A stretch of DNA of 64,000 nucleotides. Source: Coleofasciculaceae cyanobacterium. GTDB lineage: Bacteria; Cyanobacteriota; Cyanobacteriia; Cyanobacteriales; Xenococcaceae. The stretch is taken from NCBI GenBank assembly GCA_036703275.1, contig DATNPK010000028.1, positions 186,001 to 250,000 of the forward strand, given 5' to 3'. Position numbers and translations under genes: made by a program. Of this stretch, positions 1 through 64,000 are shown piece after piece. Each line of letters starts with the position of its first letter. Position 1 is the first letter of the stretch. The notes beneath the pieces were generated by a model. That model did no database searches. It was not told the origin of the DNA and saw only the letters and a list, made by a program, of their open reading frames with translations.

Positions 1-2
1 TA

Positions 3-224
3 AAAATGGTGCTAACTCGTCTGGGCTTTGGTTCTAAAATGGTAGTGACAGGTGATATTACTCAAACTGATTTACCTTCTAATCAAGATTCTGGTTTAAT
101 TGTCTCACGCAGAATTTTACGTCATGTCGAAGGGATTGCTTTTTGTGAGCTAACTCAAGCAGACGTAGTACGTCATCCTCTGGTGCAGAAGATAGTAGCT
201 GCTTATGAGCGATATGATAAGTAG
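3..224 (+). CDS. PhoH-like ATPase, C-terminal end (partial)
   Basis: This is the last 73 codons of a gene that begins before the window; the frame is open to the window edge, so the ATG at 6 is probably internal. The text around LTRLGFGSK, the motif [12 protein letters not shown] and the later SGL stretch match the end of PhoH-family P-loop proteins. In that family the GD-x-x-Q segment belongs to the ATPase core after the Walker B strand. PhoH-like proteins are cytoplasmic ATPases, often linked to phosphate stress or RNA metabolism, but the true substrate is unsettled. A long spacer follows. The Walker A part lies outside the window, so activity cannot be judged. Confidence 0.85.
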
Positions 225-425
225 AAAAGCTACATAGCTAAATTGCTAAATTAGCTAAAAATTAAAAAGTTATCGTCGCCAACTTAAAATTTACTATTTC
301 TCAATCCAATACAGAGTAATTTTATTAAGAATAAATAAAATCTAAAATTTTCGGCGAAAACTAAACCTAGTCTAGTTGATGTATGACTTAATAAATACAG
401 TGGACTTAGATTAAGAGCAGGACTA

Positions 426-608
426 ATGGAAGGACAAGGGGCAAAAATTGGCAGTACAGCTATTATTTGGAGTTTAGCTACAGGAATGATGGCAATTTCT
501 ATTCCTATAGTCAAAATAACCAATACGGGAATTATTTTGCCGGTAGCAGTCGTGATTGGAGTTAGCATCAGCACGATCGCCATCTGGTTGAGTAGTTGGA
601 TGGCATAG
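426..608 (+). CDS. Small hydrophobic protein, 60 aa, unknown
   Basis: A 60-residue frame starts at an ATG with a short AGGA about six bases upstream. It encodes two hydrophobic stretches (about residues 10-30 and 35-58) joined by a short polar link, so it would be a two-pass membrane protein. I do not recognise a named family. A longer hydrophobic frame lies opposite it on the minus strand (284-625), which is expected as a mirror of hydrophobic codons and has no clear ribosome site. The gene stands alone between the phoH end and a 900-bp spacer. Coding status is uncertain. Confidence 0.42.
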   Translation: MEGQGAKIGSTAIIWSLATGMMAISIPIVKITNTGIILPVAVVIGVSISTIAIWLSSWMA

Positions 609-1521
609 ACTGAGTAGACTGCCAATCAAGCAAAATATACTACACAATGTGGAGCAAGTTGCCTTAGTTCTATTAACCATCAGGTTGATGGCTATTGGCA
701 ACGATCGCTTTTAATTTAGGAACACGACCAAAAATGTTCTTCTAGCTAGATTCTCCTTAAAGAATATTAATCAAAAAAAACGGCAAGCTGCGATCGAGTA
801 AATTAATATTGTATTTAGGTATTTAATTTTATAGTTTTGAGCGCACTGTAATTGACTATTTTTAATAGTTGCAGTTTTGCTTTGGATCTTGTTATTAATA
901 TATTTTTGCGTTTGAAAGCCAACCAAAGCTTGACTAATTTATTGAATTTTACAACTTGTTTTTATTAGCTAATATAATTAGATTTTTTCGCTCCAATTAA
1001 TCTAGCACTCGCGAATATTATCGATATATGCAACTAATCTTCAATATTGGCAAATTAATTGAAGTAATATCTCTGAGATTATTTTTCTAAGCAATTTAGC
1101 TTAAGCTTTAGCCTTAAATCAACCTCTTTGATCAACGATAAAAAATTCAATATATAGAAAAAAGAAGAAAATATTATAAGATATCTAACCTGATTAGATT
1201 ATTTTTAAGATAAAATCAACAAAATGCAAATAGGTAATTTACAGATACGTTATAAGTAGTAAAATGCTGGCAATTTGCCAAAGCAGAATTTCTAAATTTT
1301 TGAGCGAGCTTCATTTCAATAAATATTTAATAAAAACAAATAACTTAAAATAACCAACTATTTTAACCAAAGCTTTCTAAGCTAAAGTTCGAAGGGAAAC
1401 TACTATTAGGTTTCTATTGAATATCTGATGAATAAAACTGTATACTAAATCAGTAAATTTAAAATCGAGCAATTTAAGCGCAGTCTTTAAGACTATAATT
1501 TGTAATTAATTGTAATTTTGC
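609..1521. other. Spacer, about 910 bp, no gene seen
   Basis: This is very AT-rich DNA with stops in all frames and no open frame of useful length. I see no tRNA-like cloverleaf or strong terminator. The right part must hold the promoter of the receiver-like gene at 1522, but I cannot point to a convincing -35/-10 pair among the many AT-rich candidates. Confidence 0.6.
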
Positions 1522-2265
1522 ATGATTAACGTTCTTGTTGTTGACGATCAAAATTTAAATCAGAGGCTAATAGGAACGTATTTAAAATCTGAACCAGAAA
1601 TTAGAATAATCGGTTTCGCAGAAAATGGTCAGCAGGCAATTGAAAAGGTTTCTCGTCTACAGCCAGACGTAATTATCATGAATTTAGAAATGCCCAAAAT
1701 GGATGGTTTGACAGCTACCAAAATCATCACGCAAAGGTTTGTACAAGCGAAGATTTTAATCTTAACGGTTCATGATAATGAGCAGCATTTAAGCAAGGCA
1801 TTAAAAAATGGCGCGAAAGGATATCTCCTCAAAACTACTACAGCTCAAGAACTTAAAAATGCTATTTATTATGCAAATCAGGGTTACTTCCAGCTAAGTA
1901 TAGAATTAACTGAAAAGTATCTTCAAAAGATTGTTAGAGTTGATTCGGAATTTGGGGAAATTTCTGAGGTAAAAAGAAAAGTAAACTATCTGGATAAAAC
2001 TTTAAGGAAATTAGAGGAAAAGGTTAATAAAATTCAATCAACTGGTCTTGAAGTCAAAATAGAGCGCAAAATCGCAGAAGTGCTCCAAAAAGAAATGTCA
2101 TTATTGAGAGATCGTGATTCTCATCTTCAATTTAAAGTCGATCGCCTGAAATATAATCAAGAACGTTTAGAACAAAACGTAAAATATCTGTTTAAAATTC
2201 AAATAGGCTGTATTGTTACTATGTTGCTGATAGTTTCATACCTAATTTTTTCTAGCTTGAGCTAA
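1522..2265 (+). CDS. Receiver-like protein with coiled coil and C-terminal membrane anchor
   Basis: Residues 1-120 form a CheY-like receiver fold: acidic pair D8-D9, the switch Thr in LTVHD, and the conserved Lys in YLLKTT. The position that normally holds the phospho-acceptor Asp is Asn54 (IIMNLEMPKMDG), so ordinary phosphorylation should not be possible. Residues about 135-225 are charged and heptad-like, suggesting a coiled coil, and residues about 226-245 form one transmembrane helix followed by a very short tail. There is no DNA-binding output domain. A tail-anchored pseudo-receiver suggests a scaffold or sensor at a membrane rather than a transcription factor; this role is inferred. The ATG start gives the receiver its expected first strand. 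Confidence 0.85.
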   Translation: MINVLVVDDQNLNQRLIGTYLKSEPEIRIIGFAENGQQAIEKVSRLQPDVIIMNLEMPKMDGLTATKIITQRFVQAKILILTVHDNEQHLSKALKNGAKGYLLKTTTAQELKNAIYYANQGYFQLSIELTEKYLQKIVRVDSEFGEISEVKRKVNYLDKTLRKLEEKVNKIQSTGLEVKIERKIAEVLQKEMSLLRDRDSHLQFKVDRLKYNQERLEQNVKYLFKIQIGCIVTMLLIVSYLIFSSLS

Positions 2266-2353
2266 TCCAACTGTCGTATTGGCGATCGCTCAAAATTGAA
2301 TTAAGATCTTTAGTTTCAGTTCATAGTGCGCAAGTCCTAAATTAATCAAACTT

Positions 2354-2977
2354 TTAATCATCTAAATTAGAACCTGCCTGTTGTTTCTGCCAGTGGCTGA
2401 CTTTCCACAGAGAACCAGAAACCAAATTAGTAATTATATGAGCAACTACAGGCACAACTAAATTTCCCGTAACTAAGGCACAGTATCCTAAAGCAAAACC
2501 GACAATCGTTGCCCAAACTACATAGGGCCATTGATTATTACCACTAAGGTGCAAAACTCCAAAGAGAATACTGGAAATCAACACCGCAGTCAGATTTAAA
2601 CCTAAAGCAGGTAGCATTACTCCCCGAAACAATAGTTCTTCACTTAAACCTGGCAATAGTCCCAGCCAAATTATGTCAGTCCACATCAAAGGTTTAATCA
2701 CCAATTCTAAGTAAACATCAGCACTACGCCGATATGCAGGCCACAGGCGATAAATTACCCCACTTGTCAGGGTAATACCTATTGCTAGAGCCACACTCCA
2801 CAATAGAGCTTGAGTAGTAAACCGTACGGATAATAACTCAACTGCTCCTAGTTTTTGCCAAACTTTGGCGATCGCTAATAATAATACGGCGGTGACACCC
2901 ATAAATACGAGAATTTGGGTACGACTAAGGGGTTCAAGTTCGGGATTGTTAGGATTTGCCACTAGTTTTATAAGCAA
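2354..2977 (-). CDS. CPBP-family intramembrane metalloprotease
   Basis: The 207-residue protein has several membrane helices. It carries the CPBP (Abi/CAAX protease) signature: the paired glutamates with following arginine in LSEELLFRG (about residue 112), the histidine in FGVLHLSG and the final VVAHIITN motif. These residues bind the catalytic metal in this family, which cleaves membrane or prenylated proteins. Bacterial members have varied roles including bacteriocin immunity, and the substrate here is unknown. Its start overlaps the end of the upstream DUF3326 gene by about 10 bases, so the two are probably translated from one mRNA. Alternative starts a few codons inside cannot be excluded. 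Confidence 0.85.
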   Translation of the reverse strand: MLIKLVANPNNPELEPLSRTQILVFMGVTAVLLLAIAKVWQKLGAVELLSVRFTTQALLWSVALAIGITLTSGVIYRLWPAYRRSADVYLELVIKPLMWTDIIWLGLLPGLSEELLFRGVMLPALGLNLTAVLISSILFGVLHLSGNNQWPYVVWATIVGFALGYCALVTGNLVVPVVAHIITNLVSGSLWKVSHWQKQQAGSNLDD

Positions 2978-4014
2978 CGAAGAGAAGATATAGAAGGATT
3001 TAAGACTCGAAAATCAATACCAGCGCGACGAGCAGCTAAAATGCCCAGAGCTTCTAAATAAGAATTAACCTTAGTTACTTTAATGCCCAAAGGTTCGGGA
3101 GGAACTTGTATTTGGGTTGAGTTGTTACTTACGGCAATAATTTGAGTTTTTGAATTAGCCATGCTTAGGATAGCACTACCGCCACAGGCATTATAAGGAA
3201 TGATCGCCACATCTACCGATTCCGACCAGATCGCTTCAGACGAGTGAGATTGAGTTGTAATAAACTGTGGAGCGCGACTTAGACCTACCAGCACACAGGG
3301 AAGAAAAGTATAGCCTAATTCTTCAGCAGCAGCGCGAGGCGATACCTGAGGATCGACCTTCAAAGGTCCAAGTGCGGGAGCGTGAGCAGCAGGAATCTGA
3401 AAGTGGCGCACAATTAAATGCGATATAACTGCTTCTGCCCCAGCTAAATGATCTACCCCTGAACCATGACGGTAGTTTTGTAGCTCCACACTCCGATCAT
3501 CATCGGGAAAACGAGCAACTACAGCAATTGCTTCTGCACCCCCCTGAGTGATTAGCTTCTGGGCAGCCCTTAGTAAGCTGCCAGGATTGCCAATTGTGCC
3601 CCAACTTGCCCCAGAATCGGCAGTACGTAATTCTACTTCTAAAGGAGCATCGGTAACTACATAGTCGGTTAAATTCAGCCCCAAGGTAGCTCTGGTGGCA
3701 TCAGCAGCCTGGAGCTGCCGTAGACGTAATTCTGGTTCAATGCCCCGATCTAATAGTAAACCCACCTTGTTTTGCCTTACGGGACGCAATCCCCACTCTT
3801 TGGCAGCAAAACGATCTAAGCCATAGCCCTCAACATAATAGGTATTTTCTAACGGCCAATAAAGCTGTGCGCCATTGAGCACATTAGGGTGGGTAATCAG
3901 GCGATCGCTAATTTCGGCGATCGCCCTAGCTACAGGAAGCGCATCTCCCGCATAACCACCGATAGCTGCACCGACTCCTGTGGGAACAATCAGAACAACA
4001 GTAAATGTTGACAT
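2968..4014 (-). CDS. DUF3326 family protein
   Basis: This 348-residue protein belongs to the DUF3326 family, conserved across cyanobacteria and plastids. I recognise the opening IVPTGVGAAIGGYAGDA, the RHGSGVDHLAGAEAVISH block and the PRAAAEELGYTFLPC block. The function is unknown; a glycine-rich start and many conserved His/Asp residues hint at an enzyme. I take the ATG at 4014 as the start because it places the conserved VVLIVPTG motif near the N-terminus; a TTG nine codons further up is the alternative. The gene is followed with overlap by the CPBP protease and preceded by a 58-aa gene, so the three look like one operon. Confidence 0.85.
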   Translation of the reverse strand: MSTFTVVLIVPTGVGAAIGGYAGDALPVARAIAEISDRLITHPNVLNGAQLYWPLENTYYVEGYGLDRFAAKEWGLRPVRQNKVGLLLDRGIEPELRLRQLQAADATRATLGLNLTDYVVTDAPLEVELRTADSGASWGTIGNPGSLLRAAQKLITQGGAEAIAVVARFPDDDRSVELQNYRHGSGVDHLAGAEAVISHLIVRHFQIPAAHAPALGPLKVDPQVSPRAAAEELGYTFLPCVLVGLSRAPQFITTQSHSSEAIWSESVDVAIIPYNACGGSAILSMANSKTQIIAVSNNSTQIQVPPEPLGIKVTKVNSYLEALGILAARRAGIDFRVLNPSISSLRCL

Positions 4015-4049
4015 AAATATCTGCTCTAAATATGTTCTCAAACTAAAAC

Positions 4050-4226
4050 TTAGTTTTCTTTGGTAACAATTGCTTCCACTGTAGCTGTTTGTTTTTCCTT
4101 GTCTATCTTGGTAACAGCCCAGCGCAATGGCTCTCCTTTCTGCTGTAGCTGTGATTCAATTTTTTCTTGAAGTTGGAGAGGAGTCTCCTGAAGTTCGATT
4201 TCGGCGGTAATAAAGTGCGTAGTCAT
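4050..4226 (-). CDS. Small conserved cyanobacterial protein, 58 aa
   Basis: The frame runs from ATG (complement of 4224-4226) to TAA (complement of 4050-4052) and encodes 58 residues beginning MTTHFITAEIEL. The sequence alternates charged and hydrophobic residues, with GEPLRWAVTKID in the middle and VEAIVTKE near the end. This suggests a small alpha/beta fold. I recall similar short proteins in cyanobacteria, but no function is assigned. It ends only 35 bases before the DUF3326 start on the same strand, which supports an operon 58-aa gene, DUF3326, CPBP protease. Confidence 0.68.
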   Translation of the reverse strand: MTTHFITAEIELQETPLQLQEKIESQLQQKGEPLRWAVTKIDKEKQTATVEAIVTKEN

Positions 4227-4513
4227 TAATTTTTACTTTAGTTATTAATAACTATTTTCTAATTTAAAATGTACCGATTGTAAAATAGAAAGAAATAGTT
4301 AATATTTTTTGATTATTTATTACCAGTTTTATATTTTGCTCAATATTGCGTTGATTACTACATTTAACACACATAAATACTATATAACTGAACAAACTAT
4401 ATTCAACAATACATTAAGCGTCTTAGAAAGAAACAAAAATTAACTTTTATAACTTGTTGGTGAGTCTTTAATCAGGCTGATAATTCCATCTTCTAAAATA
4501 ACCAGGTATTTTG
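4227..4513. promoter_or_regulatory. Divergent spacer between the 58-aa gene and the M48 protease
   Basis: About 285 bp of AT-rich DNA separates two divergently transcribed units, so promoters for both directions must lie here. I see no clear operator palindrome and no further open frame. Confidence 0.35.
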
Positions 4514-6274
4514 ATGAAATCTTTAAATTTAAGTTTAATCCTGTTAAATATTTTTCTTTTTCCGACCGTAACTTTAGCTAAGTCTGTGACAATTGAACCT
4601 AGTCATAATCAAGTTCATCTCAGTCAGCTTTATTCAGAGGAAAAAACAGTCACAGAACGAGCTTTTAAGGCACACGGCAAAGATGAGAAATTAGCTGAAA
4701 ATTCTGAATCAGAAACTGAAGAAGTTGAAGACGATACATCTGAGTCCGAAGAAGATGTTAAAGATAAAGCCAAAGAACCTACCCCAGAAGAAATTGCTCG
4801 GTTAGCCAAACTAGCGCAAGCCGATCGACTGTATATATCGGGAAATAAAGCTGCTGCCGTTAAACTCTATCGAGAAGCAAAAGAACCCTGGAAGATTGAG
4901 CAAGAGGCTAGTAAGCAAAACGACGAATTAATTATTATTACTTTTGACGATCCAGCAAAGCTTAGTCCCGCAGGAAAAGTATTTTGGCGTAACTATCAAC
5001 AGGGAAAAGAACGACAGTTAGAAACCCAAGTAATTAGTGCTTTAAAGTTGTTAACCACTAGAGAACCTCAGTTTATTTCTGGTCATATTCATTACGCTGA
5101 GGTACTGTTAGCGTCTGAGCGAGAGACAGAGTCCCTCGAAGTTTTAAACCGAGCCGTTAATCGCTATCCCAACGAACCCAAGTTATTACGAGCCAAAATG
5201 AATGCGGATCTTGCTGCTGAGAATTGGCTAGATGCTTCAATTATGGCGCGTCAGTTCGCCCTATTTAATCCTGATTCACCCCAAGCAGAAGAATTTAATC
5301 GCCTAGCAGAAGAATATTTGGCAGAATATCAGAGTAACCTACGAGAAAGTATTACCTGGAATGCGATTGGAAATGCGATCGCAGGAACAGTCGGGTTTGC
5401 CTTGACGGGTAATTTGTTTGGTCCTCTTTCGGCTTTAGAAACTACTTCTCTGTTGCTAAGAGGAGAATCTGCTGTTGGAGAAGCTTCTGTTGGACAAATT
5501 AAAAAACAGGTACCTCTGGTTCAAAACAAGAAAGTTACTAACTATGTTGACCAAATTGGTCGAAAGATTGCCAACGCATCAGGAAGAGAAGAGTTTGACT
5601 ATCAATTTTATATTGTGATGGATGATGCCCTTAACGCCTTTGCACTTCCAGGCGGAAAAGTATTTGTTAACGCGGGGGCGATTATGAAAACCGATTCTGA
5701 GGCGGAGTTAGCAGGATTACTGGCTCATGAAGTTTCTCATAGTGCCTTATCTCATGGTTTTCAGTTAGCTACCAAAGGAAATCTCACTGCCAATATCGTT
5801 AGCTATATTCCCTATGTCGGCAATACAGCTAGTAGCCTAATCGTACTTAACTACAGTCGAGCTATGGAGAAGCAGGCAGATATCTTTGGTACGAGGATCT
5901 TAGTTAATGCTGGATATGCGGCTGATGGAGTCCGCAATTTAATGGCTCAACTGGATAAGTCTCGGGATGAAGATAATTCCGAACCTCCTGCTTGGCTGTC
6001 TAGTCATCCTAATACCAAACAAAGAATCGATTATATGGAAAGATTGATTGTTGATCGCAATCTCAACCGCTATGCCTATGAAGGTGTTTCTCAGCACCAA
6101 GAAATTAAAAAATTAGTTACGGCAAAATGGCAAGAGTACGAAAAATGTGTTGAGGAAGTAGATAGCATCAAAGAAGCTAAAATATGCGCTGGTGAACAGG
6201 ACGAATCTCAGGAAGATCCAGAAAACCCAACGGACGAAACAATGGAAAATGAAGCTGAGGAAGCCAAAGATTAG
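4514..6274 (+). CDS. Exported M48-family zinc metalloprotease
   Basis: The 586-residue protein starts with a hydrophobic signal sequence of about 22 residues, followed by a Glu/Ser-rich acidic linker (about 40-95) and a helical TPR-like region (about 160-270). The catalytic domain follows. The zinc motif HEVSH sits at about residues 405-409 in LLAHEVSHSALSHG, and the third ligand is the Glu in MEKQAD about 45 residues later. It resembles BepA/LoiP-type peptidases that clear or assemble outer-membrane proteins in the periplasm; that role is inferred. I chose the ATG at 4514 over the TTG just before it. The tail is acidic and poorly conserved. It converges on dndE with a one-base gap. Confidence 0.87.
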   Translation: MKSLNLSLILLNIFLFPTVTLAKSVTIEPSHNQVHLSQLYSEEKTVTERAFKAHGKDEKLAENSESETEEVEDDTSESEEDVKDKAKEPTPEEIARLAKLAQADRLYISGNKAAAVKLYREAKEPWKIEQEASKQNDELIIITFDDPAKLSPAGKVFWRNYQQGKERQLETQVISALKLLTTREPQFISGHIHYAEVLLASERETESLEVLNRAVNRYPNEPKLLRAKMNADLAAENWLDASIMARQFALFNPDSPQAEEFNRLAEEYLAEYQSNLRESITWNAIGNAIAGTVGFALTGNLFGPLSALETTSLLLRGESAVGEASVGQIKKQVPLVQNKKVTNYVDQIGRKIANASGREEFDYQFYIVMDDALNAFALPGGKVFVNAGAIMKTDSEAELAGLLAHEVSHSALSHGFQLATKGNLTANIVSYIPYVGNTASSLIVLNYSRAMEKQADIFGTRILVNAGYAADGVRNLMAQLDKSRDEDNSEPPAWLSSHPNTKQRIDYMERLIVDRNLNRYAYEGVSQHQEIKKLVTAKWQEYEKCVEEVDSIKEAKICAGEQDESQEDPENPTDETMENEAEEAKD

Positions 6275-6275
6275 T

Positions 6276-6665
6276 TCATGACTCTCCTAATCCCAAGGCT
6301 ACTAAATCTTCTATCTGCTCGATCTGATTATCTCCAGCCAAGTAACCAATCCCACGATGCAGATGCAGGGTAAATTGCTCTTTTAAGGTATCTTTGTCTG
6401 TTCCCAGTCCATCTTGATGGCATCTTTGTTTGAGCGCAATTAATAGTATGTCTGCTATTTCTCCGCCAAAAACATTCCAGGCTATTTCAACATTACTGTT
6501 TGTCTTGATTGGCACAGGAGAAGGAACGCTAGGTTCGGCTAGAGAACGGCACAAAGCCCAACGACAGAGGATATTCCACTGTTTAACTTTGGTACTGCGC
6601 TTGAGTTTAACTAGCTGATCTTCGGCAGTTTTGGAAATACGGACTCGCTCTAAAGGATTATCCAT
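6276..6665 (-). CDS. dndE: DndE-family protein, orphan
   Basis: The 129-residue protein matches the DndE family of DNA phosphorothioation systems. The visible family features are the N-terminal VRISKTAEDQLVKLK segment, the WNILCRWALCRSLAEP helix, the WNVFGGE turn, KQRCHQDGLG and the final HLHRGIGYLAG. In complete systems DndE works with DndA, DndC and DndD to place sulfur in the DNA backbone, and DndE binds nicked DNA. None of those partners is in this window, so this copy is solitary here. The start codon region itself contains a copy of the short repeat that fills the upstream spacer, so a slightly shorter N-terminus is possible. Confidence 0.78.
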   Translation of the reverse strand: MDNPLERVRISKTAEDQLVKLKRSTKVKQWNILCRWALCRSLAEPSVPSPVPIKTNSNVEIAWNVFGGEIADILLIALKQRCHQDGLGTDKDTLKEQFTLHLHRGIGYLAGDNQIEQIEDLVALGLGES

Positions 6666-6699
6666 GTTTTGATTTATTGATTACTGAATTTGAGGCATG

Positions 6700-6875
6700 A
6701 GAATTGTCCCCTAAAGGATTAGAAGTTCGCGTCACACGTAGTTAGTCCTAAAGGATATGCGGAGCCCTAAAGGATATGCCCTAAAGGACTAGCTTCGCGT
6801 CGCGGAGCGGTATGCTTTAGCACTAGCCCTAAAGGATTAGCTCCTTACGTCGCGTCCTTCGCGTCGCAAATCATG
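6700..6875. repeat. Cluster of CCTAAAGGAT and TTCGCGTCGC short repeats
   Basis: At least five copies of CCTAAAGGA(T/C) occur between 6712 and 6838, mixed with copies of a TTCGCGTCGC-like element (for example near 6790 and 6855). Single relatives occur at about 33250 (reverse), 40170 and 42370. The arrangement is irregular, with no unique spacers, so it is not CRISPR. It looks like a nest of short dispersed repeats that inserted into each other between dndE and the permease gene. The remaining spacer up to 7005 shows no gene. Confidence 0.7.
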
Positions 6876-7005
6876 CACGGGCATATCGCACAGATACACA
6901 CAGATGAACGCAGATGATTTGTTGACTTACCAAGTAGTTTTTGGGTTTTTGATAGATATTTGATAGATATATATATTGATAGGCTGACAAATGACAAATA
7001 ACTAA

Positions 7006-8112
7006 TTATTTATTTTGATATAGGCTGCGAGGGTCTAAGGCATCTCGCAAACCATCTCCAAGTAGGTTAAACGCTAGAACTGTCAAGATAATTAGTAAGG
7101 CAGGAGGAATGATTAGCCAAGGCTGCAACACTAAAATCGAGGCGTTAGTCGCCGAGGATAATAGATTTCCCCAACTAGGGTCTTTGGACTGAATACCCAG
7201 ACCAATCAAGCTCAATACTGATTCGGCAATAATAAAGCCAGGTACGGCCAAGGTTGCGGAAATAATAATATAGGTAGCCGTTTGGGGTAAGATGTGGCGC
7301 ACTATGATATACAGGGGGTTTGCTCCCATTGCATTGGCTGCTTGAACAAATTCTTGTTCTTTAATTGATAAAACTTGTCCTCTAACTACTCGCGCTAATC
7401 CCGACCAACTAATAAAAGAAGTAATTAAAACAATTAATAAAAAAGTTTGCGCGCTGCTTAAGCCAGGCGGAAGAACGGAAGCTAAGGCAATTAAGAGGTA
7501 GATACCTGGTATGGTCATCAAAACTTCTACTACACGCATAATTACGGCATCAATCCAGCCCCCAAAATACCCAGAAATACCTCCTGCTATCATTCCTAAG
7601 GGATAAGATACTGCAATCCCCGCCAGCCCGATAAATAAACTAATTCTGCCGCCAAACAGTAAGCGACTAAATAAATCTCTGCCCTGTTCGTCCGTACCCA
7701 AAATGTTAATCTTGGCATCCCCATAAGTACCAAATAAATGTCTGTTTAAAGGAATACCACCAAAGATAGTCACTGATTCAAACTTGGGAGATATAGGTAA
7801 CGAGATTTCAAATAAATTGTAAGGATTACCTTGAACTAAAAGACCGACAGGAGAAGGATTATCTTGGTCAATGATCAAAAGGCGATCGCCCGTCTCCAGA
7901 TCGGTTATTCCCTGAGTAGTAGGGTAAACAACAGGTGTTAAATTGCGCCAATGAATCTCAGTCGGTGGCAACAAAGAACCATTTTCTTGAGAAGCATACG
8001 GAGAATACGGCGCAATAAAATCGGCAAAGATCACCGCCAGATAAAAGATAACTAGTATAGTTCCCCCTAAACGTGCCAAAGTATTTTTTTTGAGTTTTTG
8101 CCACCAGTTCAT
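7006..8112 (-). CDS. Peptide-type ABC transporter permease (OppC/DppC family)
   Basis: The 368-residue membrane protein has an N-terminal helix (about 17-35), a long extracytoplasmic insert (about 50-140), and then the permease core with about five helices. The core contains the BPD coupling motif around EFVQAANAMGANPLYIIVRHILP (residues about 250-275; the EAA-like Ala/Gly/Pro positions are present). The ending LGDGLRDALDPR is typical of OppC/DppC. The partner OppB and a binding protein are absent nearby, but a fused DppD/DppF ATPase lies at 28903 in the same window. Substrate is unknown; peptides or nickel are both possible. It follows the HTH/GrpE-like gene by about 40 bp on the same strand. 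Confidence 0.87.
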   Translation of the reverse strand: MNWWQKLKKNTLARLGGTILVIFYLAVIFADFIAPYSPYASQENGSLLPPTEIHWRNLTPVVYPTTQGITDLETGDRLLIIDQDNPSPVGLLVQGNPYNLFEISLPISPKFESVTIFGGIPLNRHLFGTYGDAKINILGTDEQGRDLFSRLLFGGRISLFIGLAGIAVSYPLGMIAGGISGYFGGWIDAVIMRVVEVLMTIPGIYLLIALASVLPPGLSSAQTFLLIVLITSFISWSGLARVVRGQVLSIKEQEFVQAANAMGANPLYIIVRHILPQTATYIIISATLAVPGFIIAESVLSLIGLGIQSKDPSWGNLLSSATNASILVLQPWLIIPPALLIILTVLAFNLLGDGLRDALDPRSLYQNK

Positions 8113-8152
8113 ATGTATTCAATCCTCATCGCAGGAGCGAGATAATCAGTAA

Positions 8153-8809
8153 TTAAACAGGACTTACCTTAGCCTTATATAGTAATTTATCTCCCTGTTT
8201 ATAGCCTACATAGCGTACCTTTACTAGTTCTCCTGGTTGTGCTGTTCCCTTCATTAACTCATGGTACTGAGGATCGTAAGCTAATTCTTTGCCTACGGTG
8301 GCAATAGATTCTACTTGCCACTGTTCGAGCAGTTGCTCTACTGGCTCAACCAAAGATAACAATCTGACTGCTGGTAATTGAGGATTTTGGCGCACGGCGG
8401 TAGCAGCAGTAGGCCATTGTAATAGCCAAGACTCAATCGTTTCTAGGCTAGCCTGTTGAAACTCTGTGGTTAAAGTTTCTCGTTGCCGATCCATGGCTTG
8501 CTGAAGCTTTTGATACTCTTGTTGACAAGCAGCCAAAGCGTCATTGCTGTTAGATGTTAACGATTCATTACTACCCAGAGACTGCTCGGCAAAAGTTTTG
8601 ACCAAACTATCGATGGATATATTTAAAGCCTTGGCGATTCTGGCGATCGCACCTAATGAGATATTAAAAATCAACCCTCTCTGGATTCTAATCAACTGTA
8701 GCCGTGCAACGTTAGCTACCTGGCTAAGTTCATTAATGTCAGCAATATTAACTCGCTCCATCAAGTCTTGAAGCAATTTTTTATTAGTCTGGTATGAATC
8801 TTGATTCAT
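8153..8809 (-). CDS. HTH protein with GrpE-like C-terminal region
   Basis: Residues about 15-70 look like a XRE-type helix-turn-helix: LSQVANVARLQLIRIQRG, then AIARIAKALNISIDSL. A polar linker leads to a coiled-coil segment (about 90-125). The C-terminal part, with YDPQYHELMKG and PGELVKVRYVGYKQGDKLLYKAKV, resembles the beta-wing end of GrpE-like proteins in cyanobacteria. GrpE is the nucleotide exchange factor of DnaK; whether this fusion still acts on DnaK is unclear, and it may instead be a DNA-binding regulator. It sits just upstream of the permease gene, with a 400-bp spacer on its own upstream side. Confidence 0.7.
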   Translation of the reverse strand: MNQDSYQTNKKLLQDLMERVNIADINELSQVANVARLQLIRIQRGLIFNISLGAIARIAKALNISIDSLVKTFAEQSLGSNESLTSNSNDALAACQQEYQKLQQAMDRQRETLTTEFQQASLETIESWLLQWPTAATAVRQNPQLPAVRLLSLVEPVEQLLEQWQVESIATVGKELAYDPQYHELMKGTAQPGELVKVRYVGYKQGDKLLYKAKVSPV

Positions 8810-9216
8810 GTTATTTAAAGGCTTGCCAAATACGTAATAATTTTAAACTGCCTCTTGAAGAAGAAGATAGCAATTTCTCAAAATTTTTATTAGTTATTTC
8901 CCAATGGGTCAGGTTAATATTTATTCTCGATTAAAGTTATTTACTTTGGCTTGGTTGACTCAATCAAAATTGCTACCAAAAGTTAAATGAAGGACTAGAT
9001 GACGCTGGAGGGGGAAATATTAATAAAGTTGATAGTATTATCTAATTTTCGGGAACTATAAAGATTGAGAGTGCTCAAAATTATCACAAATCGCAATACA
9101 AATTTTGGTCATTAACTTAGCCAAAACAATTATTAATATGTCTCTAATTCAACCAATATGTGTTGAGCAACAGTCTATTAGTAAATTGCGATCGCTTTTA
9201 TAAGAGGAAGTTTGCA
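8810..9216. promoter_or_regulatory. Divergent spacer with GGGAACTATAAA box
   Basis: This 400-bp spacer separates the HTH/GrpE-like gene (leftward) from the PatA-like gene (rightward). It contains GGGAACTATAAA at 9051-9062, a 12-mer found again upstream of the cheY gene (10499) and of the gene at 58342. The motif could include a -10 box. No other gene is seen here. Confidence 0.35.
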
Positions 9217-10416
9217 ATGACGACTGCCAAAAACGGAACTAGTCATACTCGGACTCATATTCAACACTTTACGGCTAGTAAACAGATTGAGTTTTTTGAA
9301 TCTCTCAAAGAATCTCGATTTAGTGGTCAGCTACTCGTCTTTGATGCTCAAGAGCATACCTGGGTAATTTATCTGTACTTAGGGCGAATTGTCTATGCTA
9401 GCGGAGGAGTTCATCCCGTTAGAAGATGGAGAAGACAGCTTGTTGCATATTGTCCTGAGAGACTAACTAAGATTGAAGAATTACAGTCAGCTTTAGCGGG
9501 TATTGCTAAAGAATCAAGAATTTCTTGGGAATATCAGCTACTGTCTATTTGGATTGACCAGGATAAAATCAGTCGCGAACAAGCCACTCAAGTCATTCGG
9601 GCTAGCGTAGTCGAAATTCTGTTTGATATTACACAAGCGATGGAGGTTGAGTGCGAATCGATTAGAGATAATTTATTGACCACCAGGCTAATCTTAATTG
9701 ATGCCGAACAGGTAATTAAAGAATCAAGCAAGCTTTATTCTGCTTGGCAAGAAGCCAAAATTGCCGATCGCTCTCTCGATCTTGCTCCTACTATTCGACA
9801 ACCAGAAGTGCTTAAAAGCAAGACTTCACCTCAAATCTATCAAAATTTAAGTCAACTGCTAAATGGTCGCCAAACCCTCAGAGATCTAAGCGTTCGTATG
9901 AAGCGCGACGTAGTTACCCTTACCCGCTCTTTGTTGCCTTATCTTCAACTGGGCTTGGTACAGTTGGTTGCTGTGGATGATCTTGCTCTTCCTACATCAA
10001 CTCCTGTATTGGGAAAATTATTCGAGAACAAAACTCCGCGTCGAATTACTATTGCTTGTGTTGATGACAGTCCGCTTATTTGTCAGACGATGCAAAGCAT
10101 TATCACTGAGGCTGGATACAATTTTGTCGCTGAAATGGATGGCTTGAGGGCGATCGCTATTTTACTCAGCCGTAAACCAGACTTAATCTTTCTCGATCTG
10201 GTAATGCCCAATACTAACGGTTACGAAATTTGCTCCCAGTTGCGCAAGCTTTCTTTCTTTAAAAATACCCCGATTGTAATTTTCACAGGAAATGGTGGCA
10301 TTGTGGATCGCGTTCGCGCCAAAATGGTTGGTTCAACTGATTTTCTCGGCAAACCAGTCAATTCCGAGCAAGTTTTAGCCATGATTAATAAACACATAAC
10401 TCAGAAAAAAGATTAG
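9217..10416 (+). CDS. PatA/PixG-type response regulator
   Basis: The 399-residue protein has the PatA N-terminal region: a DUF4388-like start with FFESLKESRFSGQLLV (about 25-40), then a helical middle containing GRQTLRDLSVRMKRDV. A C-terminal receiver (about 275-395) follows with D-D pair in ACVDDSP, phospho-acceptor Asp at about 327 (FLDLVMPNTNGYE), Thr in FTGN and Lys in LGKPV. PatA-type regulators head cyanobacterial phototaxis operons (PixG/TaxP1) and also act in heterocyst patterning (PatA). The ATG at 9217 has AGAGGAAG eight bases upstream; an ATG at 9160 is in frame but lacks a ribosome site. Downstream come cheY and remnants of MCP, cheA and cheW, so this is the first gene of a decayed operon. 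Confidence 0.82.
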   Translation: MTTAKNGTSHTRTHIQHFTASKQIEFFESLKESRFSGQLLVFDAQEHTWVIYLYLGRIVYASGGVHPVRRWRRQLVAYCPERLTKIEELQSALAGIAKESRISWEYQLLSIWIDQDKISREQATQVIRASVVEILFDITQAMEVECESIRDNLLTTRLILIDAEQVIKESSKLYSAWQEAKIADRSLDLAPTIRQPEVLKSKTSPQIYQNLSQLLNGRQTLRDLSVRMKRDVVTLTRSLLPYLQLGLVQLVAVDDLALPTSTPVLGKLFENKTPRRITIACVDDSPLICQTMQSIITEAGYNFVAEMDGLRAIAILLSRKPDLIFLDLVMPNTNGYEICSQLRKLSFFKNTPIVIFTGNGGIVDRVRAKMVGSTDFLGKPVNSEQVLAMINKHITQKKD

Positions 10417-10498
10417 CATTTTTGGTTTTATGGAGTTGCTCTAAGGCAGCAAAAGTTAAGCAGCTTTTTATACTAATGGTTATTGTGCAGCTATTTGA

Positions 10499-10510
10499 GG
10501 GAACTATAAA
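10499..10510 (+). promoter_or_regulatory. GGGAACTATAAA box upstream of cheY
   Basis: The same 12-base sequence seen at 9051 and 58306 lies about 110 bases upstream of the cheY start. It is followed by an AT-rich stretch. It may be a promoter element that lets cheY be transcribed separately from the PatA-like gene. The function is inferred only from its repeated placement upstream of plus-strand genes. Confidence 0.35.
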
Positions 10511-10620
10511 TATTGTTAACTTAAAAATCGCTAAACCAATAATGTTAATTTTTGGGTTCAAATGAGGTCTCAGCGAGCGAGAAAAAATTTGGTTGATTAT
10601 AAATTGAGGTGACAATTATT

Positions 10621-10983
10621 ATGGGATACACTCTGATTGTTGATGATTCCGCTACTGAAAGATCAATTATTACGAACTGTTTACAAGAAGTCGGGATTAA
10701 TGTATCCGTTGCTCTAAGCGGTGAAGAGGCTTTGGAAAAAATTCAGCAAAATTCCCCAGATTTGATTGTTTTAGACGTAGTTTTGCCAGGACGCAGTGGT
10801 TTTGAAATTTGTCGGCAACTCAAAGGTTCAGAACATACTAATCAGATACCCATTATTCTCTGTTCTACCAAGGATACAGAAATGGATAAGTTTTGGGGCA
10901 TGAAACAGGGAGCAGAGGCCTATATTTCTAAGCCAATAGATCAAACCGAACTGGTTCGCAAGGTAAAAGAATTAATCGTTTAA
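10621..10983 (+). CDS. CheY-like response regulator (PixH/TaxY type)
   Basis: A single receiver domain of 120 residues. It has the acidic pair in LIVDDSATERS, phospho-acceptor Asp in VLDVVLPGRSGFE, the switch Ser/Thr region LCSTKDTEMD and the Lys in YISKPID, all in order. The segment DKFWGMKQGAEAYISKP is typical of the CheY that follows PatA-like genes in cyanobacterial phototaxis operons. The ATG at 10621 has TTGAGGTGA ten bases upstream; a GTG at 10609 lies inside that ribosome site and is unlikely. The gene is intact, although everything downstream in the operon is broken. Its output partners would have been the pilus motor or the lost CheA. Confidence 0.85.
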   Translation: MGYTLIVDDSATERSIITNCLQEVGINVSVALSGEEALEKIQQNSPDLIVLDVVLPGRSGFEICRQLKGSEHTNQIPIILCSTKDTEMDKFWGMKQGAEAYISKPIDQTELVRKVKELIV

Positions 10984-10986
10984 TTA

Positions 10987-11479
10987 AGTCGCTTTGCTGC
11001 TCAAACCCATTCTATTGGCTCTCAAAGCTTCGATTGAAGCAGCACGAGCCGGAGAACAGGGTAAAGGTTTTGCGGTGATCGCAAAAGAGGTCAGATCTCT
11101 AGCTACTCAATCTGCTGAAGCAACCGCAGTAATCGAAACTTTGGTTAGTAAAATTCAACTGGAAACAGTTGAAGTGGTAGAGGCGATGAATCAGGGGGCT
11201 GAGCAAATTGCTTCGGGTAACGAACTGGTGCAGCAGACAAGCCAAAGCTTGATTCAGGTGAGTCAGGTTAGTAACGAAATTAGTCAGCTAGTCGTCTCAA
11301 TTAGCCAAGCAGCCGAGCTGCAATCAGCAACATCTACCGAGGTTAGTCAAACTATCGTTCAAGTAGCGGCGATCGCTGAAAGTAATTCTCAGTCTGCAAC
11401 CAAAGTATCTGGTGACCTAAGACAATTATCTGAGATTGTCGAAAGACTCCAGCTAGATATCGATCGCTTCAAAACTTAG
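10987..11479 (+). pseudogene. Methyl-accepting chemotaxis protein (PixJ type), C-terminal remnant
   Basis: Only the cytoplasmic signalling tip and the last helix of an MCP remain. The remnant starts four bases after the cheY stop with SRFAAQTH in one frame. A single extra base at about 11011 then shifts to the frame of [20 protein letters not shown] and [17 protein letters not shown]. The HAMP, GAF and membrane parts are absent, and so is the cheW that normally lies between cheY and the MCP. One deletion of roughly 2 kb or more would explain the junction. The protein cannot work as a receptor. No ribosome site precedes it. Confidence 0.85.
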
Positions 11480-11518
11480 TCTCAACTCTGCTCATAAATT
11501 GCCAATTATACCTAAACC

Positions 11519-12984
11519 ATGTCACTCAATCCTGATATCGGCGATCGAGCGTATCAATTTTTTATCGAAGAAGCCCAAGAACTATTACAGAAGCTATAAC
11601 TGAGTTTGATTCTCTAGAGATGAACAGCTATAGCTTACTCTATTCATCTCTACAGGAGGTGCTAGAAGAGATAGTGCAGCTAGAGGAAAGCGTTGATGAT
11701 ATTACTCATCTTTGCCAAGCAATCCGATCGCACTATCAATAGCCAGCGTCAAATGTTGGGTTTAATGCGCGATGAATTAATGTGGGTCAGAATGTTGCCC
11801 CTAGAGCAAATCTTAAAACATTTTCCCCGTACTTTGCCAGAGCTAGTTAATAAATACCGCAAGCCAGTAGATTTAAAAGTAACTGGTACTGGTGTATTGA
11901 TAGACAAGGCGGTACTAGAAAAGTTAGCCGATCCTCTACTGTATTTGTTGCGTAACGGTTTTGACCACGGCATAGAAGACCCAGAGAGCCGAACCCAACA
12001 GGGTAAACCTGCCACTGGCTCAATTGAAATTCAGGCTTATTATCAAGGTAATCAAACTGTCATTGAGGTTAAGAATGATGGCAAAGATTTGGATCTGGCT
12101 AAAATTACCCAAAAGGGCATCGAGCAGGGTTTAATCTCGGCGCAAGAAGCCGCTTCTGCCACTCAAGAAAGGCTATTTGAGCTAATCTTTGAACCAGGAT
12201 TTTCCACAGCCAGTGAGGTTAGTGAGCTCTCTGGACGAGGAGTTGGCATGAATATTGTGCGATCGCAAATTGAAACTCTCAAAGGCAAAATTAGCGTTAC
12301 TTCTACTCCTGGTCAAGGTTCTACCTTTACGATGCGCCTGCCTCTTACTTTAACCATTGCCAAGTTGTTAGTCTGCTCTCTCGGCTCAAGCGCCTTTGCT
12401 ATTTCTTCAGACAGTATTGAAGAAATATATTATTCCCACCCCAGAGCAGGTTAAGCTGGCTAACCAGCAGCGGTTTTTATGCCTCAATAATATAATTAAT
12501 TCCGATTTACTCTTTATGTTGAACAAGAATTTATTCCAGAAGTTCACCAAATTTTGGCTGATAATAGCAGATTTAGCCACCATAACCCCAATGACGCGAT
12601 CGCGATTAAAAAGCAAACTATTTTAATTATTGATGATTCTTCTGCCCTCAGACGTACTTTAGCTTTGAGCCTAGAACAAAGAGGTTATCGCGTTTTACAG
12701 GGTAGAGATGGCTCTGAGGGGCTACAGCAGCTGCACGATAATTTGCAGACTGATTTGGTGATCTGCGATGTGGAAATGCCTAACGTAAATGGCTTTGAAT
12801 TTTTAACCACTCGTCGTAAAAACCCTAAGTTGATTAAAATCCCCGTAGTCATGCTTACTTCTGGCAATAGTGATAAACATCGAGCATTAGCTACTAGCTT
12901 GGGGCTGACGGATTCTTTACTAAGCCCTATGTAGAAGACAAGTTTCTCCAAGATATAGAATATTTTATTCACGATTGGCAGTAA
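11519..12984 (+). pseudogene. Hybrid histidine kinase CheA (PixL/TaxAY type), broken
   Basis: Fragments of one CheA-receiver hybrid lie in order. The start MSLNPDIGDRAYQFFIEEAQELL is followed by a stop at 11597-11599 and the phospho-His domain is missing. From about 11,690 the dimerisation and ATPase domains read through (MLPLEQILKHFPR, NGFDHGIEDPESR, GRGVGMNIVRSQ, TPGQGSTF). The CheW-like domain then collapses by frameshift near 12,440. A receiver follows from about 12,600 (LIIDDSSALRR, ICDVEMPNVNGFE), and one more shift near 12,915 separates its end (FTKPYVEDKFLQ) from the rest. The whole relic is about half the usual length of PixL and must be inactive. Confidence 0.88.
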
Positions 12985-13062
12985 ATCGCTCTTGCCCGCT
13001 CAATCACTATTAGTTCGTTTCTATCTTTTCTATCTATTTATTAACAATTAGCTTCAGCGATC

Positions 13063-13540
13063 ATGAGTAATTTAACAGTCGATCTCAATCAAAATACAGC
13101 CAATAAAAATAATGTTTTAATTAAACTCTTGGTCTTTAAGATAGGTCATTTGACTTTGGCGTTACCAATTTTACAGGTAGAAAAGGTAGTCAGGCAAAGC
13201 GAGGTTCATGGTAGTGGCTTGAGTCATGTCAGCTTGACTCACTTAGGTGAACGAGAAGTAGCTGTGGTCGGATCTACATCAAAAGCTGTTCAAAGTTAGT
13301 CTGGCCAAAGCTCAGAGTTAAGGATATTTTATTATTAGTAAAAATGTTCTGGGAGAAGCATTAGGAATTTTAGTCTCTCAAGCTCCTGGCTTAGTTGATG
13401 TTCCTCTAGAGCAAATTCGTCTTGTTCCTGATTCTTATCGTCATGCCGATACTTTAGAAATTGCCAGTCATGTAACCGTAATTCCTCAAGGCGATCGAAC
13501 TATAACTATTTTTATTCTCGATCTAGAAAGATTAATATAA
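13063..13540 (+). pseudogene. CheW-like protein, frameshifted
   Basis: The reading starts MSNLTVDLNQNT and continues as a CheW fold (LVFKIGHLTLALPI, VEKVVRQSEV). It breaks after VAVV near 13,270, where a one-base shift restores DLHQKLFKVSLAKAQS. An in-frame TAA follows at 13319-13321, after which the same frame continues GYFIISKNVLGEALGIL and PQGDRTITIFILDLERLI to the TAA at 13538. Two lesions therefore interrupt one gene of about 158 codons. CheW couples CheA to receptors. This is the last member of the decayed operon. Confidence 0.85.
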
Positions 13541-13653
13541 GCTCTATATCAGGTTTGTTTAAATTAGCTAAAATTTCTTTAGGACTTAAGTAACAGCAGG
13601 ATAATTGCGCTAATAACTTGCGTCCGAGCGATTAAACAAACTAGGGTGACTAT

Positions 13654-14223
13654 ATGACCTTGGCTAACCAGCAGCTTAAACACGCTCTAAAAGAATGGGC
13701 GATCGCAGTTAATGCTTTGAGTGCAGGAAAAACGATTATTTTATTACGCAAGGGCGGTATTCGAGAGGCAGGTTTTAAGGTTAAATATCCTTTGGTTTGG
13801 CTATATCCTACCTATGAGCATCAAAAACCAGATCTACTCAAGCCTGAATATGCTTCTGCTGTAACTCCTGTAAAATCTGGTTGGCATCCTAATACGGTAG
13901 AAATTAAAAGCTGTGCCGAAGTTACCGATGTCTTGCCAATTAGCCATAACCAAATAGCAGCATTGCAACCATATCATATTTGGAGTGAACAAATGATTGG
14001 CGAGCGATTGAAATGGAAGCCTCAACAACCAGTAATGGTTTTGCTGTTAAAAGTTTATCGTCTGGCATCATCTTTAACTATCCCGTACAACGATGCTTAT
14101 GGTGGCTGTAAATCGTGGATTGACTTGATTGAACCCCTGGCGATGAATCGATTGACTCCCGTAATGGAAGACAACGAATATGAGCAGCAGGCGCAAAAAA
14201 TTAAAGGTTTAATTGAACTCTAA
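13654..14223 (+). CDS. DUF1802 family protein
   Basis: A 189-residue protein of the DUF1802 family. It shows the family start (LKEWAIAVNALSAGKTIILLRKGGIRE), then FKVKYPLVWLYPTYEHQ, and the EQMIGERLKWKP segment. The function is unknown; the family is common in cyanobacteria and some archaea. It is intact and starts about 110 bp after the cheW relic, so the decay stops before it. It probably has its own promoter in that spacer. The spacer to the next gene (14224-14437) contains no gene. Confidence 0.85.
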   Translation: MTLANQQLKHALKEWAIAVNALSAGKTIILLRKGGIREAGFKVKYPLVWLYPTYEHQKPDLLKPEYASAVTPVKSGWHPNTVEIKSCAEVTDVLPISHNQIAALQPYHIWSEQMIGERLKWKPQQPVMVLLLKVYRLASSLTIPYNDAYGGCKSWIDLIEPLAMNRLTPVMEDNEYEQQAQKIKGLIEL

Positions 14224-14437
14224 TTAAACTTTTAATTTGTAAACTATCTTTATAAATTATCGGGTTTAGGGTTTAAACCTGCGATAAAAGCGCAGAATAG
14301 TAAATAGTCAGGTTTGCGATCGCCATCTAGCACAAATACAATCAATTAGTTTGCCTCTAGCTTAGAGAAAAGCTTGATTGATTTTTGTCTGTAATAATTA
14401 TTATTAGGGAATTAACCCAACATAAATCAATCATAAT

Positions 14438-15655
14438 ATGAAATTCTTATCTAATAAGCTAGGTGTTTATCTTGGTATATTTGCACTTGGAAGCGGCTTG
14501 GGCTTTTGGGGAAGTCGCAACATCAGACAACCAACGCCAATAAGGCAGTCCCAAGTTTATCCAACGGCAATTCCTACCCAGTCTAATCCTCCTCGTATCA
14601 ATAATAAGAACAATCAGGACGTTAACTTTATTGCTACCGCCGTGCAAAAAGTTGGTCCAGCAGTAGTCAGAATCGATGCTTCACGCGAAATCTCTACAGC
14701 TTTGCCAGAGAATTTAAAAAATCCTTTGTTTCGTCGCTTTTTTGGTAATGAACGAGAAAACGATAGTTCTTTAGACTCTGCACCCCATAGAGTTGAACGA
14801 GGTACTGGCTCTGGCTTTATTATTGCTTCTGATGGTCGTTTAATTACTAATGCTCATGTCGTCAACGGTGCTGAAAAAGTTCAGGTAACCCTTAAAGATG
14901 GTACAAGCTATGAAGGCAAAGTATTAGGCACTGATTCCTTTACAGACGTAGCGGTAATTAAAATTGATGCAACCGATCTGCCAACGGTAAGTCTGGGTAC
15001 TGGAGAAAATTTAACTCCTGGGGAATGGGCGATCGCTATTGGTAATCCTTTAGGATTAGACAATACCGTCACTGTGGGCATCATCAGTGCATTGGGTCGT
15101 TCTAGTTCTCAGGTAGGTGTTCCTGACAAGCGCGTCAGATTTATTCAAACTGATGCTGCAATCAATCCTGGTAATTCGGGAGGACCTTTACTTAACTCCG
15201 ATGGAGAAGTAATCGGGATTAATACAGCAATTCGCGCCGATGCTCAAGGATTAGGTTTTGCCATTCCGATCGAAACGGCACGACGTATCGCTAATCAGCT
15301 ATTTGCTAAAGGACAAGCAGATCATCCCTATTTGGGAATTCACATGGTCAACCTCAACGAAGAAACGAAGGAAGAAATTAACGCCAACAAAGAATTTAAC
15401 TTCAAAATCGCTCCAGAAGAAGGAGTGTTAGTGGTTAGAGTAATTCCTAGTTCTCCTGCTGCCAAAAGTGGTTTGGAACCAGGGGACGTAATTAATCAAG
15501 TTGGCGATCTGCCCGTCACAACTTCGCTTCAGGTGCAAGAACAGGTAGAGCTTAGTGAAATAGGTACAGAATTGGAGGTACAAGTTATTCGGAATGGTCA
15601 AGCAAAAACCCTTAAAGTAAAACCAAGTGCTTTTCCTCAAGACAAGCTTGAGTAA
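14438..15655 (+). CDS. hhoA: HtrA/Deg-family serine protease with PDZ domain
   Basis: The 405-residue protein has an N-terminal membrane or signal segment (about 8-24), a trypsin-like domain (about 95-290) and one PDZ domain (about 300-400). The catalytic triad is visible as His in ITNAHVV, Asp in DSFTDVAVIK and Ser in NPGNSGGPL. This is the layout of cyanobacterial HhoA, HhoB and HtrA, which degrade damaged proteins in the periplasm or lumen; which of the three it is cannot be decided here, so the symbol is tentative. The gene has its own 210-bp upstream spacer and is followed by the DinG-like gene after 37 bp. Confidence 0.9.
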   Translation: MKFLSNKLGVYLGIFALGSGLGFWGSRNIRQPTPIRQSQVYPTAIPTQSNPPRINNKNNQDVNFIATAVQKVGPAVVRIDASREISTALPENLKNPLFRRFFGNERENDSSLDSAPHRVERGTGSGFIIASDGRLITNAHVVNGAEKVQVTLKDGTSYEGKVLGTDSFTDVAVIKIDATDLPTVSLGTGENLTPGEWAIAIGNPLGLDNTVTVGIISALGRSSSQVGVPDKRVRFIQTDAAINPGNSGGPLLNSDGEVIGINTAIRADAQGLGFAIPIETARRIANQLFAKGQADHPYLGIHMVNLNEETKEEINANKEFNFKIAPEEGVLVVRVIPSSPAAKSGLEPGDVINQVGDLPVTTSLQVQEQVELSEIGTELEVQVIRNGQAKTLKVKPSAFPQDKLE

Positions 15656-15692
15656 TAGCAGAAATTACCCTAGTTCTTTTTTGTAAAGTAGT

Positions 15693-17204
15693 ATGAACGC
15701 GATCGAAGCAGATGTTCATTCATCCCTGCGAGATTTTTTGCGACAACATGGAAATCGAAATTTCCCCCACCATCTGACTATGGCGCGACTCATCGCTCGC
15801 GCTTTGCGTTTAGGTCGCCCAGCTCTGATGCAGACGGGCAGCAGCGTTAGTAAATACTGCCTGAGCTATTTAACGCCAATTCTTTTAGGGGATTGGTCGG
15901 TAATTATTGTCGCTCCGCCAACGACCCAAAAATATTTATTTGAGATTGAAATTCCTAAGCTCCAGAATTGGTTGGGAGTAACTAAAAACGTCAGAATGGG
16001 CGATCGCTGGCAGTCTCAGGATCGAGTATTATTAACTTCGCCTCAAAGTTGGTTAGGCGATCGCATAGAAGATCGCCAACAGTTTCCCGCCAATATTCCC
16101 ACAATTATCGATCGCGCCGACAGTCTTGAGGAATGGACCAGAGAGTTATTAACGATTCAGATTACCACCGCTGACTGGGACGCACTGCTACAGGCTTTTG
16201 CGCAACATCAAGAGTTGATTCGCAACGCTAGAGTCAAGCTAACTAAGTCGATTTATGCTCGTCCCGAAAATCCTTATCGTAATTATGTCTTATTAGATTC
16301 TGAGTTGAGCATCATTGCCAATCTCTGCCAAGTATTAGCCAAACAACAACTGCTTCAGGGTAAATTTGAGCAATTTTGGCAACAAATAGCTGATAAATCA
16401 AATATATCTTGGATTTCTCGCGATCGCGAACGGGGTTCATTTACTATTAATCTGTCCCCAGCTCGAGTCAGCAATAAGCTCAAACCAATTTGGCAACAAC
16501 AGCCAGCCGTGATTATTGGCAGCTTTTTAGACACCGAAGCAGATGCTACAACCTACCGACAGCGAGTCGGCTTAAACTCGGAAATGTTGAGTCTTAAGTT
16601 TACTCCTAACCGCCAGAACAACCATATTCAACTTTATTTACCCGATCGCTTTCCGATGCCTAATTCGCCAGATTTTCGGTCGGCATTTATCGAACAAAGT
16701 CTGCTCTTGGTTAGCCTTAGCAGCAGTATTAAGCAGTTAATTGTGGTGATTGCGGATGATGTACCCCTGCAAGGACAGGTAGGTTCAGTTTTAGCGGGGG
16801 AATTCGGCTCTAGAGTCAGAGTCGAAAAGACCAATGTTTCTGATACCAGTATTTTGATTTGTGGCTGGTCTTTTTGGCAGCTACATCAGGAATTACTACC
16901 TGTTCCGCGACTGTTGATTATCGCCACCTTGCCCATACCCTCTTTAGAAAATCCCTTGGTTGCTAATCTGGTTACTTACTATAAGAACCAGCGTCAGGAT
17001 TGGTTTCGACTGTATTTATTACCTTCTGCCCTCAAAATCCTGGAACAAACTACAGTCCCTTTAAGAGAGTCCCAAAGTATTGTCGCTCTGCTAGACAACC
17101 GCGTTAACTTCCGTAGCTACGGCAAAACCATTTTATCTGCTCTCGAACCCTGCGCTCGGATTAACTATATCGACCCTACTTGGTTTGGCTATCCTGATTC
17201 TTAG
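15693..17204 (+). CDS. DinG/XPD-like helicase relative with degraded motifs
   Basis: This 503-residue protein resembles the cyanobacterial branch of DinG-type superfamily 2 helicases. The N-terminal region matches the DinG entry segment (RLIARALRLGRPALMQTGSS). The C-terminal quarter has the DinG ending (LLIIATLPIPSLENPLV, DWFRLYLLPSALKILEQ, VALLDNR, YGKTILSALEP). The Walker A is not recognisable, since the expected G-x-G-K-T/S is replaced by TGSSVSKY, and motif VI lacks the usual arginines (TTVPLRESQS). I infer that it cannot hydrolyse ATP normally. It may be a structural DNA-binding relative or a kept regulatory protein. The frame is long and uninterrupted, which argues for selection. Confidence 0.65.
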   Translation: MNAIEADVHSSLRDFLRQHGNRNFPHHLTMARLIARALRLGRPALMQTGSSVSKYCLSYLTPILLGDWSVIIVAPPTTQKYLFEIEIPKLQNWLGVTKNVRMGDRWQSQDRVLLTSPQSWLGDRIEDRQQFPANIPTIIDRADSLEEWTRELLTIQITTADWDALLQAFAQHQELIRNARVKLTKSIYARPENPYRNYVLLDSELSIIANLCQVLAKQQLLQGKFEQFWQQIADKSNISWISRDRERGSFTINLSPARVSNKLKPIWQQQPAVIIGSFLDTEADATTYRQRVGLNSEMLSLKFTPNRQNNHIQLYLPDRFPMPNSPDFRSAFIEQSLLLVSLSSSIKQLIVVIADDVPLQGQVGSVLAGEFGSRVRVEKTNVSDTSILICGWSFWQLHQELLPVPRLLIIATLPIPSLENPLVANLVTYYKNQRQDWFRLYLLPSALKILEQTTVPLRESQSIVALLDNRVNFRSYGKTILSALEPCARINYIDPTWFGYPDS

Positions 17205-17355
17205 AATTTTTTACTAGCAATAATAATCTCCAAATACTTCGGCTTAAAATTTACTTATCATAGAAATAAATAAATGCTGCTTCACAAAACATTGGATTTA
17301 GTCTATATTTGTTTTGTAGCTAATTAAGCTAATTTAATGTTTATCGAACAAAATT

Positions 17356-19188
17356 ATGGAGCAGTTGTTTAGTGAAAATATCTGGCTAGTTCCTTGTTAT
17401 GCACTAGTCGGGACAAGCTTAGCCTTACTTTGGTCGCCAGGAATTATCAAAAAAACTGGTTCTAGACCAGCAGGATATATTAATTTGGTTATAACCTGTG
17501 TGGCATTTGTTCATAGTGTTTTGGCTCTGCAAGAAGTTTGGCAACAGCCAGTACAAGAAATAAGATTTCCCTGGTTGACAGCAGCAGGTTTATATATATC
17601 TTTCGATGTCAAAATTTCTGCTATTACCGTAGGCGCATTAGTTTTAATTACAGGTCTAAATATTCTGGCTCAGCTATATGCCGTTGGCTATATGGAAATG
17701 GACTGGGGCTGGGGGCGATTTTATGCTTTGATGGGCTTTTTTGAAGCAGGTCTATGTGGTCTAGCTCTGTGTAATTCGCTCTTTTTCAGCTACGTATTTT
17801 TAGAACTTCTTACCTTAGCAACCTATTTAATTGTTGGCTTTTGGTTTGCCCAGCCTCTGGTAGTTACAGGGGCGAGAGATGCCTTTTGGACAAAGCGAGT
17901 AGGAGATTTATTACTATTGATTGGAATAATTGCCCTGTGGTCTTTTACAGGGACTTGGAATTATGACGATCTAGCCGAGTGGGCAAAGGTAGCTAATTTA
18001 AGTCCAGTAACGGCTAACCTACTCTGTTTGGCTTTGATTGCGGGCCCTTTGGCTAAATGTGCCCAGTTTCCCTTACAGCTGTGGCTCGATGAAGCGATGG
18101 AAGGTCCTGTTCCCGCTTCGATGCTGCGTAATTCAATTGTAGTAGCGACGGGGGCTTATGTACTGATTCAGCTACAGCCAGTACTAGCACAATCATCTAT
18201 TTCCAATTTGGTAATGGCAGTTGTCGGTTCTTTTACGGCTATTAGCGCGTCTTTAATTGCGATCGCCCAAATCGATATTAAACGAACCCTATCCTATTCC
18301 GTCAGTGCCTATATGGGTTTTGTTTTTATCGCCGTGGCGGTAGGGGCAAATCATGCAGCCTTACTTTTGATTTTGATTCATGCGATCGCTATGACTTTGT
18401 TATATATGAGTGCTGGCACAATCATTATTAGCAATATTACTCAGGATATTACAATGTTGGGCGGGATTTTTTCTCGTCGTCCCGTTAGCGGACTAGCGTT
18501 TTTAGTCGGTGCAGCTAGCTTAATTGCTGTTCCTCCTTTGAGTGGTTTTTGGGCATTACTGGAATTAGGAGATTATTTACTCACGGTGCAGCCTATATTG
18601 CTGGGAGTTTTGGTACTGGTGGATGGGTTAACTGCTTTTAACTTAATGCGAGTATTTAGCTTGGTTTATGGCGGCAAGCCTCAGGAGATGACTAAACGTT
18701 GCCCTGAAGTTTTGTGGGCGATGATTTTGCCCATGACGGTTTTAGCTGGGTTTACGCTCCATTTTCCTTTGATCTTGCAGCAGTTTAATTTATTACCAAC
18801 CTGGGCTAATTTAGATAAAAACGTGGCTTTGCTGTTAATTGGTTCAAGTCTTACTGGTCTTAGCTTGGCTGCATTTTTATACCTTAGAGAAAGTAAGATT
18901 AAACCAGGGGAATTAGTGCCGTCATTCCTGCAAAAAACTTTAGCCAACGATCTTTATATTCAAGACATATATCGTTGGACAATTGTGAGCTTAATTGAGA
19001 TTACATCAAAAGTTGTTGCCTGGTGCGATCGCTATATTGTTGACGGTGCAGTTAACCTAGTTGGTTTTGGAACTTTATTTAGCGGACAGGCTTTGAAGTA
19101 TAGCAATTCAGGTCAATCACAATTTTATCTTCTCTCCATTGTGCTGGGAACAATCTTGCTCGGCTTAATGTTTGGATTAACACTTTAA
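17356..19188 (+). CDS. ndhF: NAD(P)H dehydrogenase-1 subunit NdhF, CO2-uptake type
   Basis: The 610-residue protein is an antiporter-like NDH-1 subunit with about 15 membrane helices. It shows the NdhF core motifs VGDLLLLIGIIALW, AKCAQFPLQLWLDEAMEGPVPASMLRNS and SLIAIAQIDIKRTLSYSVSAYMG. It is somewhat shorter than respiratory NdhF1. The neighbours ndhD and the CO2 hydration gene mark it as the NdhF3/NdhF4 type of the NDH-1MS complexes, which pump protons while hydrating CO2 at the thylakoid. The absence of a cupS-like gene downstream slightly favours the NdhF4 type. It is the first gene of a four-gene operon with spacings of 30, 39 and 47 bases. Confidence 0.9.
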   Translation: MEQLFSENIWLVPCYALVGTSLALLWSPGIIKKTGSRPAGYINLVITCVAFVHSVLALQEVWQQPVQEIRFPWLTAAGLYISFDVKISAITVGALVLITGLNILAQLYAVGYMEMDWGWGRFYALMGFFEAGLCGLALCNSLFFSYVFLELLTLATYLIVGFWFAQPLVVTGARDAFWTKRVGDLLLLIGIIALWSFTGTWNYDDLAEWAKVANLSPVTANLLCLALIAGPLAKCAQFPLQLWLDEAMEGPVPASMLRNSIVVATGAYVLIQLQPVLAQSSISNLVMAVVGSFTAISASLIAIAQIDIKRTLSYSVSAYMGFVFIAVAVGANHAALLLILIHAIAMTLLYMSAGTIIISNITQDITMLGGIFSRRPVSGLAFLVGAASLIAVPPLSGFWALLELGDYLLTVQPILLGVLVLVDGLTAFNLMRVFSLVYGGKPQEMTKRCPEVLWAMILPMTVLAGFTLHFPLILQQFNLLPTWANLDKNVALLLIGSSLTGLSLAAFLYLRESKIKPGELVPSFLQKTLANDLYIQDIYRWTIVSLIEITSKVVAWCDRYIVDGAVNLVGFGTLFSGQALKYSNSGQSQFYLLSIVLGTILLGLMFGLTL

Positions 19189-19218
19189 CACTCTAAAATT
19201 AGGAATTTTTGTTACAAA

Positions 19219-19938
19219 ATGAAACACGATTTATCGCTTAATAGAAGAAAATTATTACAATACGGAGCGATCGCTCTAGGAACAACAGTTGCCGTTAATG
19301 GTTTAACAGCTAATTTAACTCATGCCGAATCTACCGATATTAATTCTCAGACTAGCAACGAAAATATTACTCCAGATGAAGCTTTAAATTTACTAATGGA
19401 GGGTAATAAAAGATTTGTTAATAATCAAAGTCAATATCCCAATCAAGATTTTGAACACATAGCAGAAGTTGCCAAAGAACAATTTCCCTTTGCTTCGATT
19501 CTCGCCTGTGCTGATTCCCGTCTTCCTGTAGAAATCATTTTCGACCAGGGATTTGGAGATACTTTTGTGGTTCGCGATGCGGGAAATATCGCCACCCCCG
19601 AAGAAATTGGCAGCCTGGAATTTGGCAGTGCTGTGTTAGGTAGCAAGTTAATTTTAGTACTTGGTCATGAAGAATGTGGTGCTGTTAAAGCAACTATTGC
19701 AGGTAAACCAGTCCCAGGAAGTATTGGGAGTATTTTAGCAGCAATTAAACCAGCTATTAAAGAAGGAGATAAAACCTCCAAAAGCTATCTGATAGATACT
19801 GTTAAACGTAACGTTTTGCTCCAAATTGATCGATTAAACTCATCTCCAGTAATCTCTCAACTAATTAGCGAAAATCAATTAAAAATTGTCGGTGGTTATT
19901 TCGATTTAAACACAGCAGAAGTCCAGTTAATTACTTAA
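19219..19938 (+). CDS. Exported beta-carbonic anhydrase (EcaB-like)
   Basis: The 239-residue protein begins with a Tat-type signal: twin arginines in LNRRKLLQYG, a hydrophobic stretch, and a probable cleavage near THAES (about residue 35). The mature part is a beta-class carbonic anhydrase. Zinc ligands are visible as Cys and Asp in ILACADSRLP and His-x2-Cys in GHEECGAVKA, with RDAGNIATPEEIGSLE between. The enzyme interconverts CO2 and bicarbonate, here in the periplasm or thylakoid lumen. It lies inside the NDH-1 CO2-uptake operon between ndhF and ndhD with short gaps, so co-transcription is likely. This supports a direct role in CO2 uptake. It resembles Synechocystis EcaB, but orthology is not proven. 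Confidence 0.9.
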   Translation: MKHDLSLNRRKLLQYGAIALGTTVAVNGLTANLTHAESTDINSQTSNENITPDEALNLLMEGNKRFVNNQSQYPNQDFEHIAEVAKEQFPFASILACADSRLPVEIIFDQGFGDTFVVRDAGNIATPEEIGSLEFGSAVLGSKLILVLGHEECGAVKATIAGKPVPGSIGSILAAIKPAIKEGDKTSKSYLIDTVKRNVLLQIDRLNSSPVISQLISENQLKIVGGYFDLNTAEVQLIT

Positions 19939-19977
19939 ACCAGTAACTAGTTAGTTAATTTATTTCCCTACTTTCTC

Positions 19978-21495
19978 ATGCTTAGTTTTTTAGTTTGGCT
20001 ACCTATTGTAGGGGTATTAATTATTGCTTGTTTACCAAATAAAAATTCACAAATAATACGGATAACAAGTTTAGTAATTAGTACCATTAGTTTTTTGCTT
20101 TCTTTATTATTAATCTCCCGCTATGACTTTCAACTTCAAGGTTTACAATTAACTGAATTTTTACCTTGGATTGAAGTCTTAGGGCTTAATTATAATTTGG
20201 GGGTTGATGGCTTATCTTTACCTTTAATTGTCCTCAATAATTTACTTATTTGTCTGGCAATTTATAACGGTGACTCACCTCAAGAAGAAAATAGCCTTTT
20301 TGCTAGACCTAAACTTTTTTACGGTCTAATTCTAATTTTGGCAGGTTGCATCAATGGTGCATTACTCGCACAAAACCTACTTTTGTTCTTCATTTTTTAC
20401 GAAATAAAATTAATTCCCGTTTATCTGTTAATCAATATTTGGGGAGGAAAAAATCGTGGTTATGCAGCTACTAAGTATTTACTTTATACGGCATTTTCAG
20501 GTATTTTTGTCCTAGCTGCTTTCTTGGGAATTGTCTTTTTGACAAATAGTAGTTTTGATTATGAAATGGTACAGACTCAGATCTTACCTTTTGGCAAACA
20601 ACTAATTTTGTTAATCACTTTAATTATTGGCTTTGCTATCAAAACCCCTCTTGTTCCTCTACATACTTGGTTGCCCGATGCCTATACAGAATCACCGACA
20701 TCTGTATCAATGATTTTAGGCGGTATACTTTCAAAATTAGGAACTTATGGGTTAATTCGCTTTGGTTTAGGGTTATTTCCTCAATTATGGAATAATGTTG
20801 CAGTTTGGTTGGCGGCGATCGCTACAGTTAGTGCTTTGTATGCCTCGTTTGTGGCTATTTCCCAAACTGACCTCAAAAAAATGGTGGCATATAGTTCCAT
20901 TGCTCATATTGCTTTTGTCGTGTTAGCTACAGCAGCGGGGACTTCGATTGCCATTTCGGGGGCAATTTGCCAAATGTTTGCGCACGGGTTGATCGTGGCA
21001 CTATTATTTTACTTAGTCGGAATAGTAGAAACCAAAACTGGCAGTCGAGATCTTAATGTTCTTACTGGTTTGATGAATCCCCAACGGGGTTTACCCCTCA
21101 TTGGCGGTTTAACTATTCTGGCGGTAATGGCAAGTGCAGGGATACCTGGCATGGTCGGGTTTATCGGTGAATATATCTCTTTTCAGGGCAGCTTTACCGT
21201 ATTTCCAACTTTGACTATACTTTGCCTGATTGCTACAGGTCTGACTTCAGTTTACTTTGTCATTCTGCTTAATAAAACTTTCTTCGGCAAAATTGACTGT
21301 CGGCAAACCCCTAATGTTTATCCTCAAGTAAAGTTAGCTGAACGTATGCCCGCATTTGTTCTAGCTATGCTAATTGTCATCTTGGGTTTACAACCAGCAT
21401 GGTTAACTAACCTCACTGAATTTAGCGTTATTGCCAGTCATCCGACTACTGCAACTACTGTGGCTCAAAAAGAGATCTTAACAATTAACCATTAA
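19978..21495 (+). CDS. ndhD: NAD(P)H dehydrogenase-1 subunit NdhD, CO2-uptake type
   Basis: This 505-residue membrane protein has the NdhD/NuoM pattern: LGLNYNLGVDGLSLPLIVLNN, the key Glu in LFFIFYEIKLIPVYLLINIWGG, PLVPLHTWLPDAYTESPTSVSMILGG, and QTDLKKMVAYSSIAHI. These residues line the proton channel of antiporter-like subunits. Together with the adjacent CO2 hydration protein it should form the distal arm of NDH-1MS, the CO2-uptake form. It is separated by 39 bases from the carbonic anhydrase gene. The ATG at 19978 gives a first helix of normal length. NdhD3 and NdhD4 cannot be told apart by eye. Confidence 0.9.
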   Translation: MLSFLVWLPIVGVLIIACLPNKNSQIIRITSLVISTISFLLSLLLISRYDFQLQGLQLTEFLPWIEVLGLNYNLGVDGLSLPLIVLNNLLICLAIYNGDSPQEENSLFARPKLFYGLILILAGCINGALLAQNLLLFFIFYEIKLIPVYLLINIWGGKNRGYAATKYLLYTAFSGIFVLAAFLGIVFLTNSSFDYEMVQTQILPFGKQLILLITLIIGFAIKTPLVPLHTWLPDAYTESPTSVSMILGGILSKLGTYGLIRFGLGLFPQLWNNVAVWLAAIATVSALYASFVAISQTDLKKMVAYSSIAHIAFVVLATAAGTSIAISGAICQMFAHGLIVALLFYLVGIVETKTGSRDLNVLTGLMNPQRGLPLIGGLTILAVMASAGIPGMVGFIGEYISFQGSFTVFPTLTILCLIATGLTSVYFVILLNKTFFGKIDCRQTPNVYPQVKLAERMPAFVLAMLIVILGLQPAWLTNLTEFSVIASHPTTATTVAQKEILTINH

Positions 21496-21510
21496 TAACT
21501 GTAACAGTAC

Positions 21511-21530
21511 GGGTGAACGGCCGTTCGCCC
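21511..21530. repeat. Dispersed palindrome GGGTGAACGGCCGTTCGCCC
   Basis: Twenty bases form a near-perfect inverted repeat (nine of ten pairs) in the 47-bp gap between ndhD and the CO2 hydration gene. Related palindromes rich in GGGGCG/CGCCCC occur at 30793 and 58205. It may be a small mobile palindrome, and as an mRNA hairpin it could adjust the ratio of the two gene products. Confidence 0.6.
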
Positions 21531-21542
21531 CTAACAATTAAA

Positions 21543-22826
21543 ATGATCCAATCTAAAACTAAACTTTTACCTTCCAATCATCAATTTGCCGATGTAATTC
21601 ATCGCTTAGAGGCGGGAGGATCGATGCTACCTGATACCCCCGAAAACTTGATGCAGATCATTGGTATTTATAAAGCTTATGCTATCCCCATGGATTTTTA
21701 TTGGCGCGATCTACTTTATATTGCCGAACGAGTATTTCTCAATCCTTTACCCTGGTTTAAATACTTTTTGCCCCAAGAATATTTAGATTTACCCAATCAC
21801 TATGCAGGAAAAGACGCTGACCTTCAAGTGTGGCGCGGTAAAGCATCAGCCCATCCAGAACTTTTAGAGTTTATGGCTAAAGGGGAAACGGGAAAAATGC
21901 CCAAATTATTACATCACCTCAACCACGATCGCATCAATATGGAATTTGCCGAGGCTTGTATGCGGGCGATGTTTTGGCATCAGGATCTTAATCCTAAATT
22001 CAACGAATATTTAGATAGTGAGGAATATCAAGCCAATGCGGATCGGGCAATCAAAGCCTATTTTAAAAACAACCCCGCAATGTTGGGAATGTATAAATTA
22101 TTCCCCGATATGTTTTTAGAACAGGTGCGACAGCTTTCTTACTATTCTAATTTAGGACTATTTTGGGAGGTGATGTGTCCCGTATTTTTAGAAATGTCCG
22201 ATATTTATGATGAGGGTGGATTTAAAGATGTCCCCGAAGCAATGAACTTCTTGGTTAACGGAATCTTTGCGGTGGCAGGTAGACCAATTTACCATCATGT
22301 ATACATTGGTGATGAATGCTATGAAATTATCCCCAAATCCCAAGGCTTTACCTGGCTATATGAAGCTGCTTTACCCTATGTAGAGGCTGTCTTTTATCGG
22401 ACTTCTCCGTTTCGTGGCACTAAATCTTATAACGCTCAAGCCAAACAAGTACCAGATAATCAGCCAGACTTTCACTATGGGATTCTCTATGCCGATGTCT
22501 TACCTGTGGGGATGGCAGGGATTCCTCCTACGCTGCTGATGGATGACATGTGGCATTTTCTACCAGATTATCTGGTGGACTACTACAAACAACACTGTCG
22601 TGGGGAAGACGATATGCTGGTACAGTTAGGAATTACTTTTCAGCGCTCAATGTACAACGTTACTTCGGCAGTAATTCAAGCCTTGCGCCAAGCTTTACTG
22701 TATCCATTAGATGATGAGAATCCCGAACATTTGCAAAAAAATCGGGCGTTTTTTACGGCTCAAATGGATCGTTTTTTGCGTAATGAAGCTCGTTTGCAAG
22801 ATATTCAAAGTTCTGATTATCGTTGA
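21543..22826 (+). CDS. cupB: CO2 hydration protein of NDH-1MS (CupA/CupB, ChpX/Y)
   Basis: The 427-residue soluble protein matches the cyanobacterial CO2 hydration family. It contains ADVIHRLEAGGSMLPDTPENLMQI, AIPMDFYWRDLLYIAE, KMPKLLHHLNHDRINMEFAE and GMAGIPPTLLMDDMWHFLPDY. His and Asp residues in these blocks are candidates for the zinc site that converts CO2 to bicarbonate when docked on NdhF/NdhD. I favour the CupB (ChpX) form because the opening blocks look closer to it and no cupS gene follows, but CupA is possible. I start at the ATG at 21543 because the upstream in-frame GTG lies in the palindromic repeat. It is the last gene of the operon. Confidence 0.85.
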   Translation: MIQSKTKLLPSNHQFADVIHRLEAGGSMLPDTPENLMQIIGIYKAYAIPMDFYWRDLLYIAERVFLNPLPWFKYFLPQEYLDLPNHYAGKDADLQVWRGKASAHPELLEFMAKGETGKMPKLLHHLNHDRINMEFAEACMRAMFWHQDLNPKFNEYLDSEEYQANADRAIKAYFKNNPAMLGMYKLFPDMFLEQVRQLSYYSNLGLFWEVMCPVFLEMSDIYDEGGFKDVPEAMNFLVNGIFAVAGRPIYHHVYIGDECYEIIPKSQGFTWLYEAALPYVEAVFYRTSPFRGTKSYNAQAKQVPDNQPDFHYGILYADVLPVGMAGIPPTLLMDDMWHFLPDYLVDYYKQHCRGEDDMLVQLGITFQRSMYNVTSAVIQALRQALLYPLDDENPEHLQKNRAFFTAQMDRFLRNEARLQDIQSSDYR

Positions 22827-22869
22827 GATAATTATGAAAGATTCTTCAGCTCATTACAATGTTTTAAAT

Positions 22870-23190
22870 TTAGCCAATTATTGAGAGTATATTTCTAGCT
22901 ACGTTATGGTCACGTCTTAGATTGCAGCTACACTTGCATTTATGAGTTCTCGTGCTAAGTGTTTTGGTTACCTTCGTTCCACACTCAGAACAATTGACTG
23001 AGGTGTACTGAGGAGCAACCGCAATAGTTATCTTCCCAAACTTAGCAACGAAATACTCCAGCCAGACTCTAAATTGATACCATCCAGTGTCGGTTATAAA
23101 CTTGGCAAGGTTATGGTTTTTAACCATGTTAGCAATTCTTAAGTCTTCATAAGCTACTACAAAGAAGAACACGAAAGCTAGATTTGCAAG
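22870..23190 (-). pseudogene. IS200/IS605-type TnpB, C-terminal remnant
   Basis: About 100 residues of the end of a TnpB (OrfB) remain: FVVAYEDLRIANMVKNHNLAK, GWYQFRVWLEYFVAKFGK, then the zinc-ribbon cysteines in NCSECG and CKCSC. The last RuvC-like Asp is in RRDHNVARNIL. The N-terminal three quarters are missing. The open frame continues by chance into the last codons of queF, so the ATG inside queF is not a true start. TnpB is an RNA-guided nuclease in transposons; this relic lacks two of the three catalytic acids. Confidence 0.85.
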
Positions 23191-23209
23191 CCGTGTCAAC
23201 AAAACAAAT

Positions 23210-23614
23210 CTATGATTTTTGGTGATGTACTTCAATTACTGTATGAACATTACCTCTAGGGGTAAAGTCTCCTTTTACAGTAGCGAATAAGGGATCGCAA
23301 GCGGCTACAAAATCGTCGAGGATTTGATTTACTACTTCTTCGTGAGGAATATAGCGATCGCGATAGCTGTTAATATATAGCTTCAAACCTTTTAGTTCTA
23401 CTACTGTTCGATCGGGAGAATAGGTGATATAAATCGTGGCAAAGTCAGGATAGCCAGAAAAAGGACATTTACAGGTAAATTCTGGCAAAGTGATACTAAC
23501 GTCATATTTGCGTCCAATTCTGGGGTTGGGAAAAGTGATCAATTCGCCTTCAGCGATCGCTCTTTCGCCGTATTTCAGTTCATCGGTTGTGGGTGATTGG
23601 GGAGTTGTAGTCAT
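23210..23614 (-). CDS. queF: NADPH-dependent 7-cyano-7-deazaguanine reductase (preQ1 synthase)
   Basis: The 134-residue protein is a short-type (YkvM-like) QueF. It reduces the nitrile preQ0 to preQ1 with NADPH in queuosine tRNA modification in the cytoplasm. The catalytic Cys is in FTCKCPFSGYPDFATI, and the family segment LKGLKLYINSYRDRYIPHEEVVNQI is complete. The protein ends at HTVIEVHHQKS, the normal end, so the tnpB remnant that touches its 3' end has not truncated it by more than a residue or two. It is transcribed leftward with the S4-domain gene lying upstream. Confidence 0.92.
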   Translation of the reverse strand: MTTTPQSPTTDELKYGERAIAEGELITFPNPRIGRKYDVSITLPEFTCKCPFSGYPDFATIYITYSPDRTVVELKGLKLYINSYRDRYIPHEEVVNQILDDFVAACDPLFATVKGDFTPRGNVHTVIEVHHQKS

Positions 23615-23666
23615 CAGTTTAGCTGGGTAATGTTATGGTGTTTGATGGTATTTGGAGTTTAATTAT

Positions 23667-24446
23667 TTATTTATATCGCACTAAATTAACTCGATAGCGT
23701 TGTTTCTTAGTTACAGATACCTCGCCAATTTCTAATCTACCTTTACCCCTCACTGCAATTAGATCTCCTTCTTTAACGTTATAGCTAGACTGGGTTATTT
23801 CCTTCCAGTTGACTCGAACGTCTTTACCAGTGATGGCATCTGCCATTTTACTACGAGACATACCAAATCCAGCCGAGGCGATCGCATCTAGGCGCATCGA
23901 GGCTTCTACTGTAGTCATCTCTTTCTTTGTTGGTGGACGAATTTTTAATTCGCTAAATTCGATCTGCTGAGTCTTAACCGCAACCGAACGTACTTGTGTT
24001 AAGGAAGAAGTTAAAAACTCTACCATCTCTGGAACAACTATTGCCTGTGCGCCTCTTTCCCCTAAAACAATAATATCTCCTACCTTGTCTCGGGTAATAC
24101 CTGTACCCAAAATCGAACCCAGAAAATCTCGATGAGTAGCAGGATCGAAAAGAAAGTTACCTGCGATATCTAAAGCAGCTAACTCAACTTGTGACTCATC
24201 TAGAGGAATATCAGGACGAGATAATGCTACTCGCTGTCTTTCGGCTTGGGGATAGCCACCCCAGGGTAAAGCCGTAATTTCGGTTAAATTCTCAAAGATT
24301 GTTTCTACCTCTGCAAGTACGGGAGGAGAAAGAAAATCAGTAAGGACTATTTCCCAGTTTTTGATTGCTTGTTCAGCTTTGTCGATAACGCGAACAATTT
24401 CTTCTTTGTTTTCTACACGCTTTAATATGTCTTCTCTCGGCAGCAT
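23667..24446 (-). CDS. Photosystem II S4-domain protein (YlmH-like)
   Basis: The 259-residue protein has an N-terminal YlmH-like part (about 1-170, with LPWGGYPQAERQRVALSRP and DFLGSILGTGITRDKVGDI). An S4 RNA-binding domain follows at about 180-250 (RLDAIASAGFGMSRSKMADAI, VRVNWKEITQSS, VKEGDLIAVRGKGRLEIGEV). Cyanobacterial members are annotated as photosystem II S4-domain proteins; the fold implies RNA binding, probably with a role in translation or ribosome function. It lies 53 bp upstream of queF on the same strand, so the two may be co-transcribed. Both are RNA-related. Confidence 0.88.
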   Translation of the reverse strand: MLPREDILKRVENKEEIVRVIDKAEQAIKNWEIVLTDFLSPPVLAEVETIFENLTEITALPWGGYPQAERQRVALSRPDIPLDESQVELAALDIAGNFLFDPATHRDFLGSILGTGITRDKVGDIIVLGERGAQAIVVPEMVEFLTSSLTQVRSVAVKTQQIEFSELKIRPPTKKEMTTVEASMRLDAIASAGFGMSRSKMADAITGKDVRVNWKEITQSSYNVKEGDLIAVRGKGRLEIGEVSVTKKQRYRVNLVRYK

Positions 24447-24621
24447 TTAGTTCTGATTCGTCTTTATTTACCGATTATTTTACCGAAATATACCTGTTCT
24501 TGATTTTGATCTTAGTAGTATTAGAACATTTTTGGCATTGCATTGTTGCATTACTACTGAACGATGTATAAAGCGGTAGTACCGAAGTTAACTAAAAGCT
24601 GCGACAAGAGAATCCTCAAAT

Positions 24622-24855
24622 CTATTTTTGAGTCAGATTATTGCTGGCGTAGGTATCTAAAGCAAAAGCAGGAATGCGCTCGCCATAGTCTGTATCTCTT
24701 CCCGTGAATGATTTAGCCAACAATTCAAATGATTCTGATTTAAGATTGCGTTCATGGATAGGCTTAGATTGTTCTCCCAGAAAATAAGCTTGAGTTCCAA
24801 TTACCGCTGCTGCTGTCCAGCCAATTAAGAATACTGCAATTAATAAAGTAGTCAT
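24622..24855 (-). CDS. Small single-pass membrane protein, 77 aa
   Basis: The protein starts with one hydrophobic helix (about residues 3-27, LLIAVFLIGWTAAAVIGTQAYF). A conserved-looking polar tail follows with GEQSKPIHERN and FTGRDTDYGERIPAFALDTY. I believe relatives exist in other cyanobacteria but cannot name the family with confidence; small thylakoid proteins such as Psb35 have a comparable layout. An apparent HLR1 element lies 43 bases upstream, which would place the gene under RpaB, the regulator of photosystem and high-light genes. That makes a role at the photosynthetic membrane plausible. The ATG start has a weak ribosome site. Confidence 0.7.
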   Translation of the reverse strand: MTTLLIAVFLIGWTAAAVIGTQAYFLGEQSKPIHERNLKSESFELLAKSFTGRDTDYGERIPAFALDTYASNNLTQK

Positions 24856-24897
24856 CGTTAATACTCCGTTTTGCTTTGTTAAGTTATTTATCTTTAT

Positions 24898-24914
24898 CTG
24901 TAAATAAATGTAAC
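24898..24914 (-). promoter_or_regulatory. Apparent HLR1 (RpaB-binding) site
   Basis: On the minus strand the sequence reads GTTACATTTATTTACAG. This fits the HLR1 pattern of two (G/T)TTACA(A/T)(A/T) direct repeats two bases apart, with one mismatch at the end of the second repeat. HLR1 is bound by RpaB in cyanobacteria and controls photosystem I and high-light-inducible genes. It lies about 43 bases upstream of the start of the 77-aa membrane protein. Confidence 0.55.
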
Positions 24915-25031
24915 AAAAACTTGTTTTATTTACAATAGTTTAAATTTACGGTTTTCCCGATCGCCTAGGAGTAAAAACCGAATTATTAATTTAACCTCAG
25001 TTCGGGTTAAGGCAATTTAAGGGTTATGAAA

Positions 25032-25059
25032 GCTAATCGCTAATTGCTAATCGCTAATC
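25032..25059. repeat. Short tandem heptamer repeat GCTAATC
   Basis: Four adjoining heptamers read GCTAATC, GCTAATT, GCTAATC, GCTAATC. This matches the short tandemly repeated repetitive (STRR) sequences known from cyanobacterial spacers. It lies in a 370-bp gene-free stretch (24915-25281) that otherwise shows only AT-rich DNA. Confidence 0.7.
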
Positions 25060-25281
25060 GCTTCTTAAAAATTCCAGGAAAATAACAGTTTGGCAGCGAA
25101 CGAAAATACAAGCCTTTCAGCTTATCCCGAGTTCAGGTTAATTTAGGATTTAGGGTTTTTTGACAAAAACTCAGGAGTTCTAGTTTCTCTAAGGAATTTC
25201 TAATAAATTCAACAGTAAGCGAATTTTATAGCCATTACCTGAAGGTAAAAAATCATATAGTTTGTACATTGTTTTTCATTG

Positions 25282-26055
25282 CTAACTTCTAGCCGATAGT
25301 TCGGTTAAATAAAGGCTGGTTTTATATTGCAAATAAACTAAACCTGCTCGATCGCAATACTGTTGATGCAAATTAGCTAAATCTTGAACCAATTTTTGAT
25401 GTACTTCTCCTTCTTGGGGAATATATGAAGTACTCATCGCTCTACCGACTAAAGCTTCCGCACTTAAAGCCTGTCGACTACAAAAGACTAAATGATGGAC
25501 AGGATTAAACCAAGAAGTATTTCGTAAAAATCTTTCTGTGCCATGACGCAATTTAGAAAAATTATTAGAAGCTATTTGAGTAAGTGCAGTGTACTCGCTG
25601 GTAAATGGATCTTCTCGAGCGTAATTATGCCAAACTGCTGCCAATTTACCTTGTGGCTTAAGAATACGAGCAAATTCTTTCAGGGTAGGTTCGGGATTAA
25701 ACCAGTGAAAAGCCTGGAAGCAGGTAACTAGATCGACTGAGGCATCAGGTAATTTGCTATTCTCTGCACTACCATCACGAAATTCTACTAAGGGATGAAC
25801 CTTCGCTACTCTTCTCATAGCTGCATTTGGCTCAATTGCAATAACTTTAATTCCGCGAGCGGCTAATAAACGACTCGAAATTCCCGTTCCCGCGCCAATA
25901 TCCGCAGCAATTAACCGATCGATATCTAATCCATCCACAATACGGTCAATTAACGCACCAGGATAACTAGGTCGGTACTTAGCATAATCTTCAGCACGAC
26001 TGGTAAATCGACTCAGAGGATTCATGTGATGTAATGCTAGACCGTCATCAGTCAT
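25282..26055 (-). CDS. Class I SAM-dependent methyltransferase
   Basis: The 257-residue protein has the methyltransferase motif I AADIGAGTGISSRLLA (about residues 54-69). The acidic end of strand 2 is IAIEPNAAMR, and motif II-like VDLVTCFQAFHWFNPEPTLKEFARILKPQGKLAAVWHN is typical of UbiE/Ycgj-like small-molecule methyltransferases. The substrate cannot be told. The N-terminal SRFTSRAEDYAKYRPSYP is the usual cap of this subfamily. It stands alone, with a strong hairpin terminator of the next leftward gene lying just upstream of it. Confidence 0.88.
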   Translation of the reverse strand: MTDDGLALHHMNPLSRFTSRAEDYAKYRPSYPGALIDRIVDGLDIDRLIAADIGAGTGISSRLLAARGIKVIAIEPNAAMRRVAKVHPLVEFRDGSAENSKLPDASVDLVTCFQAFHWFNPEPTLKEFARILKPQGKLAAVWHNYAREDPFTSEYTALTQIASNNFSKLRHGTERFLRNTSWFNPVHHLVFCSRQALSAEALVGRAMSTSYIPQEGEVHQKLVQDLANLHQQYCDRAGLVYLQYKTSLYLTELSARS

Positions 26056-26134
26056 GATAAATATCTGCGCTAGATTACAACAGTTTTTCTACTTAGTATT
26101 CTAGGTTCATTAGCCGACTAAGAACAATTAATCT

Positions 26135-26173
26135 AAAAAGCGATCGCTCGTGTGTTAGGAGCGATCGCTTTTT
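26135..26173 (-). terminator. Hairpin terminator built on GCGATCGC
   Basis: AAAAAGCGATCGCTC pairs with GAGCGATCGCTTTTT around a nine-base loop. The T-run follows the stem on both strands, so it can act in either direction. It lies just after the stop of the propeller protein gene (leftward), which is the likely user. Each arm contains a HIP1 octamer. Confidence 0.75.
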
Positions 26174-26195
26174 AATTGACTCTAATCGATCTGAT

Positions 26196-27917
26196 CTACA
26201 GTTCAAACACATGGAAAACCGGATTACCGTTGTTTTCCATGGAATAATTGGGTAAATTTGCTTTAATACTATTTAATTCATTTTGATCGATAGTATAAAG
26301 GTGAGAACCCGAATCACTGTTGAGCATTCTAAACACCGGAATAGTTTCTATTGCTGCTGGTTCAAATTCAAAAGCGTGATATTTAACTCCTTCAGAATTA
26401 TAATTCGGCAACTTCTGCTCGATAAAAGTTTTTTCATTCTCATCCATAGTGTATAGATGCGAACCTGTCTGGGTATTAAAAAAGCGATAAATAGGCTTGA
26501 CTCCAGCAATTGTTTCTCCAGTTAAAGCATCCTTATTACTAGTTAGGACAGTATATTTCTCTGCTTCGTCTTGATAGGATAGTTCTCCTGCTGCGCTTTT
26601 TGCTTTAACAACGTTAATTTCATTTTTATCAGTAGTATACAGATGTGAGCCAAGTTTAAACTGATAAAAACGATGAACGTTTTCGGTAGTAAAACGACTC
26701 ATGCCTGGATTACCACGGTTGATGACGAACACATCTCCCGCATTGTTGGTATCGCCAGGAACTAAGCTGCTGATACTAGAATTGAATAATATATTTTGAC
26801 CATCACCGCTGAGAGTAGGAAAAGAATCAGCAGTATAACGCGCGGTAGTTTGCGTAAAGCGATCGCGAACAAAAACATTAGCTTTAGCGTCGGTGTCATT
26901 TGAGACTAAATTATTCGCATCAGACAAGAAAGCAACATATCTTCCATCATCACTGATTGAAGCTTTTTCGCTATAGCCGTTAGATTGAGTACCATTGGCT
27001 GCAACATTAACTCGTTCGGTAGTTTGCTTAATGAGATCGTAAATAAAAATATCGCGCTGTCCATTAGTGTCATCTAAGACTAGATTACTAGCGTCAGATT
27101 CATAGATAATATATTTGCCATCACCACTAATTGAGCCAAAATTAGTATTACCACTGGCTTGAGTGCCATTGGCTGCAACGTTTATTCGCTGAGTGGTTTT
27201 CTCGATGCGATCGTAAACAAAAATATCGTTTAGTCCATTAGTGTCTTCCGAGACTAAATTACTAGCGTCAGATTCATAGACGATATATCTACCATCATCA
27301 CTAATTGAGCCTAGACGAGTAGAACCATTAGCCTCAATGCCACTGGCTGCAATATTGACCCGTTCAGTAGTTTTCTCGATGCGATCGTAAACAAAAATAT
27401 CGTTTAGTCCATTAGTGTCTCCCAAGACTAAATTACTTGCTTCAGATTCGTAGGAAATATATCTGCCGTCATCACTAATGACGCTGGGGTAGCTAGAGCC
27501 GTTGGCTTGTGTACCATCAGGAGCAACACTAATCAATTCGGTGGTTTTATCTACACGATTGTAGACAAAGATATCGTTTAGTCCATTAGTGTCTCCTGAG
27601 ACTAAATTACTGGCAAACGAGGCATAGGTTATATACTTACCATCACCGCTGATCGAGCCAGAACTACTAGAGCCATTAGCTTGTGTACCGTTAGGCTCAA
27701 TACTAATTAGTTCAACAGTTTTATTTAAACGGTTATAAATAAAAGTATCAGTATAGCCGTTAGTATCGTTGGGTACTAAATTAGTAGCATTAGATTCAAA
27801 AGAAATATAACTACCATCATCGCTGAGCGAGCTGGAGCCACTGTATCCATTAGCTTGAACACCATTACTGCCAATGCTAATACGTTCAATAAAATTAGAT
27901 TGTGTTTGATTATTCAT
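26196..27917 (-). CDS. Seven-repeat beta-propeller protein with C-terminal DUF5648-like repeats
   Basis: Residues about 8-380 contain seven repeats of about 57 residues. Each is built like SDDGRYISYESEASNLV, then a DTNG turn, then DIFVYDR and ANGTQANG. This is TolB/PD40-like and seven copies would close one propeller; the DTNG turns may bind calcium. From about 400 to the end come three repeats with GSHLYT(T/M/I)D as core, matching DUF5648. There is no N-terminal signal peptide, so export, if it happens, would use another route. The role is unknown; such proteins are often cell-surface or secreted. The 56-57-residue repeats are similar at DNA level, so copy number may vary between strains. 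Confidence 0.8.
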   Translation of the reverse strand: MNNQTQSNFIERISIGSNGVQANGYSGSSSLSDDGSYISFESNATNLVPNDTNGYTDTFIYNRLNKTVELISIEPNGTQANGSSSSGSISGDGKYITYASFASNLVSGDTNGLNDIFVYNRVDKTTELISVAPDGTQANGSSYPSVISDDGRYISYESEASNLVLGDTNGLNDIFVYDRIEKTTERVNIAASGIEANGSTRLGSISDDGRYIVYESDASNLVSEDTNGLNDIFVYDRIEKTTQRINVAANGTQASGNTNFGSISGDGKYIIYESDASNLVLDDTNGQRDIFIYDLIKQTTERVNVAANGTQSNGYSEKASISDDGRYVAFLSDANNLVSNDTDAKANVFVRDRFTQTTARYTADSFPTLSGDGQNILFNSSISSLVPGDTNNAGDVFVINRGNPGMSRFTTENVHRFYQFKLGSHLYTTDKNEINVVKAKSAAGELSYQDEAEKYTVLTSNKDALTGETIAGVKPIYRFFNTQTGSHLYTMDENEKTFIEQKLPNYNSEGVKYHAFEFEPAAIETIPVFRMLNSDSGSHLYTIDQNELNSIKANLPNYSMENNGNPVFHVFEL

Positions 27918-28902
27918 AAAATAATTATTTTTCTTATTTAGGATGCTTACTTGTCTAACAGTGCCGAGATTTTAAAATAAAAATGTAGATCGCAAGCTGA
28001 ATTGGTCTGACATTCGTTCTCATATCAGATAATACCCTTCTGCTTAGTTAAACATTCAGACCACAAAAAGTAATATTCTTGCTGGCTGTTTTCAAAAGGA
28101 CGCCAAATCTCAATTTTAATTAAATGAAAATCGCTTATGTTTCTAATAAAGATCGACAAATTATATTCTGACGATGCGTTCAAAGTGCAAAACAAATCTC
28201 TTAGTGGAGCGGGTAGTTCACAATCTGACTTCTGCACCGTCTTACGAATTCAACTTTTAAAATCAACCATATAAAGTAAGTATATTTAATTAATATATAT
28301 ATTATTACATTGGCTTTAAGCCCTTGTGTATAAAGATTTAGTGTGGTTATGCTCTTTTAAATTTAAAGCTTTAAGTTAATTTTATAAACAGCGAAAATAT
28401 TGATTTATAGCCTGGATCTTATTTTGCTTATCAGCAATGATCTAGATCGCAGTAAATCCGTGAGATTAATTATTGACAGTTTACTTTGAACGTTTCATTA
28501 CTTAAATCTAAATTTAGATAGAAATAATTTGCCTTGAGATCGACTGATATTCTAAAAATTAAGCACAAAATAAATGATCGATCGTTGAGTTCTTTATGAG
28601 CTTTCTGAGGTTGATTCTGGTGCAAGCTAAAAATAAATAAAACGATTGTGATTAAATTAACAAGATTGTTATCTAGAACCTTTGGCTACTATCACAAAGA
28701 AACGAGATCTCGATCGCTATAGCTGAAACAGTTGTTACAAAAATATTTTAATGGTTTGGATAATCTGCTAATAAGATTCAACTAAGCGATTCATCAGTTA
28801 AAATTCTGTTAACCTTTGAGCGTGGAATAGCTGATTTAAAGATTCCCCTGAAGGAACAAAAAATCAATTATCAAGGTAGCCTTTATCCCTCATCCTTCAA
28901 CT
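27918..28902. other. Spacer, nearly 1 kb, no convincing gene
   Basis: A 70-codon frame on the minus strand (28025-28237, GTG start) is the only open stretch. Its product (with PLRDLFCTLNASSEYN and YYFLWSECL) matches nothing I know and has no ribosome site, so I do not call it. The rest is AT-rich with stops in every frame. Promoters for the leftward propeller gene and the rightward ABC gene must lie here. Confidence 0.5.
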
Positions 28903-30744
28903 ATGACTAAACCCGTTCTAGATGTTCGCCATTTACAAGTCCAATTTACTACCGAAAGTAAACCTATTGTTGCCGTCGATCATCTCAACTTCCAACTTAG
29001 TAAAGGGGAAAAGTTAGGCATTGTTGGGGAGTCGGGTTCGGGTAAGTCAGTAACTTCGTTGGCGATCATGGGCTTAGTTCCTACTCCTGGGCGTATTACT
29101 CAGGGCAAGATTCTGTTTACCCCCGAAGGCAGATCGACAGTCGATCTATTACAGGTGAACGAAGCCGAACGTAGAAGCTACCGTGGCGGAGAGATCGCCA
29201 TGATTTTTCAAGAACCGATGAGTGCGTTAAATCCCGTTTATGACATTGGGTTTCAACTTACAGAGGCTATTTTATTACATCAAAAGGTGTCTTCTGTTGA
29301 AGCGAGAATCAAAGCGATCGCCCTGTTACAAGAAGTTCAGCTTTTACCCAGTGATGAAGAGTTGAAACAGCAGTGTAGTCAAGAAAATCCGAACTATAGC
29401 GATCGAGAATTAACCAACTGGATCAATCGACGCAAGCAAGAAATACTCAAACGCTATCCTCATGAACTATCTGGGGGACAGCTACAGCGGGTAACAATTG
29501 CGATGGCGATTTCCTGTAATCCTGCTGTTTTGATTGCTGATGAACCTACAACAGCCTTAGATGTTACGGTTCAGGCTACTATCTTAGATTTGTTGCGTAA
29601 TCTTTGCCAAGAACGAGGCATGGCTTTGATTTTTATTACCCACGATCTTGGCGTAATCGCTGAACTGGTTGATTCGGTAGCGGTAATGTATCTTGGGAAG
29701 GTAGTAGAAACAGGAAAGATTAAGTCTGTCTTTAAACAACCCCAGCATCCCTACACTAAAGGTTTGCTTGCTTGTCGCCCTCGTCTAGATCGTCGGCTGC
29801 AAACTTTACCTACAGTAGTAGATTTTATGGATGTATCTACCACCCCAGAAGGTGAAATTAAGATTACCGAGAAGCGAACAGATATAGAACATAAGCTCAA
29901 TCAAGTTGTTACTGAAGCCGAACAGAAATCCAGATTAGAACAGCTTCTAAAACAAAAGCCTTTGATGTCTGTCAAACAGCTACGGGTTGGCTTCGCGATC
30001 AAGGGCGTATTTGGCAAAACTAAGAAATATATGATGGCGGTAAACGACGTTTCTTTTGAAGTTTATCCAGGGGAAACTTTAGGACTAGTAGGGGAATCTG
30101 GCTGTGGGAAATCTACTTTAGCCAGAACGTTGCTACGTTTGATTGAACCGATGGAAGGTGATGTTATGTTTGACGGCGACAACATTACTAATTTATCACT
30201 AAGAAGCCAGAAACTGCGATCGCTGCGCCGACAAATGCAGATTGTGTTCCAAAACCCCTATAATTCTCTTAATCCTAGGATCAATATTGGTAAAGCGATC
30301 GCCGAACCTTTAGTCGTGCATAACATCAAGTGCGATCGTCAAAAGAAGGTAGCCGAACTTTTAGAACGGGTTGGTTTAAATCCTAACATGATCGACCGTT
30401 ATCCCCATGAATTTTCTGGTGGACAGAGACAACGAGTATGTATTGCCAGGGCGTTGGCATTAGAACCGCAATTTATTATTTGTGATGAGTCCGTTTCCGC
30501 CCTGGATGTTTCGGTACAGGCGCAGGTATTAAACCTACTCAAAGAACTACAGACCCAGATGGGCTTAACCTATATCTTTATCTCCCACGACTTAAGCGTG
30601 GTTAAATTTATGAGCGATCGCATCATCGTGATGAACAAGGGCAGAATCGAAGAGATCGGCACGTCAGAAGAAATCTATCGCAACCCCAAAACTGAGTATA
30701 CTCGCAAATTAATTAATTCTATTCCTACAGGAGAATTAGATTGA
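28903..30744 (+). CDS. Fused DppD/DppF-type peptide ABC transporter ATPase
   Basis: The 613-residue protein has two complete ABC ATPase domains. The first has Walker A GESGSGKS (about 44-51), an insert of about 40 residues, signature LSGGQLQR and Walker B LIADEPTTALD. The second begins at about 350 with Walker A GESGCGKS, signature FSGGQRQR and Walker B IICDESVSALD. The oligopeptide-type C-terminal segment HPYTKGLL is present after the first. It powers import of peptides or related solutes with OppB/OppC-type permeases; one OppC-like permease lies at 7006. In the second domain Ser replaces the usual Pro-Thr after the catalytic Glu (DESVSALD), a common variant. Confidence 0.92.
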   Translation: MTKPVLDVRHLQVQFTTESKPIVAVDHLNFQLSKGEKLGIVGESGSGKSVTSLAIMGLVPTPGRITQGKILFTPEGRSTVDLLQVNEAERRSYRGGEIAMIFQEPMSALNPVYDIGFQLTEAILLHQKVSSVEARIKAIALLQEVQLLPSDEELKQQCSQENPNYSDRELTNWINRRKQEILKRYPHELSGGQLQRVTIAMAISCNPAVLIADEPTTALDVTVQATILDLLRNLCQERGMALIFITHDLGVIAELVDSVAVMYLGKVVETGKIKSVFKQPQHPYTKGLLACRPRLDRRLQTLPTVVDFMDVSTTPEGEIKITEKRTDIEHKLNQVVTEAEQKSRLEQLLKQKPLMSVKQLRVGFAIKGVFGKTKKYMMAVNDVSFEVYPGETLGLVGESGCGKSTLARTLLRLIEPMEGDVMFDGDNITNLSLRSQKLRSLRRQMQIVFQNPYNSLNPRINIGKAIAEPLVVHNIKCDRQKKVAELLERVGLNPNMIDRYPHEFSGGQRQRVCIARALALEPQFIICDESVSALDVSVQAQVLNLLKELQTQMGLTYIFISHDLSVVKFMSDRIIVMNKGRIEEIGTSEEIYRNPKTEYTRKLINSIPTGELD

Positions 30745-30792
30745 GTTCATTTAATACCAATTTAAAATTAAAAATATGACACATCATTATTT

Positions 30793-30813
30793 GTAGGGGC
30801 GATTCGCCCTTAC
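30793..30813. repeat. Dispersed palindrome GTAGGGGCGATTCGCCCTTAC
   Basis: This 21-base inverted repeat belongs to the same family as the palindromes at 21511 and 58205. It lies in the convergent spacer between the ABC ATPase gene and the GH5 relic. Weak inverted ends (ATACCAATTTAAA and its partner near 30830-30850) flank it, which may outline a small MITE. Confidence 0.55.
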
Positions 30814-30885
30814 GATTAATCTATAATGAATACCGTTTAATTTAGTATAAATATTGCAACATCAAAGATACAGCGATTCTATTTT

Positions 30886-31612
30886 TTAAAGATTCTCACA
30901 ATCAACACATGATGACTTTACTGGATTAGTAGACTTTGCCCACTCCTCTTTTAGCCAATCACGAACAAAAATCCCCATTTTTTTGCCCCCTAACACGCGA
31001 TCGTTTTCATCTACCAGCCTGGGAGAACAATAGTGATCGTAAGTCCAAATTGTCCAGTTTATATTAGGTCGTTTGTTTAAAAATTCTTTCATCGGTTGAC
31101 CAAATTCTGCCGTTGTCGCCTTGCCAAATTCCCACTCAGCATCGGCCTGCCAACCAAATTCAGTCATAAATATGGGAACGCGATCGGCTGCTTTACCAAA
31201 TACTTGCTCCCAGTCATATTCTAAACCTAGTTCTTTGGACCAACTTTTTTCCATTCCCCCATAGGTGTGATTGACATAAGCGAGATTGTTGCCCTCAAAA
31301 GGATATTCAGGGGCAAATTGAATAATTTGCGCCCATAGAGGAGAAGCAATCAAAATAATGTTGTCTGGGGCTTGTTCTCTTCTTAAATCTACCCACTTTT
31401 GCGCAACATCGCGCCAATTTTGCCAATTTTCCGCAGTTAGCAGTTTGGGATAACCAGGTTCATTATAAAGCTCAAAAATAACGTTGGGATAATTGCTAAA
31501 GCGGGGTGCCATATAACGCCAAAAATCTTTGGTTTTTTGCTGTGTTTGTGGTGATCGCCAGTCTGCGCCCTCATCGCCGTCTACTGCGTGCCAATCGACA
31601 ATGCAATAAAAA
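30886..31612 (-). pseudogene. GH5-family glycoside hydrolase lacking its N-terminal part
   Basis: The remnant reads from CIVDWHAVDGDEGADWRSPQ through the general-acid motif FELYNEPG to the nucleophile motif IFMTEFGW and the end WTYDHYCSPRLVDENDRVLGG. These are the two catalytic Glu regions of GH5 cellulase-type TIM barrels. The first strands of the barrel and any signal peptide are missing. The frame meets a TGA just where the left copy of a 123-bp direct repeat begins (31613). An internal ATG at 31512 could give a 208-residue product, but it would not fold as a complete barrel. I treat it as a truncated gene. Confidence 0.8.
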
Positions 31613-31735
31613 TTTCAACTAGTTAAAGATTTAGTTCTAATTAATTGGAGAAGTGAAAGCTAAATTTAGCTTGGGACTTATATTTAGATGAGATCGCCTT
31701 TTTTGGTTATGTCTTTGAGTAAAGAAGCGATCGCT
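31613..31735 (+). repeat. Direct repeat, left copy (123 bp)
   Basis: This 123-bp segment is repeated at 32414-32536 with only two mismatches. It starts at TTTCAACTAG and ends in AAGCGATCGCT. Its first part encodes the last codons of a VapC-type protein (FQLVKDLVLINWRSES and stop), which make sense only in the right copy. The left copy is therefore the duplicate. It cuts off the GH5 gene. Confidence 0.9.
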
Positions 31736-31761
31736 CATCTATTTAAATATTCTATGAAAAT

Positions 31762-32319
31762 ATGAATAATTTAGAATCTAGAATTGCAATTCTCAAGCAA
31801 AAGCTAATTAATAATCCTAGATTAAATCCACCAATAGGATTAGAAAAAGTGCTTGAACTAGAAAAGAAATACGAAATAGAATTGCCTGCCGAGTATAGAG
31901 CTTTTATAACTACCGTTGGCGATGGTGGATTAGGTTTATTAAGTCTGGAATGTTCTTTAGAAAACCTAGTTATATTAGGTAATAATTGTTTGGTATTAAG
32001 TGCTAATTATTTAGTTAGTAATGATTTTTTCAGAACTCCATTTATTCATACTTCAGCTTATATTCCTAATGACGATCCGTATTTTATAGAATTAGAAGAA
32101 AAATGTGATCGCAAAGAAATAACAGAGTCAGAATTTGATGCAGCTTATTATTATACAGCCGCAGGAACAATGATTATCAGTGATGAAGGATGCGGTTACT
32201 ATGAACGTTTGCTAATTACTGGTCCAACAAGAGGACAAATTTGGGCAGATGGAGAGGTTACCGACCAAGGATACATTCCACGAAATGTCGGCTTCCTAGA
32301 TTGGTATGAGAATGGTTAG
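31762..32319 (+). CDS. SMI1/KNR4 (SUKH) family protein
   Basis: The 185-residue protein has the SUKH-fold pattern: LEKVLELEKKYEIELPAEYRAFITTVGDGG near the start. A block typical of these immunity-like proteins follows, with GTMIISDEGCGYYERLLITGP and GQIWADGE. SUKH proteins commonly protect cells against toxins of contact-dependent or polymorphic systems, but many are solitary. Here the gene lies between the two copies of a 123-bp direct repeat, next to toxin-gene scraps. No toxin gene partner is present nearby. The ATG has no strong ribosome site. It looks like an accessory gene gained with the repeat. Confidence 0.8.
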   Translation: MNNLESRIAILKQKLINNPRLNPPIGLEKVLELEKKYEIELPAEYRAFITTVGDGGLGLLSLECSLENLVILGNNCLVLSANYLVSNDFFRTPFIHTSAYIPNDDPYFIELEEKCDRKEITESEFDAAYYYTAAGTMIISDEGCGYYERLLITGPTRGQIWADGEVTDQGYIPRNVGFLDWYENG

Positions 32320-32464
32320 CCAAAACGATAAATTTGCTAGTCACTGTGATGCCATAATTACTGCAACTGGATTGCAACACAACTTAGTAGTTGTTACCAA
32401 CAATATCAAACATTTTCAACTAGTTAAAGATTTAGTTCTAATTAATTGGAGAAGTGAAAGCTAA
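32312..32464 (+). pseudogene. VapC (PIN-domain) C-terminal remnant
   Basis: Fifty codons from an ATG overlapping the SUKH stop read as the last part of a PIN toxin: SHCDAIITATGLQHNLVVVTNNIKHF and then LVLINWRS. The Asp in this block is one of the acidic residues of the PIN nuclease site. The first two thirds of a VapC, including the N-terminal catalytic Asp, are missing. The last 51 bases belong to the right copy of the direct repeat. The antitoxin gene is also absent. Confidence 0.78.
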
Positions 32465-32536
32465 ATTTAGCTTGGTACTTATATTTAGATGCGATCGCCT
32501 TTTTTGGTTATGTCTTTGAGTAAAGAAGCGATCGCT
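32414..32536 (+). repeat. Direct repeat, right copy (123 bp)
   Basis: This segment matches 31613-31735 at 121 of 123 positions. Here it is continuous with upstream vapC sequence, so it is probably the parental copy. The two copies bracket the SUKH gene and most of the vapC relic, about 680 bp. Confidence 0.9.
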
Positions 32537-32567
32537 AATTTTATATGTGAGATTAAAGAAAGATTAC

Positions 32568-33230
32568 ATGAACTTAATTAAGCTTTCAACAATCTATTTT
32601 GTAGATTTTGTTCCTAGAATTAGTTTAACCCAAGGCTATACAGAGATACGAGAAGAGCAATTTATTGCAGTAGGGTTTGAAAAAAGCAAAGTTGCAACAA
32701 ATTGGGAAGATACAGATCGCTTTAATATTATTGTTTTAAATAAAGCTTGCGACCAAAAATATTATATTGCGAAGATAGAGCATTCAGCCGATGTTTTATC
32801 TCCTAAATATATTGAAGATGAATTGAACGTTCATTGGGTTGAAAAAACTATACAACCGTCAAATAAAGAATTGCTCGGTAATTTATATTCACTAAATGAC
32901 TCACGCTCTGAATATAGATTAACTATTAATGATAAACCTTACTTGTTTTATGAAAAGTATCTCTGCTACTTAATGTCTGTCAGTTAAGAAATTTGGCAAA
33001 ATTACAATAAGACTACTGAAGTTTTACCCTTTCTTTGGATACGTTGTCAACTATCATCAAGATATTTTGGTTCCGCTCTAGATTATTTACCTATGAAGAC
33101 GCTTGAATATTCAATTAATATCCGCTCTTTGTTACAAACATCAATTTTTCAATATTGTCCTTTTGAAGTTTGGGATGAAAATGTAACTATAAATGGTAAA
33201 AAAGTTACCTTAGAATCAAAACAAATTTAG
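32568..33230 (+). pseudogene. Unknown protein gene interrupted by an in-frame stop
   Basis: From the ATG at 32568 (AAAGAAAG nine bases upstream) the frame encodes 139 residues to a TAA at 32985-32987. The same frame then stays open for 80 more codons to a TAG at 33228. The downstream part reads plausibly (PFLWIRCQLSSRYFGS, FEVWDENVTINGKKV). One nonsense change would therefore split a gene of about 220 codons. I recognise no family; the composition is AT-rich and resembles accessory immunity or toxin genes. It could also be two proteins, but no start or ribosome site precedes the second part. Confidence 0.5.
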
Positions 33231-33339
33231 CTATCTTATGACTTGTCGCTAATCCTTTAGGACTGCTTCTCTTCATTTTTAACTTATTTGTTGTATTTAA
33301 CTTTTTAATTTATTGTCCAGCAAAATAAAATTATTAACT

Positions 33340-35925
33340 TTAATTCAGAATCAATTGCTGACGATGCACAGTGAGTAATTGAAATTCAATATTTGCTATT
33401 TGTTCCAGCAGATAAATCAGGTTATCTGGAGATAAATTAGTACCATCATTTCGACAGCTACCAGTAAAGCGAATAACTGCTTTGCGATCGCCATCAGATT
33501 CCAAGGAAAGAGAGAAGAGGCGATCGCGCAAATTAACTACTTGCTTCTTCCCCGACTTAGTAAATTTCTCCCAGGGAATTTCTTGACTATTGTTAATCGC
33601 ATCAATCCACTGTTGCCATAAAGTTTCTCTATCTTCCTCTGCTTGCACGGTAATTATATATTCTGCTCGATCCATTACACGGCTGGCATTAAGAGATTTT
33701 AGATCTACTTCTTCAACTTTGTAAATCGGAATATTCTCAGGTAACTGGGCAGCTAATCTGCTGCGGAATTCTTCTACCTCAATGTCTTCAGTCAATTCAA
33801 AATCAACTATTTCCCCATTGCTGGTAATACCCAAAGATAAAGCATTGGCAATCGAAATCTTTGGCCCTGGATGATATCCTCCTGTAAAGGAAATTGGTAA
33901 AGCAGCACGACGAATTGCGCGATCGAATAGACGTACAAGATCTAAATGGCTGATTAAACTCATTTCAGCTATTTTGCCAAACCACATTCTGATCTTTTGC
34001 TCTTTGTTTTGGTTGGGTTTAAAATGCCCCTCAAACTTGGGAATGCTAGGTGGTTCAACCACAATATTATGTCCAAAATCTGTCCCGCAGACACCACAAT
34101 GAGAACAGCCATCAAAAGCGCAATCAGGCACAGTAGCAGCATCTAAAGCTCTTTGCAAGTCTTCTTTGAGCCACTGTTTGTCAATACCCGTATTCAGATG
34201 ATCCCAAGGTAGAGGTGCGCCCGTAGCATCTGCGATCGAGGTTGCAGTGTCGGGATTTAGAAAGAGATTCCACTCGCCGTTTTCTACCTGACGATATTTC
34301 CAGGTTAAATCTGTTTCCGCGATCGCCTGTGACCAAGCATCATAAGCTCGATCCAAATTTTCCCACCAGGCATCCATGCCTGCACCTAATTCCCAAGCCC
34401 GTTTGACTACGCCTGCCAGACGGCGATCGCCTCGTCCCACAAAGTCTTCCATCGCTGAAATACGGACATCGGTGTAGTTGATTTTAACTCCTTTAATACG
34501 GCGGAATTCTGCTCGTAATAAATCTTGTTTGCGTCTAAACTCGCTAGTAGAGACAGAGTGCCACTGAAAAGGAGTGTGGGGTTTAGGAGTAAAGTTGGAA
34601 ATAGTGATATTAAAGTTCAGGCGTTTGTTGCTAATCTGACTACATTCGCGACGTAACCAACGCACCGTATCGGCAATACCAATAACATCAACGTCAGTTT
34701 CTCCTGGTAAACCAATCATAAAGTAAAGCTTGACCTTACTCCAGCCACGGGCAACGGCGGTTTGTATTCCTCGTAGCAACTCTTCGTTGGTTAACCCTTT
34801 GTTAACTACATCCCGCATCCGCTGAGTACCAGCTTCGGGGGCAAAAGTTAGCCCAGACTTTCTGATTCCGCCAATAATATCGGCAATGTTGTCATCAAAG
34901 CGATCTACTCGTTGACTGGGAAGAGAAAGAGATATATTTTCCTCCTGCAAGCGGTTTTTAATCTCCATTCCTACCGCAGGTAAAGCTAAGTAATCAGAAC
35001 AGCTAAGAGATAATAAAGAAAACTCATTATAGCCAGTTGCCCGCATTCCCTTTTCGATCGCGTCTACGACTTTTTCTGGTTCGACATCCGTTGCGGGGCG
35101 AGTTAACATCCCTGGCTGACAAAAACGACAGCCACGAGTACAACCCCGTCTAATTTCTACGGTAAGGCGATCGTGTACGGTTTCGATAAAAGGCACTAGG
35201 CCAATGGAGTAGGCAGGTATCGGAGTAGCAACTCGACGTAATATCCGTTTGGGGACATCAGCAGTAATTGGATGAATTGAGCCATCTTCTGCCATTTCGT
35301 AAAATCTAGGTACGTATAGCCCAGGAACTTGAGCTAAATCTAACAATAGCTCCTCTTTACTCAGTCTTTGTGCTTTGCCTTCTCGAATAATTAAACCTAT
35401 TTCTGGCAATAATTCTTCACCATCTCCTAAAGCAACAAAGTCAAAGAAATCAGCATAGGGTTCGGGGTTGGAAGTAGCGGTTTGTCCCCCTGCAAAAATC
35501 AGTGGATAATCACCTGCATCTCTTTCTTTCCAAGTAAGAGGAATATTGGCTAAACTGAGCATTTCTAGGATATTGGTCGCCCCTAATTCGTAACTGAGGC
35601 TAAAGCCTAGGATATCAAAATCTGATAAGGGACGTTTAGATTCTAAGGCAAATAAAGGTGTATTAGTCGATCGCAGCTTGGCCGATAGATCTGGCGCGGG
35701 GAGATAAGTGCGATCGCATAGCTGTTGCGGTTGAGCATTAATAATGTTGTAGAGAATGATATGACCTAAGTTAGATGCCCCTACCTCATAGACTTCGGGA
35801 TAAGTCAGCACCCAACGCACCTCAGCTTCTGTCCAAGGCTTGTGAACTGCACCAAGTTCGTTACCCAAATATCTAGCTGGCTTGACTGTATCTGAATTAA
35901 TCAGGTTTTCACTAATCTGGGTCAA
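33340..35925 (-). CDS. B12-binding/radical SAM protein (TIGR03960) fused to DUF2344
   Basis: The 861-residue protein starts with a B12-binding-like domain (about 60-200). A radical SAM domain follows with the cluster motif RRGCTRGCRFCQPG (Cys-x3-Cys-x2-Cys, about residues 258-272), EAGTQRMRDVVNKG and VKLYFMIGLPGETD. A short Cys-rich block (CAFDGCSHCGVCG, about 605-620) comes next. The C-terminal DUF2344 region (about 645-861) carries RMWFGKIAEMSLISHLDLVRLFDRAIRRAALP and GGYHPGPKISIANALSLGI. Cyanobacteria usually have this fused form; the substrate is unknown, perhaps RNA or ribosome related. It is long, intact and monocistronic, and the last stretch lacks transmembrane segments. Confidence 0.9.
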   Translation of the reverse strand: MTQISENLINSDTVKPARYLGNELGAVHKPWTEAEVRWVLTYPEVYEVGASNLGHIILYNIINAQPQQLCDRTYLPAPDLSAKLRSTNTPLFALESKRPLSDFDILGFSLSYELGATNILEMLSLANIPLTWKERDAGDYPLIFAGGQTATSNPEPYADFFDFVALGDGEELLPEIGLIIREGKAQRLSKEELLLDLAQVPGLYVPRFYEMAEDGSIHPITADVPKRILRRVATPIPAYSIGLVPFIETVHDRLTVEIRRGCTRGCRFCQPGMLTRPATDVEPEKVVDAIEKGMRATGYNEFSLLSLSCSDYLALPAVGMEIKNRLQEENISLSLPSQRVDRFDDNIADIIGGIRKSGLTFAPEAGTQRMRDVVNKGLTNEELLRGIQTAVARGWSKVKLYFMIGLPGETDVDVIGIADTVRWLRRECSQISNKRLNFNITISNFTPKPHTPFQWHSVSTSEFRRKQDLLRAEFRRIKGVKINYTDVRISAMEDFVGRGDRRLAGVVKRAWELGAGMDAWWENLDRAYDAWSQAIAETDLTWKYRQVENGEWNLFLNPDTATSIADATGAPLPWDHLNTGIDKQWLKEDLQRALDAATVPDCAFDGCSHCGVCGTDFGHNIVVEPPSIPKFEGHFKPNQNKEQKIRMWFGKIAEMSLISHLDLVRLFDRAIRRAALPISFTGGYHPGPKISIANALSLGITSNGEIVDFELTEDIEVEEFRSRLAAQLPENIPIYKVEEVDLKSLNASRVMDRAEYIITVQAEEDRETLWQQWIDAINNSQEIPWEKFTKSGKKQVVNLRDRLFSLSLESDGDRKAVIRFTGSCRNDGTNLSPDNLIYLLEQIANIEFQLLTVHRQQLILN

Positions 35926-36221
35926 AACTTAAATCTCCTTCTGTATCGATCATCCTCTGATTTATACTATATCGAATATCTGGTAGGTAATACTTTGAAG
36001 AGTCAGTTAGGTCGAAAAAAAGGCGATCGCCGAATTTGGCTCATTGCCAGTAGGTCTAAAGTAGACTGGATCATTTTGTATTGGGCGTTGAAGTAGAAGG
36101 TAGTATTTTTTTGGGCATTAGGACTCTCTCCAGATACGATAGATTAAACAAATGACTGGGATCAAAAGTTGAGCCAAGCAATTAGTAAAATTGCGAGGAA
36201 AATATCGTCTTGCAAATCAAA

Positions 36222-37736
36222 ATGTTCATCTGGCGATGGCAACACATTTTTCAGAATGTAGTTGAACGTCTTTTAAAAAACATCTTTCAAATTCTTGAAC
36301 TGCCAACAGTATCAAACATCTTCGTGCTTGCAATTCCTATTTCTACGGAAAACGTCGCCAAAATTTGCTTTGAGCCAGAAGACTGTGGATTTATGCCTCA
36401 TAATTTTAAACAAGTATTTAACCTGTCCAAAGAGCATTTCGATAACGATCCTGAACAATTATTTTTTAGGGGTAGCCCCCATTTGAATCAAGCTCATAAA
36501 GACTCTCTCTACCCTAAAGCTCTACGCAAAGCGGTTCAGTCTATTCTCAACCAGCACGATCTCGAACAAAAACAAGTCTCCTTTTGTAGTTTTCCCGTGC
36601 AAAAAAACGAACACTGGGTAATGACAGTAGTTCAACTTAATCAGCAATGCTTCGATAGTCAATATTGTTTGACCAAAGAAATGCACGAAATACATTCGAT
36701 GCGTAAGTATAGAATCGATCGCTGTTTTCTCGAAGCCGTAATTTATCAAATATTAGAAGAAAGCGAACTAGAACTGCAAAGACCATCAGCGGGAAATACT
36801 TCTTTGATCGCTAATCCTGAGAGGGTTATTGAAGATGCTGCATCCAATTTTCTCAAGTCTATTGAAGTTCACGTCAATCAATGGAATAAGGTTGATTTGC
36901 TATCTTTTGCTAATGCGATCGCTGCTGAACGTTATGAGGGTACGATCGGTAAAGGTAGATTGATCGTCTGTCAAACTAATCATCCAGATATTTCAGCCAA
37001 AGTTAAGCTTAAAGTTCCAATCGAGATTTATAACTACCGAGGTATCCGTAAGTTGCTGGAAGTTTCTAGTAATCAAATGGCTTTGCTATGCGATGGGGAA
37101 AGCGTTTGGGGCTTCGGAGTTCCCTTAGATACATATCAACCCAGCTTAGAAAATTTGTTTGAAATTAGATTTGTCGAACACCACACCTGGGAATTAGTTC
37201 ATGCTGAAAATATTATGCTTCGGGTTAAATATAGACAGCCGAGATTACCTAGACCACGATTCGACCGAGAAGTGTTTAACGAGCAATTAGAGCGACTTTT
37301 CCAAGTCAGCCGAACTACAGCAAGTATTTTAGTCGAAGCTGTTGAGGCAGCAGTGGAGCAACGCCACGGTACAATGTTGATGATTACTACTGAAGCCAAA
37401 CAAGAGACAGCGCGATTAGCTGCTCAAAGTACTCCAATTGAGCCAATTATGGCTTCTAGAAAGATTATCTCTCATATATCCAATGTTGATGGGGCAATTT
37501 TAATTTCCCCTGATGGGATTGTACATTCATTTGGGGTCATACTTGATGGACAAGCTTCTAAAAATGGCAATTCTTCTAGGGGAGCAAGATATAACTCGGC
37601 TATTCGTTATGTTGATGCAGAAAAAAGCCGTAATATTGACTGCTTGGCTCTAATTGTGTCAGAAGATGGCTATGTGGATATTTACCCTTCTATGAAAGCT
37701 CAAAGTCCTATCATTTATGGATTGAACAGCTATTGA
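36222..37736 (+). CDS. Protein with C-terminal DisA_N (diadenylate-cyclase-like) domain
   Basis: Residues about 390-500 match the DAC fold of diadenylate cyclases. ISNVDGAILISPDGIVHSFGVIL carries the DGA motif, and SSRGARYNSAIRYVDAEKS takes the place of the usual RHR motif, followed by LIVSEDGYVDIYP. In DacA and DisA the RHR residues contact ATP; here they are R-Y-N. The 390-residue N-terminal region, with EGTIGKGRLIVCQ, is of unknown fold and seems typical of a cyanobacterial subgroup. I infer a nucleotide-binding or second-messenger protein whose activity is uncertain. I start at ATG 36222; the TTG four codons earlier is weaker. Confidence 0.75.
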   Translation: MFIWRWQHIFQNVVERLLKNIFQILELPTVSNIFVLAIPISTENVAKICFEPEDCGFMPHNFKQVFNLSKEHFDNDPEQLFFRGSPHLNQAHKDSLYPKALRKAVQSILNQHDLEQKQVSFCSFPVQKNEHWVMTVVQLNQQCFDSQYCLTKEMHEIHSMRKYRIDRCFLEAVIYQILEESELELQRPSAGNTSLIANPERVIEDAASNFLKSIEVHVNQWNKVDLLSFANAIAAERYEGTIGKGRLIVCQTNHPDISAKVKLKVPIEIYNYRGIRKLLEVSSNQMALLCDGESVWGFGVPLDTYQPSLENLFEIRFVEHHTWELVHAENIMLRVKYRQPRLPRPRFDREVFNEQLERLFQVSRTTASILVEAVEAAVEQRHGTMLMITTEAKQETARLAAQSTPIEPIMASRKIISHISNVDGAILISPDGIVHSFGVILDGQASKNGNSSRGARYNSAIRYVDAEKSRNIDCLALIVSEDGYVDIYPSMKAQSPIIYGLNSY

Positions 37737-37836
37737 ATGAGCTTGAGCGATATGCCAATTCGTACCTGATTTTTCTGAGACACCATTCTTATATTAATGC
37801 TTCCACTATAATTAGCTAAGTTTATTAAACTAAGTT

Positions 37837-37875
37837 ATGAAACAGATTAATATTCACGAAGCCAAAACTAAATGA
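37837..37875 (+). pseudogene. Phd/YefM-type antitoxin start, remnant
   Basis: Twelve codons reading MKQINIHEAKTK and a stop match the conserved N-terminus of Phd/YefM antitoxins (usually followed by LSKLLEEV-like sequence). The rest of the antitoxin and its toxin are gone. The EamA transporter gene begins 54 bases later. The identification rests on one short motif. Confidence 0.4.
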
Positions 37876-37929
37876 TGTCAAGCTGATTTGATGATGATAA
37901 AAGTAAAAACTGCTGGTTCAGCATGATAG

Positions 37930-38823
37930 ATGTTTCAATTCAATAATTTTATCGGAGAAATAGCTGCTTTAAGTGCTGCGTTGCTTTGGGCGCTCTCTTC
38001 AGTTGTTTATAGTCGCCTGGGCTTAAAGATTCCCCCACTACAGCTTAATCTTTACAAAGGCATAGTTGCGATCGCTTTGCTTAGCATAACCCTCTCGATC
38101 CAAGGGGCAACCTTTATCGATTTATCCCTTTCTACCATCGCTTTACTATTCTTTAGCGGTATTATCGGCATTGGTTTAGGAGATACGGCATACTTTGCCG
38201 CCTTGAATAGTCTGGGTGCCAGGCGCACTCTATTGTTAGAAACTTCATCTCCACCGATAGGTGCATTACTGGCGTTAATTTTTATTGGCGAACAATTAAC
38301 TTATAGTACTTGGTGTGGTATTTTATTAACTATCGTGGGGATAGCCTGGGTAGTTAGTGAAAGAAATCCTGTAGCTAAAATCGGCGTTTCACGTCAAGGT
38401 ATTGTTTGGGGAATTTTAGCGGCGATCGCCCAAGCTATAGGCGCAGTTATTTCTCGTTATGCCTTGCTCCAGTCGGATATAAGCCCCTTAGAAAGCAGTC
38501 TAATTCGTTTAGTCGGCGGTACTGTAATTGTCATTGGCTTATTGTTCGTACCTATTGCTAAACAGTCAGAAATTAAATGGCAATTATCTGGGCGTAATTT
38601 AATGGTAATTGCGATCGCAGCTATGGCAAGTACCTATTTAGGCATTTGGCTACAGCAAATATCTCTTAAGTTTGCCCCCACAGGAATTGCCCAAACCTTT
38701 TTAGCCACCAGCCCTTTATTTATTTTACCCATTGTGGCATTGCAGGGAGAAAAGATTAGTTTGCGGGCAATATTAGGTGTAGTGATTTCTTTAAGTGGAA
38801 TTGCCCTGATGTTCATTCGGTAA
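37930..38823 (+). CDS. EamA (DMT superfamily) transporter
   Basis: The 297-residue protein has ten predicted membrane helices in two homologous EamA halves (about 8-135 and 155-295). Typical segments are the start GEIAALSAALLWALSSVVYSRLG and the end of each half (IFIGEQLTYSTWCGILLTIVGIAWVV; LQGEKISLRAILGVVISLSGIALMF). The GE(Q/K) motif before the last helix of each half is the EamA hallmark. Members export small metabolites or amino acids; the substrate here is unknown. It is followed by a small conserved gene and a TPR gene on the same strand with a gap of about 120 bp. Confidence 0.9.
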   Translation: MFQFNNFIGEIAALSAALLWALSSVVYSRLGLKIPPLQLNLYKGIVAIALLSITLSIQGATFIDLSLSTIALLFFSGIIGIGLGDTAYFAALNSLGARRTLLLETSSPPIGALLALIFIGEQLTYSTWCGILLTIVGIAWVVSERNPVAKIGVSRQGIVWGILAAIAQAIGAVISRYALLQSDISPLESSLIRLVGGTVIVIGLLFVPIAKQSEIKWQLSGRNLMVIAIAAMASTYLGIWLQQISLKFAPTGIAQTFLATSPLFILPIVALQGEKISLRAILGVVISLSGIALMFIR

Positions 38824-38945
38824 AATAATCCTCAAGGTCGACTTAATAGAAACTCAATAAGCAACTAAAATTAGGGGCAATTAACTAGAATGACTATTGC
38901 ACTACGCTATGGTTAAAGAAATATAAAACCTTTTTTAACCAACCA

Positions 38946-39158
38946 ATGGATAGTAAAGAATTAGCGCAGTATATTGAAGCTACAGATGGGATATCTAAAC
39001 CTTGGTTGTTGGTGCAGCTAAGATTAAGTAAGCTACAGGAACGCAAGAATTTAATCCCCCCCCAGGAATACATGAGTGAATTAGAAGATATTCAAGCAGA
39101 TTTGTTAAAATTAGGGGAGTGGTGGAAGGGAATCGAAGGCGAAGTTTTCGGTTCGTAA
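38946..39158 (+). CDS. Small conserved protein, 70 aa
   Basis: The product begins MDSKELAQYIEATDGISKPW, followed by LLVQLRLSKLQERKNLIPPQEY and ADLLKLGEWWKGIEGEVFG. It is helical and soluble with conserved tryptophans. I believe it has relatives in other cyanobacteria, but no function is known to me. It lies 28 bases upstream of the TPR gene, so the two are probably co-transcribed. The frame is preceded by no clear Shine-Dalgarno site. Confidence 0.68.
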   Translation: MDSKELAQYIEATDGISKPWLLVQLRLSKLQERKNLIPPQEYMSELEDIQADLLKLGEWWKGIEGEVFGS

Positions 39159-39186
39159 CTGACGAGGTAAGAGGTATCTATCTAAG

Positions 39187-40155
39187 ATGGAAGATTTTTT
39201 ACAGCAGGGGATTATTCAAGCTAAACGGGGAGATTATGAAACGGCAATCAATTCGTATAATCAAGCGATCGCCTCTAACAACGAATTTACCGAAGCATAC
39301 TATCGTCGCGGTTTAGCTTACTATGATTCAGGAAAAATAGAACAGGCGATCGCTGATTATAATCAGAGTCTTAATCTCGATGACCAACAGGTGAATGTCT
39401 ACCTCAGTCGGGCAATGGCTTTCTTGTGCGTAGATAATATTCAAAGCAGTATTATCGATCTACAAATTATCTTTAGCCTCGATCCTGATTGCGATCTCGC
39501 TTATAAACTGCGGGCTAATATTTGCCTGAGACTCAAAGAATACGATCGGGCGATCGACTATCTCAAACAAGCAGGTAAAATCTATCTAGAACGCCAAGAT
39601 AAAGAAAGCTGTCGCCTCTGCATTGCCCGTATTCGTCAAATTGAACAACAAAAGATCGCAGCACAAGGCGGGATGACCAATCAGGTTTTCCTGCAACAAA
39701 TTCAGCAAAAGCTAAGTCAAGGTAATTTACAAGAAGCGTATAAAGACTGTAACTGGCTATTGCAGCTAGATCCTCATAATGCCAAAGCTTATCAATGTCG
39801 GGGTAATATAAATGTGCAACTAAAAGAATACGCTCGGGCGCAACAAGATTTACGCCAGGCTGCAAAATGTTTCCGCACTCAAGGAAATATTGCCGAGTCA
39901 GAAAAACTAGAACGACGCTGCTTAGAATTACAGCTAGAAAAAGTTTATCAGCATACTCCTTCCAGACAACAAATGCCTCGCTTAGTTCGCACCCTTCATC
40001 CTCAAAACGCAGTTCAAAATCGACTTTATGTTTTGGTAGGCAATTGGAACATCGCCCAAAGCCTGGTTGAAAGATTAATGCAGCTTCACCCAGATCGAGC
40101 CGAAATTTGGTATTGGGAAAAAGCCATTGAGGATATTGAACGCGATCGCCTGTAA
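39187..40155 (+). CDS. TPR-repeat protein
   Basis: The 322-residue soluble protein contains tetratricopeptide repeats. Residues about 4-100 hold three (AINSYNQAIASNNEFTEAYY, AIADYNQSLNLDDQQVNVYL and a more diverged copy). Two more lie around 105-135 and 175-225 (LQEAYKDCNWLLQLDPHNAKAYQ, RAQQDLRQAAKCF). The C-terminal part from 260 is a different helical region ending EIWYWEKAIEDIERDRL. TPR proteins act as protein-binding adaptors; there is no signal peptide, so it is cytoplasmic. It shares a probable operon with the preceding 70-aa gene. Confidence 0.85.
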   Translation: MEDFLQQGIIQAKRGDYETAINSYNQAIASNNEFTEAYYRRGLAYYDSGKIEQAIADYNQSLNLDDQQVNVYLSRAMAFLCVDNIQSSIIDLQIIFSLDPDCDLAYKLRANICLRLKEYDRAIDYLKQAGKIYLERQDKESCRLCIARIRQIEQQKIAAQGGMTNQVFLQQIQQKLSQGNLQEAYKDCNWLLQLDPHNAKAYQCRGNINVQLKEYARAQQDLRQAAKCFRTQGNIAESEKLERRCLELQLEKVYQHTPSRQQMPRLVRTLHPQNAVQNRLYVLVGNWNIAQSLVERLMQLHPDRAEIWYWEKAIEDIERDRL

Positions 40156-40320
40156 ATTATGTCATCAGTCCTAAAGGATAAGCTTCGCAAATAATCGGTA
40201 ATCAAAAAAGGTAGGGTAATCCGCATGGTTGCAGGTGGGGTATCCTGGAACATTTTAAGGGGCGCGATCGGACAATATTGATATCAAAAGAAGTTTACGA
40301 TTGATATTGCAATTATAAAT

Positions 40321-42291
40321 ATGGCTGTACTTGAAAAAGGCAACATTACGATTCATACCGAGAATATCTTCCCTATTATCAAGAAGTCTCTCTATACAGA
40401 TCACGAAATCTTCTTGCGGGAACTAATCTCTAACTCAGTAGATGCGATCTCAAAACTAAAAATGGCATCTCTGGCAGGAGAAATGCAGAGAGAAATTGAC
40501 GAACCAGAAGTCAAGATCGCAGTTGATAAAACCAAAAAAACTATTTCCGTCTCCGATAACGGAATTGGCATGACTGCCGATGAAGTCAAAAAATACATTA
40601 ATCAAGTCGCTTTTTCTAGCGCCGAAGATTTCATCAAAAAATACGAGAAAGATTCTAACGATCTGATCGGTCACTTTGGTTTAGGTTTCTATTCCGCTTT
40701 TATGGTGGCTGCCAAAGTAGAGATCGATACTCTTTCTTATCAAGAAGGCTCAACTGCGGTACATTGGTCTTGTGATGGTTCTCCAGAATTTGAATTGACC
40801 GAAAGCGATCGCACTACCGTTGGTACAACTATTACCCTTACTCTCCAAGACGACGAACTAGAATACGCCGAACCCCAAAGAGTTAAACAGTTAGTTAAAA
40901 CTTACTGCGACTTTATACCTGTCAAGATTATTCTTGATAACGAACAAATCAACAAGCAAGAAGCGCTTTGGAAAAAGTCCCCCCGCGATTTAACTGACGA
41001 AGATTATTTAGAATTTTATCGTTATCTATATCCTTTTCAGGAAGATCCTCTGTTATGGGTGCATCTTGATACTGATTATCCCTTCTTGCTCAACGGCATC
41101 CTTTATTTTCCCAAACTTAAGCCCGACGTTGATTTTTCTAAAGGGCAAATCCAGCTTTACTGTAACCAGGTATTTGTCAGCAAACATTGCGAGGCAATCA
41201 TTCCTGAATTCTTAATGCCGTTGCAGGGTGTGATTGATAGTCCTGATATTCCTCTCAACGTATCTCGTAGTGCCTTAACTAACGATCGCACTGTACGCCG
41301 AATCGCTGACTTTATCACTAAGAAAATCGGTAATCGTCTTAAGTCACTATACAATGAAGACCGCAGTAAATACATTAGCTCTTGGTCTGATGTCGGCACG
41401 TTTGTCAAATACGGTGCAATCAGAGACGAGAAGTTTAAGAAGCAGGTAGAAGATCTAATTATTTACCGCACTACCTATCAGGCTGACACAGCTAAAGTCG
41501 AAGCTGCACCAAAGGTAGAAGTTCAGTCTGCGGGTGATGATGCTTGGTCCGATGTCAATGAAGACAAAAATAATACAGCTACCGAACCCTATACTACCCT
41601 GCAAGAATATTTGGAACGGAACAAGGACAAACGAGAAAATCAAGTTTACTATTGTAGCGATCCTAGTACTCAAAACACGTTTGTTGAACTTTATAAAAAT
41701 CAAGGATTAGAAGTTCTCTTTCTCGACTCCTTTATTGACGCGAATTACTTCATTCCTTTCCTGGAGAGAGAATATTCGGAAGTTAAGTTTGCCCGTGTTG
41801 ATTCTGAGTTAGACGACACGCTAGTCGAAGACGACAAAGCACAGGAAATTATCGATCCTACCACTAACAAAACTCGCAGTGAACTAATCAAAGAGTTGTT
41901 TGAAAAAGCACTCAACAAACCCAGAGTTAATATTAAAACTCAGGCAATCAAATCAGACGATCCTCAAGGTACTCCTCCTGCAATGGTGCTACTACCAGAA
42001 GCAATGCGTCGGATGCAGGAAATGGCAGCCTTGATGCAGGAAAAAACGATGGCATTTCCTGAAGATCATGTCTTGATGATTAACACAGCACATCCTTTAA
42101 TCCAGAATTTATTAGATTTGAACAAAACCACGATTATTCAAAGCGGTGACAATTCTAATTCGATGGTTAACTTAATGTGCAACCACATTTACGATCTGGC
42201 ATTAATGTCACAAAAAGCCTTTGATGCTGATGGTATGAAAGCTTTTGTCGAACGTTCTAATCAGGTATTGACCAACTTGACTAAGAAGTAA
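40321..42291 (+). CDS. htpG: Molecular chaperone HtpG (Hsp90)
   Basis: The 656-residue protein is a bacterial Hsp90. The N-terminal GHKL ATPase domain shows IFLRELISNSVDAISKL (Asn of the ATP site), SDNGIGMTADEV and LIGHFGLGFYSAFMVA. The middle domain contains LPLNVSRS-like residues (SPDIPLNVSRSALTNDRTVRRI), and the C-terminal dimerisation domain follows. Length is normal for cyanobacterial HtpG, which is induced by heat and high light and interacts with phycobilisome and haem-synthesis proteins. It begins with its own promoter region of about 165 bp, which contains a dispersed CCTAAAGGAT repeat, and ends in a strong terminator. Confidence 0.96.
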   Translation: MAVLEKGNITIHTENIFPIIKKSLYTDHEIFLRELISNSVDAISKLKMASLAGEMQREIDEPEVKIAVDKTKKTISVSDNGIGMTADEVKKYINQVAFSSAEDFIKKYEKDSNDLIGHFGLGFYSAFMVAAKVEIDTLSYQEGSTAVHWSCDGSPEFELTESDRTTVGTTITLTLQDDELEYAEPQRVKQLVKTYCDFIPVKIILDNEQINKQEALWKKSPRDLTDEDYLEFYRYLYPFQEDPLLWVHLDTDYPFLLNGILYFPKLKPDVDFSKGQIQLYCNQVFVSKHCEAIIPEFLMPLQGVIDSPDIPLNVSRSALTNDRTVRRIADFITKKIGNRLKSLYNEDRSKYISSWSDVGTFVKYGAIRDEKFKKQVEDLIIYRTTYQADTAKVEAAPKVEVQSAGDDAWSDVNEDKNNTATEPYTTLQEYLERNKDKRENQVYYCSDPSTQNTFVELYKNQGLEVLFLDSFIDANYFIPFLEREYSEVKFARVDSELDDTLVEDDKAQEIIDPTTNKTRSELIKELFEKALNKPRVNIKTQAIKSDDPQGTPPAMVLLPEAMRRMQEMAALMQEKTMAFPEDHVLMINTAHPLIQNLLDLNKTTIIQSGDNSNSMVNLMCNHIYDLALMSQKAFDADGMKAFVERSNQVLTNLTKK

Positions 42292-42330
42292 ATCTGGCAA
42301 CTAGTATAAGCTAAGAAAATAAATAGTCTT

Positions 42331-42367
42331 AAAAAGAACGAGAACTAATCGACTCGTTCTTTTTTTT
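42331..42367 (+). terminator. Rho-independent terminator of htpG
   Basis: AAAAAGAACGAG and CTCGTTCTTTTT form a 12-bp stem with a 10-base loop, followed by more Ts. It starts 40 bases after the htpG stop codon. Confidence 0.85.
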
Positions 42368-42534
42368 AAAATCGCGTCCTTCGCGTCGCCATTTGTCCCT
42401 ACGATCGATGTAATGAGCTCATCTCATTTTGTACGACTATAGTAACAATGTATTTCCAATGATAGATAAAGTATTTAGAACTTTTTTTTACGATTAAAGA
42501 ATTATTACTAGCTAATTGTCGAAAACCGCTTCTT

Positions 42535-44202
42535 ATGCAAATATACGATGCCATTATCATAGGCGCAGGTCATAATGGCTTGGTCTGTGCAGCCTATTTA
42601 TTAAAGGCAGGATACAGCGTTCTTTTACTGGAGAAGCGTTCTGTTCCTGGTGGTGGAGCAACCACAGAAGAAGCTTTGCCCGAAGAAGCACCAGGATTTA
42701 AGTTTAATCTTTGTGCGATCGATCATGAATTTATCCATTTAGGCCCTGTAGTTGAAGAACTAGAATTAACTAAATATGGTCTGGAATATCTTTTTTGTGA
42801 CCCCGTAACTTTTTGTCCCCATCCTGACGGTAAATATTTTCTGGCACATAGTTCGATAGATAAAACCTGTGCTGAAATTGCTCGCTACAGCGAACGAGAC
42901 GCTGCTAAATACCGCGAATTTATTGATTTTTGGCAGCGTTTAACTCAGGGAATTACGCCTGTATTTAATGCGCCTCCCAAATCGATTATTGATATGATCG
43001 GTAACTATGGCTGGAGTAACGTCAAAAATCTTTTTTCTACTTTAGGTGGAGTTGACAAGACCTTAGATTTGGTTCGGACTATGCTTACCAGTCCCCAAGA
43101 TAGCCTCGAGTATTGGTTTGACTCAGAATTTCTCAAAGCTCCTCTAGCTAGACTAGCAGCGGAATTTGGCGCGCCTCCTTCGCAAAAGACTATTGGCATC
43201 GGCTCGATGATGATGTCGATGCGTCACCATCCTGGAATGGCAAGACCCCGTGGCGGGACTGGAGCATTGACTCAAGCCTTATTAAATTTGGTAAAAGATA
43301 AAGGAGGGGAAGTATTATGCGATCGCTCTGTATCAGAAGTCTTGGTCGGTAATGACGGCAGTGCAGAAGGAGTTAGAGTCGCCGACGGTACGGAATATCG
43401 GGCTAAAATCGGCGTAATTTCTAATATCGATGCGCGACGCTTATTTTTGCAGCTAGTTCCAGAAGCCACTACCAATCAAGCAGATCCAAACTTGAGAGAA
43501 AGACTGGAAAGACGCATTGTGAACAACAATGAAACTATCCTTAAAATAGACTGCGCCCTTTCAGAACCACCACGCTTTGAAAGGTACGATCACAAAGAAG
43601 AATTTTTGGTCGGTTCAATTTTGATTGCTGACTCGGTTAACCATGTTGAAGAGTCTCACGCCCTTCCGTCGATGGGTAAAATACCCGATGCTAATCCTTC
43701 AATGTATCTCGATATTCCCACTGTTTTAGACCCTTCTATGGCTCCTGATGGCAAACATACGATGTGGATTGAATTTTTTGCCCCCTATCAGATTGCCGGT
43801 AAAGAAGGAACGGGTCTTAAGGGTACGGGATGGACAGATGAACTAAAAAATCAGGTAGCCGATCGCGTAATCGATAAATTAGCGGACTATGCACCCAACG
43901 TCAAGGATGCAATTATTGCTCGTCGCGTTGAGAGTCCTGCCGAATTAGGAGAGAGATTAGGGGCGTACAAAGGTAATTATTATCACGTCGATATGACCCT
44001 AGATCAGATGGTCTTTTTCCGTCCTCTTCCAGAGATAGCGAACTATACTACTCCCATCGACAAGCTTTATCTTACTGGTGCTGGCACTCATCCAGGAGGC
44101 TCTATTTCTGGTATGCCTGGTCGTAACTGCGCCCATGTCTTTTTACAAAAGCAAAAGCCGTTGAACAAGTTGCTAGATAATGCGACTGAGATTTTTAAAT
44201 AG
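42535..44202 (+). CDS. crtO: Beta-carotene ketolase CrtO
   Basis: The 555-residue FAD protein matches cyanobacterial CrtO over its full length. It has the dinucleotide-binding start IIIGAGHNGLVCAAYLLKAG, ATTEEALPEEAPGF-like loop, FNLCAIDHEFIHLGPV, the GGTGALTQAL motif, and the end YLTGAGTHPGGSISGMPGRNCA. CrtO adds a keto group to the beta-ionone ring and makes echinenone, which is needed by the orange carotenoid protein. It is related to phytoene desaturases, not to CrtW. The following GAF gene starts five bases after its stop, indicating an operon. Confidence 0.93.
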   Translation: MQIYDAIIIGAGHNGLVCAAYLLKAGYSVLLLEKRSVPGGGATTEEALPEEAPGFKFNLCAIDHEFIHLGPVVEELELTKYGLEYLFCDPVTFCPHPDGKYFLAHSSIDKTCAEIARYSERDAAKYREFIDFWQRLTQGITPVFNAPPKSIIDMIGNYGWSNVKNLFSTLGGVDKTLDLVRTMLTSPQDSLEYWFDSEFLKAPLARLAAEFGAPPSQKTIGIGSMMMSMRHHPGMARPRGGTGALTQALLNLVKDKGGEVLCDRSVSEVLVGNDGSAEGVRVADGTEYRAKIGVISNIDARRLFLQLVPEATTNQADPNLRERLERRIVNNNETILKIDCALSEPPRFERYDHKEEFLVGSILIADSVNHVEESHALPSMGKIPDANPSMYLDIPTVLDPSMAPDGKHTMWIEFFAPYQIAGKEGTGLKGTGWTDELKNQVADRVIDKLADYAPNVKDAIIARRVESPAELGERLGAYKGNYYHVDMTLDQMVFFRPLPEIANYTTPIDKLYLTGAGTHPGGSISGMPGRNCAHVFLQKQKPLNKLLDNATEIFK

Positions 44203-44207
44203 GAGTT

Positions 44208-44693
44208 ATGCAAGACCTCGATGCCAAACTCTCAGGCTTAATGGCAGAAATAGTTAAGTTGCTCAATTGCGATCGCTGTTTTCTTTACGTGCGTGAGCCT
44301 GATAGTTGTATGGGTCAAGCTGCTTTTTGTTACTGTCGCGATCGCAGTTTTCCCAATGTTGCTGGGAATAAATGGGAGCAAGAGTCGATTAAACTTAAGC
44401 AGCAAGATCCAATGTTCGCCGCAGCCTTAAACTGTCAGCCCAGTATTTTTATCGAGGATGTGGAGACTGCCAGTCCGCAAGTAGTTAATCGTAAATTTGA
44501 ACGGAAGCATTTTGGGCATCGTGCCTTAATTCATGCTCATCTTTGTCATGGCGATCGCCTTTGGGGTGTTTTGCAGCCATCTGTTTTTGGCGCACCCCGA
44601 ATCTGGACAAAATCCGATCGCGAGTTAATAACTGCCTTAACCGATAAAACTACGCCTTTAGTTATTGAGTATGTCCAACAAAATTTTAGTTAA
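44208..44693 (+). CDS. Single GAF-domain protein
   Basis: The 161-residue protein is one GAF domain. It begins LDAKLSGLMAEIVKLLNCDRCFLYVREPD, contains a Cys-rich turn (YCRDRS), and ends KSDRELITALTDKTTPLVIEYV, as in cyanobacterial GAF sensors. It has CDRCFLY and DRLWGVL in the usual GAF positions. The bilin-linking Cys of phytochromes is not evident, so the ligand is unknown. It is encoded five bases downstream of crtO and 24 bases upstream of the DUF3891 gene, so it is probably part of a crtO operon and may sense redox or a small ligand. Confidence 0.8.
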   Translation: MQDLDAKLSGLMAEIVKLLNCDRCFLYVREPDSCMGQAAFCYCRDRSFPNVAGNKWEQESIKLKQQDPMFAAALNCQPSIFIEDVETASPQVVNRKFERKHFGHRALIHAHLCHGDRLWGVLQPSVFGAPRIWTKSDRELITALTDKTTPLVIEYVQQNFS

Positions 44694-44717
44694 ATCGCTA
44701 CACCACGAGATTGATCC

Positions 44718-45458
44718 ATGATTGTCAACTTACAGTCCGATGGTTGGGAAATTATTTATCATCGCGCTCATGCTTTATTAGCTGGGCAGATTGCCAATGC
44801 CAGAAAGCAGGATGATTCTGTACGAATCTTTGATACGATCGCGGCTATTTCTCACCATGACGATCTCGAACGCGAATGGTCAGAGGATATGCTTACACCC
44901 GCGGGTGCGCCGATGGATTTTACCCTAGAGAAACAAACCCCCGTCAAAAAACTACGTCAACATATTGAAGATTCTCTCTATAGAGGACGTTGGGTGGCAC
45001 TATTAACCTCAATGCACCTATGTTTTTTAAATCAAAGCGATAAGCAATCTAAGGAAATTAAAGATTTTGTTAGCGAACAACAAAATTTGCAGCAAAAATG
45101 GTGTAAAGAGCTGGAAATCGAGCGAAAGCAAGCGGAATCTGCTTATCAGTTTATGAAGTGGTGCGATCGCCTCTCCTTAATTCTCTGTCAGCGTCAAATA
45201 CCCGAAAACCAAAGAACATTAGAAATTAATCAAGACGCAGACGGCAAGACTTACTATGTAGCTCAGTCGCAAGCGGGATGGTTAACTGTTATTCCTTGGT
45301 GCTTTGCTCAGGATAAATTTACGGTCGAAGTTGAAGCTTCTTATTTGAGCCAGATTGAATTTACTGATAATAAAAGTTTGATCGAAGCTTTAAAAGTAGC
45401 ACCCCGCAAGTACCTTAAATGGACTTTTGTTAAGGCAGAATTGAACGAATTACAGTAG
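44718..45458 (+). CDS. DUF3891 family protein
   Basis: The 246-residue protein matches DUF3891: IVNLQSDGWEIIYHRAHALLAGQIA, FDTIAAISHHDDLEREW and GRWVALLTSMHLCFL. The conserved His and Asp (SHHDD) suggest a metal-dependent enzyme of the HD type, though the family has no known function. It is the third gene of the likely crtO-GAF-DUF3891 operon. No signal or membrane segment is present. Confidence 0.85.
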   Translation: MIVNLQSDGWEIIYHRAHALLAGQIANARKQDDSVRIFDTIAAISHHDDLEREWSEDMLTPAGAPMDFTLEKQTPVKKLRQHIEDSLYRGRWVALLTSMHLCFLNQSDKQSKEIKDFVSEQQNLQQKWCKELEIERKQAESAYQFMKWCDRLSLILCQRQIPENQRTLEINQDADGKTYYVAQSQAGWLTVIPWCFAQDKFTVEVEASYLSQIEFTDNKSLIEALKVAPRKYLKWTFVKAELNELQ

Positions 45459-45525
45459 TTTTCTTGCTTGATAGACTATGCTGCTGATTAACTAGCTAAT
45501 AGCTATTAGCTATTAGCTTTACTAT

Positions 45526-45969
45526 TTAAACCTTGACTTCGGTTGCTTGAGGTTTAACAAAACCAAAATAACCAGCAATTAGTGCCAGCAAAGCATTAAA
45601 CCAAACGTTGTTACCAAACAAGGGCATGGTGCCAAACAAGGTATGACCAAAGGGAAATAATCCCAAAACTGCTAACAAGATATAGCTTAAGGCAAAAATA
45701 CGATTAAAACTGCGGGCGGTAATGCGATCGCCACTGGCAGCAATACCAAAAAGTCCTACCGTTAAGCGAACTAAATTGTGCATTAAATTGGTCGCAAATA
45801 AGCCGAATATGTAGCCAAAGCCCTGGGCATAAGGATATATGGTGGGATCTAAGGGAATATCCGAGCTAAAACCTACGGGGGGAAGCGAAACTACGCTGGG
45901 AGCAAATCCTAATATTCCCAGAGCTACAAATGTTATCCCAATTAGAAAAGAAGTTTGACTTTGATTCAT
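45526..45969 (-). CDS. DUF4383 family membrane protein
   Basis: The 147-residue protein has four predicted membrane helices (about 8-26, 48-66, 80-100 and 112-138) and the DUF4383 pattern LFATNLMHNLVRLTVGLFGIAASG, with the conserved NLMHN turn. The ending AGYFGFVKPQATEVKV is soluble. The function is unknown. It lies downstream of the hli gene on the same strand, but a good terminator separates them, so it probably has its own promoter or depends on read-through. Confidence 0.85.
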   Translation of the reverse strand: MNQSQTSFLIGITFVALGILGFAPSVVSLPPVGFSSDIPLDPTIYPYAQGFGYIFGLFATNLMHNLVRLTVGLFGIAASGDRITARSFNRIFALSYILLAVLGLFPFGHTLFGTMPLFGNNVWFNALLALIAGYFGFVKPQATEVKV

Positions 45970-46003
45970 CTTATTTATTTCGATTAATTAGTACCATGTT
46001 GAT

Positions 46004-46029
46004 AAAAAACCCTGCTAAAAAACAGGGTT
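46004..46029 (-). terminator. Terminator downstream of hli
   Basis: On the minus strand AACCCTG and CAGGGTT form a seven-base-pair stem around an eight-base loop followed by TTTT. It lies about 35 bases after the stop of the Hli gene. Confidence 0.75.
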
Positions 46030-46062
46030 AAAAATTAAATTTGCTAGCAGAGAATTAATTAC

Positions 46063-46263
46063 TTATGCTATACCTAACCAGTGAAAAAAGCCTTGTCCAG
46101 TACTTAATTCAACCACTAGTGCGCCTAGAAATCCCAGCATAGCTAATCTACCATTCCAAATTTCAGCACTAGGATTAGAGCCGAACTGAAACTTCGTAGC
46201 AAACTCACCATATTTGCGACTGGATTGAACATCATAATGTTCATTTGGTGTTTGATTTTCCAT
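46063..46263 (-). CDS. High-light-inducible protein (Hli/Scp)
   Basis: The 66-residue protein has one membrane helix with the chlorophyll-binding motif AEIWNGRLAMLGFLGALVVE (E-x2-N-x-R). This is the hallmark of one-helix light-harvesting-like proteins. The N-terminal stretch KYGEFATKFQFGSNPSAE is typical of HliA/B or HliC-type proteins. Hli proteins form dimers, bind chlorophyll and carotenoid, and protect newly made chlorophyll proteins by quenching. It is encoded alone on the minus strand with a terminator after it. I see no perfect HLR1 site upstream, although a TTACAA-like piece is present near 46280. Confidence 0.93.
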   Translation of the reverse strand: MENQTPNEHYDVQSSRKYGEFATKFQFGSNPSAEIWNGRLAMLGFLGALVVELSTGQGFFHWLGIA

Positions 46264-46468
46264 GTTAATTATTCCTTTTTACAATTTGTAATGAACTACT
46301 TTTAAGATAAATAAAATAAATTTAAATGTTCTCTATCTTTAGTTATAAATGGAAATTAAATTATTGCCGACTGATGACTTATTGCTGCTTATGAATAAAT
46401 AGTCTAGAAAAAGTCGAGAGAATTATCAGAACAGCCAATTATTTTGTAACTTAGATCACAAAATAATT

Positions 46469-46877
46469 TTAAGTAACTATCCGAGCAATCAAAACAATTA
46501 AATCTTCAACCAAAAAAGGTTTAGTGAGGTAACCGTCATATCCTGCCGAAATTAGTTGCTGGCGATCTATCTTCTTTGGCTGCTGCGGTTAAGGCGATCG
46601 CCCAGATCTAGCGAAGGGAATTCTGATCGATGGTTTTTAATTGCTTAATGAGCCAGTATCCGTCTTCTTCTGGCATATAAATGTCGGAAATAATTAATTC
46701 TGGTTGAAACTTTTCTAAAATATTTAAGGCATCTTTGGCGCAGCTAACAGATTGTACTTGGGCTTCTTCTTGATTTAAAAACATTTCTACAATGTCTCTA
46801 GAATCTAAAACATCATCAACTACTATCACCCTCAATCCTTTAATCGAACTTTGAGCCTGTTTTGGATCGATTTGCAT
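46469..46877 (-). pseudogene. Receiver-domain protein broken by a stop and a frameshift
   Basis: The first 89 codons read as a receiver (VIVVDDVLDSRDIVEMFL, LIISDIYMPEEDGYWLIKQL) until a TAG at 46608-46610. The frame continues with IWAIALTAAAKED. A one-base shift near 46570 then leads to DRQQLISAGYDGYLTKPFLVEDLIVLI and a TAA at 46469. A complete receiver would need both parts; the switch Thr and the conserved Lys are in the disconnected portion. It is a standalone receiver of the multi-component kinase type that has decayed. The upstream spacer (46878-47217) shows no gene. Confidence 0.82.
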
Positions 46878-47217
46878 CTACCGCTGCCTCCGGTTGTAAA
46901 TCAAACCATCCATAAACTTGATAACTGTGTTAATCACTATAGACTGCAAAGCTACATAACCCTCTACCTAATGATTACATAAACCTTGTCTGGCTTTCTA
47001 GATTTAATTTTCATTTAACAATAAACAATTTATGCTGAAAAAAGTTTATTTTTAATTAAGAAAGATAAAGGTTACATTTATGCTTGTTATTTTAACATTC
47101 TGCATTTATTTAGAGTGAGACTATATCATTTGATAGACATATACTGAGAAGATAATTTTATAGAATATGTAACATATATAACAAGCCAATTATGAATAAC
47201 TTTGAGACAGTGTGAAG

Positions 47218-47625
47218 ATGACCCTAGCACAAAATAGCAAGCAAGAATGCATATTAATAGTTGATGATTCTACAGACAATCTGTATTTAATGCAGTTTAT
47301 TTTAGAAACTCAAGGTTATAAAGTTGGCTTGGCTAATAGTGGCGAACAAGCATTAGAACAAGTAAAAAAAGACCATCCCGATCTAATTTTGCTAGATGTA
47401 ATGATGCCTCAGATGAACGGATATGAAGTAATTAAGCGATTACGAAAAGATAAAAGCTTGTCGTCAATTCCAGTATTTCTGGTAACTGCGGATAAATATA
47501 TCAGCAATAATAAAGCGATCGCCGTAGGAGCTAACGGTTTAATTTACAAACCAATTGATATTGAGCAATTACTGTTAACAGTAGCTCAAACTTTAAAATC
47601 AGAAACTGATTTTGCTGAAGGTTAA
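47218..47625 (+). CDS. Single-domain response regulator
   Basis: An intact receiver of 135 residues. The acidic pair is in ILIVDDSTDN, the phospho-acceptor Asp in LLDVMMPQMNGYE, the Thr in LVTADK and the Lys in IYKPID. No output domain follows, so it acts as a CheY-like partner in a phosphorelay. I take the ATG at 47218 over the GTG two codons before. It ends 20 bases before the end of the oppositely oriented modBC relic. The cognate kinase is not in the window. Confidence 0.85.
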   Translation: MTLAQNSKQECILIVDDSTDNLYLMQFILETQGYKVGLANSGEQALEQVKKDHPDLILLDVMMPQMNGYEVIKRLRKDKSLSSIPVFLVTADKYISNNKAIAVGANGLIYKPIDIEQLLLTVAQTLKSETDFAEG

Positions 47626-47644
47626 ATATAAGAAGAGCTAAAAG

Positions 47645-49472
47645 CTAATCAAACATGATTATCTTAGCAGGAGGCAGTTGAATATACCAAGGGCAAGCTA
47701 TCTGCTGTAATTCCTGCCATTTGCCGAGGGAAACCTCCGCTTCTAAATGATAGTCTTCAAGGCTGCTAGGAGTTGAGTTTAATTTCAAATACAAAGTGAT
47801 TTGGTTGGGAAATTCACTATGAGCTGCAAGCCAAGTAGGGAAAACATTTATCCCTTTGCTGCTTAGGGAAAACCCAATATGATGAGAATGAATTGCAATC
47901 TGAGTCAGATTTTGGGATATTGGTGGCTCAATCTCTATATTACATTGCCATTCTGTAGCCTCAATCGTTTTAGGTGCAATTAGCTTTGCTTGAGAAAAAT
48001 TGTTACATCCCATTAATTGAGCCGTTTGCCAATTTGGTGGCTGATTAAAAACTTCTTGTTTTGTCCCAAAAGCGATCGCTTTACCGCGATCGATGACCAA
48101 TAGTTGGGGGCAAACACTATAGGCTTGTGTCAAATTGTGAGTAACATATAACGTTAAACCAGGATAGAAAGTTAAACGTTTTTGGAGCAATTTAAGTAAT
48201 TCTGTGGTCAAATTGGCATCTAAGGCAGAAAATGGCTCGTCTAATAAAGTCATCTGAGGATTACTAGCTAAGGCTCTAGCTAAGGCAATTCTTTGTTGCT
48301 CACCTCCTGATAGTTGATGAGGAAAACGGTTTTTTAAAGAGGTTAGATCTACCTGGTGTAATTGTCCGATCGCCTCTTGTTGGATAGCTGAAGCGGATTG
48401 TTTAACCGACATACCGAAAGCAATATTTTCAGCCACGGTAAGGTGAGGAAAAAGAGCATAATCTTGAAATACGAAACCTATTTCTCGCTCTTGCTGAATT
48501 AAACAAAGTTTGATTGTTGAGCCTGATTACTCCGCGATCGGGACTTTCTAAGCCAGCAATACAGCGCAAGAGAGTCGTTTTTCCTGCCCCTGAAGCCCCC
48601 AATATTCCAAGCGGAATTTGTGCGCTATCGATCTCAAAGGAAATGTCTAACAAAAAGTCAGGTAATTGCTTTTGAATATCGACTTGCAAGTTAATTTTTT
48701 CAGTACTTATATTCTTGTTGGCTTTATATGCTCTACTACTGCTACCTCGATGATTTCTACTTTTGTGACAATTTTTTTCCTTGTCCCAATAATTAATGCT
48801 TACTATGAGGCCCAGAGAAATACCGAGCAGAATAATCACTAATCTTAAAGCCCGATCCATTGCGCCGCTCTCAGCAGCAAGATAAATCGCCAGAGGAATA
48901 GTCTGAGTTTTACCAGGAATGTTTCCCGCTACCATTAAAGTTGCGCCAAATTCACCCAAAGCACAAGCAAAAGCGAGTAAAGTACCCGCAATTAGTCCAG
49001 GCTTAGCCAAGGGCAGAATAATTCGCCAAAAAATTGTAGTTTCACTAGCCCCTAAAGTTCGGGCGCAGGCAATCAAATTACGTTGTGAAGCCTTATTATC
49101 AGGTCGATCGATTTGTTGAAACGCTGCTAAAGCAGACTTATACATTAGAGGAAAAGCCACCACTGTCGCCGCGATAACGGTGGCATACCAGGAAAAAACC
49201 ACTCTTATCCCCACTAAATTTAGCGATCGCCCTAAAAACCCATTTTTACCCAAAGCTAACAGCAATAAAAATCCCACTACTGTCGGCGGTAAAACCAAAG
49301 GCGCAGTTAATACTCCCTCAATGACGCTTTTTCCTTTGCCTTGATACTGACTCATCCACCATGCAGCCGAAACTCCTAAACAAAAAGTAATTATCGTAGT
49401 GGTAACTGCTGTTTTTAGAGAAATCCAAACGGGAGCTAAAACGCTGTCCACGAAGAACGGTTCACTAAACAA
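47645..49472 (-). pseudogene. modBC: ModBC molybdate transporter fusion with frameshift
   Basis: The gene encodes a fused permease-ATPase, as known for molybdate uptake in cyanobacteria. Residues 1-225 from the ATG at 49472 form ModB (LPPTVVGFLLLLALGKNG, LGASETTIFWRIILPLAKPG, ALGEFGATLMVAGNIPG). A linker and the ATPase start follow (LGASGAGKTTLLRCIAGLESPDRG). Near 48,495 the frame is lost; a one-base shift continues ReIGFVFQDYALFPHLTV-like sequence, LSGGEQQRIALARALA, LLDEPFSALD and a C-terminal molybdate-type domain. All motifs survive in two frames, so the lesion is recent or a sequencing error. No modA lies upstream, where an IS630 relic is found instead. Confidence 0.8.
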
Positions 49473-49591
49473 TTATTTGTCCAATTTAAAGCATTAGCGA
49501 CCAAAATATCATAGCTTGAATCTCAAACTAAGTATGAAGGAAGAAGTAGGAAGGAAGAAGCGATTAATTACTTGATACTGGCAACAGATTT

Positions 49592-49969
49592 CTACGCTGC
49601 AACTACAAGTGTCTGAGGTGCGACATGTTTAATTCGAGTCAGCAACCAAGAAAGTCGGTTTGTTTCGCCATCAAGCCGTTCGCAAACTGCTTCGAGTTCT
49701 TTATCCCGTACAGCTCTGGCAGCTTGCAATAAAACTATCCAACACAAAGAAACTTCATTGACCATCAAACAGAGATCGTGGTCGCGCAGTAAAGCTAGAC
49801 TACCACTGCGCGGTTCTTCAAACAGTGTTTTAGTGAGTCGTTCTGGTTCTTCGCTTTTTTCTTCCCAATAGCGATCGACAAAGGGTTTGAGTGCCTCAAT
49901 GTGTTGTTGCGACCAAGATGACAGTAACAGACAATTTTGACAGATATCTGGTTCGTCACAGTCCTCAAG
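49592..49969 (-). pseudogene. Unknown cyanobacterial protein, C-terminal fragment
   Basis: An open stretch of 126 codons without a start reads DCDEPDICQNCLLLSSWSQQHI, then ALKPFVDRYWEEK, LLRDHDLCLMVNEVSLCWIVLLQAARA and a conserved-looking end TRIKHVAPQTLVVAA before TAG. The regular helical pattern and sensible codon use suggest a true protein whose N-terminus was removed by the IS630-type insertion on its upstream side. I do not recognise the family; a Cys-x2-Cys start may bind metal. It may have belonged to the modBC gene cluster. Confidence 0.5.
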
Positions 49970-50163
49970 TCAATCCGATTGAGAGATTATGGAAAGAAAT
50001 CAAAAAGCATTCCAAATGGGAACTGTTTGATAATCTTAAACGCTTGAGAAGAAAGTTATCTCGAGTCTTATCAAAGCTGACTCCATTAACGATCGCATCT
50101 GTCACGGGATGGGACTTTATTTCAGACGCGCTATTTCTAGCAAACATTTAAGTATTTCATATA
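49945..50163 (+). pseudogene. IS630-type transposase, C-terminal remnant with IS right end
   Basis: The frame LVRHSPQVNPIERLWKEIKKHSKWELFDNL and TPLTIASVTGWDFIS matches the end of IS630/Tc1-type DDE transposases; the conserved NPIE carries the last catalytic acid. The frame stops at 50151. Just after, 20 bases (AACATTTAAGTATTTCATAT at 50143-50162) are identical to the right end of the small element at 58169-58269, so this marks the IS terminus. The first two thirds of the transposase and the left end are missing. Confidence 0.75.
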
Positions 50164-50470
50164 AGATCTTTCTGCTAGCTTCTAGGTTCAATAGATAGGG
50201 TGGGCATGACAGGAATATATACAGCCGTTTTCAGTTGAATAGACTACTTAAATTAGTTAGTTCGTAGCTGCGCAAAGCAAAGCAATGCTGCGTCGTCCGT
50301 TCAGGGACACAACTGTCTCACTTTTAGCTTTGGTAAATTTTATTATTGTGGTCTACTGATTTGAGCGCGGGGGATGCTGAACCTGAGTCAGCATATCCAA
50401 CCGCGCTGTTGAAAAGCGCATTAAGTATTTGCATTCGACTGATTTTCTCTGCCTACCCTAAAAAATGTTT
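50164..50470. other. Spacer with inverted repeats, no gene
   Basis: About 300 bp after the IS end contain several short palindromes (GCTGAACCTGAGTCAGC near 50372, GCGCTGTTGAAAAGCGC near 50402). These could act as terminators for the leftward aldolase gene. No open frame of useful length is present. Confidence 0.5.
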
Positions 50471-51553
50471 TTAGGCAATTGTCACTTGATCAGATAAATA
50501 AACATCTTGAATAGCATGAAATAACTTGACTCCCTCTGACATCGGACGTTGAAAAGCCTTTCTGCCAGAGATTAAACCGCAACCTCCAGCCCGCTTATTA
50601 ATTACCGCGGTACGTACTACATCGACAAAATCATTATCTGCAGAAGAACCACCCGAATTAATCAAACCACTACGTCCTGCATAACAGTTAAGCACCTGAT
50701 AACGGGCTAGATCGATAGGATGATCGCTAGTTAGTTCACTGTAGACTAAATCGTGTGTACGACCATATTTTTCACCTGTGGCCTTAGCAACCGCTCCATA
50801 TCCGCCATTGCATTCAGGTAGCTTTTGTTTAATGATATCGGCTTCAATAGTTACACCAAGGTGATTAGCCTGTCCTGTAAGATCCGCTGCCACATGGTAG
50901 TCTTTATCTTGTTTAAAAACGTCATTGCGTAAATAGCACCAGAGAATAGTCGCCATGCCTAACTCATGAGCTTGAGCAAAAGCTTCACTTACTTCTTGGA
51001 TCTGACGCGATGACTGTTCTGAACCAAAATAAATAGTTGCACCTACGGCTACTGCACCCAAATTCCAGGCTTGTTCGACATTACCAAACATAATCTCATC
51101 GGAAGGATTAGGATAAGTTAGTAATTCATTGTGATTTAGCTTGACAATAAAGGGGATGCGATAAGCATACTTACGAGACATCATTCCCAATACCCCTAAA
51201 GTAGTCGCTACGGCATTACAACCACCTTCGAGAGCCAATTTAATAATGTTTTCGGGGTCGAAATAAATTGGGTTAGGCGCAAAAGAAGCTGCCCCAGAAT
51301 GCTCTACGCCCTGATCTACAGGCAAAATAGAAACATAACCAGTATTAGCTAGTCTTCCTGTGGAATAAAGCTGTTGTAAACTACGCAAGACTTGAGGATT
51401 GCGATCGCTTTGACTAAAAATACGCTCGATAAAATCTTTTCCAGGTAGATGCAGCATATCTTTCGATACTTTAGCTTTGTAGGTCAAAAGACTTTCAGCT
51501 TCGCTGCCTAATGTAGATTCAATAGTGCTAGAGGGTGAAAAAGTAGTAGTCAT
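50471..51553 (-). CDS. fbaB: Class I fructose-bisphosphate aldolase
   Basis: The 360-residue protein matches the archaeal/bacterial (DhnA-like) class I aldolases. It shows [41 protein letters not shown] (with the Lys expected to form the Schiff base nearby), [10 protein letters not shown] and the phosphate-binding end [15 protein letters not shown] and [12 protein letters not shown]. It cleaves fructose 1,6-bisphosphate to triose phosphates in glycolysis and, in reverse, in gluconeogenesis and the Calvin cycle. Many cyanobacteria carry it beside the class II enzyme. The gene is monocistronic on the minus strand. Confidence 0.92.
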
Positions 51554-51744
51554 AGTTTTAATTTTATTAGAGAATATTCTTCCTTACTGCTTATTTTTAC
51601 TAATGCTAAGAGTTTTTTTATTCTTTCCTAAGATAGTTTTATGATTATTTGCTGAGAAAGTAACGCCGCGATCGCCTACAAACAGTTTCCTGAATTCGAC
51701 TTAATCAACCTAACTTAAAAGGAAATTACACGGGGCAAATTCAT

Positions 51745-52158
51745 TTAATCCTCCAAATTTGTTCCTTCTAGCATCAATTGAGCGATCGCAGTATAGGCTT
51801 CAATCCAAGCTTGTTTAACTTCATCTGTCCAACTTTCTCCTAAAAAAGATTCCAGAGATTTTAAAAGACTATTTCCTACCATCGGATAGTGTTCTGGTAA
51901 AACACCATATTTGATATGTTTAGTACCTAAACCTCTAAGGGTTTCAGTTAAAATTTCTGGTTGACGTAAACTGTCAATCGTCAAAACTAAAGAATCAAAC
52001 AACTTTTTTCTCTGTTTTTCCATTTGAGAATGGGCAAATAGTGGTTGAACTTCTGGATAATTAGTAAATAGGTTTTGATAGAATGTTTGAGTAAAATTCG
52101 TGTCGTGTTCTTTAACTATACTAAAGCTACGCTCCAATAGTTCGATATTCAATGTCAT
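51745..52158 (-). CDS. Globin-family haem protein
   Basis: The 137-residue protein follows the bacterial globin pattern seen in flavohaemoglobin N-termini: IELLERSFSIVKEHDTNFTQTFYQNLF, PLFAHSQMEKQRKKLF, and the proximal-His region GTKHIKYGVLPEHYPMVGNSLLKSL. The F-helix His is expected at the H in KHIKYG. The distal site has Gln or Tyr (FYQNLF). It lacks a reductase domain, so it may bind O2 or NO as a single-domain globin. It is encoded alone on the minus strand, upstream of the aldolase. Confidence 0.88.
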   Translation of the reverse strand: MTLNIELLERSFSIVKEHDTNFTQTFYQNLFTNYPEVQPLFAHSQMEKQRKKLFDSLVLTIDSLRQPEILTETLRGLGTKHIKYGVLPEHYPMVGNSLLKSLESFLGESWTDEVKQAWIEAYTAIAQLMLEGTNLED

Positions 52159-52274
52159 TCGTGTTTGTATATACCTGATTATTGAAAAAGATTAGGATAA
52201 TAACATCCAATGACTTTTAGATTATCATCTCTAGATAAATTTAATTAATAGTGCGATCGCATCATGAAAAAACT

Positions 52275-52913
52275 ATGTTGCTAGAAGTAAAAAGAATTAT
52301 AGTTCCGCCAGGACAAACAGTAATGTTAGATGGTGTTAGCTGGGCTGAATTTGAGTCTATTTTAGAAGATTTGGGCGAAAATCGCGGTTTTAGAATAGCT
52401 TATGACCGAGGACAATTAGAAATTATGACCCCTCTACCAGAACACCAAGTTAATAAAGAATATATTAGTGACTTTGTAAAAATTCTTTTAGAAGAACTAG
52501 ATATTGAATTTTGTCCCTTGGGTTCTACTACTTTTAAAAATCCGTTAATGTTCAAAGGGATTGAACCTGATAGTTGTTTTTACATTCAAAATGAAGCCGT
52601 AGTTAGAGGTAAAAATCGCTTAGATTTAACTGTCGATCCGCCACCAGATTTAGCTTTAGAAATAGATATTACTAATCGTTCTCATCCAGAGATTTATCAG
52701 TCTTTAGGTGTCCCAGAATTATGGCAATATAAACGGAGTAAGTTACAAATTTTACTATTATTAGATGGTAAATATGTAGAGTCAAATCAAAGTAGTATTT
52801 TTGCCAATTTTTCTTTAATTGAAGTAATTCCTCAATATTTGAATCAATGTCGAATCGAAGGCAGAAATAAGGGGATAAAAGCTTTTCGCAGTTGGGTGAA
52901 AAAGCAATTATAA
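52275..52913 (+). CDS. Uma2-family (DUF820) endonuclease-like protein
   Basis: The 212-residue protein has the Uma2 fold: GVSWAEFESILEDLGENRGFRIAYDRGQLEIMTPLPEHQ at the start. The PD-(D/E)-x-K-like core PPPDLALEIDITNRS follows, then LGVPELWQYKRSKLQILLL. These proteins are hugely amplified in cyanobacteria, and their role is unknown despite the nuclease fold. I start at ATG 52275; a GTG eight codons upstream is the alternative. The gene is single. Confidence 0.87.
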   Translation: MLLEVKRIIVPPGQTVMLDGVSWAEFESILEDLGENRGFRIAYDRGQLEIMTPLPEHQVNKEYISDFVKILLEELDIEFCPLGSTTFKNPLMFKGIEPDSCFYIQNEAVVRGKNRLDLTVDPPPDLALEIDITNRSHPEIYQSLGVPELWQYKRSKLQILLLLDGKYVESNQSSIFANFSLIEVIPQYLNQCRIEGRNKGIKAFRSWVKKQL

Positions 52914-53043
52914 AATGTTTAAGCTGAATTATCCTTTAGATGGAATCAACACCTAAACATCCGTCTGACTTTTAAATATTCAGTCATTTGGTTTGATCGA
53001 GTCTTTACTCGTAAAATTAGTCATCAGATGCAGGAGTTTATCA

Positions 53044-53130
53044 ATGATTGAACCAGTTAATCTTTTAGTGCCGTTATTTCTATTAGGCTTAATCGTAATT
53101 GCAGCAATATATTTTAGTAATCAAGCTTAA
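53044..53130 (+). CDS. 28-aa membrane microprotein
   Basis: The frame MIEPVNLLVPLFLLGLIVIA and a further eight residues to TAA encodes one membrane helix. AGGAG lies seven bases before the ATG, which is a good ribosome site. Its stop codon overlaps the ATG of the next gene (TAATG), so translation of the two is likely coupled. It resembles the small single-helix subunits of photosynthetic complexes in size and start, but I do not recognise it as any of them. The length is below most gene finders' limits. Confidence 0.62.
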   Translation: MIEPVNLLVPLFLLGLIVIAAIYFSNQA

Positions 53131-54230
53131 TGTCAGAAATACGCGGGATTTGGATCGCTAATCGTCCTCACAGCCAGGTATTAGAGTCACAAGATAACAT
53201 TGTTGAGGCAATGGATTTTTTGCAGTCTTACGGCTTTAACGTAATCTTTCCTGTGGTATGGAATCGAGGTTATACACTCTATCCTAGTCAGGCGATGGAT
53301 CGATATAAGTTACCTGTCATCGATCCCTATTACGAGCAACAGCAGCGCAATCCTTTATCAGAAATTATTACCGCAGCACACCAGCGTCAGATTAAAGTTA
53401 TTCCCTGGTTGGAATATGGCTTTGCTGCTTCCCATCTCCTCAGCGGAGGACATATTTTAAAACAATATCCCCATTGGCAAGCAATAGACAAAAACGGCGC
53501 AAAAGTGAGACATGGTGGCTTAACCTGGATGAATGCTTTTCAGCCTCAAGTACAGCAGTTTATGCTAGAAATAATTACTGAGATTGTCAGTATATATAGT
53601 GTAGATGGAATCCAAGGTTGCGATCGCCTTCCCGCCCTCCCCGTTACCGCAGGATATGATAGCGATACTACCCGTCAATATCAATCCGTCTTTGGCAAAC
53701 TTCCTCCTAAAAACCATCATGACAAGCAGTGGATACAGTGGCGCGCCGATTTATTAACCAACTTTTTAGCCAAAATGTATCGAGAGGTGAAAGCAATTAA
53801 ACCCCAGGCAATTGTTTCTTTATCTCCTGCGGTATATCCTTTCTGTTTAAATAACCTGCTGCAAGATGCCAAAGCTTGGGTAGAACAAGGCTTAGTCGAT
53901 ATTATCCATCCGCAAATTTATCGTCCTAGTTTCTCTGGCTATAACCAAGAAGTAAAGCAGCTAATTAAAACTTTCGATCGCAATTCATTATCTAAGTTTG
54001 CCCCTGGAATTGCCTTTACCGCTAACGGTAAAGATGTAACTACTAAAGACTTGATTAAGTGTATTAAAACTAATCGCGATCGCCATTTATCTGGACAGGT
54101 TTTTTTCCATTATGAAGGGTTGCGAAAAAATAATGATGCAGTTGCGATCGCACTATTTAAATCCGCTGATTACGATCGAGTAGCAACTTTACCACCATAC
54201 TTCGAGCGAGAAGCTGAAAATAATTTATAA
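53130..54230 (+). CDS. GHL10-type glycoside-hydrolase-like protein
   Basis: The 366-residue protein matches the glycosyl hydrolase-like 10 family (DUF187). It begins SEIRGIWIANRPHSQVL, followed by YGFNVIFPVVWNRGYTLYPSQ, IKVIPWLEYGFAAS, GLTWMNAFQPQVQQFMLEIITEIVS, VDGIQGCDRL and VSLSPAVYPF. These are TIM-barrel strands with acidic residues at the usual places. It has no signal peptide, unlike many relatives; GHL10 members are thought to act on cell-wall sugars. Its ATG overlaps the stop of the 28-aa microprotein, suggesting that the microprotein anchors or regulates it. Confidence 0.85.
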   Translation: MSEIRGIWIANRPHSQVLESQDNIVEAMDFLQSYGFNVIFPVVWNRGYTLYPSQAMDRYKLPVIDPYYEQQQRNPLSEIITAAHQRQIKVIPWLEYGFAASHLLSGGHILKQYPHWQAIDKNGAKVRHGGLTWMNAFQPQVQQFMLEIITEIVSIYSVDGIQGCDRLPALPVTAGYDSDTTRQYQSVFGKLPPKNHHDKQWIQWRADLLTNFLAKMYREVKAIKPQAIVSLSPAVYPFCLNNLLQDAKAWVEQGLVDIIHPQIYRPSFSGYNQEVKQLIKTFDRNSLSKFAPGIAFTANGKDVTTKDLIKCIKTNRDRHLSGQVFFHYEGLRKNNDAVAIALFKSADYDRVATLPPYFEREAENNL

Positions 54231-54260
54231 TATGTTATATGATGTTATAAATTAAATCTA

Positions 54261-54488
54261 ATGAATTTTAGTATTTACCTTAACGATGATTTAGGAAAAA
54301 AATTGCAGGCGATTTCTGAACGAGAAGAGGTATCACGTAACCATTTGATCAATGAAGCCATAGCTCGATTAATCGAAGAGCGTGAAGCAACGAATTGGGG
54401 AGAAGAAGTCTTAAATTGGCAAGGTTGTCCAGAGTTTGAAATTAGCAGCGAAGATAATCTACTCCAACCAAAGGAAGACATTTTTTAA
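54261..54488 (+). CDS. vapB: VapB-type antitoxin (ribbon-helix-helix)
   Basis: The 75-residue protein has an N-terminal ribbon-helix-helix (about 1-40: FSIYLNDDLGKKLQAISER, then VSRNHLINEAIARLIEER) that would bind its own operator. An acidic C-terminal tail (NWQGCPEFEISSEDNL) would wrap the toxin. Its stop overlaps the toxin start by one base (TAATG), the normal arrangement of vapBC pairs. It starts about 30 bases after the GHL10 stop. Confidence 0.83.
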   Translation: MNFSIYLNDDLGKKLQAISEREEVSRNHLINEAIARLIEEREATNWGEEVLNWQGCPEFEISSEDNLLQPKEDIF

Positions 54489-54886
54489 TGACTTATTTGT
54501 TAAATACTTGTAGTCTTTCAGATTATATAAAAGGTGACATCAACACTATGGGAAGACTTAAGCAAGAGAACCCCTATAATATTTTTGTCTCATCCATTAC
54601 CAGATTTGAAATTGAGTATGGGTTAAAACTAAAACCCAGCTTGAGCCAAAAAATTACTCCTCAATTGACAGCTATTTATCAAAAAATTAAAACTATTGAT
54701 TTTTCTATTGCAGAAGCTAATATAGCAGCAAAAATTAGAAGCGAACTAAAACAAGCTGGTAGTCCGATTGGCTATTATGATCTCTTAATTGCTGCAACAG
54801 CACTGGCAAACAATCTAATTGTAGTAACAAGTAATATTAAAGAGTTTTCTAAAATTGAAAATTTATCAGTAGAAAATTGGCGGTAA
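54488..54886 (+). CDS. vapC: VapC-type PIN toxin with altered first catalytic residue
   Basis: The 132-residue protein is a PIN-domain nuclease: MTYLLNTCSLSDYIKG, SSITRFEIEYGLKLKP, GYYDLLIAATALANNLIVVTSNIKEFS. In VapC the first strand normally reads LLDT(C/N), and the Asp binds the metal. Here the residue is Asn6, so nuclease activity is likely reduced or lost. The central Glu (FEIEYG) and the late Asp (YYDLL) are kept. With its intact antitoxin it forms a typical vapBC pair. Confidence 0.82.
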   Translation: MTYLLNTCSLSDYIKGDINTMGRLKQENPYNIFVSSITRFEIEYGLKLKPSLSQKITPQLTAIYQKIKTIDFSIAEANIAAKIRSELKQAGSPIGYYDLLIAATALANNLIVVTSNIKEFSKIENLSVENWR

Positions 54887-55031
54887 AAAAGGTAAGTATA
54901 GTCATTCCAATTAGCTTCCGTATTTTAATTACTTATTACTTCATATAGAAACATATAAAAATAACTATTTTTGAAAAGGGAAGCCGTAAATATCCATAAA
55001 AATACAGATGTGTTTAACTCACCTAATAACT

Positions 55032-55268
55032 TTAAAACTCAAAATTAAGTCCTATTTCTGTTCCAAAGAAATCAACAGTGTTTTCCTCGAATTGGCTAGC
55101 ATATCTCATTTGTCCAAAAATGCTTAATCTTTTACTAACAGGTGCGGATATTCCTACTTTAGCTTGCCAAGTAAGGCGAGTATCGTCTGTTACCGTTATG
55201 TCTCCATCACCTACACCTAAAGTAGATATGCCAATACCTGGGCTTAAATATGCAGATGCACTATTTTC
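55032..55268 (-). pseudogene. Outer-membrane beta-barrel protein, C-terminal remnant
   Basis: About 78 codons without a start, preceded by an in-frame TAA, read as alternating strands (YLSPGIGISTLGVGDG, TRLTWQAKVGISAPVS, FGQMRYASQFEENTVDFFGTEIGLNFEF). The last residue is Phe, as in outer-membrane barrel proteins recognised by the BAM machinery. The N-terminal barrel and signal peptide are missing. It lies in the spacer between vapC and lipA. Confidence 0.55.
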
Positions 55269-55438
55269 TTATTGAATTATTGATGTAATTCAGAAAATAT
55301 GCCCAATTATGCTCGATTATTCTAAGAATGAAACAGCCCTACCCCAAATTTGGGGGTTAAACGCAAAATCAATACAGGCACTTAGAGACAAGATAGAATA
55401 AGCAGTAATTAATCTTAAGTAAATTGGAGCAAGAGGGA

Positions 55439-56332
55439 GTGGTAGTCAAGCCAGACTGGTTAAGGGTTAAAGCACCGCAATTTGAACGAGTGGGTAGCGT
55501 TAAGGAGATATTGCGCGATTTATCGTTAAATACCGTCTGCGAAGAAGCTTCTTGCCCTAATATTGGGGAATGCTTTGCTGTAGGTACAGCTACCTTTCTA
55601 ATTATGGGGCCAGCCTGTACTCGCGCCTGTCCTTATTGTGATATTGACTTTGAGAAAAAACCCCAGGCTCTCGATCCAAACGAGCCGTTGCAGCTAGCCG
55701 AAGCAGTACGCCGTCTTAAGCTTAATCATGTAGTAATTACTTCGGTAAATCGCGACGATCTACCAGACGAGGGGGCATCTCAGTTTGTACGCTGTATTGA
55801 AGAGGTGCGTAAAGTTTCCCCGCAAACCACGATTGAGTTACTCATTCCCGATCTGTGTGGCAATTGGGATAGCTTAGAAATTATCTTGGCTGCTCAACCA
55901 GATGTCTTAAATCACAATACCGAAACTATTCCTCGACTATATAAAAGAGTACGTCCTCAAGGGAATTATCAGCGATCGCTCGAACTTTTACAACGTTCCC
56001 GCAGATTTGCGCCTTGGGTATATACCAAATCTGGCATCATGGTTGGTTTGGGTGAAACCGACGCAGAAGTAAGAGAAGTTATCCAGGGTTTACGAGATGT
56101 TGACTGCGATATTTTGACTATTGGACAATATCTTCAACCTTCTCAAAAACATTTAGGAGTCAAAGATTTTGTGACCCCTCAACAGTTTCAAGCTTGGCAA
56201 GAATTTGGCGAGTCGATTGGTTTCTTGCAGGTAGTCTCTAGTCCATTAACCCGAAGTTCTTATCATGCTGAACAAGTTAGAGCATTGATGCAGCTTTATC
56301 CACGTCAAAAACCTAACATTGCTACCGTATAA
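55439..56332 (+). CDS. lipA: Lipoyl synthase
   Basis: The protein of about 297 residues is a radical SAM lipoyl synthase. The auxiliary cluster cysteines are in [13 protein letters not shown] (C-x4-C-x5-C), the SAM cluster in [11 protein letters not shown] (C-x3-C-x2-C), and the final RSSYHAE motif ([10 protein letters not shown]) is complete. It inserts sulfur into octanoyl groups on carrier proteins for pyruvate and glycine dehydrogenases. I prefer the GTG at 55439, with GGAG nine bases upstream; the TTG at 55424 lacks a ribosome site. It is followed by a strong terminator. Confidence 0.94.
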
Positions 56333-56364
56333 TCACTGAAAAATACTTAATTTTCCACAATAAC

Positions 56365-56397
56365 GAAACCGCGATTAATTGACGGTTTCTTTTTTTT
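56365..56397 (+). terminator. Rho-independent terminator of lipA
   Basis: GAAACCG and CGGTTTC form a seven-base-pair stem with an 11-base loop, followed by eight Ts. Confidence 0.85.
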
Positions 56398-56827
56398 GGT
56401 TATTTTTGGGAACTAAAAGCAAAAGCTGCTGTATCTCTTGTTATCAAAAGAATAGAGATACTTATTTGACTAGTTAAATCTCGTGATCGCTCAAAGAAGT
56501 ATGTAAATAAATATAACAATTTTGAATTTTCGGAAACTTTTAATCAGGCAAATACTTCCACACACCAGAAAGCAATATTTAAGGACTTCCTTAAAATCCG
56601 TGTGATTTAAACAACATTCAGCCAACCGTGTTGTTACTGAGAATAGTTGCAGCCAACCGAAAATAGCCAAAAAAACTTGCGGTTGATGTTCATTTTTACG
56701 ATGAATTGGGCAATCTATTTTCAGAGGAGGAAGTCACATTCACCAATAGTCACAGCCAACTCCGTCGTCTTACGTCTGAGTCATCTGTGACCACAACCTT
56801 CACTGGAGTCGTAATTAAGAGAACGCT
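56398..56827 (+). promoter_or_regulatory. Long leader of the sigma factor gene with palindrome
   Basis: About 430 bp precede the sigma gene without a convincing gene. A palindrome TTTAAGGA-CT-TCCTTAAA lies at 56578-56595 and could be an operator. The word CAGCCAAC occurs at about 56620, 56653 and 56754. A chance 84-codon frame at 56706 overlaps the gene start and is not called. A long 5' untranslated region is likely. Confidence 0.4.
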
Positions 56828-58090
56828 ATGCTTGCTAATTCTTCATACGTTGAAATCGAAGGAGACAATTCTTCACCTGACACTGATATTAATTTGGATT
56901 CAGAAGCTAACTATGATAAAGATATTCTTGATAAGTTGCCAGAAGAGCTTGTCGAACTAGATTTAGATAGTGCAGATCCAGATATTATTTCTCGCAGAGG
57001 CAGCCGGACTACTACCGATTTAGTCAGATTATATCTACAGGAAATTGGCAGAGTTCCTCTACTAGAAAGAGATGAAGAAGTTTCAGAAGCACAAAAAGTT
57101 CAACGCCACATCAATATTTTAGAACGACGTGTTGAAGCTGCCGAAGCTGGTAACGTAATTCTGCAAGAATTTATTAAGTTGGTTGATGTACACGATCGCC
57201 TCGTAACTCAACTTAGTCATCGTCCTTCGATCAAAAGATGGTCGATGGCGGTGGGTATGGAAATTCCTGTTTTAAAAACCAAATTAGCCGAAGGTAAACA
57301 AGCTTGGGCCCAAGCCATGGGCTGCGATGCCAAAGAATTGGACAAAATCCAAAAAAATGGCATCCGCGCTAAAGAACACATGATTAAAGCGAATTTACGC
57401 CTAGTGGTTTCTGTTGCCAAGAAATATCAAAATCGTGGTTTAGAATTACTCGATCTGATTCAAGAGGGAACTCTCGGCTTAGAAAGAGCAGTCGAAAAGT
57501 TCGATCCCACCAAAGGTTACCGTTTTAGTACTTATGCTTACTGGTGGATTCGCCAGGGAATCACTAGAGCGATCGCTACTCAAAGCAGAACGATTCGCCT
57601 CCCTGTTCATATTACGGAAAAGCTTAACAAAATTAAAAAAGCTCAGCGCAAAATTTCTCAAGAAAAAGGACGTACTCCCAAAATTGAGGATCTTGCTCAA
57701 GAGCTAGATATGACTGCTGCTCAAATTCGCGAAGTCCTGTTGCGCGTACCTCGTTCCGTTTCTTTAGAAATCAAAGTCGGTAAAGAGAAAGACACTGAGT
57801 TAGGCGATTTACTCGAAACTGAAAGCGCTTCTCCAGAAGAAACCTTAATGCGGGAATCTTTACAGAAAGACCTGCATTATTTGCTATCAGAATTAACCAG
57901 TCGCGAACGGGAAGTAATTCAGATGCGCTTTGGTTTTGGTGGCGAAAAACCATTTTCTCTGGCGGAAATTGGTCGCTGCTTAGAACTATCTCGTGAACGA
58001 GTACGCCAAATTGAAGCCAAAGCTTTACAAAAACTACGTCAACCCCGACGCAGAAACCTAATTAGAGATTATCTAGAGTCGCTAAGTTAA
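56828..58090 (+). CDS. sigC: Group 2 sigma-70 factor (SigC-like)
   Basis: The 420-residue protein has an acidic N-terminus, region 1.2 (TTDLVRLYLQEIGRVPLLERDEEV) and a non-conserved insert with DRLVTQLSHRPSIKRW. Region 2 follows (IKANLRLVVSVAKKYQNRGLELLDLIQEGTLGLERAVEKFDPTKG; core binding and -10 recognition YAYWWIRQGITRAI), then region 3, and region 4 (LTSREREVIQMRFGF, LSRERVRQIEAKAL). The NHRPS-type insert and the end RDYLESLS are closer to SigC than to SigA, where the word is EDSIR(L/V)YLQEIGRI; I assign group 2 with moderate certainty. Group 2 factors redirect RNA polymerase under stress or nutrient change. A long leader precedes it. Confidence 0.88.
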   Translation: MLANSSYVEIEGDNSSPDTDINLDSEANYDKDILDKLPEELVELDLDSADPDIISRRGSRTTTDLVRLYLQEIGRVPLLERDEEVSEAQKVQRHINILERRVEAAEAGNVILQEFIKLVDVHDRLVTQLSHRPSIKRWSMAVGMEIPVLKTKLAEGKQAWAQAMGCDAKELDKIQKNGIRAKEHMIKANLRLVVSVAKKYQNRGLELLDLIQEGTLGLERAVEKFDPTKGYRFSTYAYWWIRQGITRAIATQSRTIRLPVHITEKLNKIKKAQRKISQEKGRTPKIEDLAQELDMTAAQIREVLLRVPRSVSLEIKVGKEKDTELGDLLETESASPEETLMRESLQKDLHYLLSELTSREREVIQMRFGFGGEKPFSLAEIGRCLELSRERVRQIEAKALQKLRQPRRRNLIRDYLESLS

Positions 58091-58112
58091 ATTATTCATA
58101 CTTTTAACGATC

Positions 58113-58145
58113 AAAGGGTTAAGCATTGTGCCTAACCCTTTTTCT
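58113..58145 (+). terminator. Terminator of the sigma factor gene
   Basis: AAAGGGTTA and TAACCCTTT form a nine-base-pair stem with an 11-base loop, followed by a T-run. It starts 22 bases after the stop codon. Confidence 0.8.
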
Positions 58146-58168
58146 TATTTTCAGTAGTTAATTTGATT

Positions 58169-58269
58169 ATATGAAATAGAAAAAATAATGCGTCACAATT
58201 TTTCGTAGGGGCGTTTGCCAAACGCCCTTACAGATTTTTATTTGTAGCCAACATTTAAGTATTTCATAT
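58169..58269. mobile_element. MITE-like element related to the IS630 remnant
   Basis: A 101-bp element has perfect 10-base inverted ends (ATATGAAATA and TATTTCATAT). Its last 20 bases (AACATTTAAGTATTTCATAT) are identical to the end of the IS630-type relic at 50143-50162. Its middle holds the palindrome GTAGGGGCG...CGCCCTTAC (58205-58231), a member of a dispersed family. It has no coding capacity, so it would depend on a transposase in trans. Confidence 0.7.
58205..58231. repeat. Dispersed palindrome inside the MITE
   Basis: A 12-bp stem (GTAGGGGCGTTT with AAACGCCCTTAC, one mismatch) with a three-base loop. It is related to the palindromes at 21511 and 30793. Confidence 0.65.
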
Positions 58270-58305
58270 TATTTATGGTTTAATGACGTTTCTCAGCAAA
58301 TTTAT

Positions 58306-58317
58306 GGGAACTATAAA
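58306..58317 (+). promoter_or_regulatory. GGGAACTATAAA box
   Basis: The third copy of this 12-mer lies 36 bases upstream of the gene at 58342. Spacing and the TATAAA core suggest a promoter -10 region with a short leader. Confidence 0.35.
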
Positions 58318-58341
58318 TCTTACAGTTTTCAACTAGTTTCT

Positions 58342-58593
58342 ATGCCTAGAAAAGCCGACGAATACGCAGTTCATATCTTAATTTCTGGTGGTCACAGAGA
58401 AGAAGTTCGATTCAACACTGTTCAAGAATTTCAAAAATGGTACACTAGCTCGCTAGTGGCAAAATCTGATTCCGAAGATTTTGTTAATGTACCAATTAAA
58501 AACATTCAGGGAGAGTACATGGTACTCCGACCTAGAAACGTTTTAGCTATTCGAGTAGAACCAGTATTCCTCGGTAGTGTAGAAAGATTTTAA
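58342..58593 (+). CDS. Small conserved cyanobacterial protein, 83 aa
   Basis: The product begins MPRKADEYAVHILISGGHREEVRF, continues VQEFQKWYTSSLVAK and ends VLRPRNVLAIRVEPVFLGSVERF. It is predicted alpha/beta and soluble. I believe similar proteins of 80-90 residues occur widely in cyanobacteria without assigned function. It has its own promoter region with the GGGAACTATAAA box and shares a bidirectional terminator with cytM. Confidence 0.72.
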   Translation: MPRKADEYAVHILISGGHREEVRFNTVQEFQKWYTSSLVAKSDSEDFVNVPIKNIQGEYMVLRPRNVLAIRVEPVFLGSVERF

Positions 58594-58624
58594 ATTTTAA
58601 CCTAAAAATTTTCTTTAAATAATT

Positions 58625-58660
58625 AAAAGCAGTCAATTAGCTTCTCGATTGACTGCTTTT
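58625..58660. terminator. Bidirectional terminator between the 83-aa gene and cytM
   Basis: AAAAGCAGTCAAT and ATTGACTGCTTTT form a perfect 13-bp stem with a 10-base loop. The T-run is part of the stem on both strands, so it can end both convergent transcripts. Confidence 0.85.
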
Positions 58661-58664
58661 GAAT

Positions 58665-59039
58665 TTAAAGCTGACTTAAATAACTTAGTAAATCTGCCAT
58701 CTCTTGCTTGCTGGGCTGAAATTTGGGCATTGGGGGTGTTCTGCCACTAGTTACCTGGGTAATAATGTCTCGCTGAGATTTACGTTTAGTAATATCTTCT
58801 AATCTCGGACCAACATTTTTATCTGCTCGCAAATTGTGGCATCCCGCACAATTTATTTGAAACATAGCTAAACCTTTTTGAGTATCTCCCTCCAAGGACA
58901 ACACATCGTAAGCATAGGGGTCTGAAGTTTTTTGCCAATAGATACCCAGAATACTAAATCCGACAATAAGCATTACAGCCATGATGATTAATAAAAGACG
59001 GTTTAGCCAAACACGAGATTGGACTAACTGGTTATCCAC
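58665..59039 (-). CDS. cytM: Cytochrome cM
   Basis: The 124-residue protein has an N-terminal membrane anchor (about 14-34) and a class I c-type haem domain. The CAGCH haem site is in FQINCAGCHNLRADKNVGPRL, and the axial Met is in PPMPKFQPSKQEMADLLSYL. Cytochrome cM is conserved in cyanobacteria and restrains photosynthesis or regulates respiration under stress and photomixotrophy. The divergent petG gene lies about 200 bp away, so their promoters are in the same spacer. The ATG gives a normal anchor. Confidence 0.9.
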   Translation of the reverse strand: MDNQLVQSRVWLNRLLLIIMAVMLIVGFSILGIYWQKTSDPYAYDVLSLEGDTQKGLAMFQINCAGCHNLRADKNVGPRLEDITKRKSQRDIITQVTSGRTPPMPKFQPSKQEMADLLSYLSQL

Positions 59040-59245
59040 TGTTGATCTTAAAAAAATTTATGAATGTTTACTTATATTTATTATGATTTATAAACTAGCT
59101 TAAAACCTAGAGGTGAGCCAAGGCAAGATGTAATTGTAGTTTCATTTTTGGCTAATTTTGCTCGAGCTTGGTTTGGATGACAGCCATACCAAAATTAGCG
59201 TAGGATATATTTTAGTTAAATAATTTATTTTAAGGAGACATTATT

Positions 59246-59362
59246 GTGATAGAACCTTTACTTTTGGGTATTGTTTTAGGTCTAATTTTTATTACCTTGG
59301 CAGGACTGTTTTTCGCTGCCTATATGCAATACAAGCGCGGTAATCAGTTAGGTATTGACTAA
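59246..59362 (+). CDS. petG: Cytochrome b6f complex subunit V (PetG)
   Basis: A 38-residue protein that starts at GTG with AAGGAG nine bases upstream. It reads [20 protein letters not shown] and then [17 protein letters not shown]. This is PetG, a single-helix subunit needed for assembly and stability of cytochrome b6f in the thylakoid. The GTG start is certain because the family always begins M(I/V)EPLL. It is short and unlinked to other pet genes here, next to cytM on the opposite strand. Confidence 0.95.
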
Positions 59363-59494
59363 ATTTTAAAAGCGAAACTTTTATTTTGAATAGTTAAGAC
59401 TAATATATCAATCAAAAATTGACTAGAGTAAGGAAACTATAAATTTAATTTCTTTGCTCTTTTTATTTGGTCTATCTATAATGCTCTACCATAA

Positions 59495-59974
59495 TTAGGT
59501 AATCTGGCGAAAACTTTGGATAAACTTTAGATCGTAAGTATTTATGCCGTAAACCTGAAGGCGGGCTTGTCTTTGCGGGAATGGTGCAGTAGCAGTAAGC
59601 TCAATTTCTAAATAGCTAGACGGTCGAATAGATAAGCGTTGCGACCATTCGATCGCCGTGATACCAGGCTCGACTTCAATACCCGACCAATAGATTTCGG
59701 GATAGATACTATCAACCTGACTCGGCTCCAGGCGATACAAATCTAAGTGATACAAGGGTATACGACCATCTAAATATTCGTTGATTAGCGTAAAAGTAGG
59801 ACTAACTATCGACTCGCTAATATCAAGACCTTGACCAATTCCTTGAACTAAAGTGGTTTTGCCTGCTCCTAAATTACCCAAGAGGAAAATAGTATGACCA
59901 GGAAGAAGATGTTTACCTAGCAGATAACCAAGATGCCGAGTATCTTGGAGAGTAGGCAAAAGTATTGTAGGCAT
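59495..59974 (-). CDS. tsaE: tRNA threonylcarbamoyladenosine ATPase TsaE
   Basis: The 159-residue protein has the TsaE layout: T-x-x-L-G-x2-LG (TRHLGYLLGKHLLPGHTIFL), Walker A GNLGAGKTT, SPTFTLINEY, the HLDLYRL motif (YHLDLYRLEPSQ) and IEWSQRL. It drives turnover of the TsaB-TsaD complex that makes the universal t6A37 tRNA modification in the cytoplasm. The ATG at 59974 gives the usual length; a TTG three codons further up is less likely. The gene is single, and the spacer to the next gene (59975-60278) has no gene. Confidence 0.93.
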   Translation of the reverse strand: MPTILLPTLQDTRHLGYLLGKHLLPGHTIFLLGNLGAGKTTLVQGIGQGLDISESIVSPTFTLINEYLDGRIPLYHLDLYRLEPSQVDSIYPEIYWSGIEVEPGITAIEWSQRLSIRPSSYLEIELTATAPFPQRQARLQVYGINTYDLKFIQSFRQIT

Positions 59975-60278
59975 CGATAGCAAGCCTTAATTGAAAAATA
60001 AAAAATGCTGCCTAATAGGCTGAGGAAAACAAAGACTGTTTCAGGCAAATAAAAAGTTTATCGAAATTTCATATTAATTAGTGGGTTGCAATACACGTTC
60101 TTCATAATGAATTGATAGATTATAAATAAGCCAAGTAACTTTAAGTTGGGATAACAAAGTAAAGCGGCTGACTAGGCTGTTTTGCTTTGTTACTTCCCTT
60201 ATCTCTTTAACTAACTTCAATATATTCTAATTTTTAGAGGCAATACTTTCAAGAATACGCCTCTCAACTATTAGATTT

Positions 60279-61622
60279 TTAAATCTTAGGCTGCCACTTG
60301 CCACTGTACCATCGCAGTAGAACTCTGGCTAGCTGATCGGAGTTGTGGCGTACGTGACCTTGTGATAAATCTTCTTCCATCACGTTTGCCGTAACTATTC
60401 TTCTGTTTAATTTAGCGATCTCTTGGCGATCTAAATCAACTGGATGAGAATTTTCTAAAGCATAGCGCTGTAATGATACAGGACTAGGAAGTTTACGATG
60501 TACTAAAACAGCATCAAACAATTTTCTTTTGCTGATGCGGTCTATTTCGCGAATATGATCCCCAACGCTATAACCTTCTGTTTCTCCAGGCTGAGTCATA
60601 ATATTACAAACATAAATGCGAGGAATATTAGCATTAGCGATCGCATCTCTGATATCAGGTACTAATAAATTAGGAATAATACTGGTATAAAGACTGCCTG
60701 GACCAATAATAATATATTCTGCTTCTTCGATTGCTTTTACTGCTGTGGGGAGTGCAGGAGGATTTGCGGGAATACAGCCAATGCTTTTAATTCTGCCTTT
60801 GGCTTCAGGAATATTTGATTCTCCTTCAATTATTCTTCCGTCTTCCATTTCTGCCCACAAACTAACGTCGCTTAAGGTAGAAGGTAAAACTTTCCCGCTA
60901 ATGGCTAAAACTTTTGAGCTAGCAGTTGCTGCCTGTTCTAAATCTCCAGTAATCTCGCTCATCACGGTAAGAAATAAATTGCCAAAACTATGCCCAACTA
61001 AACCATCTCCTGCTTTGAAGCGATATTGAAATAATTCAGTCAGCAATTCCTCCTCGTCGGCTAAAGCTGCTAGGCAGTTGCGAATGTCTCCAGGAGGTAA
61101 TACTCCTATTTCTCTTCTTAGCCTTCCAGAAGACCCTCCATCGTCGGCTACGGTAACAATAGCCGTAATGTTGCTGCTATATTCTTTTAAACCTCTTAAA
61201 AGGGTAGATAGCCCAGTTCCACCGCCAACAACAACAATCTTCGGACCACGATTCAGACGACGACGGTCTAGCAGCATATCGACCAGTCTTTTATCTTTGT
61301 CTACTCCCAAAACATCAGTGATCGAACCCATCGTGCGAGATTGTCCCCAAAAAACCAGAAATATTCCCGCGATTAAAACAATTGGTCCAGAAACATAGCT
61401 AGGAACGACGGTAGTTAAAAATTCTAAAAACTCTGAAGTAAAGGATAGCAAACGATAAATCGGCGTAAGCTTGCTCCAAATGGCAGTCCCAATAGCTGCC
61501 AAAACAAAACCGCTAGCACTTAAGAGTAGCCATCGTTTAATAAATAGTCCTGGAGACAACCACTTGAATAATCGAGTTCTGTGACCAAGATTTTTTTTGC
61601 GCGAAAAAGATGAATTTTTCAT
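60279..61622 (-). CDS. YvcK/CofD-like gluconeogenesis factor with membrane anchor
   Basis: The 447-residue protein has two N-terminal membrane helices (about 30-50 and 70-92). A Rossmann-like YvcK domain starts at [22 protein letters not shown] (about 130-151), with [37 protein letters not shown] and [14 protein letters not shown]. YvcK proteins bind UDP-sugars and control carbon flux and cell-wall metabolism in Gram-positive bacteria. The membrane-anchored form is common in cyanobacteria. An N-terminal basic segment [10 protein letters not shown] precedes the first helix. It is encoded alone on the minus strand. Confidence 0.9.
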
Positions 61623-61740
61623 CCCAGGTAAAAAAACATTTTCTAAGTATTAATGTCAGAGTCGTTATCATAAACCTAAACACTTGAGCTTCAAACGACT
61701 TAATAAGCTGAATAACTACTATTACATTAATAAACGTCAG

Positions 61741-61930
61741 TTCCTTCAACGGGTCACAGACCCCTTCGGGTTCAGCACTTCTTACGACGGTCACCTGCGG
61801 CGGGAAACCCGTCCGCAGTGCCGTCGCGCTTCTTGCTCAGTAGCCTCAACGCGGTGAAACCGCGCAACGGCTCTTCGCGCTTTTCTCAACGGAGGATACC
61901 TCCGCAACGAAAGTGCTGAACCGCAACGGA
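61741..61930. repeat. Cluster of GC-rich triloop hairpins flanked by CAACG
   Basis: Within 190 bp at least four short hairpins occur: GGGTC-ACA-GACCC (61751-61763), CTGCGG-C-GGG-AAA-CCC-GT-CCGCAG (61795-61818), CGCGGT-GAA-ACCGCG (61850-61864) and CGGAGG-ATA-CCTCCG (61890-61904). Stems differ in sequence but stay paired, and several start right after TCAAC and end before CAACG. The cluster is GC-rich in an AT-rich region. It lies between the divergent yvcK-like gene and ruvC, and overlaps the false upstream extension of ruvC. Confidence 0.78.
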
Positions 61931-61981
61931 CTGGCTATTGAAAGAGCTTATGATTTTAAGATTAATCGTATCCTGCCAGAA

Positions 61982-62479
61982 ATGGAAATTAAAATTTTAG
62001 GATTAGACCCAGGAATAGCCATATTAGGTTTCGGCACTATTATCTGTCATACCTCAGGTAAAGTCGATACGATTGATTTAGTTAAGCTTGAAGACTTTGG
62101 AGTAATTGAAACTGCTGCCAAAACTCCTTTTGGCGATCGCCTTTGTACGATCTATGACGATCTACATACGTTAATTGACGAAATCAATCCCGATTTAGTA
62201 GCGGTAGAAAAACTATTCTTTTATCGCATGAGTCACACAATTACCGTAGCTCAAGCAAGAGGTGTTTTGATGTTAGTTTTAAGTCAGGCTCGTCTTCCCT
62301 ATGTAGAATTTACACCGCCAGAAATTAAAAAGGCATTAACGGGCTACGGTAATGCCGACAAACTGGAAGTTCAATCAGCTGTAGCGCGAGAACTGGCTTT
62401 AGACTTTATTCCTCGTCCTGATGATGCTGCCGATGCTTTAGCGATCGCCTTAACTGCCTGGTTTCATCAAAGTACTTAA
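61982..62479 (+). CDS. ruvC: Crossover junction endodeoxyribonuclease RuvC
   Basis: The 165-residue protein is RuvC, which cuts Holliday junctions in the cytoplasm. Catalytic acids are visible as Asp in [10 protein letters not shown], Glu in VAVEKLFF and the Asp pair in [13 protein letters not shown], together with the [16 protein letters not shown] segment. I start at the ATG at 61982, which gives the family length; the open frame extends 23 codons further upstream but only through the hairpin repeats. It converges with the next gene with a 24-bp gap. Confidence 0.95.
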
Positions 62480-62503
62480 ACTATATCCATTTTCAGCTTT
62501 TAG

Positions 62504-64000
62504 TTAGCGAATACCGCAGCCAGCTTGCGCGATCGCTTTTGCTTGACGATCTGTAGTCAACTTTAAAACTTGTTTAAAAGCCTGTGGCGCAGCCGAAGCT
62601 TCAGGAGTTTCACAGAGGCTAATCCCCTTGTACAGCCAGTTAATTGCCTGTTGCTCTTGCGTCAAATTGTCATGCTGTAAAATCTCGGCAAAAGCTGTAA
62701 TTGCTTCGGTATAATGACCCAATCTATATTGTGCAATTGCTTGACCCTGTAGGCCTGATAAGTAGTCTGGTGAATATTCTAGAGACTGCTCAAAAGCCGA
62801 TAGCGCTGGTTGATTCTGATTTAGCTTTAACCAGCTTTGTCCTTTTTGGTTAAAAGCGATCGCTAAATTACGGCGATCAGTTGCTTCGGATGGCGATTTT
62901 AGGAGTAATTTAATTGCTCGCTCACTGGCAGCTATTGCCTGAGAGTGCTGTTGTAGACGAGCTAAAACTTGGCTTTGGTTGAGCCAAAAAGTTGCCTGGT
63001 TAGGATTAATCGCGATCGCTTGCTCAAAAGCTTTTCGGGCAGCTTCAAGACGATCCAAGTAATATAGTGCTTCTCCACGACAATTCCAACCCATGGAGGC
63101 TTTGGGTTTAATTAAAGTGGCCGTAGAACACGATTGCAACATTTGATCGTACTGCTTTAATCCTGACCAGGCAGATCCGCGATTAATCCACAGCTGATGG
63201 GACTGACCTCTGTCGGTTTGTAATAGTCGGTCATAAGCGGTAATTGCGGCGGCATATTTTTTTTGGTTCAGCAAATCTTTAGCTCGATCTAACTGCTGAA
63301 ACTGAAAATATTTAGCTATTAAATAAAAACTTCCCCCAGCGATCGCCGCGATGACCAGTAGGCAAGTGATAATTTTGGCTAATCTAGAAAAATTTGATCT
63401 CACATCATTAGAAATTTGTTGGAGAAATAAGTTAGCAGAATTGTTGTTCTCATTGTGATTGATTAAGCTGTCACTTTGAATCAGTTGATTTTTTAGCCAG
63501 ACATGATTAAAAACATCGCGGTAGATGCGGTTAGCTATTTGGACTCGATCTTTCTTTAACTTTATCAGACCAATTCTCAGTAAATATTCTTGTTCTGGTG
63601 TTTGGTCGAAAAAAGTAGACTGACTGTGCCAAATTGCTTGATAACTAAGCAATAAATATTCGCTCGAACCAGAATAAGCCAGCATTTGAGACTTTAATTG
63701 TCGAAGATGTGTTGCAGCTATCCCCTTTTCCCAGTCATCAATAATATATAGATGGACTAACTGGGAAATTTTAGCTACTTCTTGATTTCGAGGAATAAAA
63801 GATTGGCGATCGCGAATAATTTGATAGATTTTTTGGCTTAAGAAAGGGTGTCCATCCGTCCAGGCGTTTACCTCGGTTAAAACTTTATAGGGAAGACTAG
63901 CTTTAAGATCTAAATCAAACAATTTAAGTCTGATCTTGCTATAGGGGCGTAAACGCATGAGTTGGTTTTCAATCCAACTATCGTTGAAACTATCGCGATC
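62504..64000 (-). CDS. AAA-like/TPR membrane protein (partial)
   Basis: The frame is open to the window edge, so the N-terminus is missing. The visible part starts within an AAA-type ATPase/winged-helix region (GHPFLSQKIYQIIRDRQSF, IDDWEKGIAATHLRQLKSQM, LRIGLIKLKKDRVQIANRIYRDVFN) typical of large cyanobacterial NTPases. One membrane helix follows (residues about 195-215 of the visible part, ITCLLVIAAIAGGSFYLIAKYF). At least five TPR repeats lie beyond it (AAITAYDRLLQ, AARKAFEQAIAINPNQA, AIAASERAIKLL, ALSAFEQSLEYSPDYL, AITAFAEILQ). The TPR part should be on the far side of the membrane. The role is unknown; such proteins resemble signal-transduction ATPases. Confidence 0.8.
   Translation of the reverse strand, partial: DRDSFNDSWIENQLMRLRPYSKIRLKLFDLDLKASLPYKVLTEVNAWTDGHPFLSQKIYQIIRDRQSFIPRNQEVAKISQLVHLYIIDDWEKGIAATHLRQLKSQMLAYSGSSEYLLLSYQAIWHSQSTFFDQTPEQEYLLRIGLIKLKKDRVQIANRIYRDVFNHVWLKNQLIQSDSLINHNENNNSANLFLQQISNDVRSNFSRLAKIITCLLVIAAIAGGSFYLIAKYFQFQQLDRAKDLLNQKKYAAAITAYDRLLQTDRGQSHQLWINRGSAWSGLKQYDQMLQSCSTATLIKPKASMGWNCRGEALYYLDRLEAARKAFEQAIAINPNQATFWLNQSQVLARLQQHSQAIAASERAIKLLLKSPSEATDRRNLAIAFNQKGQSWLKLNQNQPALSAFEQSLEYSPDYLSGLQGQAIAQYRLGHYTEAITAFAEILQHDNLTQEQQAINWLYKGISLCETPEASAAPQAFKQVLKLTTDRQAKAIAQAGCGIR

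Follow-up and report, generated by a model that had tools for sequence, protein, structure and literature searches.

A gene for a predicted exported EcaB-type beta-carbonic anhydrase within an NDH-1MS CO2-uptake operon of cyanobacteria

The window, that is, the whole 64,000-nucleotide stretch of DNA analysed here, carries on its plus strand the gene order ndhF3, predicted exported beta-carbonic anhydrase, ndhD3 and cupA, as established from its open reading frames and profile searches. The conservation of this arrangement in other cyanobacteria suggests that the anhydrase of the operon works with the CO2-uptake complex on the far side of the membrane. This is relevant in two respects: the exported carbonic anhydrases of cyanobacteria have been described as lacking a known function, and the source of the CO2 used by CupA, cytoplasm or lumen, is disputed. 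The features of the operon are as follows.

17205..17355, plus strand: likely operon promoter region, 151 bp upstream of ndhF3, with a -35/-10-like site at 17281-17309
17356..19188, plus strand: ndhF3, encoding the antiporter-like NDH-1MS subunit that contains the proposed CO2 tunnel (610 aa; TIGR01960, PDB match)
19219..19938, plus strand: EcaB-type beta-carbonic anhydrase with a twin-arginine signal peptide (239 aa; PF00484, structural model, EcaB clade)
19219..19329, plus strand: Tat-type signal peptide, about residues 1-37 (NRRKLLQYGAIALGTTVAV...THA/ES), read from the sequence, with a putative cleavage site
19978..21495, plus strand: ndhD3, antiporter-like subunit of NDH-1MS (505 aa; PF00361 and NDH_I_M)
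21543..22826 (ATG start), plus strand: cupA (chpY), CO2-hydration subunit of the CupA type (TIGR01964), with an alternative GTG start at 21513

The preliminary description of this DNA had claimed the order ndhF, Tat-type beta-carbonic anhydrase, ndhD, CO2 hydration protein, with gaps of 30, 39 and 47 bases, and both the order and the gaps are confirmed by the reading frames and profiles; the last gap refers to the ATG start of cupA and shrinks to 17 bases with the GTG start. Promoter and terminator scans, including the 151-bp leader, returned site numbers not clearly above those of shuffled sequences and were given no weight either way on internal promoters, and inspection of the leader by eye revealed nothing convincing as a CcmR/NdhR-type site.

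The cluster is that of the high-affinity NDH-1MS complex (NDH-1_3), whose module NdhF3, NdhD3 and CupA is encoded together in the window. NdhF3 scores 910 bits against TIGR01960 (cut-off 589), has chain F of 6tjv as its best PDB match, and keeps in alignment four residues described for the NDH-1MS structure, Arg37, Tyr41, Glu114 and His469 (PMC6981117). The NdhD3 product belongs by profile to the NdhD/NuoM-type antiporter subunits and shares 56% identity with a relative's NdhD3, versus 50% with NdhD4 of its own genome. CupA reaches 755 bits against the ChpXY profile TIGR01964, its sole PDB match is chain P of 6tjv (Tlr0906), and it is 42% identical to CupB of the same genome; the zinc ligands His130 and Arg135 (numbering from PMC13249358) are conserved in the alignment. 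With the Thermosynechococcus complex (6TJV) the window has NdhF3, NdhD3 and CupA in common, including the catalytic and tunnel residues checked in NdhF3 and CupA. No cupS-like reading frame follows cupA in the window. In Synechocystis, the core operon is ndhF3-ndhD3-cupA-sll1735 with no anhydrase gene (PMC13249358), whereas in the window the anhydrase lies between ndhF3 and ndhD3. The low-affinity operon of the same genome, ndhF4-ndhD4-cupB, contains no anhydrase gene.

By its residues and predicted fold, the second gene product is a beta-class carbonic anhydrase, with predicted activity. It matches Pro_CA (PF00484) with 124 bits and contains the motifs CADSR and GHEECG, corresponding to the Cys-His-Cys zinc ligands and the Asp-Arg dyad (CxDxR ... 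HxxC); the residues concerned, C97, D99, R101, H150 and C153, are invariant in 15 relatives. The AlphaFold2 model (pLDDT 77, with residues 1-45 poor) has as its top Foldseek match the beta-carbonic anhydrase Rv3588c (2a5v; E 1e-17, TM 0.86 by target). The signal peptide combines a twin-arginine motif, N-RR-K-LL at residues 8-13, with a hydrophobic stretch. Among the 47 cyanobacterial members of the clade, the twin-arginine motif is present in 46, and the active site is likewise intact in 46. The carboxysomal beta-carbonic anhydrase CcaA (5SWC) shares fold and residues with the window enzyme but, in contrast to it, has no signal peptide; a separate CcaA-like gene (L001, 69% identity to 5swc) is also carried by the window genome.

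The preliminary description had regarded the gene order as support for a functional unit and had proposed a survey of its distribution. Across the phylum, the anhydrase was found beside cupA in 33 of 131 cupA-bearing genomes (25%), from seven families and two orders; in these 33 the two genes share a strand and lie no more than about 4.1 kb apart. The count took in anhydrase matches down to about 1e-55, and thus excluded the weaker matches to distant beta-carbonic anhydrases, most of them picocyanobacterial. G099 was not counted either, because its carbonic anhydrase near cupA belongs to the second clade of exported enzymes described below and is divergent from ndhF3. Beyond the 33, the linkage extends to 11 named genomes and to G105, whose contig ends before cupA. 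Named carriers include Nostoc, Calothrix, Westiellopsis, Laspinema, Chlorogloea and Microcystis, and many such strains are open to direct tests. By our own estimate, random placement in 5-Mb genomes would produce roughly 0.1 linked cases, which excludes chance linkage given the number observed. As judged by gene order, a functional unit is supported, the order being kept in at least seven families. No published account of the order ndhF3-anhydrase-ndhD3-cupA was found in the open-licence literature, whose reach does not extend to the key papers.

The tightness of the gaps, from which co-expression had been deduced, holds in the window but is not conserved. Over 27 operons the median gaps are 80, 141 and 100 bases and the largest ones 286, 1012 and 860, so that order and strand, rather than close spacing, are what is preserved. 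With intergenic distances of up to 1 kb among relatives, tight spacing by itself carries little weight, and it was set aside as proof of co-expression. The order is kept in these operons at a mean anhydrase amino-acid identity of 57%, and the anhydrase and NdhF3 distances correlate (r = 0.67, with none of 2000 permutations as high). The retained order bears on the possibility of a historical accident, i.e. a single insertion of the anhydrase gene that was then carried along without function. Loss of the gene from the operon, or its movement elsewhere, in several lineages would agree with such an origin, as would an internally deleted copy in G012; non-functional genes decay, however, and the retention of order and active site at this level of divergence makes an accident extremely improbable.

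A phylogeny of the anhydrase with EcaB, also proposed in the preliminary description, places all anhydrases encoded between ndhF3 and ndhD3 together with the EcaB-type enzymes of the genus Synechocystis in one clade (support 99/96). A second clade of exported beta-carbonic anhydrases (31 rows, 99/97) essentially never occurs in the operon and serves as a built-in control. Three Synechocystis-genus genomes fall in the operon clade, G031, G101 and G105, with CcaA proteins 85-96% identical to 5swc. In G105 the anhydrase lies between ndhF3 and ndhD3, while the G031 and G101 copies are located outside the operon, in accordance with the earlier remark that EcaB is encoded elsewhere. On phylogenetic grounds, the window anhydrase is judged to share descent with EcaB via these genomes, PCC 6803 EcaB itself being outside the tree; the CcaA proteins of G101 and PCC 6803 share 96% identity. 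With one Synechocystis copy of this clade inside the operon and two elsewhere, the preferred reading is that the gene for Synechocystis EcaB apparently moved out of the ndhF3-ndhD3-cupA operon, which offers a reason for its unlinked appearance.

EcaB (Slr0051) of Synechocystis sp. PCC 6803 is, like the window anhydrase, a beta-class enzyme with a predicted Tat signal. The link to NDH-1 mentioned in the preliminary description is correct: according to three articles summarising Sun et al. 2019, it associates with CupA/CupB of NDH-1MS/MS' (PMC9283085, PMC10096703, PMC11360081), and most of it was reported at the thylakoid (PMC10096703, PMC11360081). The widely conserved position of the anhydrase gene between two antiporter-like subunit genes independently supports this association.

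The anhydrase is evidently optional. Of the 131 cupA genomes, 66 lack a close match to the window enzyme. All that is left in the sister species G012 is a 102-aa remnant with an internal deletion and no active site, although the rest of the operon is kept. The anhydrase is consequently not an obligatory subunit, and the NDH-1MS complex works without it. This dispensability, and the repeated departure of the gene from the operon, would also suit simple co-regulation, in which a periplasmic anhydrase brings external CO2 and bicarbonate into equilibrium and sits in the operon only for being needed, like NDH-1MS, at low inorganic carbon, with no physical or lumenal link to the complex. The signal peptide indicates export without distinguishing lumen from periplasm, and proteomic studies have found EcaB in the periplasm of Synechocystis as well (PMC11360081, PMC9865033). 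Against this stand the mainly thylakoid location and the CupA/B interaction reported in PMC10096703 and PMC11360081; moreover, co-regulation leaves unexplained the specific tie of the clade to the ndhF3-ndhD3-cupA cluster. It is considered an unlikely explanation.

With moderate confidence, we favour a role in which the exported EcaB-family enzyme, on the p-side, maintains CO2 at the lumenal mouth of the NdhF3 tunnel. The Tat pathway would carry the anhydrase into the thylakoid lumen or periplasm, where it would dehydrate bicarbonate with protons pumped by the complex and so deliver CO2 at the tunnel mouth; it would also equilibrate CO2 leaked into the lumen. CO2 from the lumen side would enter the non-polar tunnel of NdhF3 and be hydrated by CupA on the cytoplasmic face. 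This topology fits either feeding or recapturing CO2 at the tunnel mouth. The present analysis establishes that the gene belongs to the operon and to the EcaB clade, encodes an export signal and an intact active site, and is repeatedly conserved; the correlated anhydrase and NdhF3 distances and the conserved NdhF3 and CupA residues also speak for the favoured role. The literature provides the EcaB-CupA/CupB association, the mainly thylakoid location in Synechocystis and the NdhF3 tunnel. We infer from these that the association also exists in this organism and which way catalysis runs. Conversely, the exported anhydrase might convert lumen-leaked CO2 to bicarbonate, balancing pH and redox state rather than feeding CupA. 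The illuminated thylakoid lumen is acidic and favours CO2, which argues against this direction. Structure and simulation also describe the tunnel as a CO2 path with a lumen-side opening (PMC6981117), so that CO2 in the lumen would be worth retaining as a substrate. Nevertheless, a review from the group that published on EcaB (PMC9283085) describes the enzyme as converting CO2 to bicarbonate, citing Sun et al. for high light, high pH or low CO2; this is opposite to the favoured direction and is counted against it. Overall, such reverse recapture appears rather improbable. Also counted against the favoured role are the dispensability of the anhydrase and the finding that most of these genes did not respond to CO2 in Microcystis PCC 7806 (PMC4419860), which gives no sign of inducible co-regulation there.

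A stronger form of the favoured role, put forward only tentatively and doubtful at present, is a relay of two anhydrases: lumenal EcaB would form CO2 from bicarbonate and pumped protons, and CupA would return it, via the NdhF3 tunnel, to bicarbonate in the cytoplasm. If true, a redox-driven complex I would in effect be a bicarbonate pump and not a CO2 trap only. Chlamydomonas CAH3 is an alpha-class enzyme, unlike the beta-class window anhydrase, and offers an analogy rather than a family relation. For this lumen-side enzyme, which acts with bestrophin-like channels, a role in providing CO2 through dehydration has been proposed (PMC10814762); its receiver is Rubisco in the pyrenoid, whereas that proposed for the window anhydrase is CupA through NdhF3.

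Finally, the anhydrase could serve NDH-1 complexes generally, NDH-1L included, for example by lumen-side proton buffering. A sister gene does lie between ndhF1 and ndhD1 in three family-f1 genomes (L040, L042 and L053), and two of the three copies adjoin a Bestrophin_2 gene. However, these are three cases only, from one family, and one lacks the catalytic Asp, while the linkage to NDH-1MS is far wider; a general role is accordingly held to be quite improbable. As a separate observation, the anhydrase of L097 lies tail to tail with a cupB operon, a single case that may be due to chance.

The operon in the window comprises four genes:

17356-19188, + strand, ndhF3 (profile NdhF3 TIGR01960)
19219-19938, + strand, beta-carbonic anhydrase of 239 residues (profile Pro_CA PF00484)
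19978-21495, + strand, ndhD3 (profile NDH_I_M-type NdhD)
21543-22826 from ATG, or 21513 from GTG, + strand, cupA, the ChpXY gene (profiles TIGR01964/PF10216)

The ORF coordinates reproduce the gaps of 30, 39 and 47 bases reported in the preliminary description. The sole PDB match of the ChpXY protein is Tlr0906, chain P of 6tjv (696 bits). The protein shares 42% identity with the genome's other ChpXY, which is encoded in a separate, anhydrase-free ndhF4-ndhD4-cupB operon. On sequence grounds the protein is CupA, not CupB, and the operon therefore encodes the high-affinity NDH-1MS complex. The CO2-hydration and tunnel residues of this complex, CupA His130/Arg135 and NdhF3 Arg37/Tyr41/Glu114 (numbering and roles from PMC6981117, PMC13249358), are conserved in the alignment, as is the chlorophyll-motif His469 of NdhF3. 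Downstream of cupA, a truncated TnpB-like ORF (22870-23614, - strand), which matches just the end of PF07282, overlaps queF at its 3' end and is probably a transposon remnant.

The N-terminus of the anhydrase reads as a twin-arginine signal, NRRKLL, with a hydrophobic stretch, and cleavage at THA/ES is plausible. The beta-class catalytic residues are complete and invariant among 15 relatives. The AlphaFold2 model has a beta-carbonic anhydrase fold (mean pLDDT 77, first 45 residues poor), its nearest structure being Rv3588c 2a5v. Two further PF00484 genes occur on other contigs of the genome, one of them CcaA-like (69% identity to 5swc).

The preliminary description, which took the four-gene order for a co-expressed functional unit, was right about the order and understated it. 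An anhydrase match is present in 25 of 40 relatives, and 14-kb neighbourhoods show ndhF3-CA-ndhD3-cupA in several families, as well as in named genomes of Chlorogloea, Calothrix, Pelatocladus, Laspinema, Nostoc, Westiellopsis, Microcystis, Mastigocoleus and Anabaena. In an evenly drawn phylum sample of 386 genomes, CupA is found in 131; the anhydrase profile finds a close match (about 1e-55 or better) in 65 of these, and in 33 the anhydrase gene precedes cupA by 1.6-4.1 kb on the same strand. These 33 belong to families f1, f2, f8, f9, f18, f22 and f24, of which f24 is in a different order. Direct reading of the neighbourhoods verified the position between ndhF3 and ndhD3, with two exceptions: in G253 the anhydrase lies 5' of ndhF3, and in G105 the contig stops past ndhD3. 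All 27 complete operons have the four genes on one strand, with median gaps of 80, 141 and 100 bases; the conserved feature is gene order, not tight spacing. Published genome surveys of CCM genes describe ecaB as scattered (PMC9120777) or absent in alkaliphiles (PMC5472144). A literature search, with most subscription papers outside its reach, found no statement of the ndhF3-ecaB-ndhD3-cupA order, so an earlier mention of it is possible.

A tree of 95 anhydrases contains two large clades of exported enzymes. The operon clade (51 rows, support 99/96) includes every anhydrase located between ndhF3 and ndhD3; the second (31 rows, 99/97) hardly ever lies close to NDH genes and is a useful control. 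The operon clade also holds the anhydrases of three genomes of one genus, taken as Synechocystis because their CcaA shares 85-96% identity with the PCC 6803 protein (5swc). The gene lies between ndhF3 and ndhD3 in one of them (G105) and away from these genes in the others (G031, G101); a fourth genome, G118, has none. Starred branches force at least seven changes of context, for which the simplest reading is that the operon gene moved out several times; such repeated exit would explain the unlinked Synechocystis EcaB studied by biochemists. Anhydrase and NdhF3 distances across 27 operons are correlated (r = 0.67; 0 of 2000 permutations as high), which shared species history alone could produce. 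Anhydrases on Gemmatimonadota and Planctomycetota contigs (L098, L103, L109, L110) nest within the cyanobacterial operon clade, grouping at 100/99 on long branches, which suggests transfer out of cyanobacteria.

The anhydrase is accessory and optional, not essential, because half of the cupA genomes are without a close match and the sister species G012 retains a 102-residue in-frame remnant without active site beside intact ndhF3, ndhD3 and cupA. This remnant (L070 7552-7860) is a natural internal in-frame deletion that keeps the signal peptide and the last ~24 residues. In G181, the interval between ndhF3 and ndhD3 holds a tandem pair of distinct exported anhydrase genes (L155 4660-6160). The window operon (17356-22826), viewed alongside L037, L070, L051 and L055, is mosaic: its CupA groups with other f1 species (97/93), but its NdhF3 and NdhD3, together with their G007 and G012 counterparts, lie on a long branch that falls outside the 28 other NdhF3/NdhD3 sequences (identities 56-61% and 53-58%, respectively), and the anhydrase is not sister to f1 operon anhydrases. 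This reflects either exchange of the ndhF3-anhydrase-ndhD3 cassette or unusually fast evolution of these subunits.

Reviews summarising Sun et al. 2019 describe Synechocystis EcaB as an active, mostly thylakoid enzyme with an effect on CO2 uptake and an interaction with CupA/CupB (PMC9283085, PMC10096703, PMC11360081); records of its location and activity conflict (PMC9865033). The paper on the NDH-1MS structure proposes that a tunnel within NdhF3 leads CO2 to CupA from the lumen side (PMC6981117). Taking this published association and tunnel together with the operon, clade, signal and intact sites observed here, the exported anhydrase would sit on the lumen face of NDH-1MS and maintain a supply of CO2 at the NdhF3 tunnel, aided by an acidic lumen and the protons pumped by the complex; CupA would then make bicarbonate in the cytoplasm. 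Should bicarbonate reach the lumen, the two enzymes would together work as a bicarbonate pump; otherwise they would recapture leaked CO2. A review by the EcaB authors' group prefers the hydration direction (PMC9283085). The functional unit first proposed is a reasonable interpretation: the genomic side of it is supported, the mechanistic side unproven.

Three f1 genomes carry a sister anhydrase between ndhF1 and ndhD1, of NDH-1L type (L040 4862-12269, L042 4571-12185, L053 4754-8017); in L053 the catalytic-dyad Asp is replaced by Gly. In two of the three, a Bestrophin_2 gene (PF25539) immediately upstream of ndhF1 is reminiscent of algal lumen bicarbonate channels. Two f1 genomes have a SulP-family transporter with STAS domain directly 5' of ndhF3 (L050 3002-4723; L048 about 4068-4784, apparently degraded, with split matches). 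It matches the SulP structure 6ki1, cyanobacterial BicA, only distantly and may not be BicA. Second-clade exported enzymes adjoin ndhF3 divergently in G099 (L170 4439-5032) and lie tail to tail with cupB in another genome (L097 9001-9696), possibly through independent association or chance.
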